Part shown: positions 1 through 35,973 of the stretch, piece after piece
How positions within the stretch are numbered: position 1 is the first letter of the stretch
How the letters are laid out: each line of letters opens with the position of its first letter
Origin: Candidatus Zixiibacteriota bacterium
GTDB lineage: Bacteria; Zixibacteria; MSB-5A5; GN15; FEB-12
DNA: 35,973 nt
Direction of reading: 5' to 3'
Assembly (NCBI GenBank): GCA_028715215.1
Contig: JAQUSF010000024.1
Coordinates: forward strand, 1-35,973
The notes under the pieces: model-generated
The model's database searches: none
What the model was told of the DNA's origin: nothing
What the model saw: the letters and a program-made list of their open reading frames with translations, nothing else
Program-made: the position numbers and the translations under genes

Positions 1-2
1 TC

Positions 3-854
3 GGTGACCCGCTTTTTGATATCGCTCCCGACCCAACCCCGGTCGAATACGCCGAAGCCAAGCGACAGGTCGAACTGGCCGAGGTCACTTTCAATAATAT
101 CACCCGGGAGTATGACCGGGTAAAAAGTCTGAACGAAAAAAATCTCATTTCCAACCAGGAATACGAATCAAAAATGGCCCAGTATGACGAAGCCAAACTT
201 CGTCTGAACCTGGCTCGTGAAAAACTGGCTCTTATCGAGTCCGGCCAGACGGAGGTCGCCGGTCGTAATATCGATAACATTATCAAATCCACCATCGACG
301 GGAGGGTATTGTCTCTTTTGGTCGAGGAGGGCGACCCGGTGGTACCCCTGACCTGCTATCAGGCCGGCACCGACCTGATGACGCTGGCGCGCATGGAAGA
401 ACTGGTTTTCAAAGGCTGGGTGGATGAAATCGATGTCGGCAAAATAGCCGTGAGCATGCCGGCAGAGCTGGAAATCGGCGCCCTGCCCAACGTGGTTGTG
501 ACCGGGATTATCAGTAAAATATCCCCGAAAGCGGAAAAGCGCGAAGGTTCCACCATGTTCGAGGTTGAAATCAGCCTCGACGAAAAAGGAGGAAAATATT
601 TACGCGCCGGATACAGCGCCAATGCCAATATCATCATTAACAAGCGGGAAGATGTTCTTATGGTACCGGAACGGCTGGTCACAATCAGCGATTCGACCGT
701 TTCGGTTGAAACCCAGGATACCGCCGGCATCATTACCACCAGACCGGTAACGACCGGTCTTTCGGACGGCATCAATATTGAAATTGTGAGCGGTTTGACC
801 GAAGGGGAGCTGGTGGTGGAACGTCCCCCCCGGGAAATCAAACCCTGGGATTAA
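3..854 (+). CDS. HlyD/MacA-family periplasmic adaptor subunit of an ABC/RND efflux system (5' truncated by window edge)
   Basis: The frame is open from nt 3 (GDPLFDIAPDPTPVEYAEAKRQVELAEVTFNNITREYDRVKSLNEKNLISNQEYESK...), upstream of the listed Met at 174. Coiled-coil plus barrel-sandwich pattern (STIDGRVLSLLVEEGDPV) typical of membrane fusion proteins. Directly precedes MacB-like permeases. Confidence 0.85.
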   Translation, partial: GDPLFDIAPDPTPVEYAEAKRQVELAEVTFNNITREYDRVKSLNEKNLISNQEYESKMAQYDEAKLRLNLAREKLALIESGQTEVAGRNIDNIIKSTIDGRVLSLLVEEGDPVVPLTCYQAGTDLMTLARMEELVFKGWVDEIDVGKIAVSMPAELEIGALPNVVVTGIISKISPKAEKREGSTMFEVEISLDEKGGKYLRAGYSANANIIINKREDVLMVPERLVTISDSTVSVETQDTAGIITTRPVTTGLSDGINIEIVSGLTEGELVVERPPREIKPWD

Positions 855-876
855 TTGATTATATTCCGGTTTCATC

Positions 877-2112
877 ATGTTGCCTCTGATTACCATAAAA
901 CAATTTCTCAACGACCTTCGGCGCCAGAAACTTCGAAGCCTGTTGACCATGTTCGGTATTTTCTGGGGAAGCTGCGCAATAGTGCTGCTGTTCGCCTTCA
1001 GCAAAGGTCTCGGCGATGCCCAGCTTAAATCCTCCAAGGGTATGGGGGATAATATCTGCATTTTCTGGCCGGGTTTAACCAGCAAAGAATACAAGGGTCT
1101 GTCCAAAGGAAGGCGGATCTGGCCTACCGAGGAAGATATTGAATTACTGAAAAACACGGCGGTAACAATCGGCCGGATATCTCCGGAATTTCGCCGCTGG
1201 AGTCAGTTTATCAAATATAACAAAAGCCTGACACGCAGTCCCGTAATCGGCGTCTGGCCGGAGTTCGGCCTGATGCGTAACCTCATCCCCGATATCGGAT
1301 CCCGCTTCATAAACAATATCGACCAGACCGAGCGGCGGCGGGTCGTCTTTATCGGCAATATCCTCAAAAACGACCTGTTCGGCTCAGAGAGCGCCGTCGG
1401 CAAGCAAATTCTTATAAATGACGTCCCCTTTACGGTCATCGGGGTCATGAAAGAAAAAAAACAGGATTCTTCCTACGGCGGCCGCGACAGCCGTATCGCC
1501 TATATCCCCTCCTCCACATTTCGCAATATGTACTCGACCCGTTATCTCAGTAATTTCGTGACCCAGGCGGCGGCTGATTTCACCATGGAAGACACCAAAC
1601 AGGAAATTTACAACATCATGGGCAAAAAATATCAATTCGACCCCACCGATACGCAGGCCCTGGGGACGTGGGATACTACCGAGATGTTTACCTTTCTTAA
1701 AAACTTTTTCCTGGCATTCAATTATTTCCTGGTCGGGATAGGCATAACCACACTCATAACCGGGGCAATCGGGGTATCCAATATCATGAACGTCGTCCTG
1801 GAAGAAAGAACCAAGGAAATCGGCATCAAGATGGCGCTCGGCGCCAAAAAGAGCATGATATTGTCGCAGTTCATTCTGGAAACTTTTTTAGTCACCGGCA
1901 TCGGGGGCATCCTGGGCTTTTTATTCGCCTGGTTGATTATCACCCTGATACCCTATATGAATCTTGAGGAATATATCGGCGTACCCCAAATCAATCTCCA
2001 GGTCGGCTTTTTAGTGACCGTTTTATTGGGCATGGTTGGTTTCCTGGCCGGTATTTTCCCCGCCCGGCGCGCCGCCAACCTGCAACCCGTACAGGCTTTG
2101 AAACTGTTTTGA
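877..2112 (+). CDS. ABC transporter permease, MacB/FtsX family
   Basis: N-terminal TM, MacB periplasmic-core-like region (FTVIGVMKEKK), C-terminal FtsX signature (NIMNVVLEERTKEIGIKMALGAKKSMILSQF...FPARRAANLQPVQAL). Confidence 0.9.
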   Translation: MLPLITIKQFLNDLRRQKLRSLLTMFGIFWGSCAIVLLFAFSKGLGDAQLKSSKGMGDNICIFWPGLTSKEYKGLSKGRRIWPTEEDIELLKNTAVTIGRISPEFRRWSQFIKYNKSLTRSPVIGVWPEFGLMRNLIPDIGSRFINNIDQTERRRVVFIGNILKNDLFGSESAVGKQILINDVPFTVIGVMKEKKQDSSYGGRDSRIAYIPSSTFRNMYSTRYLSNFVTQAAADFTMEDTKQEIYNIMGKKYQFDPTDTQALGTWDTTEMFTFLKNFFLAFNYFLVGIGITTLITGAIGVSNIMNVVLEERTKEIGIKMALGAKKSMILSQFILETFLVTGIGGILGFLFAWLIITLIPYMNLEEYIGVPQINLQVGFLVTVLLGMVGFLAGIFPARRAANLQPVQALKLF

Positions 2113-2118
2113 GAAATT

Positions 2119-3366
2119 ATGCAACTGATAATTTTGTACAATACTTTCATCCGGGATTTTCGAAAACAAAAAAAACGAATCACCCTGACCCTTATTGCCC
2201 TGGCCTGGGGGACCATCTCCATCATGCTCCTGCTGGCGTTCGGCGAAGGACTGCACCAACAGTTGAGTATCAATCAGAAGGGCACCGGTGAAAATATCGG
2301 CATCCTCTGGTCGGGTCAGACCACCAAAGCCTACCGGGGTATGGGTAAGGGACGACGTATCTGGTTATATAAAGAAGATCCCGAATACCTGGCCGCGCAA
2401 ATCCCTGAAATTGAAACTATCGGCGGCGAATACTCCCGATGGGGAGTCCAGATACGATACCAGGACAAGGTCTTAAACGAACACGTTACCGGTATCCCTC
2501 CCTGTTACCGGGAAATCCGCAATCATATCCCCCAGGAAGGCGGCCGCATGATAAACCGGATTGATATGGATGAAAAACGCCGGGTGGTCTTTCTGGGTTC
2601 CAATTTAAAAAAACGCATGTTCGAAGATGAGGACCCTATCGGCAAACAGATTTTACTCAACGAAATCCCCTTTACCGTAATCGGGATAATGATTGAAAAA
2701 ATACAAATGGGCAATTACGAGGGTATGGATGAGGATGTAGCGGCTATTCCGGCCACCACCTTTAAAGCCATCTTCGGCGACCTGTACCTCGATTATATCG
2801 TTTACCGGGCATACCACCCAGACCAGATGGCCGAGATTGAGAAAAAAATTTATCGTGCCCTTGGCGTAAAATATAACTTTGACCCCACCGATGACCGGGC
2901 TATCTCCATCTGGGATATCGCCTCCAGTTCCCGGGAGTTCAACAATATGATGCTGGGGATAAAGATATTCCTGGGCATTATCGGTTTTCTGACTTTGCTG
3001 GTAGCCGGGGTCGGGGTTGCCAATATCATGTACGTATCCATCAAGGAGCGCACCCGGGAAATCGGCATCAAGATGGCGGTCGGCGCCAGAAAATCGCTGA
3101 TTCTATATCAATTTCTGGTCGAAGCCCTGATTATTACCTTCAGCGGTGGCTTCTTGGGCATGTCGCTCAGTTATATTTTGACGGAAGGCTTCAAACGCCT
3201 GCCGTTGGAGAACCAGGTTCTGGATTTTATGGGGCGACCGACGGTATCTCTGGAAATCGGCCTGGTGGTAATCACTATCCTGGGAATTTTAGGCCTGGTT
3301 TCCGGCATATTCCCGGCTATGAGAGCGGCTTCGACCAATCCGGTAGAATCGCTGAGATATGAATAA
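2119..3366 (+). CDS. ABC transporter permease, MacB/FtsX family (paralogue of the preceding gene)
   Basis: Same architecture; NIMYVSIKERTREIGIKMAVGARKSLILYQFLVEALIITFSGG...FPAMRAASTNPVESL. Confidence 0.9.
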   Translation: MQLIILYNTFIRDFRKQKKRITLTLIALAWGTISIMLLLAFGEGLHQQLSINQKGTGENIGILWSGQTTKAYRGMGKGRRIWLYKEDPEYLAAQIPEIETIGGEYSRWGVQIRYQDKVLNEHVTGIPPCYREIRNHIPQEGGRMINRIDMDEKRRVVFLGSNLKKRMFEDEDPIGKQILLNEIPFTVIGIMIEKIQMGNYEGMDEDVAAIPATTFKAIFGDLYLDYIVYRAYHPDQMAEIEKKIYRALGVKYNFDPTDDRAISIWDIASSSREFNNMMLGIKIFLGIIGFLTLLVAGVGVANIMYVSIKERTREIGIKMAVGARKSLILYQFLVEALIITFSGGFLGMSLSYILTEGFKRLPLENQVLDFMGRPTVSLEIGLVVITILGILGLVSGIFPAMRAASTNPVESLRYE

Positions 3367-3390
3367 CGTTCTTTTTCGGAGTTAGTAACA

Positions 3391-4074
3391 ATGATAATTA
3401 TGCATGATATTATTAAAACTTACATTACCGGCCAGGTAACATTTCAAGCTCTTCGCGGCATCAACCTGCACATTAAAAAAGGCGAGTTCGTCGCTATCGT
3501 TGGTCCTTCGGGTTCCGGTAAATCGACGCTTATGAATATCGCCGGTTGTCTGGATATCCCGACCAGAGGAAGTTATCTTCTGGACGGAAAGCAGGTAAGC
3601 GCATTTAACTCCAACCAGCTGGCGGAAATCCGCAATAAAAAAGTCGGCTTCGTCTTCCAGGCTTTTAACCTTCTGCCTTATGCCACGGCCTATGAGAATG
3701 TCGAGGTACCGCTGTTATTTGCCGGCGTCAACCGCCGTAAGCGTAAAGAGCGCATCACCCGGCTACTGGGACAGGTGGGGCTGGCGGAGAAAGCCGCCAA
3801 TAAACCGACCGAAATGTCCGGCGGGGAAATGCAAAGAGTCGCCATCGCCCGCGCCCTAGCCAACGAACCGGATATCATCCTCGCCGATGAACCGACCGGC
3901 AACCTGGACAGCAAATCCGGTCAACAGATTGTCAATATTTTTCACGAATTGTGGAAAATGGGCAAAACCGTCCTCATCATCACCCATGACAGCAATATCG
4001 CCGGGCGGGTGGAACGCATTATACAATTAAAAGATGGCCAGATTGAAAACTCCCACTCACCGGCGGCAGTTTAA
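3391..4074 (+). CDS. ABC transporter ATP-binding protein, MacB/LolD type
   Basis: Walker [10 protein letters not shown], signature [37 protein letters not shown]-loop ITHD. Confidence 0.95.
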
Positions 4075-5540
4075 TTACCATCCTTCTTATCATCTTCCCG
4101 CGGTGTCAAAAGACTGAAGAAAATAACGGCCAGGAAAGCCAGCATAAAAGCGGGCACCAGTTCATAGACGGCGTTTTTCAAAAAAGCCACTTCGCGCCAG
4201 ATAACCGCCACCACCGAGCCGGTAACCAAACCGGCGATGGCGCCGGCTTTATTGGCCCGCTTCCATAAAAGCCCCAGGATAACCACCGGTCCGAAAGCCG
4301 CCCCCATTACACCCCAGGCGTAGAGCACCAGGTGAAAAATAACCCGGTTTTCTGTGAGGGCAAAAAAGATGGCTAAAACTGCCAGCCCGACCAGCACCAG
4401 GCGGTCAAGACGCTGGTAATAACGGATATTCTTTGCCGTTACCATCTCGGGTTTATCCAGTTGCCCGCGGGCAAAAATATCACGGGAAATCGTTGAAGAA
4501 ACGACTATCAACTGCGAATCGGCCGTGGAGCAGATGGCGGCGACAATCGCGGCAATAACGAAGCCGCCGATTATCGGCGGCAGAAGTTCACTGCAGGCCA
4601 GGGGTAATGCCTGCTCGGGGTCGGCCAGACTGCCGTAGTGAACGCGGGAAAAAAGCCCGAAAAAAACCGCTCCCACATAAACCAGTACCATCCACACCAA
4701 TGCAATAACGCCTCCCTGTGTAATCGTACCTTTGTCCCTGGCGGCCATAAACCGCGACAAAACTTGTGGCTGACCGGGATAACCCAGACCGATACCCAGA
4801 AGCCCAACGATAAAACCAAGCATGACAAACCCGGTTTTCCCCGCCGAAAAATTCAACAGGTCGGGGGAAACTTCCTTCAACGACGCTAGAAAAACAGAAT
4901 AACCGCCGATTTCCCCCAGCATGATAAGCGGCATGAAGATTAATGCGATGACCATGAATGAAGCTTGAACCACATCAGTCCAGCAGATAGCACGGAAACC
5001 GCCCGTAACAGTATAGGTGAGAATAATAAACGCCCCCGCCAGGACACCCAGCCAGTACGGCAGAGAAAAGACGGCTTCGAAAGCTTTCCCGGCGGCATTC
5101 ATCTGAGCGGCTACATAACCCAGCATGGATATTGTTATTATTATTACCGGAATATACAAAAGAGCTTTTGATTTTTTACCGAAACGATAACTCAGGTACT
5201 GCGGCACGGTGACCGCTCCGTATTCTTTAGTCTTTTGGCGCAGCTTTTCGGCAATTACCAGCCAGTTGAACAGGTAACCGGCGGCTATTCCGGGGACAAT
5301 CCAGAAAGCCGCCACACCAAATAAATAAGCCTCACCCACCAAGCCCAGCATAACCCAGCCGGATTCGGAACTGGCGGAGGCGGAAAGGGCCGATACCCAG
5401 GGACCGAGTTCACGATTAGCCAGAACAAAATCATCAGTGGTTTTTTTTCGCCAGCGAGCTGAATAAAGACCGATTAAAATTATCGCCGCAGAATATACGA
5501 TAAAGGACAAAAACAATGAAACTTCAGAATTCACCCTCAA
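4071..5540 (-). CDS. putP: Sodium/solute (proline-type) symporter, SSS family
   Basis: 489 aa polytopic protein; TTDDFVLANRELGPWVSALSASASSESGWVMLGLVGEAY, CSTADSQLIVVSSTISRDIF; typical PutP-like. Substrate inferred only. Confidence 0.85.
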   Translation of the reverse strand: MRVNSEVSLFLSFIVYSAAIILIGLYSARWRKKTTDDFVLANRELGPWVSALSASASSESGWVMLGLVGEAYLFGVAAFWIVPGIAAGYLFNWLVIAEKLRQKTKEYGAVTVPQYLSYRFGKKSKALLYIPVIIITISMLGYVAAQMNAAGKAFEAVFSLPYWLGVLAGAFIILTYTVTGGFRAICWTDVVQASFMVIALIFMPLIMLGEIGGYSVFLASLKEVSPDLLNFSAGKTGFVMLGFIVGLLGIGLGYPGQPQVLSRFMAARDKGTITQGGVIALVWMVLVYVGAVFFGLFSRVHYGSLADPEQALPLACSELLPPIIGGFVIAAIVAAICSTADSQLIVVSSTISRDIFARGQLDKPEMVTAKNIRYYQRLDRLVLVGLAVLAIFFALTENRVIFHLVLYAWGVMGAAFGPVVILGLLWKRANKAGAIAGLVTGSVVAVIWREVAFLKNAVYELVPAFMLAFLAVIFFSLLTPREDDKKDGN

Positions 5541-5711
5541 ACTCCTATATTTTATATCAAACTCCTGTTAAAAAAAAGCGGAGAATATGCGTAAGTCAAT
5601 AAAAAATAAACAGTTAAGCGAACAAGGGGAGAACCCTAAGAATATCAAAAAAACGAAAAAAAATGTTGACAAAAAAAATAAATATATTAATTTATTATCG
5701 ATTGTCCCCCT

Positions 5712-5761
5712 AAACCCTGCCTGTCATCCCTCCCTGTGTGCTCAATCCTCAGGCAGGGTTT
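5712..5761. repeat. Perfect 12-bp inverted repeat (AAACCCTGCCTG / CAGGCAGGGTTT) with 26-nt loop; possible structured leader, small RNA or terminator-like element
   Basis: Arms at 5712-5723 and 5750-5761, read directly. Lies in the ~500-nt intergenic region between the divergent symporter and protease genes, downstream of TTGACA at 5666-5671 and an AT-rich tract. Confidence 0.6.
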
Positions 5762-6048
5762 TCCTTTGCCTGTAATTCAGACGGCACCTTATCACCCTCA
5801 AGTTAAATTCGATACCGCTGATTTGCACTTGGCTCTCATACTGACCCACATTAAGCACCGGAATGTTTCCCGATTATTCCTGGAGTAAATATCACTTTTA
5901 TTCAAAATACTCCCGACTTTTCTGATGTATTTTTTGAAAAATATCCGATGTGAATCCGTCCTGTAATCAGAACTTGCCTTAAAGCGCAGATTCGAATAAA
6001 TTTAGTAATAAACAATACTTGTCGATATTACCATCCGGTAGGGGTAAA

Positions 6049-9000
6049 ATGAAGAAAGACGTCATTTCATTTTTTTTCTTTCTGTTGCTTCTGTTTTTTC
6101 AGCCTTTTATCGCTCGTGGTAACAGCGCTTCAAACCTTCAAACCGAGCCGGTAATACTGGATAAACCCGGAAATAATATTTCTGAGAAAACCAGGGCATA
6201 TTTGAACCTGAAAAAAACGCCGCTTATTAAAGTCTGGGTGTTTTTCAACGATAAGGGGATTTTCGATAAAACGGCATTTAATCGCCTTGCATCACGAATA
6301 AAGATAAACGAACATGCCCTTCAGCGCCGCGCCCGGGCCGGTGTGGACCGGGTGGTTTTTGCCGACCTTCCCGTCAACAAAGCATATATCGAAACGATAA
6401 CCCGCCTGGGCGCTTTTCATCGCCGTACCTCCCGCTGGCTGAACGCCGCCAGTTTCGAAATACCCTTGAGTCGCCTGGATGAAATAACGGCTTTACCGTT
6501 TGTCAATAGAATCAAGCCGGTGGCCGGTTTTGCAGGGCAACCGGAGATTAATAACGACAACGACATTTTTCAGCCGGATAAAAAATTAACCGGAATGTTC
6601 ACTTTCGACTACGGCCTTTCTCTCACTCAGGCGAATATGTTAAATGTACCGGCAGTTCATGACCTGGGCTATAACGGCCAGGGGATTATAATCTGCCTGA
6701 TGGATAGCGGCTTCAGGAAAACCCACGACGCCTTCGCGCAGGCTTACATTGACGGCCGGGTAATCGATGAATATGATTTTATTTTTAACGATGCCGAGGT
6801 CGGCAACGAGCCCGAAGATGACCCGTCGGCTCATAATCACGGCACCTATTGCTGGTCCGCCCTGGGAGGATTCGTGTCGGGCAGTTTAATCGGTCCGGCT
6901 TTCGGAGCCTCTTTCCTTCTGGCCAAAACCGAGGATATCCGAAGTGAAGTACCGGTGGAAGAAGACAACTGGGTGGCGGCTCTGGAATGGGCTGATTCGC
7001 TGGGGGCCGATGTTACCTCGACTTCACTCGGTTATTCGGACTGGTACAGTTGGGGCGACTTCGATGGTCAGACAGCGGTGATAACCATAGCGGCTAACAC
7101 GGCCGCATCACTGGGTATTATCGCTTGCATTTCCGCCGGTAACAAGGGTCCGAATGACGGCACCATCACCGCCCCGGCTGATGCCTTTGATATTCTGGCT
7201 GTCGGGGCAGTTAATTCTTACGAGTCTATCGCCGGTTTTTCTTCCCGAGGACCTACGGCTGACGGTCGGTTAAAACCCGAAGTCTGCGCCATGGGGGTAA
7301 ATACTTATTGCGCCAACAGCATCAATGATAGCGACTTCACTTATAAAAGCGGCACTTCGCTGGCCTGTCCGCTCATTGCCGGCGCCGCCGGAGCCCTTCT
7401 TTCCGCCCGCCCGGAAATGACTTCGTGGCAAATTCGTAAAGCCCTCATGAAATCAGCCGACCGGGCAACTAATCCCGATAATACATATGGCTATGGCATT
7501 ATCGACCTCCATGCCACCCTTACTTTTGAGGACCTCTGCGGCGATGTCAATGACGACGGTACCCTGACCGTGCAGGATTTCGAGTACTTCGTTGCTTACC
7601 TATATCAGAACGGTCCTCACCCGCCTTTTAGGGAGTCTGCCGATGTCGACTATCTGCCCGGCCTGACCAATCACGACGCCCAGTTCCTGGCTGATTACTT
7701 CTTCGTCGCCGGTGCCTATGAGCCCGGGTGCCTGCCCTATGCCGATACCGTCCTGCCAATCTCCGACGATACAATAACGATATCAAATAATCTCGTCTTA
7801 CCCGGTAGTAACACTGCTCGCGTAGATTTGAAACTAACCGCGGTGAACGCCATTAAGGGGCTGGCATTCCCCTTCTCCTACAGTTGCTCCACATCTTCAG
7901 TATATTGTGATTCGGTCAGTTTTACCGGCTCCCGTTACGCCGGCTACGTCCATAAATACGGCTGTCTTGATTCAAATAAACGCAAGGGTGCAATCGGTCT
8001 TATCAACACCGGGGAAACGGTTCCCCAACCGGGCGAAGGCTTATTGGTTTCACTTTATTTCACCCTTACCCCCTCGGTTGATACGCAATATATATTAATC
8101 GATACCGCTTCATTTACACCCGGAGACATACCCGTCATTACCCGGCGGACCTCGGTCCTGGAAGCCCTTATTCCGGTTATTCAGGCTCGGGGAGCTTATG
8201 TCGACCCGGTTGTTCATGTCATGACCTCGGGTAATGATAGTACCGGCGATGGCCACCTTTTTAATCCTTATGCCACCATCCAGAAAGCGGTGGACGAAGC
8301 CCGCAACGGCGATACCGTAATGGTGCATGATGGCCTTTATCGGGGTGACAACAACAAAACCATTAACTTTAAATATAAAAGGCTGGTCATTAAATCCCAG
8401 AATGGTCCGGAAAAGACCATTATCGATTGCCAGGGCGAAAATTGGGCTTTTCTTATCAATAACGGCGATGACACCACCACCGTTATCGAAGGTTTTACGA
8501 TTACCAATGGTTCGTCGGTTGTTGTGGGCGGGATAAGGTGCGAGTCGTCTTCCTCGCCCCTCATTAAAAACTGTATTTTCAGTAACAATGCCGGTCTGGG
8601 AAGCGCTATTTACTGCAACAGTTCTTCGCCGGTAATAAAAAATTGTACCTTCATTCATAACGGCACCCCCGGTTTGAACCCGGGTGGGGTAGTATATTGT
8701 ACCGGTGAAGCCGCTCCTGAAATCAGGAATTGCATTTTGGCCTTTAATTCACCGGGTACTGCCGTTTACTGCCGGAACACCCTCAACCCGTCGCAATTAA
8801 GCTGCACCGACATATACGGCAATTTCGATGGCGACTGGGTCGACTGTCTTGAGGGGTCACTCGATGTAAACGGGAATTTCTCGGGCGACCCTCTTTTCTG
8901 CAATTCCCTGAACAATAATTTTCATATCATCAGCACTTCCCCCTGCGCCCCGTTTAGAAACAGCTGTGGTATTCTCATCGGGGCTCTGAATATCGATACC

Positions 9001-9237
9001 GGCTGTCAGCGCTGTTGTTTCGGGTTAGCCGGCAACAGCGACTGTTCCGAGAACGACGTACCTGATGTCTCCGACATCTTCACTCTGATAGAGCATCTTT
9101 ACCTGAACCACCTTCCCCTGTGCTGTCCTGAGGAGGCCGACAGCGACGGCAGCGGTGGACCGCCTGACATTTCCGATATTACCCGCTTAATCGATTATCT
9201 TTTCCTGTCGCACACTCCGCCGGCCTGGTGCCGTTGA
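6049..9237 (+). CDS. Secreted subtilisin-like (S8) serine protease with dockerin-like, cohesin-like and parallel beta-helix regions
   Basis: Start at ATG 6049 preferred (RBS-like AGGGG; signal peptide MKKDVISFFFFLLLLFFQPFIARG) over 6019. S8 motifs: IICLMDSGF (Asp), HNHGTYCWSALGG (His), YKSGTSLACPLIAGAAGA (Ser). Dockerin-like CGDVNDDGTLTVQDFEYFVAYL and C-terminal DVPDVSDIFTLIEHLYL...SDGSGGPPDISDITRLIDYLFL. Beta-helix NPYATIQKAVDEARNGDTVMVHDGLY...NCIFSNNAGLGSAIYC. Confidence 0.88.
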   Translation: MKKDVISFFFFLLLLFFQPFIARGNSASNLQTEPVILDKPGNNISEKTRAYLNLKKTPLIKVWVFFNDKGIFDKTAFNRLASRIKINEHALQRRARAGVDRVVFADLPVNKAYIETITRLGAFHRRTSRWLNAASFEIPLSRLDEITALPFVNRIKPVAGFAGQPEINNDNDIFQPDKKLTGMFTFDYGLSLTQANMLNVPAVHDLGYNGQGIIICLMDSGFRKTHDAFAQAYIDGRVIDEYDFIFNDAEVGNEPEDDPSAHNHGTYCWSALGGFVSGSLIGPAFGASFLLAKTEDIRSEVPVEEDNWVAALEWADSLGADVTSTSLGYSDWYSWGDFDGQTAVITIAANTAASLGIIACISAGNKGPNDGTITAPADAFDILAVGAVNSYESIAGFSSRGPTADGRLKPEVCAMGVNTYCANSINDSDFTYKSGTSLACPLIAGAAGALLSARPEMTSWQIRKALMKSADRATNPDNTYGYGIIDLHATLTFEDLCGDVNDDGTLTVQDFEYFVAYLYQNGPHPPFRESADVDYLPGLTNHDAQFLADYFFVAGAYEPGCLPYADTVLPISDDTITISNNLVLPGSNTARVDLKLTAVNAIKGLAFPFSYSCSTSSVYCDSVSFTGSRYAGYVHKYGCLDSNKRKGAIGLINTGETVPQPGEGLLVSLYFTLTPSVDTQYILIDTASFTPGDIPVITRRTSVLEALIPVIQARGAYVDPVVHVMTSGNDSTGDGHLFNPYATIQKAVDEARNGDTVMVHDGLYRGDNNKTINFKYKRLVIKSQNGPEKTIIDCQGENWAFLINNGDDTTTVIEGFTITNGSSVVVGGIRCESSSSPLIKNCIFSNNAGLGSAIYCNSSSPVIKNCTFIHNGTPGLNPGGVVYCTGEAAPEIRNCILAFNSPGTAVYCRNTLNPSQLSCTDIYGNFDGDWVDCLEGSLDVNGNFSGDPLFCNSLNNNFHIISTSPCAPFRNSCGILIGALNIDTGCQRCCFGLAGNSDCSENDVPDVSDIFTLIEHLYLNHLPLCCPEEADSDGSGGPPDISDITRLIDYLFLSHTPPAWCR

Positions 9238-9251
9238 GAGTCAATAAAAAA

Positions 9252-9290
9252 AACCGCCCTTAGCGAGCGGTTCCAAATATTATTTTTTAC
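9252..9290. terminator. Bidirectional terminator-like hairpin between convergent genes
   Basis: AACCGC (9252-9257) / GCGGTT (9267-9272), 9-nt loop, A-run on the left and T-rich tract on the right; lies between stops at 9237 and 9302. Confidence 0.6.
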
Positions 9291-9301
9291 CTTAATATAT
9301 A

Positions 9302-10108
9302 TCAGGCGCCATCCCAGCCGGCCAGCCGGGCCATCAGCCACCAGAAAGCTTTTCCCTTGCGGTAACAGTTGAAACAATGCGAGTGTGCGCATGAAGCGCA
9401 ATCGGGACAATCATGCGTGGCGCACCATTCGGAACACCAGTTGCAGGCGTCGGTATCATCCGGGTAAAAAGTTCCGCCGGGGTCGTAACTTTCAATATCC
9501 GCGAAGTCAAACAGGACTTTATTATTTTCGGCGCAATACTGCCGGATCTGATTGTTACAGGCATAAAGGTTACCGTCGATACCGTTGCCATCCAGATGCC
9601 CGGTCATGTAAATAAAAGTCACGTCAGGATAATCTTCCTCCAGCCCGTTCATGGCGTTCAGGTATATATTAATACCCGCAACAGTGTTATCCGAGGCTCC
9701 GCCGCACCATGACCACATAACCACATTAATATCAGGGTATAGATTTAAACGGTTGCGGGTAATCGGCACCCATGAAGTATCACCGTTATGCCCCAGGTCA
9801 TCGCTGTATTCCGACAGGTACAGGGTGTTGTCACCATTGTTATAATCACAGGCAAGGTACTCCGAACGAACCATGGCCATGCCGGTGACAACCTGACTGC
9901 CGTGCGAAGTATGCCCGTAAAAAATACGGAAGTTCGTTTTAACGGAATCAATATAAGCCGCGGGAATCTGCTCAAAATCCGCCACGGCTTCATGTGTAGC
10001 CGCAAGGTCCGAAAGCAAGGGAGTATTGCCGGTCGCGTTTTTATCATCACTGCAACTACCCAGGAAAACCACCAGAGCCATCATGAAATAAACTGCTGTT
10101 TTCAACAT
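9302..10108 (-). CDS. Putative lipoprotein of unknown function, SGNH-hydrolase-like fold possible, Cys-rich C-terminus
   Basis: Signal peptide and lipobox MLKTAVYFMMALVVFLGSC|SDD; FRIFYGHTSHGSQ, MWSWCGGAS, FIYMTGHLDGNG, VLFDFADIESYDPGG; C-terminal 47 aa with 8 Cys (CNWCSEWCATHDCPDCASCAHSHCFNC). Confidence 0.75.
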   Translation of the reverse strand: MLKTAVYFMMALVVFLGSCSDDKNATGNTPLLSDLAATHEAVADFEQIPAAYIDSVKTNFRIFYGHTSHGSQVVTGMAMVRSEYLACDYNNGDNTLYLSEYSDDLGHNGDTSWVPITRNRLNLYPDINVVMWSWCGGASDNTVAGINIYLNAMNGLEEDYPDVTFIYMTGHLDGNGIDGNLYACNNQIRQYCAENNKVLFDFADIESYDPGGTFYPDDTDACNWCSEWCATHDCPDCASCAHSHCFNCYRKGKAFWWLMARLAGWDGA

Positions 10109-10238
10109 ATCCCTCCTCAGTCAATAATTAAATTATCAAATATACTGTATAATTCGACCATATCATGACAATAATTTAGAAAATGTTACATAATCTTCGA
10201 TAATATTAACTTGTTGCGGTTCAAGGAAGAACGATTCT

Positions 10239-11075
10239 TTAAATTTTACGAAGAGCTTTTATGACACTGACTATAAGATAAGTTAATCCGGCCAGGATAA
10301 TAATAGTGGCGCCGGCGGGAAGGTCGGGACTGTAACTTAAAGCCAGACCAAAAGTCATGAAAAAGATACTCAATAAAGTGGCCAGCACCATGGTCTGCCA
10401 GAGTTTCCGGGTAAAATAACCGGCCACTGCTACCGGTAACGTCAAAAAAGCAATCACCATAACAATCCCGACGACCGTGGTTAAGATTACCACCGTCAAC
10501 GCCGTCAAACATAGCAGTAAAAGATAAAACAACTGCACCCTGACACCGCGTACGCGGGCGAACTCTTCATCAAAACATACCGCCGCAATCTGCTTGTGAA
10601 AAAGATACCCGACTATAACGACAAAAGCGTCCAAGGCGGCAATCAGCCATAAATCTCCCCGTGTCACCATCAGAATATTCCCGAACAGGTAACTCATCAG
10701 GTTTTCGCTGTAACCAGGTGTTTTGGCGATAAAGATTATGCCTACCGCCATCCCAATCGCCCAGATAGCACCGATAACGGTATCCTCGCGTTCTTTTAAA
10801 TAAATGCTGGCCAGGGCGATCGTCACGGCGCTGGCCAGAGCGGCCACCACCGCTCCGTGAAGGGGTTGCAGCCAGCTCAGACCCTGAACCACCTTGAGAT
10901 AATAAGCCAGCCCCATGCCCCCCAGGACACTGTGAGCGATACCGCCAGCAATATAGGTAATCCGGCGGGCAACGACATAAGTCCCCACCACCCCGCAGGC
11001 AATACTCGCCAGGACACCGGTCAACAGGGCATACAACATGAAAGTATGATTGAAAACAGCGTCAATGAATTCCAA
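10239..11075 (-). CDS. znuB: Zinc/manganese-type ABC transporter permease
   Basis: ABC-3 family: GVVGTYVVARRITYIAGGIAHSVLGGMGLAYYL, TTVVGIVMVIAFLTLPVAVAGYFTRKL; in an operon with ATPase and metal-binding protein. Confidence 0.9.
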   Translation of the reverse strand: MEFIDAVFNHTFMLYALLTGVLASIACGVVGTYVVARRITYIAGGIAHSVLGGMGLAYYLKVVQGLSWLQPLHGAVVAALASAVTIALASIYLKEREDTVIGAIWAIGMAVGIIFIAKTPGYSENLMSYLFGNILMVTRGDLWLIAALDAFVVIVGYLFHKQIAAVCFDEEFARVRGVRVQLFYLLLLCLTALTVVILTTVVGIVMVIAFLTLPVAVAGYFTRKLWQTMVLATLLSIFFMTFGLALSYSPDLPAGATIIILAGLTYLIVSVIKALRKI

Positions 11076-11080
11076 AACCG

Positions 11081-11830
11081 TTATTCCTTTTCTGCGGCAC
11101 TGTGACCGTGACGCACCATCCGTACATGGCCATGATACAGTTCACTCAGGACCTCGTCTCCTACTGCCGTGGTCGGGTGAACGGCTACTTTACGATTGAC
11201 GCAGACAACATTTTTTACCGCCTGAGAAACAAAAGCCGGGTCATGAGAGACCATCACAATAGTAAACTGACTGTTAAGTTTATGTAAAAGCTCATACAGT
11301 TCCCTGACCACCAGCAGGTCAAGATTGGCGGTGGGTTCATCCAGAATCAAAAGTTGCGGTTGTGAAGCCAGCGCCCGGGCAATCAGGAGGCGACGTTGTT
11401 GACCCCCTGAAAGGGAAGCAAAATGCCGGTCGGCGAATTCGTTCAAGCCGACTTCTTCAAGCACCTCGTAGGCGACCTGGCGATCTTTCTTCGAAAAAGG
11501 CCCGTAGCGCCGTCCTTCGCCCAGCCGCCCCATTAAAACAACATCGCTAACACTCACCGGAAACCGCTGGTCAAGATGGGCGTGCTGGGGCATATAGCCG
11601 ATTTTCGACCGGGCCTGCTGAGGCGATTTCTCGAATACCCGAACTGCCCCCCCGCTCGGTGTCAGTAAACCCAGTATCAGTTTGACCAGGGTGGTCTTGC
11701 CCCCACCGTTTGGACCGACAATCCAGATAAAATCCTTTTCGCATATGGTAAGGTTGACGTCCTCCAGCACGGTCTCACCATCATAAGCGAAAAAAACTTT
11801 TTCGATTTCGACAACGGCACACTTTTCCAT
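11081..11830 (-). CDS. znuC: Zinc/manganese-type ABC transporter ATP-binding protein
   Basis: Walker A GPNGGGKTTL, IGYMPQHAHLDQRFPVSVSDVVLMGR, LSGGQQRRLLIARALASQPQLLILDEPTANLD. Confidence 0.93.
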   Translation of the reverse strand: MEKCAVVEIEKVFFAYDGETVLEDVNLTICEKDFIWIVGPNGGGKTTLVKLILGLLTPSGGAVRVFEKSPQQARSKIGYMPQHAHLDQRFPVSVSDVVLMGRLGEGRRYGPFSKKDRQVAYEVLEEVGLNEFADRHFASLSGGQQRRLLIARALASQPQLLILDEPTANLDLLVVRELYELLHKLNSQFTIVMVSHDPAFVSQAVKNVVCVNRKVAVHPTTAVGDEVLSELYHGHVRMVRHGHSAAEKE

Positions 11831-12730
11831 TTATTTTTCATTCTTTCCCGAAAGAGCCCGGGCCAGTTCGTCGGCCATAAACTTAAGATTATTGATATAA
11901 TCTTCCGCCAGCGGGTCAAGCGCCACCACCTTTGCCCCGACCGCCCGGGCGATCGTTTCAGCCGTCTTAACGGCGAATTGCGGCTGGACAAAAATCACTT
12001 TCACCCCATCAGCCCGGGCCTGGTCCGTCACTACCGCCAGCTGCCGGGCACCGGGTTCTTTTCCTTCAATTTCCACCGCTACTTGTACCAGGCCATAGTC
12101 AGCGGCGAAATACCCGTACGATGGATGAAAAGCAAAAAATTTACTTCCTTTATACGGTGTCAGCTTCAGCATTATTTCCCGGTCAATATCATCCAGCTGT
12201 CGCTTAAAGATATCAAGGTTGCGCTGATAAAAAGAAGCATGGGCGCTGTCATAAGCCACCAATGCCCGGCAAATATTATCCGCCTGTATTTTTACCCGCT
12301 GTGGTGACAGCCAGATATGCGGGTCCTCGGCTCCGGCATGGTCATGGCCGTCATGTTCCTCACCCTCAATAGCCCGAAGCGGCACTCCCCGACGCGTGTC
12401 AACCACCTCCAGATTCCGAAAAGTAGCGCTTATTTTACCGAGTAACTGCCGTTCAAAGGGAACCCCGATACTGAAATACAACCGGGCTTCAGCCAGTGCC
12501 GTCATCTGACGCGGGGTCGGCTCGTAGGTATGCGGCGACTGTCCCGGACCAACCAGGACCGCCACTTCTACATATTCGCCACCTATCTGTTTAACAAAAT
12601 AAGCCTGGGGAAGAATACTGACAAAAACCTTTAATGGCTCAACCGTGACCTGTGACTTAAGAGAAAAAATACTAATAAACACCATCAGTGTTACAATTAT
12701 TAACGATGATATCATCCATCGTCGAATCAT
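11831..12730 (-). CDS. znuA: Zinc-type ABC transporter substrate-binding lipoprotein/periplasmic protein
   Basis: ORF open from 12778 but start at ATG 12730 (MIRRWMISSLIIVTLMVF signal/TM) preferred. KVFVSILPQAYFVKQIGGEYVEVAVLVGPGQSPHTYEPTPRQM, His-rich loop EEHDGHDHAGAEDPHIWLSP. Confidence 0.92.
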   Translation of the reverse strand: MIRRWMISSLIIVTLMVFISIFSLKSQVTVEPLKVFVSILPQAYFVKQIGGEYVEVAVLVGPGQSPHTYEPTPRQMTALAEARLYFSIGVPFERQLLGKISATFRNLEVVDTRRGVPLRAIEGEEHDGHDHAGAEDPHIWLSPQRVKIQADNICRALVAYDSAHASFYQRNLDIFKRQLDDIDREIMLKLTPYKGSKFFAFHPSYGYFAADYGLVQVAVEIEGKEPGARQLAVVTDQARADGVKVIFVQPQFAVKTAETIARAVGAKVVALDPLAEDYINNLKFMADELARALSGKNEK

Positions 12731-12734
12731 GACC

Positions 12735-12995
12735 CTATCCTTTCTTGGTACAGACCAGGTAATTTTCATGACACTCACAGCATTGTTCGATATGATGGTC
12801 CGCTGCCAGCGAATCCCAGTGTTTCTTCTGTTCCGGAGTCAAAATACCGGTACCATCACACAAAGGACAGGCATTTTCAAAAGCCCGAAGTACCGCGGCA
12901 CGAATAAATTCCGACCGATTGGGCAAATGTCTTATCACCCCGGCCAAAGAGGCATCGACTTTGAAAGTAATAATTTCTGTTTTCTGTTTTCTCAC
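12735..12995 (-). CDS. Ribbon-helix-helix (CopG-like) protein with Cys/His-rich C-terminal metal-binding motif; putative metal-responsive regulator
   Basis: ORF 12735..13061, but a GTG at 12993-12995 with GGAG at 13002-13005 (6-nt spacer) gives MRKQKTEIITFKVDASLAGVIRHLPNRSEFIRAAVLRAFE (RHH-like), followed by CPLCDGTG...HH..QCCECHENYLVC. First gene of the znu operon. Confidence 0.72.
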   Translation of the reverse strand: MRKQKTEIITFKVDASLAGVIRHLPNRSEFIRAAVLRAFENACPLCDGTGILTPEQKKHWDSLAADHHIEQCCECHENYLVCTKKG

Positions 12996-13020
12996 ATCCA
13001 ACTCCAGTAAAAAGACCCGA

Positions 13021-13039
13021 GTATTATTATAAATATTAC
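13021..13039. promoter_or_regulatory. Candidate operator: imperfect palindrome GTATTATTATAAATATTAC upstream of the RHH-znuABC operon
   Basis: 14 of 19 positions symmetric by eye; 25 nt upstream of the proposed GTG start; an additional GTATTAC at 13043-13049. AT-rich, so symmetry could be chance. Confidence 0.3.
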
Positions 13040-13163
13040 TTTGTATTACCTTAAATGTCAAGAGGGAATCAAGTTAAGGCTAACAAGTCCAAGGCAATCA
13101 AGATATTAGAGGATAAATTATAGCCCCTGACTGACCTTGACACGCCTTTAACCATTTCGTATT

Positions 13164-15221
13164 TTGCCTCCCATTATGAGAACCTTTATCGTTAAAGATG
13201 CCGGCTGGTCGAAGTATCTTTCCACTTCAGCGGTTTACTTTCTTCTACTTACCATAACGTTGACTTTATTTTTCGAACTCTGGCGTTTGATTCTGCTTAT
13301 TCTGTCCGGCACCCTTTCAGCGGGAGTTCCCGGCCGTATCCTTTTACAATCCTTTCTGGTGGGTTTGAGGTTTGATTTTGCCATCAGTTGTTACCTTGCC
13401 ATACCGTTGTATCTATTGGGCAACCTCCCCCGGCTGGACATTTCCCGCAATAAATTTTTCCGACATTTGAACTTTTACCTGATGGCCTTAGTGGTTGGTC
13501 TGATGTTTTTCCTGCAAATGGCCGACATTGAATTTTTTAAATTTTTCAATTCCCGGCTCAACAGCATCGCCTTGGCGTGGTCGGATACGCCGGGAATAGT
13601 GGTCCCCATGCTCTGGAAGATGTATCCGGTGGTCAGGTACCTGGTTTTGTTTTTGGTGATGTTCACAGGCTTCATAATAATTATCCACTGGTTGAGGGAA
13701 AAAATTATAATCGATAAAGCCCCTTCACCGGTCTGGATTAACCTGGTATATCTACCTCTGGTGCTGGCTGTTTTCCTCCTTGGCGCCCGGGGGCGCGTCG
13801 AGGAAAAATCGCCTCTGCGCTGGGGCACGGCCTATTTCTCGGAGTACGACTATGCCAATCAACTCGCCCTGAACCCGATCTTCACCTTTTTCTATGACGC
13901 CATCTATGACGCCAATAAGAAAGCTCAGATTAAAGAACAGATGGACCGCATTGATATTCCCGACGCCGTCCGGGTGGTGCGGCACCTGTTGGGACTGCCC
14001 GTCGCTTTAGAAGAAGAGAACAACCAGCGGATATTTCGTGAGATAACCTTTACCCCGGAAAACGATGACCCACCGAACGTGATTCTGATTATCATGGAAT
14101 CGTTCGGGTCGACACGCATTGGCATCCTGGACAACCGCTACCCTTATGAAATCACTCCCCGTTTCGATTCTCTTAGCCGGGAAGGGATTCTTTTCACGAA
14201 TTTTTATTCCACCGGGCAACATACCTATACCGGCATTTTCTCAACCCTGTACGGTTACCCGACCCTTTTCGGGAAATCGGTTATGAAAATGGTGACCGGC
14301 CAGAACAGTTTCTGGGGTCTGCCGTCGATTTTACGCCACCATGGCTACGAGACCATGTTTTTTACCACCCACGACCCGCATTTCGACAATATGCAGGGCT
14401 TTTTATGTTCGAATGGAGTGATGAGGCTTTATTCGCTTGACGACTATAACCCCGAATACAAAATAAGCACCCTGGGAGTGCCTGACCATATCATGTTCGA
14501 CTATGCTTATAACATACTGCGAGAGAAAAATGAACATCGTTTCTTCGCCACCCTTCTGACCTCTTCCAACCACGGTCCATGGTTGATTCCCGATGTTCCT
14601 TTTGAACGTATCCCTGCCGAAGACGAAGAGTGGCGCACGAAACTCAACTGTTTTAAATATTCCGACTGGTCACTGGGTTATTTCTTCGATAAAATTAAAA
14701 ACGACCCGGCTTTCAAAAACACCCTGGTGGTGGTAACGAGCGATAACGGCTGCTGGTACGACCCCATCACCGACCATGACCTGACCCAGTTCCAGATACC
14801 GCTTTTTATTTTCGACACCGACGGTCGCCTGGAGAAAAACCGGCGGGTGGAACGCCTCGGGTCGCAGATAGATATCGCAGCCACCGTCATGGGTCAGGTA
14901 CGCTTGAACTATCATGATTACACTTTCGGCCACGACCTGCTTAAAACCTCCGGTAGTGCCGTTGATTATGCACATTTTTCGGAATGGTACAAGGTCGGCT
15001 ATATCGAGAACGATTACCATGTCATTGCCCGTCTGAACGGTCCGACCTCGCTTTACACCGTGGCCAACCGTCGCCGTAACCTGGTCGACTCCCTGCCGGA
15101 TCTGGCTCGTGAATACGAGAAAAAAGCTCTTGCTCTTTTCAAAACGGCTTATGAAAACATGCACCGCCCCCTTCGGCAAGAAACGTCAAGCCCGCAACCG
15201 TTGACCGTATCCGATGATTAA
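13164..15221 (+). CDS. LTA synthase/sulfatase-family membrane protein, paralogue 1
   Basis: N-terminal multi-TM region, then sulfatase fold: NVILIIMESFGSTRIG, NFYSTGQHTYTGIFSTLYGYP, LLTSSNHGPW, VVVTSDNGCWY. Start may be ATG 13176 (MRTF...). Confidence 0.9.
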   Translation: MPPIMRTFIVKDAGWSKYLSTSAVYFLLLTITLTLFFELWRLILLILSGTLSAGVPGRILLQSFLVGLRFDFAISCYLAIPLYLLGNLPRLDISRNKFFRHLNFYLMALVVGLMFFLQMADIEFFKFFNSRLNSIALAWSDTPGIVVPMLWKMYPVVRYLVLFLVMFTGFIIIIHWLREKIIIDKAPSPVWINLVYLPLVLAVFLLGARGRVEEKSPLRWGTAYFSEYDYANQLALNPIFTFFYDAIYDANKKAQIKEQMDRIDIPDAVRVVRHLLGLPVALEEENNQRIFREITFTPENDDPPNVILIIMESFGSTRIGILDNRYPYEITPRFDSLSREGILFTNFYSTGQHTYTGIFSTLYGYPTLFGKSVMKMVTGQNSFWGLPSILRHHGYETMFFTTHDPHFDNMQGFLCSNGVMRLYSLDDYNPEYKISTLGVPDHIMFDYAYNILREKNEHRFFATLLTSSNHGPWLIPDVPFERIPAEDEEWRTKLNCFKYSDWSLGYFFDKIKNDPAFKNTLVVVTSDNGCWYDPITDHDLTQFQIPLFIFDTDGRLEKNRRVERLGSQIDIAATVMGQVRLNYHDYTFGHDLLKTSGSAVDYAHFSEWYKVGYIENDYHVIARLNGPTSLYTVANRRRNLVDSLPDLAREYEKKALALFKTAYENMHRPLRQETSSPQPLTVSDD

Positions 15222-17193
15222 GACCAGATTTATATCCGTCCCGGCCGTTTACGTTTTAATCACGGCGGCTGTCCTGGTGCTGTTTCTGGCGCTGTGGCGA
15301 TTTATCCTTATGCTTCTTTCCGGCGGTTTGTCATCCGCCGTCCCCGGCGACGTTCTCTTCAAAGCCTTCATTGTCGGCCTGCGTTTTGATTTCATCATTG
15401 TCTCGTATATCGGTACGGTAATATATGTTCTTGGCATAATCCCCTTCATTGATATCCAGCGCAGTAAATTCATGCGCCGCCTCGGGTACGTTTTGCTCTT
15501 TGTTTATACGGCTGTTATATTCTTCGTTCACCTGGCGGATATCGAATTTTTCAAATTTTTCAACACCCGCCTTAACGGCATGGCTCTCATCTGGCAGGAC
15601 ACACCCGAGTTCGTCATCACCATGATCTGGGGCATGTACCCGGTCATTAAATACCTGATACTGTATGCCGTCATTCTGGCGGCTTTCTTTTTGTTGATGC
15701 GCCGGCTTCAGCGAAAAGTGGTCACTGACAGCGTAAAATCGCACTGGCTGGTTAATCTTTTATTCGCCCCGGTGCTGTTGACGGTGTTTATAATCGGTAC
15801 GGTTGGAAGGCTGGGTTCCGACGCCCCCCTTCGCTGGGGCGCCGCCTATTTTTCCGAATACGATTATGCCAACCTCCTGGCTCTCAATCCCGTCTATACC
15901 TTCGTACGCGATTTTTTCTATGACGCTGGTAGCAAAGAGCAGGTCAAAAAACTGGTCGCGGAGATGACTTTCCCGGAGGCGGAAAACGAGGTTCGCCGGC
16001 TTCTGGGCTTGCCGGCCGACAGTGCCGCTTACAGCAGTCCGATCGTACGCGAGGTCAATTTCAACCCGCCCGAAGACAACCCGGCCAATGTCATTTTTAT
16101 CATAATGGAATCGCAGTCGTCGCATAAAATCGGCGTTTTAGCCAACAAGTATCCCTGGCAACTCTCGCCCTGTTTTGATTCCCTGGCTGAAAAAAGCATT
16201 CTCTTTACTAATTTCTATGCCACCGGCATGCATACCTACTGCGGCCTGATATCGGCCATCTACGGCAACCCGCACCTTTTCGGCAAGGTCATCATCAAAC
16301 AGGTAAGCGGCGAAAATCATTTCCGGGGACTGCCCTCCATTCTCAAACAGCACGGTTACGAAACTCATTTTTTCTCCACCCAGGACCCCCATTTCGACAA
16401 CATGATGGGCTTCATGAAAGCCAACGGTTTCATGTATTATTATTCGATATATGATTACGACCAGTCCCACAAGCTCAGTCACCTGGGTGTGCCCGACCAT
16501 ATCATGTACGACAGTGCCTACGCCAAACTGCGCCGTCTGGAAGGCCGGCCGTTTCTGGCCACCCTGCTGACGACTTCCAACCACGGTCCGTGGAGAGTCC
16601 CCGATGTTTCTTTTGAACGAATCCCCGACACGGCTTATGAAGCCGAACGTCAGAACGCTTTCAAGTATGCCGACTGGGCGCTGGGACAATTTATAAATAA
16701 AATCGAAAACGACCCCTATTATTACAATACCCTCCTGGTCATTACCGGCGACCACGGTTTCTTTTACAACCCCACCTCGGATTTGGACCTTTCCTTTTTT
16801 GAAGTTCCTTTACTCATTCACCGGGTCGGCTGGGGTAAAGAACATGCTCAACGCAACGACCGCCTGGGCAGTCACCTGGATATCGTCGCCACCATCATGG
16901 GACAGTTGCGTTTTAACTATCATAATTACACTTTCGGCCACGACCTTTTGGATACTGTCACCTATATTACAGATTTCGTGCATACCACCGAATGGTACAA
17001 AATCGGTTATATCGAGAAGGACTATTACCTGATAGTCCGTCTTGACGGTCCCGAGTCGCTTTTCCGACTGCCGAACCGAACCGACGATGTCGCCGCCTTT
17101 CACCCGGAGATTGTCGAAAGCTACAAGAAAAAAGCCCTGGCTCTTTATCAAACCGCCTACTACAATATGAAGCGTCCCCTGCCGGAGAAATAA
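15214..17193 (+). CDS. LTA synthase/sulfatase-family membrane protein, paralogue 2
   Basis: NVIFIIMESQSSHKIG, NFYATGMHTYCGLISAIYGNP, LLTTSNHGPW, LVITGDHGFFY; 8-nt overlap with preceding gene. Confidence 0.9.
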   Translation: MIKTRFISVPAVYVLITAAVLVLFLALWRFILMLLSGGLSSAVPGDVLFKAFIVGLRFDFIIVSYIGTVIYVLGIIPFIDIQRSKFMRRLGYVLLFVYTAVIFFVHLADIEFFKFFNTRLNGMALIWQDTPEFVITMIWGMYPVIKYLILYAVILAAFFLLMRRLQRKVVTDSVKSHWLVNLLFAPVLLTVFIIGTVGRLGSDAPLRWGAAYFSEYDYANLLALNPVYTFVRDFFYDAGSKEQVKKLVAEMTFPEAENEVRRLLGLPADSAAYSSPIVREVNFNPPEDNPANVIFIIMESQSSHKIGVLANKYPWQLSPCFDSLAEKSILFTNFYATGMHTYCGLISAIYGNPHLFGKVIIKQVSGENHFRGLPSILKQHGYETHFFSTQDPHFDNMMGFMKANGFMYYYSIYDYDQSHKLSHLGVPDHIMYDSAYAKLRRLEGRPFLATLLTTSNHGPWRVPDVSFERIPDTAYEAERQNAFKYADWALGQFINKIENDPYYYNTLLVITGDHGFFYNPTSDLDLSFFEVPLLIHRVGWGKEHAQRNDRLGSHLDIVATIMGQLRFNYHNYTFGHDLLDTVTYITDFVHTTEWYKIGYIEKDYYLIVRLDGPESLFRLPNRTDDVAAFHPEIVESYKKKALALYQTAYYNMKRPLPEK

Positions 17194-17195
17194 TC

Positions 17196-19172
17196 ATGCT
17201 GCGGATGAAATACATCTCCGCCCCGGCGGTATTCTTTATTCTGGCGGCGGCAACCCTGACGCTGTTTTTTGAACTCTGGCGGATATTATTTTTAGTATTC
17301 CTTGGCGATCTGGCGGCCGGCGCTCCGCTTTCAACCCTCTTAAAAACCCTGGTGGTCGGACTGAGATTTGATTTCTCCATTACCAGTTATGTTATTCTGC
17401 CGCTTTACCTGTTCAGTGCAGTCCTTTTTTTATTTCCCCGGTACTATCGAACGACAGGAATCACTGTTTTTTATCTGCTGGTAATTTTATCGGCTATGCT
17501 CTTTTTCGCCCACCTGGCGGATATCGAGTTCACCCGGCATTTCCATACCCGCCTGAACGATTTTCTCTTACAGAAATATAAAATAACAGCCAACGGCTTT
17601 AGCCCTATCTGGTTTCCAGCCAAAACCGCAGCCTTAACGGTTATATACCTATTAATACTATACCTGTATATCCGGCTGGTCAGGTACTTAGTGAAAAAAA
17701 TCCTCATTGACCGACCCCGTTCTCCCTGGTGGATCAACCTTATTTATCTGCCTATTCTGATTGCAGCTTTTGGCGTTGGCGCGCGGGGACGGCTGGCCGA
17801 AGAACCCATGCGCTGGGGCATGGCTTATTATTCCGAATATGATTTCGCCAACCTGGCGGCTCTCAACCCGGTCTATACTTTTATCCTTGATGCCGTTTAC
17901 GACCATCGCGAGAAAAAAGCGACCAAAGACCTTATGTCCGAAATCAAATCCGACCACGCCGAAAATGAATTGCGACAACTTCTTGGGATGACGACAGTTG
18001 AAGAAGGTACTCGCCTTATCCGGCCGGTGCGTTTTGAGCAACCGAACGAAAATCCGCCCAGCGTGATCCTGATTATAATGGAATCGTTCGGCTCGACTAA
18101 AATCGATGTTCTGGACAATCGCTTCCCCTATTCTCTGACGCCCTGTTTCGATTCCCTGGCGGCTGAGGGCTTTCTTTTCACCGACTTTTATTCCTGCGGT
18201 AAGCACACTTTCGCCAGCCTGGTGGCGGTGTTGTATGGATACCCGCCGCAATACGGCAAGCTGGTCATGCGGCAGTTACCCGGCGAAAATTACCTGTGGG
18301 GCTTGCCGTCGATTCTTAAAACTTATGATTACAAAACATCATGTTTCGTCACCACCGACCCGCATTTCGATAACATGCAGGGTTTTCTGATGGCTAACGG
18401 GATTATGAAAGCTTACTCGAAGTATGATATCGGTGAAGACAGGTCACTCAGCTGGATGGGTGTACCCGACCATGTCATGTTCGACTTTGCCTGCGATAAA
18501 CTCCGGGAAAATAAAAACCGGCGTTTCTTCGCTACTCTTTTGACCGCCTCCAATCATGGTCCCTGGCTTTTGCCCGACGTACCCTTCGGACGCCTCCCTG
18601 ATACGGTCGAAGACGCTCACAAGCTTAATGCTTTTAAATATTCCGACTGGGCCTTAGGACAGTTTGTCAATAAAATTAAAAGTGACCCTTTCTTTGACAA
18701 TACCCTGATAATTATTACCGCCGACAATGGCTCGCCCTATAAACAGAAAAGCGACCTCGAAATAACCCATTTCCAGATTCCGCTTTTAATAATCGGCAAT
18801 AAAAGCAGTTTCAACCTGAAGGGTACTTCCGGACGGCCGGGCAGCCAGCTGGACATCCTGCCGACTCTGATGGGTATTCTCAAACTTGACTATGACAATT
18901 ATTCATTCGGCAAGGATTTACTTGATACTTCTTATCGGGGAACGGACTTTGTGCACTTTGTTGAAAAAGACCTGCTGGGACATATCGAAAACGGCTATTA
19001 CCTGATTAATCGCCTGCATGGCAAAGAAACACTTTACAAACTACCGGATGTCACTATAGATTTAGCCGATTCCTTAAAGGAAACGGTCGATGAATATCGT
19101 ATGAAATCAGAAGCCATTTTTCAAACGGCTTATTACAACATGAAACGACCGCTGTCACCGATGAAGTTTTAA
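17196..19172 (+). CDS. LTA synthase/sulfatase-family membrane protein, paralogue 3
   Basis: SVILIIMESFGSTKID, DFYSCGKHTFASLVAVLYGYP, LLTASNHGPW, IIITADNGSPY; 2-nt gap from preceding gene. Confidence 0.9.
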   Translation: MLRMKYISAPAVFFILAAATLTLFFELWRILFLVFLGDLAAGAPLSTLLKTLVVGLRFDFSITSYVILPLYLFSAVLFLFPRYYRTTGITVFYLLVILSAMLFFAHLADIEFTRHFHTRLNDFLLQKYKITANGFSPIWFPAKTAALTVIYLLILYLYIRLVRYLVKKILIDRPRSPWWINLIYLPILIAAFGVGARGRLAEEPMRWGMAYYSEYDFANLAALNPVYTFILDAVYDHREKKATKDLMSEIKSDHAENELRQLLGMTTVEEGTRLIRPVRFEQPNENPPSVILIIMESFGSTKIDVLDNRFPYSLTPCFDSLAAEGFLFTDFYSCGKHTFASLVAVLYGYPPQYGKLVMRQLPGENYLWGLPSILKTYDYKTSCFVTTDPHFDNMQGFLMANGIMKAYSKYDIGEDRSLSWMGVPDHVMFDFACDKLRENKNRRFFATLLTASNHGPWLLPDVPFGRLPDTVEDAHKLNAFKYSDWALGQFVNKIKSDPFFDNTLIIITADNGSPYKQKSDLEITHFQIPLLIIGNKSSFNLKGTSGRPGSQLDILPTLMGILKLDYDNYSFGKDLLDTSYRGTDFVHFVEKDLLGHIENGYYLINRLHGKETLYKLPDVTIDLADSLKETVDEYRMKSEAIFQTAYYNMKRPLSPMKF

Positions 19173-19205
19173 AAACAGCATGCCGTCAAGTATGAAAATC
19201 CCTTC

Positions 19206-21506
19206 TCAGCCCTCATAGCGTATTGTCAAGCCTATCCCCCGGCCGGGCGAATATATCCCCGAACCGTGTTCCTTGTAGGCTTTATCGGTGAGATTTTCAA
19301 GCAGCAGGTTAAAGGTAAAGGGGTCGATGCGAAGGTGATATTTCAAGCCCAGCGTGAACCATCCCTCCGTGCCGCCGGGACCGATACGGGTATCCTCGAT
19401 ATCCCGGGTGGACAGGCGCTTCTGTTCGTCGGCGGCGCGTGAAAGCACTTCCACCCACATCCGTTCCACTGGTTTATAACGTACCGCCAGCAAACCCATC
19501 AAAGGCGGGATACGGCTGAGCGGTTCGCCCTCGCTCAGGTTCTCGCCCCTGGTCCAGAAACAGTTGGCGCGAATTTCCCAGCAGTCGGAAAGGCAGACAA
19601 GATTATCGAATTCAAAACCAAAAATACGCGCCCGATTGACATTGTGACGCTGATAAATATCATATTCATCCGCATCTTTGATATCGTTATTGTTTTCATC
19701 GAAGAAGGTTTTGCCGTCGTACACCCCGGGAGTGCGCTCGATAATATCGCTCAGCCGGTCATAAAACAAAAAGAAACCGCCGCTCACGCGCTTATTTTCC
19801 ACTTTTACACCCAGTTCAAAATTATTGGTGAACTCCGGTCCAAGATTCGGGCTGGGCGCATCCACCCCGCTGCTGGAATACTTGAGCACCACGGCGTCGT
19901 TAAGGTTGGGGGCGCGGAAACCCCGCGACCAGCGCCCGATAAGATTAACTGAAGGTACGGGTTTGAAACTCACGGCAGCCAGCCCGGTCAGGTCATGAAA
20001 GCTGTCCTCATACTGCCCGAACGGCATCTCCAGCGGCGCCTCGATCCCGACATAGCTGAAGCGCATCCCGGCGGTCACCTGCCATTTTTTATTCAGCGAC
20101 CACTCCTCCTGCAAAAACCACCCGGTCTGGTAATAACGGGTATCGTCGGGATAGGTCGGGCGAAGGGTTTTAACCGTCGCACCTTCGTACCGGTACTGCT
20201 CGCTGTTGATTCTATCATAGTAATATTCCCAGCCAAAACTCAGCCGGTGTTTGGTGTGCGGCGTCGACGACAACTGCACGTAACCACCCCAGGTGGTGAC
20301 TTTATCGCGGGCGAAGGTATAATTATCGGCGTCCGTTTTTCGCATGGTGCTGCCCTCGAGTTCGCGGTGATACGACACACCGGCTTTTACCGAAGGAATA
20401 ACGGACCCCAGCCGGTCACCATAAAAAGTGACAGCCGCCAGGTCCCGGTCCTGCGGGTCATAAACATATTCTTCGAATTCACCGCAGACATATTTATCGT
20501 AACGCGGCACGCCATCCTGTCTGACCGCCATGTAATCGAAACCAAGGTAACTGTACTGGTTTAAAAACCAGGCCAGGCGGCCGGTGAAATCCGACTCCTC
20601 CCAGCCGGTGGGCGACTGCTCATCGACCTTGCCGCCGGCTTTAAGGTCGCCAATCTTTTTAAGCCCGAAATTCGTTGTCGCGGCCAGGTGACGATAAGTA
20701 CTGTTAACATTTAAATTAACACTCCGACCTTCGTCAAAACTGGAATAACGGCTGACAAGAACCGGCCTGACCTCCAGTTTCGCCCCCCCCATTACCTGCC
20801 GGGCGGGAATTAAATTTATCGCCCCGCCGATGGCGTCACTGCCGAACATTACCGAGGAAGGTCCCCGGACGACTTCCACCCGGTCCAGCGAGCCGGGGTC
20901 CACCGTGTTCAAATACTGGTTGCCGCCGATTCGGTAGGTCGGCCGGTTCAATCGGATGCCGTCATACAGCAAAAGTATATCTTTACCGATAAGACCCCTT
21001 ATTATCGGTGCTCCGTGGCCATAAGTCGTCTTCTGCACCAGTATTCCCGGCTCCTCGCGCAGTACCTCGGCCACCGTGCTGTAAGTTCGCTCATCGAATT
21101 TTTCTTCGGGTGTTATGGATATATTCGCGGGCGTCAGAAACTTTTTCTCGGCAAATCGGCTGGAGGTAACCGTTATTTTATCGAGGGCGATATCGACCGG
21201 GCGTAAAAACACCGTAAGTTCTTTCTGCTCTATAGATACCAGTGAAACGGTCCGGGTGAAGGTTTCGTAGCCGACCATGGATACTTTAACCGTCAGAACG
21301 CTGTCAGCAATGTTCCGGATTATAAAAAAACCGTCATTATCGGAGGTCGTTCCACGCGCGGTTTCGTTTATCTGCACGCTGGCAGCGACAATCGGAAGAC
21401 GGGTGACAGCATCCCGGACGTGCCCTTTGAGGGTCATTGGCGGGTCGGCTTGAACAATATTATAACTAAAAACACCAAAAAAAATTACCAGCCATATTTT
21501 TTTCAT
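19206..21506 (-). CDS. TonB-dependent receptor with N-terminal carboxypeptidase-regulatory-like domain
   Basis: Signal peptide; LKGHVRDAVTRLPIVAASVQINETARGTTSDNDGFF; plug EEPGILVQKTTYGHGAPIIRGLIGKDILLLYDGIRLNRP...VEVVRGPSSVMFGSDAIGGAIN; C-terminal barrel strand. Confidence 0.95.
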   Translation of the reverse strand: MKKIWLVIFFGVFSYNIVQADPPMTLKGHVRDAVTRLPIVAASVQINETARGTTSDNDGFFIIRNIADSVLTVKVSMVGYETFTRTVSLVSIEQKELTVFLRPVDIALDKITVTSSRFAEKKFLTPANISITPEEKFDERTYSTVAEVLREEPGILVQKTTYGHGAPIIRGLIGKDILLLYDGIRLNRPTYRIGGNQYLNTVDPGSLDRVEVVRGPSSVMFGSDAIGGAINLIPARQVMGGAKLEVRPVLVSRYSSFDEGRSVNLNVNSTYRHLAATTNFGLKKIGDLKAGGKVDEQSPTGWEESDFTGRLAWFLNQYSYLGFDYMAVRQDGVPRYDKYVCGEFEEYVYDPQDRDLAAVTFYGDRLGSVIPSVKAGVSYHRELEGSTMRKTDADNYTFARDKVTTWGGYVQLSSTPHTKHRLSFGWEYYYDRINSEQYRYEGATVKTLRPTYPDDTRYYQTGWFLQEEWSLNKKWQVTAGMRFSYVGIEAPLEMPFGQYEDSFHDLTGLAAVSFKPVPSVNLIGRWSRGFRAPNLNDAVVLKYSSSGVDAPSPNLGPEFTNNFELGVKVENKRVSGGFFLFYDRLSDIIERTPGVYDGKTFFDENNNDIKDADEYDIYQRHNVNRARIFGFEFDNLVCLSDCWEIRANCFWTRGENLSEGEPLSRIPPLMGLLAVRYKPVERMWVEVLSRAADEQKRLSTRDIEDTRIGPGGTEGWFTLGLKYHLRIDPFTFNLLLENLTDKAYKEHGSGIYSPGRGIGLTIRYEG

Positions 21507-21563
21507 ATCGACAACTCCGCTTTATTTCGATGAGCTAAGCAGTTGTCCCAGCAAAAAAGTCAG

Positions 21564-21569
21564 ATTATA
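21564..21569 (-). promoter_or_regulatory. Candidate -10 element (TATAAT on minus strand) for the TonB-dependent receptor
   Basis: Plus-strand ATTATA; no convincing -35 hexamer at canonical spacing. Confidence 0.35.
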
Positions 21570-21583
21570 TGTAAGGTCATAAA

Positions 21584-21614
21584 TAAACTTACGTTAAAAA
21601 TATACATAAGTTTA
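21584..21614. promoter_or_regulatory. Candidate operator: inverted repeat TAAACTTA-N15-TAAGTTTA upstream of the TonB-dependent receptor
   Basis: 8-bp perfect outer arms (21584-21591, 21607-21614); extended 14-nt arms match at 11 of 14 positions by eye; overlaps the expected -35 region relative to TATAAT. Confidence 0.4.
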
Positions 21615-21764
21615 CCGGTCGGCAATGCCGTTTTATTCTTTTCCTTAAAAACGAAATAATAACGGAACCTGTGCATTAAAAAAGCGGTTATCTAAATAAA
21701 TAAAATTTAAAAAACAGGACTGATCAGGTATTTTTTCAAAGAGACGATTTATTAAGGAGTTATT

Positions 21765-22097
21765 ATGAATAATTTAACACAAAAAAAATGTATCCCCTGC
21801 GAGGGTGGGCTGACTCCCCTGGCTCGTAACGAATATGAACCCTACCTGGAGCAGCTTCATGACTGGTCTGTCATAGATGACAAACAACTGGTGCGGGAAT
21901 TTATATTTGAGGATTTTAACCGGGCTCTGCAATTTGTCAATGTCGCCGGAGAGATTGCCGAGGAAGAGGGACATCATCCGGATATTTTAATTCACAGCTG
22001 GAATAAAGTTAAAATCATACTCTGGACGCATGCTATCGGCGGACTCTCAGTCAATGATTTCATCGTGGCGGCGAAAATAGAACGAATCACCTTTTAA
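21765..22097 (+). CDS. phhB: Pterin-4a-carbinolamine dehydratase (4a-hydroxytetrahydrobiopterin dehydratase)
   Basis: ORREF-like REFIFEDFNRALQFVNVAGEIAEEEGHHPDILIHSWNKVKIILWTHAIGGLSVNDFIVAAKI; EGHHPD and W.V...L.TH...GL...D motifs. Confidence 0.95.
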   Translation: MNNLTQKKCIPCEGGLTPLARNEYEPYLEQLHDWSVIDDKQLVREFIFEDFNRALQFVNVAGEIAEEEGHHPDILIHSWNKVKIILWTHAIGGLSVNDFIVAAKIERITF

Positions 22098-22116
22098 ACA
22101 ATATAATAAAAGAAAC

Positions 22117-22144
22117 AGAGGTCTTTTTAACGACCGCTTTTTTA
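22117..22144 (+). terminator. Rho-independent terminator-like hairpin after phhB
   Basis: AGAGGTC (22117-22123) / GACCGCT (22132-22138), one mismatch, followed by a T run. Confidence 0.5.
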
Positions 22145-22150
22145 CTGAGG

Positions 22151-22843
22151 CTACTGATTCCCTTCAATATGTCCCAGGCTGATGCTATCGACCTGTACCT
22201 GGCCGGGGCGTTCGACGGCATAAACCACAGCCTCGGCAATTTCTTCGGGGGGAAGCATCTTATCCTTCGACCAGGTACCTTCGATTTTATCCCAGAGTGC
22301 CGTGGCGGCAGCCTGCGGATAGACATTTATCACCCTTATGCCTCTGGGGCGTAATTCCTCCCGCAGTGACCGGGTTAGTCCTTCCAGGGCAGACTTGCTC
22401 ATGCAATAACTGCTCCAGCGGGGAAAAGCGGTGTGTGCGGCAACCGAGAGAATATTGACGACAGCACTGCCGGGTTTCATGCGGAGGTATAGTTTCTGTA
22501 TCAGCCAGAACGGTGCGGATATATTAACCGCCAGGGTTTCCTGCCATTGCTTCGGCGTGGTTTGTTCGAAAGGCCCGACATGGGCTACCCCGGCGTTGTT
22601 GACCAGAAAGTTAAGGTCATCCTGGCCGACCATGGCAACCAGCTCCTCAATACCGGCCAGGGTGCTTATATCGGCCTGCAGTGCCATAGCCACGGCTCCC
22701 TTATCATGAACCATCCGGCAGCTTTCATCCAGAGCCTTTCGGTCCCGCCCGTGCAACAGCAATATTCTGCCTTCCCGGGCCAGCCTGACGGCAATCGCCC
22801 GGCCCACCCCCCGGCTGGCACCGGTTATCAAACATCGTTCCAT
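22151..22843 (-). CDS. Short-chain dehydrogenase/reductase (SDR); candidate pterin reductase by context
   Basis: TGASRGVGRAIA Rossmann motif, NNAG, catalytic NILSVAAHTAFPRWSSYCMSK (Ser...YxxxK). Sepiapterin-reductase-like role inferred from neighbours only. Confidence 0.88.
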   Translation of the reverse strand: MERCLITGASRGVGRAIAVRLAREGRILLLHGRDRKALDESCRMVHDKGAVAMALQADISTLAGIEELVAMVGQDDLNFLVNNAGVAHVGPFEQTTPKQWQETLAVNISAPFWLIQKLYLRMKPGSAVVNILSVAAHTAFPRWSSYCMSKSALEGLTRSLREELRPRGIRVINVYPQAAATALWDKIEGTWSKDKMLPPEEIAEAVVYAVERPGQVQVDSISLGHIEGNQ

Positions 22844-22875
22844 TATATTCCCTCGCTAATCCCTTTCCTTTTCTG

Positions 22876-24099
22876 TTAATCGATACTTCGCCGTAAGGTA
22901 AAACGATTATTGGGCGTCTCCCATAACCGCAGACGGTAAAGCGGCCGCGCCAGCGTTTTCTCCAGCCGGTTCCAGAGAACCCGGATAATATTTTCCCCGG
23001 TGCTCGGCCGGTCCTTAAAATCCGGCGTATCCAGGTCAAGGTGTTTTAAATTCCAGGATTCAAGGGCGAGAGCAAGATTGTCATGGAAATCATCAAGGCC
23101 ATAGAATATCCCGCGCCGTTCATCAAGCTCGCCGTCGATGGTGCTCTCCACGTCATACCGATGGCCGTGCCCCTGGGGATTATTACACTTGCCGTAAAGC
23201 ATGAGGTTTTTCTCGTCCGTTAATAAGGGGCTGTGCAGGCGATGAGCCGCCCGAAAAGCGGTTTTTATGCCCATTAAGGACTTCCCGTTTTTCAAATACT
23301 CGGCGAAGAAATAGGGATTTTCCCACAATCGTACCCGGGCTACCGGCAGGGAAATCCGTAACTGACCGAAAATAAACCTCGCCAGGAACTCCGTGGTCAT
23401 GGGTAAACCGTTCAGCTCCGGAACTTCGAGATTAAGATGACGGTGGTCGAGACTGTTATGCAACAAACCCAGCACCTGGACCACCTCGTTTTCATTTTTA
23501 ATCATACCTGTTTCCGGGTCCGGTTCGCCTTCGAGAGTCACCCGCAACCTGTAAAAATGACCATGGCCGCTTTTCGCCGATGCCACGCCGAACAATTTTT
23601 CATTTTCTTCATCGGAGAGATGCGGCGAACCGGTACGGCGGGCGGCGGAGAATTCCAGCCAGAAATCTCGTTCCACGCGGCCGTCGGCATAAGCAGTGGC
23701 GGCGTCAAAAGGCGAGGTTGCCAAATGACAGGCGGCCAGGTGGGCACTTTCATCATCAAATAAAACCCGGGCTTCGGAAAAAAGCCGGCGGGCTACATTC
23801 TCCGGAGTGGGAACGACCTTATCATAAGGCGGAGTATCGCGATTGAGAAACTTATGGTCATAACGCCCCGCCAGCAGACGGTTGATGCGTTCCTTGACGG
23901 ACGTTATATTGATCACCATGCCGCTTTTTTCATCGACCGGGCCGCTTAAAACGAAATAAACCGTCCAGTTGCCGCCGTAACCGTAGGGGCCGCCCATCCA
24001 GAAACCAAAAACCTCCCGGTTTTTTTCCGGCGGCCAGTCCTCGCGATAATAACGGTAGGAAAGCGATACCTCGAATCTTTTACTTATGACCAGGTGCAT
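22876..24099 (-). CDS. Three-module 6-pyruvoyl-tetrahydropterin synthase / 6-carboxytetrahydropterin synthase (PTPS/QueD)-like protein
   Basis: Three tandem PTPS-like repeats (about aa 1-140, 142-270, 275-407). Module 3 has AAHRLHS, LYGKCNNPQGHGHRY and RLWETPNN; module 2 has SGHGHFY and LDHRHLN; module 1 has YDHKFLN and a degenerate YGYGGNW. Confidence 0.88.
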   Translation of the reverse strand: MHLVISKRFEVSLSYRYYREDWPPEKNREVFGFWMGGPYGYGGNWTVYFVLSGPVDEKSGMVINITSVKERINRLLAGRYDHKFLNRDTPPYDKVVPTPENVARRLFSEARVLFDDESAHLAACHLATSPFDAATAYADGRVERDFWLEFSAARRTGSPHLSDEENEKLFGVASAKSGHGHFYRLRVTLEGEPDPETGMIKNENEVVQVLGLLHNSLDHRHLNLEVPELNGLPMTTEFLARFIFGQLRISLPVARVRLWENPYFFAEYLKNGKSLMGIKTAFRAAHRLHSPLLTDEKNLMLYGKCNNPQGHGHRYDVESTIDGELDERRGIFYGLDDFHDNLALALESWNLKHLDLDTPDFKDRPSTGENIIRVLWNRLEKTLARPLYRLRLWETPNNRFTLRRSID

Positions 24100-24109
24100 A
24101 ACGGCTTCT

Positions 24110-24664
24110 TCAATGCTTGCAGATTAAAGTCATAAACTCGGAGCGGGTCTCCGCGTCATCGTGCATCTCCCCCAGAACGCACGAGGTGGTCATGACCGAA
24201 TTCTGTTTTTCCACTCCCCGCATCATCATGCACAGGTGTTGCGCCTCGATAACCACTCCTACCCCCAGGGCCCCGGTGTAATTCTGGATGGTAACGGCAA
24301 TTTGCTTGGTAAGGTTTTCCTGAATCTGCAGCCGACGGGCAAAGGCATCCACCAGGCGGGCAACCTTCGACAAGCCCAGCACCTTCCCGTTGGGAATGTA
24401 ACCCACGTGACATTTACCGATAAAAGGCAAGAGATGATGTTCACACATCGAATAGAGCTCGATATTCTTGACCACCACCATTTCCCTGATATCCGATTCG
24501 AACAGGGCGTTGTTGACCAATTTATCAATATCTTCCTGGTAACCTTTAGTTAAAAACTGAAACGCTCTGGCGGCTCGAGCCGGTGTTTTCAAAAGTCCTT
24601 CGCGGTCGGGATTCTCACCCACCATTTCTATTAAATGCCGGTACAACTGCTCCATCTGCTGCAT
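24110..24664 (-). CDS. folE: GTP cyclohydrolase I
   Basis: [52 protein letters not shown]...[20 protein letters not shown]; canonical type IA motifs. Confidence 0.97.
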
Positions 24665-24784
24665 TGTCGCTCCTTATGGTAATTTCCGTATAAATACTAT
24701 TACGCTGAATTCATGAATATATATACAGACATTTTAATTTAAATTCCTTTCCCCGGCAACCTATTTCTTGAACTTGATGAAAAG

Positions 24785-24818
24785 CCATAAAAAAATCCCG
24801 GGGTAAACCTCCGGGATT
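24785..24818 (-). terminator. Rho-independent terminator of the mmd/mut operon (minus strand)
   Basis: AATCCCGG (24794-24801) / CCGGGATT (24811-24818), 9-nt loop; on the minus strand the stem is followed by a T run; just downstream of the stop at 24839. Confidence 0.75.
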
Positions 24819-24838
24819 ATATCATTTATTTACCGACC

Positions 24839-25963
24839 TCAACCGAAAGTAGCCAGTAAGACGCCGGCGGCAACTGCAGAACCGATAACGCCGGCCACAT
24901 TGGGAGCCATGGCATGCATAATAAGGTAATTATTCGGGTCTTCCTTCGCTCCCACCATCTGACAGACGCGGGCGGAATTGGGAACAGCGGATACCCCGGC
25001 GGCTCCGATAATCGGATTAATTTTTATTTTGGAAAACAAATTCATGGTTTTGGCGAACATAACCCCGCCGGCGGTGGCAAAACAGAATGACAGAGCACCC
25101 ATCGAAAAAATCTTCACTGAATCCGGAGTAAGAAAACGGGTGGCGTCGGTGGATGCGCCGACCGTGATCCCCAGGATGATGGTGACGATATCAATCAAGG
25201 CGTTGCTGGCCGTTTTGGCTAAACGCTCGGTTACGCCGCATTCCTTAAGGAGATTACCGAAAAACAACATCCCCAGAAGGTCAATAGCACCGGGGGCAAT
25301 GAATGTGGTTATCATGAAAGCAACCACCGGGAATAGAATCCGCAGGCGTTTGCTGACCGGTTTCGAAGGCTGCATGCGAATTAAACGTTCCTTTCGGGTG
25401 GTCAAAAGCCTGATAATGGGCGGTTGGATAACCGGCACCAGGGCCATGTAGGAATAAGCGGAGATGGCGATAGCGCCGATAAAATGGGGGGCGAGCTTGG
25501 AGGTAAGAAAAATCGCCGTCGGCCCGTCGGCTCCGCCGATAATACCGATCGCCCCGGCTTCCATTTTCGTGAAGCCCAGCGACGATGCCAGGATAAAAGT
25601 CAAAAATATGCCCAGCTGAGCGGCGGCCCCCAGAAGTATCAGGCGGGGTTTGGACAGCATGCAGGAAAAATCGGTCATGGCGCCGATGCCTAAAAATATC
25701 AAAGGCGGATAATAACCCTCTTTGACGCCTTTATATAGTATCGACATCACACTGCCTTCCTCGTAAATACCCAGGTCCATCCCGGCTTGGTAAGGAATAT
25801 TACCGATGAGGATACCGAAACCGATGGGAATCAAAAGCAGGGGTTCATAACCGCGAGTGACGCCGAGATAAATAAAAACACAACCGGCGATAAGCATGCC
25901 CAGGTTGCCCCAGGTAAAATTGCCGATAGCCCCGTTTTGTAAAAAATTCAATAAAATTTCCAT
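24839..25963 (-). CDS. mmdB: Na+-translocating decarboxylase beta subunit (methylmalonyl-CoA/oxaloacetate decarboxylase)
   Basis: 374 aa polytopic; GAIGIIGGADGPTAIFLTSKLAPHFIGAIAISAYSYMALVP, NSARVCQMVGAKEDPNNYLIMHAMAPNVAGVIGSAVAAG. Confidence 0.93.
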   Translation of the reverse strand: MEILLNFLQNGAIGNFTWGNLGMLIAGCVFIYLGVTRGYEPLLLIPIGFGILIGNIPYQAGMDLGIYEEGSVMSILYKGVKEGYYPPLIFLGIGAMTDFSCMLSKPRLILLGAAAQLGIFLTFILASSLGFTKMEAGAIGIIGGADGPTAIFLTSKLAPHFIGAIAISAYSYMALVPVIQPPIIRLLTTRKERLIRMQPSKPVSKRLRILFPVVAFMITTFIAPGAIDLLGMLFFGNLLKECGVTERLAKTASNALIDIVTIILGITVGASTDATRFLTPDSVKIFSMGALSFCFATAGGVMFAKTMNLFSKIKINPIIGAAGVSAVPNSARVCQMVGAKEDPNNYLIMHAMAPNVAGVIGSAVAAGVLLATFG

Positions 25964-25993
25964 CTCCTGTCACTCCTTCGAGTATGACCGACT

Positions 25994-26398
25994 CTATGCG
26001 AATTCGACCAGTATCTGATTCTCCTGAACCGTATCGCCGACGGCAATCGGTATGGCTTTAATCTGTCCCGAGGCTGGAGCGGCAATCGATGTTTTCATCT
26101 TCATGGCTTCAATGACCAGAAGAATCTGACCTTTAGAAACTTTGTCACCGGGTTTACATTTAATTTCCAGAACGGTTCCGGCAATGGGCGACGCAATGGA
26201 ACCCCGTGATATTCCCGCCGGAGCCGGGGGCACACCCGAAGAAGTCGGCGGTAGAGCGGTACTTGGCAACAAGGCGCTTTCGGTGACGGGACGCTGCCGG
26301 GTACGAACCGAAACCGGCACCGGAAAACCTTCGCCGGGATCCAGCACTTCCACATCAACTTCATACGCTACCCCGTGTACGGTTATTTTAAGTTTCAT
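25994..26398 (-). CDS. mmdC: Biotin carboxyl carrier subunit of the decarboxylase
   Basis: C-terminal biotinyl domain VIEAMKMKTSIAAPASGQIKAIPIAVGDTVQENQILVEF after a Pro/Ser-rich linker. Start taken at MKLKITV (26398); ORF open to 26416. Confidence 0.9.
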   Translation of the reverse strand: MKLKITVHGVAYEVDVEVLDPGEGFPVPVSVRTRQRPVTESALLPSTALPPTSSGVPPAPAGISRGSIASPIAGTVLEIKCKPGDKVSKGQILLVIEAMKMKTSIAAPASGQIKAIPIAVGDTVQENQILVEFA

Positions 26399-26449
26399 AT
26401 ATGCTCCTGAAAACAATATATTAAAGACTGTATAATTTCTGTTCTTTCA

Positions 26450-26794
26450 TTATCTTTTCTTGGGAACGACATGCGAACCATGCAGAATAACCCGGCCTTC
26501 AAGGGACCAGGGACTGCTTTTGGCATCGCGGGGCAACAGACGCTGGATTTTACGAATATGAAAACGTCCCCTTAGCATGGTGGCGACGGCGGCGGCAATC
26601 AAGACCAGTGTCGTGGTATCGATACTGGGAGTTTTTTTTGCGGCTGCTTCCCGATGACGCTTTTCCCGTTCCTGCCAGTTCCTGTCAAGAAAGTTGATAA
26701 AGGTAATTGACAGGGCCACGATAATCAGGGCGGTGAATACAATCATCAATCCGATAAGGGTAAATTCCAGGCTGTATGAAAGCCATTCCGGCAT
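26450..26794 (-). CDS. OadG/MmdD-like membrane subunit of the decarboxylase
   Basis: Small protein with a single N-terminal TM (LEFTLIGLMIVFTALIIVALSITFINFLDR) in the conserved position between the alpha and biotin-carrier subunits. Confidence 0.7.
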   Translation of the reverse strand: MPEWLSYSLEFTLIGLMIVFTALIIVALSITFINFLDRNWQEREKRHREAAAKKTPSIDTTTLVLIAAAVATMLRGRFHIRKIQRLLPRDAKSSPWSLEGRVILHGSHVVPKKR

Positions 26795-26810
26795 TTCGTT
26801 ACCTCTTAGT

Positions 26811-28370
26811 TTACATCGGTATTAAACCGTGTTTTTTCTGCGGTCTCAGTTCCCGTTTAGCTTTCAAAACCTCAAGGGCTGCGGCCAGGTAGGCACGCGT
26901 TTCCGCAGGTTCCAGGATATCATCCACCATTCCGTGCGAAGCGGCAAAATAGGGATTGGCGAAAGTATCCTTATACTCCTCAAGTCTTCGATTACGTTCC
27001 ACTTTGGGGTCGGGCGCCTCGCTGATTTCCTTGCGATAGAGGACATTGACAGCGCCCTCGGCGCCCATCACGGCGATTTCAGCCGACGGCCAGGCGCACA
27101 GGGTATCGGCGCCCATGCTCTTGGCGCACATCGCCAGAAACGCCCCGCCGTAGGCCTTGCGTACCACCACCGTAAGCTTCGGCACGGTCGCCGAGGCATA
27201 GGCAAACAACATCTTGGCTCCATGACGGATAATGCCGCCGTACTCCTGCTGGACGCCGGGCATAAAACCCGGTACATCGACAAACGTCACTACCGGAATA
27301 TTGAAAGCATTGCAAAAACGGATAAAACGGGAAGCCTTGTCCGAGGAATCGATATCGAGCACTCCCGCCTTATGCTTCGGCTGGTTGGCAATGATGCCGA
27401 TAGTGCGACCTGTCAGACGGCCAAAACCAATAACAATATTCGGGGCATAGTGCTCCTGAATTTCCATAAAATCACCCCGGTCAACAACCCGGACCACTAT
27501 TTCCCGCATATCATAAGGTTCACTTGAATCCTGAGGAACGATATCGTTAAGCGATTCATCGGGTAAAATCTCTTCATCATAAAGTTCCGGTAAAAAGGGC
27601 GGATCCTCGGTATTGTTACTGGGTAAAAACGACAACAGCCGTTTGGTAATATTGATGGCATCCTCATCATTCTCGGCGATAAAATGCACCACACCGGAAT
27701 AGTACGCGTGACTCTCCACCCCGCCCAGTTGCTCGGCCGTGATGTCTTCCCCGGTCACCTGTTTGATAACCAGGGGGCCGGTGATATAGAGCTGACCTTT
27801 ATGCCTTACCTGAATGATGAAATCCGTAAGCGCCGGGGAATAGGCGGCGCCACCGGCACACGGTCCGGCGATTATGCTTATCTGCGGCACCACCCCGGAT
27901 AACAGGACATGCCGATAAAAAATCCTCCCGTACCCGGAAAGAGAATCCACACCTTCCTGAATACGCGCTCCGCCGCTGTCGTTAATCATGACAAAGGGGT
28001 CGCCGGTTTTTAATGCGGCATCCATGAGCTCGGCAATTTTACGGGCTGTCGCCTCGCCTACCGAACCGCCCGCCACCGTAAAATCCTGGCTGGCCGCATA
28101 CACCGGCCGACCGTCGATGACCCCATGACCGGTCACCACCCCCTCCCCGGGAAATTCCCTGTCCTTTATCCCGAAATGGGTGCAATGATGCTTTATAAAA
28201 AGATGTGTTTCCCGGAAGGTGTTTTCTTCGAAGAGCAAATCCAGTCGCTCGCGGGCGGTCAGTTTGCCCAGCTGGTGCTGTTTCTCGATCGCTTTATCCC
28301 CGCCGCCTTTGAGCAGATGCTCTCTCTTTTTCAACAATTGTTCTATCTTGGAATCAGCCATACTTAACAT
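26811..28370 (-). CDS. mmdA: Methylmalonyl-CoA decarboxylase / propionyl-CoA carboxylase carboxyltransferase alpha subunit
   Basis: LTARERLDLLFEENTF, GGSVGEATARKIAELMDAALKTGDPFVMINDSGGARIQEGVDSLSGYGRIF, AGPCAGGAAYSPALTDF, AKMLFAYASATVPKLTVVVRKAYGGAFLAMCAKSMGAD. Start may be MADSKIEQ (28361). Confidence 0.95.
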   Translation of the reverse strand: MLSMADSKIEQLLKKREHLLKGGGDKAIEKQHQLGKLTARERLDLLFEENTFRETHLFIKHHCTHFGIKDREFPGEGVVTGHGVIDGRPVYAASQDFTVAGGSVGEATARKIAELMDAALKTGDPFVMINDSGGARIQEGVDSLSGYGRIFYRHVLLSGVVPQISIIAGPCAGGAAYSPALTDFIIQVRHKGQLYITGPLVIKQVTGEDITAEQLGGVESHAYYSGVVHFIAENDEDAINITKRLLSFLPSNNTEDPPFLPELYDEEILPDESLNDIVPQDSSEPYDMREIVVRVVDRGDFMEIQEHYAPNIVIGFGRLTGRTIGIIANQPKHKAGVLDIDSSDKASRFIRFCNAFNIPVVTFVDVPGFMPGVQQEYGGIIRHGAKMLFAYASATVPKLTVVVRKAYGGAFLAMCAKSMGADTLCAWPSAEIAVMGAEGAVNVLYRKEISEAPDPKVERNRRLEEYKDTFANPYFAASHGMVDDILEPAETRAYLAAALEVLKAKRELRPQKKHGLIPM

Positions 28371-28446
28371 GCCTTAATAAATAAATGATAAATGTTCATA
28401 AAGTTTTACTTATCGTTATTCTCAGCTATTTATTTTCGTTAATCCT

Positions 28447-29538
28447 TTAACCTATCTGGTCACCAGCCCACTGTTTCAGCAAGTATTCTTTAAATAATTT
28501 CAATAAATTCCGGGCGGCCTGGACGGCGGGCAATTGTCCCTGCATGACCTTTTTTTCGATATCCGGAAGGTATTCCATCACGGCTTTGGAATTATAAAAA
28601 GTTTCCTGCAGACGTTCATTGAGCAGGCTGTGCAACCAGTCGCGGGCTTGTTTGCGGCGGCGCTTTTCGAACTCGCCGCTGGCCATGGTCGTGGTGCGGA
28701 AATTTTCTATCGTTATCCATATTCCATCAATTCCCTTTCCCTCGAGCGCCGAGGCCGTTCGGGCACAGGGGACCCAGCCCGGGGTAACCGGCCGGAGATA
28801 GTGCAGAGCCCGCTCGTATTCCTCGCGGGCGACTTGAGCCGCGGCGGTGTTATCGCCGTCATCCTTGTTGACCAGAACCATATCGGCCATTTCAAAAACG
28901 CCTCTTTTGATGCGCTGAAGTTCGTCGCCGACCCCGGCAATCAGAACCAGCAGAAAAAAATCGACCATGGAACGCACGGTTATTTCACTTTGTCCAACCC
29001 CGACCGTCTCCACCAACAGGACATCGTACCCGGCCGCTTCGAAAATATGCATGGTTTCACGGGTTTTGCGTGCGACACCCCCGAGAGTGCCGCCGCTGGG
29101 ACTGGGCCGGATAAAAGCCGCCGGGGTTTGTGACAAGCGCTCCATGCGGGTCTTATCACCCAGGATACTGCCTTTGGTCAGTGTGCTCGAGGGGTCCACC
29201 GCCATCACAGCCACCTTGTGCTTTTTCCCGGTAAGGTAGAAACCCAAAGCTTCAATCAAAGTGCTTTTACCCGCCCCGGGAACACCGGTGATACCGATTC
29301 GAATTGAATTCCCGGTATACGGCATGATGGCTTTGAGAACATCCTGCGCCTGCTCCTGGTGCCGGGGGGCGTTCGATTCCACCAGGGTTATCGCCCGGCC
29401 CAGCATTACGCGGTCACCGCTCAGAATCCCCTTGACATATGCTTCGGTAGTAAAGCTGGAAGTATTTTTTCCGGTTCGGGGTGATGCTGTCTTTTTACCG
29501 GGCATACCGTCATGACCGCCTTCGACACCTTTCATCAC
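28447..29538 (-). CDS. meaB: Methylmalonyl-CoA mutase-associated GTPase MeaB/ArgK
   Basis: GITGVPGAGKSTLIEALG, VAVDPSSTLTKGSILGDKTRM, RPSPSGGTLGGVARKTRE, DVLLVETVGVGQSE, NKDDGDN. Start codon uncertain (29538 or 29505). Confidence 0.95.
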   Translation of the reverse strand: MMKGVEGGHDGMPGKKTASPRTGKNTSSFTTEAYVKGILSGDRVMLGRAITLVESNAPRHQEQAQDVLKAIMPYTGNSIRIGITGVPGAGKSTLIEALGFYLTGKKHKVAVMAVDPSSTLTKGSILGDKTRMERLSQTPAAFIRPSPSGGTLGGVARKTRETMHIFEAAGYDVLLVETVGVGQSEITVRSMVDFFLLVLIAGVGDELQRIKRGVFEMADMVLVNKDDGDNTAAAQVAREEYERALHYLRPVTPGWVPCARTASALEGKGIDGIWITIENFRTTTMASGEFEKRRRKQARDWLHSLLNERLQETFYNSKAVMEYLPDIEKKVMQGQLPAVQAARNLLKLFKEYLLKQWAGDQIG

Positions 29539-29622
29539 TTTGAGAGCCGAAGGAGCCTTTTTACCGGTTTGTTTTTTCCTGCCGCCGCCCCTATTCTCTG
29601 TTATCTGAGAAAATGTTATCCT

Positions 29623-31788
29623 TTAAAGCAACTTTTCCATAATTTTTTTAGCCGCCACCGGTATAATCGTACCCGGTCCGAAAATGGCACAGGCACCGTG
29701 TTCGTAAAGAAAATCATAATCCTGAGCCGGTATAACACCACCAACCACTACCAGTATATCCCCCCGTCCCAGTTTTTTGAGTTCCTCGACGAGTTTGGGC
29801 AGAAGTGTTTTATGTCCGGCGGCGAGGGAACTCATCCCGACCACATGTACATCGTTTTCCACCGCCTGGCGCGCGGTTTCTTCAGGCGTCTGGAATAACG
29901 GCCCGACATCGACATCAAATCCCAAATCGGCGAACGCGGTGGCGATGACTTTAGCGCCGCGGTCATGGCCGTCCTGTCCCATCTTAGCCACCAGAATCCG
30001 GGGCCGCCGGCCCTCGCGCCGGGCGAAATTATCAGTCATCGTGCGCACCTCGACAATTTCCGCCGCCTCGCTGTATTCACTGCTGTATATGCCGGCGATG
30101 GTTTTGTTGTCAGCCACATGCCGTCCCCAGACTTTTTCCAGGGCACTGCTTATTTCACCCAGCGAAGCCCGCGCCTGAGCCGCCTTGATGGATAAATCCA
30201 AAAGGTTTCCTTCACCGGTTTCGGCGCACCTGGTCAGGGCTTCCAGAGCTCGCCGAACTTCTTCTTCATTTCTTTCTTTACGCAATTTTTCCAGTCTCGC
30301 CAGTTGTTGCAGCCGCACCACGTTATTGTCAACTTCCAATATATCAATTGGTTCTTCTTTATCAAGAGGATATCGGTTGAGGCCGACAATCATTTCCGAC
30401 CCGGAATCGATATGAGCCTGGCGCCGGGCCGATGCCTCCTCAATACGCATCTTGGGCAAGCCGCTTTCGATGGCTCTGGCCATACCGCCGAGACTTTCAA
30501 TCTCCCGTATATGCGCCCAGCCTTTCTTTAGCAGGGCTTCGGTCAGCGCCTCAACATAAAAGGAGCCGCCCCAGGGGTCAATTACCCTGCAAATCGCGGT
30601 CTCATCCTGTAAAAACAACTGGGTGTTACGGGCTATACGGGCACTGAAATCAGTCGGCAGGGCGATTGCCTCATCCAGGGCGTTGGTATGCAGACTCTGG
30701 GTATGCCCCATCGCCGCCGCCATCGCCTCAATACAAGTCCGGGCAATATTGTTGTAAGGGTCCTGCTCGGTAAGGCTCCAGCCCGAGGTTTGTGAATGTG
30801 TCCGCAACATCATCGATTTGGGATTTTGCGGTTTAAACTGTTTCATGAGCCTGGCCCAGAGCACTCTGGCCGCTCTCATTTTGGCTATTTCCATGAAAAA
30901 GTTCATGCCGATGGCCCAGAAAAACGACAGCCGCGGCGCAAACTCATCGATTGTCAACCCGGCCGCCAGTCCCGTTCGAACATATTCCACCCCGTCAGCC
31001 AGGGTATAGGCCATCTCAAGATCCGCGGTAGCCCCCGCTTCCTGCATGTGATAACCCGAAATTGAAACACTGTTGAATTTCGGCATGTTCTTCGAAGTGA
31101 AAGCGATAATATCCCCGATGATTTTCATCGACGCCGCCGGGGGATAAATATAAGTATTACGCACCATGTATTCCTTGAGAATATCATTCTGGATGGTGCC
31201 GGTCAGCTTATCCATCGCCACTCCCTGTTCCAGGGCAGCCACGATATAAAAAGCCATCACCGGCAGAACGGCACCGTTCATCGTCATCGAAACCGACATC
31301 TTATCCAGTGGAATACCGTCGAAAAGAATTTCCATATCGAGTATGGAATCGATAGCCACCCCCGCTTTGCCGACATCGCCGATGACCCGGGGATGGTCCG
31401 AGTCATAACCGCGGTGCGTGGCCAGGTCAAAAGCCACCGACAGACCCTTTTGTCCCGCCGCCAGGTTACGGCGGTAAAAGGCGTTCGACTCCTCGGCGGT
31501 CGAAAATCCGGCGTACTGACGTACGGTCCAGGGCTGGGTGACATACATGGTGGCGTAGGGACCTCTCAAAAACGGCGGCAGGCCGGGATAATAATCGGTA
31601 TGCTCGATACCCTTCATATCTTCACGGGTATAGAGCGGTTTAACTTCAATCTGCTCCATTGTCCGCCAGACCAGTTCCTCCACCTTATGCCCGGTTTCCT
31701 TTTCCACCCGGGCTTTCCAGGTTTTATAATCAGCCGTGACCCGGGACACACCCGGCTCAAGATTAGTAAAATTCGGTATGCGACTCAT
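29623..31788 (-). CDS. mutB: Methylmalonyl-CoA mutase large (catalytic, B12-binding) subunit
   Basis: [55 protein letters not shown]-terminal B12 domain [38 protein letters not shown]. Confidence 0.98.
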
Positions 31789-33971
31789 AAAAGCACCCCC
31801 AGCTTCACAGCTGTCTCATTGAGGACTTCGAGAATATCAGTCTTTATATGAATGAATATATCGACCCCGGCATCACTGAAGCGTTTTTTAAGCTTATCGT
31901 CACCCGGTAAACCTGCCAGGACCACTATTGCGTGCGGACGGGCTTTTTTCACCTGTTCGGCAATCACCGGGACACTTTCGGGATAAATCTCATCTCGACC
32001 ACAGATGACCACCACCTCAGCACGGCTTTTCAGAGCCTCTTCGGCGGCCTTACCGGGAGTCTCAAAACCTTCGGTTCTTACCACTTCAAAGCCCCCCACT
32101 TCAAAAAACGAGGCGGCGAAATCAAGCCGCGGCATGTAAGCCCCGGCCTCTCCCAGAGTGGCAAGAAAAACCTTCAGGTTGCCTTTTTGAAGACGCATTT
32201 TCATCACGGCCAGACGCAATTTCTCGAATGGCTCTGCAGCATGGTAAACCGGAAACGGCGCCACTCTGACGATTTCATTTTTATCCCTTCGCATAACTAT
32301 CATTATCTCCCCGACGGTGGCGCCGCCTTCCACGGCCTCAACGACCAGTGGGAAAATTTCTTTCCTGTCCTTACCAGATGCTGCTAAAAGTTGACCGAGA
32401 ACCGTTTCGACCGGCTTGTTTTTTTTGACAGTTTTCCTGATTTCCTGTAAACGCTGAAGCCTTTCCCTCCTGACAGCGCTAAAATCAACCGTCCCCGGTT
32501 CGAGAAGTTCTTCATCGGGTTGAGGATATTTATTGGTCCCGACCAGAACATCCTTACGCGAAGCATACGCATTACGGCGCTCGTCGATGGTCTTTTCTAC
32601 GGCTTTTTGCGGGAAACCTTCCTGTAACGCCCTGAAGAGACCGCCCTTTTCCTCTATTTGCCGGAATATACGCCAGGTTTCAAGAACTATCTCATGAGTG
32701 AGCCGTTCCACATACCACGACCCGCCGGCCGGGTCAAGCACCCGGGCCAGCTTGGCTTCATCTTTAAGAATAACCTGAATATTCCGGGACAGCCGCCGGG
32801 AGAATTCATCAGCTGGACGTATCCTTTCGTCGAATGCCGCCACCTGCATACTGTCGGCTCCGCCGACAGCTCCCGAAAAAGCCCCGGTGGTCAAACGTAA
32901 AAGGTTCACATAAGGGTCGAATTTAGTCTGATAGCAGCGCGAAGTACGGGCATGCAGCCCCATCGACCGTTTTTCTTCGCTAACCCCGCAATTTTCCAGG
33001 ATGCGATTCCAGAGGCAACGGGCGGCGCGAAGTTTGGCTGATTCCATGAAAAAATTCGTGCCCAGCCCGAGACTGAAACGGATATGGGGCAGGACCTGCT
33101 CGATTTCAAGCCCGCGCTTTTCCATTGCGCGAAGATATTCAACGGCCGCGCTCACGGTCAGAGCCAGTTCCCAGACGGCACTGGCGCCGGCATCACTGTA
33201 TATCTCACCATGAACCCAGATTACGCCTGTCAGTGGAGCATGGTCTTCCGCCCATGAAACCGCCGCCGCCATCTCGTCATATACCGTCTCCAAAGAACCG
33301 GATAATACCCCCGCTTGAGCCAGTTCCCCCAGCGGATCGTATGCCACCGCACCCTTTAAGTACTTTATATCATAACCTTTTTCTTTCGCCAGAGCGACAT
33401 ATGAAGCCAGGTAAAAAAGGCTGCTGTCGCAGGCCTGAAAAAAAACCGGCACCCGGTCAAGAGAAATCCCCTCCAGGGCGGTGGTCAAGTCAGCCAGCGA
33501 AGAAAGCGAAACTCCCTCACATCCCACCTCTTCTTCCGTCGCCGCATCAGCATCCAGACCTTTTCGTGACGCCTTGTCCAGAGGCAGGGTAACCGCTGTC
33601 AGACCGCGTTCAAGGTCATATCGTACCGCCCGGTTAAACTCAACCGGTGTTGGATAATTTATCTCCTGGGCTGTTTCCCAGGCATGCTCACCTTGCCGGA
33701 AAATGCGGCTACCTCTGATAAAAGGCGAGAATCCGGGATAAGAGTCAATATCGCTTATACTTTGAGTATCTTCTTTATGATACAAAGGCTGTAGGGTGAT
33801 ATTCTCATAAGTTCTGGTAAGCATCCGCTTTTCAAAAGGTGCTCCCTTTAGAAGTCGCTCCACCTCGTTTAACCAGTCTTTATATTCAGGAACCGGAAAT
33901 TCTTCGAGCAAACACATACGATTCCTTTCCGTCGGCTTCCCCTCTGGTTTTTCGGTCGGCATAATAGTCAC
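31785..33971 (-). CDS. mutA: Methylmalonyl-CoA mutase small subunit
   Basis: Homologous to MutB but with a B12 domain lacking DxHxxG ([29 protein letters not shown]); 4-nt overlap with mutB. Confidence 0.95.
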
Positions 33972-34314
33972 TCCTGCAAAAACTTAAAAAAATACACAAG
34001 GTTTCAAAAAACCCTGTTATCTATAGAGCCGATTTCCCCGCTTGTCAAGTGCTTTCGGATTTATAAATCCTTATATATTCTATTGAATTCCGGCTTTTTT
34101 ATCCAGAAATAATAGCTTATGTCGGTAACAGGGTATTTTCGATAATCATTATATTACTACTTTTTACTCAGTTTATCAGAAAACCCTATAATTGTTATTC
34201 CTTAACATTTATTGACATTTTTATTGAATCTTAAATAGACAGAAAATAATCTAAAAATTAACTTAGAGAGGTTACCTTAACTGCAGACTGATAGAAAGTG
34301 ACTTATAAACAATA

Positions 34315-34680
34315 ATGAATTTTTTCCAAAAGTTATTCAACCGCCCGCCCCGGCCGGGAAAACCGCTGCCGGTAACGGATGATACTTTCGAAGCTGACGT
34401 ATTAAAGTCGAAAATACCCGTCGTGGTCGATTTCTGGTCGCCCACCTGTGCCCCGTGCCAGGTCATGGCCGGTCTTTTAAATGAACTCGGGCCGCAATTT
34501 GCCGGGCGGGTCAATATTTACAAGTTGAATGTCAACGAAAATCCGACCACTGCTACCCGGTTTCGGATTATGAGCGTCCCCACAGTCATTTTTTTTAAGC
34601 AGGGAAAAATCGTTGATTTATTTTCAGGACTTTTGCCCCTCAATCCCCTGAAAGAAAAACTGGAAAAGCTTGCCGGGTAA
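34315..34680 (+). CDS. Thioredoxin-like protein with CAPC active site
   Basis: VVVDFWSPTCAPCQVMAGLLNELGPQFAGRVNIYKLNVNENPTTATRFRIMSVPTVIFFKQG. Confidence 0.9.
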   Translation: MNFFQKLFNRPPRPGKPLPVTDDTFEADVLKSKIPVVVDFWSPTCAPCQVMAGLLNELGPQFAGRVNIYKLNVNENPTTATRFRIMSVPTVIFFKQGKIVDLFSGLLPLNPLKEKLEKLAG

Positions 34681-34707
34681 GCATCCCGTTAATAAAAACA
34701 AACCCGC

Positions 34708-35973
34708 TTATAACATTCTTATCGCTTTTTCGTAGGGAGTAAAACCGGGGATGCCCTTATGCATGGTTAAATCCGGTTTATGAAAAGCCGGATTCTCATA
34801 GATGACCCGAAGAAGCTTTTCCCTTTCCGAAGGCTCGGCAAGATGAGCAATTCCCACCGCCCGCTCCCCGAGACTCAAACCCCGCGGGTCGAAAGCACCG
34901 TATTCGGTAACGATAATAATCTGGTCGGCCGGGATACCGGTGGTGGTAATACCCGCCGGACTGCGGTCAACAATTTTAGAAATACCGGCCTGGGTGGTTG
35001 ATTTGAGGGCGATAATGGCAACACCGCCGGGTGAATACTGAGCTCCGCGAATGAAATCGGCCTGACCACCGACGCCGCTGTATATTTTGCGGGCATCCAG
35101 CGAGTCCGCCCAGATATTGCCGTGAAGGTCCACTCCAATCGCTCCATTAATGGTCACCATTCTGGGTTGCTCGGCAATATGAAAAACACTGTTGGTAAAA
35201 TCACAGGGACGGCTCTGAACGGAACTATTGTCGCCCAGCCAGTCATATTCCGCCTGGTTCTGTGCCAGGAAGATCGCCGAGATGCAGAAATTTATGTCAC
35301 TTTTCCAGCGGTTGGTCACCACCCCCTCATTCACCAGCTTGATCATGGCGCTGGCAAATAGCTCGGTATGGATACCCAGGTCGCGAACGCCTTTTTTCAG
35401 GATAGCATTGGTCACCGCCTCGGGAACTTCACCGATACCATACTGCAAAGTCGAACCGGGGGTATCCCCGGAACCGTCATGAATATACAAAGCCGCGATT
35501 ATTTCTCCGATTTTATTGGCGCGTTCGTCGGGTTCCTGGACGGGGCTGGCCGGAAGTTCATAGTCGGTATCCAGCATGTAATCGATGATGCTTTCGTGGA
35601 TGGTCGTCCCCAGTACGAAAGGCATTTTGGCATTGCGTTCGACTATGACCAGCCCGCCGTTCTTTTTGGCTGTTTGAATTGCCGCCAGCACACTTTCCAC
35701 CGTCGTGCCCAGGCTGTAGTTACCGGCTTTGTCGGGACCGCTGACAGTCAGCAAAACAACATTTGGTTTGACCCGGCGAATATAACGGGGAACCTCCGAA
35801 AGGTGCATGGGGTGATATTTGGCCCAGCCGTTATTTACCGCTTCCTTGGACAGGTGACTGTTGAATATGACCCGGTGGGTTAAATCCTGACACCTTTCTC
35901 TGGAAAAAAGCGGCGCCAGACGCTCCCCGAGTAACAGAATGCTGAATATATCGACATCCTTAATCGCAAGGTC
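34708..35973 (-). CDS. Acetyl-CoA hydrolase / CoA-transferase family protein (propionyl-CoA:succinate or 4-hydroxybutyrate CoA-transferase-like), 5' truncated by window edge
   Basis: Frame remains open through 35973 (DLAIKDVDIFSILLLGERLAPLFSRERCQDLTHRVIFNSHLSKEAVNNGWAKYHP before the listed Met); GVVTNRWKSDINFCISAIFLAQ, GVGGQADFIRGAQYSPGGVAIIALKSTT, VTEYGAFDPRGLSLGERA. Confidence 0.93.
   Translation of the reverse strand, partial: DLAIKDVDIFSILLLGERLAPLFSRERCQDLTHRVIFNSHLSKEAVNNGWAKYHPMHLSEVPRYIRRVKPNVVLLTVSGPDKAGNYSLGTTVESVLAAIQTAKKNGGLVIVERNAKMPFVLGTTIHESIIDYMLDTDYELPASPVQEPDERANKIGEIIAALYIHDGSGDTPGSTLQYGIGEVPEAVTNAILKKGVRDLGIHTELFASAMIKLVNEGVVTNRWKSDINFCISAIFLAQNQAEYDWLGDNSSVQSRPCDFTNSVFHIAEQPRMVTINGAIGVDLHGNIWADSLDARKIYSGVGGQADFIRGAQYSPGGVAIIALKSTTQAGISKIVDRSPAGITTTGIPADQIIIVTEYGAFDPRGLSLGERAVGIAHLAEPSEREKLLRVIYENPAFHKPDLTMHKGIPGFTPYEKAIRML

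Follow-up and report, generated by a model that had tools for sequence, protein, structure and literature searches.

We found that a single gene in the analysed window (the whole stretch of 35,973 nucleotides from a Candidatus Zixiibacteriota bacterium) encodes three consecutive modules of 6-pyruvoyl-tetrahydropterin synthase (PTPS), among which the catalytic residues of the family are divided. The same division recurs without exception in all 41 distinct three-module sequences that we compared, so the residue pattern is not chance. We propose that the product is probably a PTPS-II in the form of a fused trimer, with one complete active site that would combine the pocket of module 3 with the Asp-His pair of an upstream module, and that it makes a precursor of the cofactor tetrahydrobiopterin (BH4).

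A three-module gene with divided catalytic residues

Translation placed the open reading frame on the minus strand, from 24099 to 22876, with 407 aa plus a stop, and the plus strand across the same positions carries many stops; the first-pass annotation had named no strand. The Pfam model PF01242 (PTPS) matched the product three times, each match above the cut-off, in agreement with the three modules read by the first-pass annotation, and these three were the only PF01242 matches in the 3.2-Mb genome of the source. According to the HMM boundaries and a residue table, module 1 (residues 1-138; 23686-24099, minus strand) retains Asp-His in a degenerate pocket; module 2 (residues 139-271; 23287-23685, minus strand) retains Asp-His, HGH and Glu, with Zn ligand 1 replaced by Arg154 and Cys by Ala173; and module 3 (residues 272-407; 22879-23286, minus strand) has a complete Zn/Cys/Glu pocket without Asp-His. 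In alignments of module 3 with the PTPS of rat, human and C. elegans, the match to the rat enzyme took in almost all of the module, with the three Zn-binding His, the Cys and the Glu in register. When all modules and rat PTPS were aligned to one HMM, the rat Asp-His landed on N350-L351, and thus alignment did not restore the pair in module 3.

To follow these residues across homologues, we searched 37 genomes of the source's family and found the three-module gene in 19 of them, the proteins of the other 18 showing 42-73% identity to the query. When the scan was widened to 85,462 species genomes, more Zixibacteria came up, as did Verrucomicrobia/Chthoniobacterales with this architecture (45-50% identity). 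Residue statistics were taken over the 41 distinct three-module sequences from these two unrelated groups of uncultured bacteria. In module 3, Zn ligand 1 (H286; 23242-23244), the catalytic Cys (C305; 23185-23187), Zn ligands 2 and 3 (H311-G-H313; 23161-23169) and the pterin-anchoring Glu (E394; 22918-22920), all on the minus strand, are invariant in 41/41 (0 bits), as is a Thr, and the module has 25 invariant columns. An intact Asp-His was present in none of the 41 (N350-L351; 23047-23052, minus strand); both columns are highly variable (2.57 bits for D, 2.11 bits for H), and one lineage (L059/L022) has His-His in this place, so that there the His is not lost. Modules 1 and 2 show the complement, since each retains Asp-His in 41/41 and neither has a complete pocket.

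The pair of module 1 (D81-H82; 23854-23859, minus strand), which aligns with rat D88-H89, belongs to just 14 invariant columns among the 135 of that module, in which the Zn and Cys columns vary (1.8-2.3 bits) and so does the Glu column (0.9 bits). On the composite-site reading, residues that are hallmarks of PTPS elsewhere vary at those interfaces from which the partner half is gone. In module 2, the Asp-His pair (D218-H219; 23443-23448, minus strand) is accompanied by an invariant Thr and Glu and by H179-G-H181 (23557-23565, minus strand), which is retained despite the loss of Cys and Zn ligand 1: the Zn2 His is present in 41/41 and the Zn3 His in 40/41, with one alignment gap. The Zn1 column holds Arg in every sequence (R154; 23638-23640, minus strand), and the Cys column holds Ala, Ser or Thr in all 41. 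The residues named in the first-pass annotation (H286, C305, H311, H313, E394, N350-L351, D81-H82, D218-H219, A173, R154 and YGYGG) were all correctly read, and the complementary losses that it described proved to be the same in all 41 homologues from Zixibacteria and Verrucomicrobia. Two details needed amendment. It had left the Cys column of module 1 at W34 or M35, and the alignment selects M35. The YGYGG of module 1, present here, is not general: this decay is typical of the source's own genus, and many three-module relatives retain HGH in module 1, yet without the Cys.

An AlphaFold2 model of the monomer, built with 28 own and fetched sequences, had a mean pLDDT of 95.2 and a pTM of 0.91. 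Both module joints in the model are four-residue turns between strand beta4 of one module and beta1 of the next (E132-137/E142-154 and E264-269/E274-286). To fuse adjacent subunits of a T-fold barrel, strand 4 of one would need to run into strand 1 of the next, as it does here. A two-module relative from Poribacteria (L076) was predicted with the same type of joint (pLDDT 95.7, pTM 0.90). With Foldseek, one module superposed on human PTPS over about 135 columns (rmsd 1.3, probability 1.00); the rmsd to human and rat chains ranged from 1.3 to 1.5, and the best matches of known structure were single PTPS chains, those of human, rat and C. elegans. Neither Foldseek nor the sequence search of the PDB yielded a multi-module PTPS. 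The covalent pseudo-trimer suggested earlier is thus partly supported, by a confident predicted fold and by tight beta4-beta1 hairpins between the modules; one chain may form a closed three-membered ring.

Gene neighbourhood and pathway

The PTPS gene is the middle one of three minus-strand genes. The operon starts with FolE, GTP cyclohydrolase I (24110-24664; PF01227 and NCBIfam FolE), 10 bases upstream of the PTPS gene. At 32 bases downstream follows a short-chain dehydrogenase (SDR), a probable sepiapterin reductase (22151-22843; PF00106); it matched PDB 2bd0, whose chain is named sepiapterin reductase, along almost all of its sequence (E 4e-29, second best PDB chain). A convergent gene on the plus strand (21765-22097; PF01329) encodes pterin-4a-carbinolamine dehydratase, an enzyme of BH4 recycling. 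Where the contig reaches far enough, nearly all three-module loci have FolE immediately upstream, an SDR immediately downstream, or both, and most of these loci have a biopterin-dependent hydroxylase of about 600 aa on the same contig. Among 61 related genomes, Biopterin_H was present in 14 of the 19 that carry the three-module gene and in 3 of the 42 that lack it (Fisher p 2.5e-7); within the family, where 3 of the 18 genomes lacking the gene had Biopterin_H, the comparison gave p 8e-4. Both p values ignore shared ancestry. The source genome (G000, 94% complete) and its sister (G001) gave no Biopterin_H match, a point against our reading, and the BH4 user of the source may be something other than Biopterin_H or may be encoded in the missing sequence. 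The new reaction that had been envisaged for this protein is not what these data favour: the PTPS-II motif, the FolE and SDR flanks and the co-occurrence with Biopterin_H point to BH4 synthesis, which appears to be the best-supported role of the operon.

We consider it very improbable that the protein serves another reaction, either as QueD in queuosine synthesis or in a PTPS-III-like folate step. The NCBIfam QueD equivalog did score the 407-aa protein above its cut-off (109.9 vs 89.25 bits); however, this score spans three matched stretches, and the model also scores other multi-module relatives, giving similar values for two-module ones that stand in FolE-SDR clusters. Automatic annotation may name these BH4-type proteins QueD, a likely annotation error. 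The motif CxxxxxHGH marks PTPS-II, whereas CxxxHGH marks PTPS-I/QueD and ExxHGH marks PTPS-III (PMC5041015). Module 3 has the first of these, as C-x5-HGH (CNNPQGHGH), with Cys and HGH in 41/41; this spacing differs from that of CxxxHGH, and ExxHGH is absent from the module. Neither QueC nor QueE was found beside any three-module locus, and the source genome contains no full-length QueC and no separate QueD. In eight three-module genomes, a separate single-module PTPS shares a contig with full-length QueC, as QueD would. Folate has its own genes in the source, since a second FolE, FolB and DHPS are present. Motif, neighbouring genes and gene content of the genome thus led us to reject the new reaction along with the QueD and folate roles.

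Elsewhere in the window, a zinc uptake ABC transporter is encoded on the minus strand at 10239-12778, about 10 kb from the Zn-dependent PTPS (ZnuA by Pfam, ATPase and permease by eye). The plus strand at 13164-19172 carries a tandem triplication, three consecutive genes whose products, of 658-685 aa, have hydrophobic stretches at the N terminus as well as a sulfatase domain (PF00884) and look LTA-synthase-like by eye.

Two-module relatives and the history of the fusion

The scan of 85,462 genomes also recovered two-module PTPS from Chloroflexota, Poribacteria, Bacillota, Planctomycetota, Armatimonadota, Acidobacteriota and others. The C-terminal pocket was complete in all 46 two-module chains, a set that counts L066, a truncated three-module gene. 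Asp-His was lost from the C-module in 22 of the 46 and from the N-module in 14; neither module had lost it in 10, and no chain had lost both. Complementary loss is also seen in at least three further lineages of two-module relatives. When a tree was built with the catalytic columns left out, the C-terminal Asp-His state changed at least four times, with losses in the three-module clade, in Chloroflexales, in one Acidobacteriota group and in Poribacteria, and the N-terminal state changed at least twice (Bacillota and Armatimonadota); with so few independent events, mutual exclusion of the losses does not reach significance on the tree.

The losses took different forms. In Armatimonadota (L088, L092, L109-L112), the N-module is without Cys and Asp-His and the C-module is intact; at four of these loci (L109-L112), neither FolE nor an SDR neighbours the gene on the DNA examined. 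Bacillota (L091, L094, L103-L108) show the opposite loss, with Asp-His changed to Asp-Gly in the N-module and the C-module intact. In addition, unfused adjacent PTPS gene pairs were seen at three loci (L093, 6983-7816; L098, 6956-7813; L113, 3718-4641), each gene with a full catalytic set, and these pairs look like the pre-fusion state.

In a tree of individual modules, modules 1, 2 and 3 each formed a single clade (SH-aLRT 99-100); module 3 grouped with the C-modules and rat PTPS (99), and modules 1 and 2 grouped with the N-modules. The simplest history would be a single tandem duplication and fusion followed by one gain of an extra N-type module; the gain would predate the passage of the gene between Zixibacteria and Verrucomicrobia, whether by transfer or by descent. 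The Verrucomicrobia/Chthoniobacterales loci (L044-L058, L060-L062, L074) carry the FolE-PTPS3-SDR cluster as well, and often a biopterin-dependent hydroxylase is encoded downstream on the opposite strand; it is possible that the whole cluster was transferred between the two phyla.

Proposed assembly of the active site and known systems

In ordinary PTPS, the Cys comes from one subunit and the Asp-His from the adjacent one, and Burgisser 1995 is said to have spoken of an 'intersubunit catalytic triad'; the first-pass annotation, which proposed a composite active site, was silent on this point. Since PTPS already uses an intersubunit triad, a composite site here would be nothing but that familiar site with each half confined to a different module of one chain: the fusion would divide an existing composite site and invent none, an account that fits the pattern better than the wording of the annotation. 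With the losses conserved in every homologue, a composite site appears to be the best reading of the sequences.

We propose that fusion has joined the trimer of ordinary PTPS, head to tail, into a single chain, such that one chain would form one ring and two chains would form the usual stacked ring pair, corresponding to the dimer-of-trimers hexamer of PTPS-II, and that fusion would have made the three interfaces unequal. The sole complete site would consist of the module 3 pocket (H286, H311, H313, C305 and E394) and the Asp-His of an upstream module, the donor most likely being D218-H219 of module 2. The module 2 pocket and the Asp-His of module 1 would form a conserved but Zn- and Cys-impaired site, and the module 1 pocket and the lost Asp-His of module 3 would form a dead site, decayed on both sides. 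The fused chain would convert the dihydroneopterin triphosphate made by FolE into 6-pyruvoyl-tetrahydropterin, which the neighbouring sepiapterin-reductase-like SDR would carry on to BH4. We infer this catalytic activity and pathway product from sequence; in the open-licence literature, we found no enzyme assay of a three-module PTPS protein.

The choice of donor depends on how conservation is distributed over the interfaces. If each pocket receives Asp-His from the preceding module, the module 3 pocket and the module 2 pair are both invariant, the module 1 pocket and the module 3 pair are both decayed, and at the third interface a largely conserved module 2 pocket meets the invariant pair of module 1. 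This pairing matches the conservation and favours D218-H219 as the partner of C305, on the basis of only three interfaces. It is unlikely, although it is the strongest of the competing readings, that D81-H82 of module 1 instead reaches the module 3 pocket at the interface where the ring would close without a covalent link. In a closed ring, module 3 has module 1 as its second neighbour, and the Asp-His of module 1 is invariant despite the decay of the module 1 pocket; on the reading with module 2 as donor, that invariant pair would serve an impaired site, which counts against it. However, donation by the following module would set an invariant pair (module 2) against a decayed pocket (module 1) and a conserved pocket (module 2) against a lost pair (module 3), and the model and the known topology of the fold place the Zn site on strands 1-2, the edge at which a module pairs with the one before it.

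We hold it to be improbable that module 3 works alone, homotypically between chains or without Asp-His, with modules 1 and 2 as scaffolds in which Asp-His is structural. Such a role would account for the invariance of the pair in modules 1 and 2, but a structural Asp-His would be expected in module 3 too, where its columns are so variable, and the two-module proteins have lost the pair from one module or the other and never from both. The Armatimonadota two-module proteins do speak for this reading and against ours: with an N-module lacking both Cys and Asp-His, no N-C triad is possible, and a ring of alternating N- and C-modules would be left with no full triad. These proteins either assemble in another way or can dispense with Asp-His. 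That the gene is decaying or chimeric has a negligible probability. Catalytic residues are indeed gone from two of the three modules, yet the frame is open over about 400-414 aa in full-length members of two phyla, module 3 keeps its many invariant columns and each module has a single origin; decay is refuted by conservation.

Returning to the fused ring with module 2 as donor, it is conceivable, if rather doubtful, that the module 2 pocket and the module 1 Asp-His make a selected second site, regulatory in function, which with Arg in the Zn1 position and no Cys would bind pterin or nucleotide without turnover. If so, the ring would be an asymmetric enzyme, one catalytic pocket being controlled by one regulatory pocket. 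More generally, the family is a natural experiment: in ordinary PTPS the active site lies where identical subunits meet, and in the fused chain each half-site has been kept or lost on its own. Point mutations in one chain can probe which Asp-His is needed, how many sites a ring requires and whether Asp-His is essential, whereas equivalent mutations in a homohexamer would strike all sites together. Unfused pairs, two intact modules, two modules with complementary losses and three modules make up a graded series, a record of the passage from symmetric to asymmetric.

The three-module protein resembles PTPS-II of rat, human and Synechococcus in fold, in Zn-His3, Cys and Glu, in the C-x5-HGH of module 3, in the predicted supply of Asp-His by a neighbour and in its position between FolE and sepiapterin reductase. 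It differs in that one gene holds three modules among which the halves of the triad are permanently divided, and in that one complete site per chain is predicted where PTPS-II has three sites per trimer. A dual-domain bacterial PTPS was reportedly described by Kong et al. 2006; it likewise has tandem PTPS modules in the BH4 pathway, and our two-module relatives are probably of this kind. Two modules alone, however, cannot close a ring of three, and the three-module form adds an N-type module. QueD (PTPS-I) shares the superfamily and the Zn site, but it has CxxxHGH and a single module and clusters with QueC/QueE, and it coexists with the three-module gene in some genomes. The open-licence literature yielded no account of a PTPS with three modules, nor of a triad divided among them in this fixed way. 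Dual-domain PTPS is already known, as are intersubunit sites split by fusion, in QueF and dUTPase. Bimodular QueF has a tandem T-fold in which the motif and the Cys/Glu of a former intersubunit site are split between modules (PMC5372742); unlike the three-module PTPS, it reduces a nitrile, has two modules and lacks a central tunnel. As a guide to the direction of donation, QueF was given little weight, because the compared residues lie at different places of the T-fold. In the monomeric herpesvirus dUTPase, the subunits of a trimeric enzyme have been fused, one site remaining between two domains and the others being lost (PMC12524310); the principle is the same as in the three-module PTPS, although the fold is unrelated, the domains are two and the motifs have been relocated.
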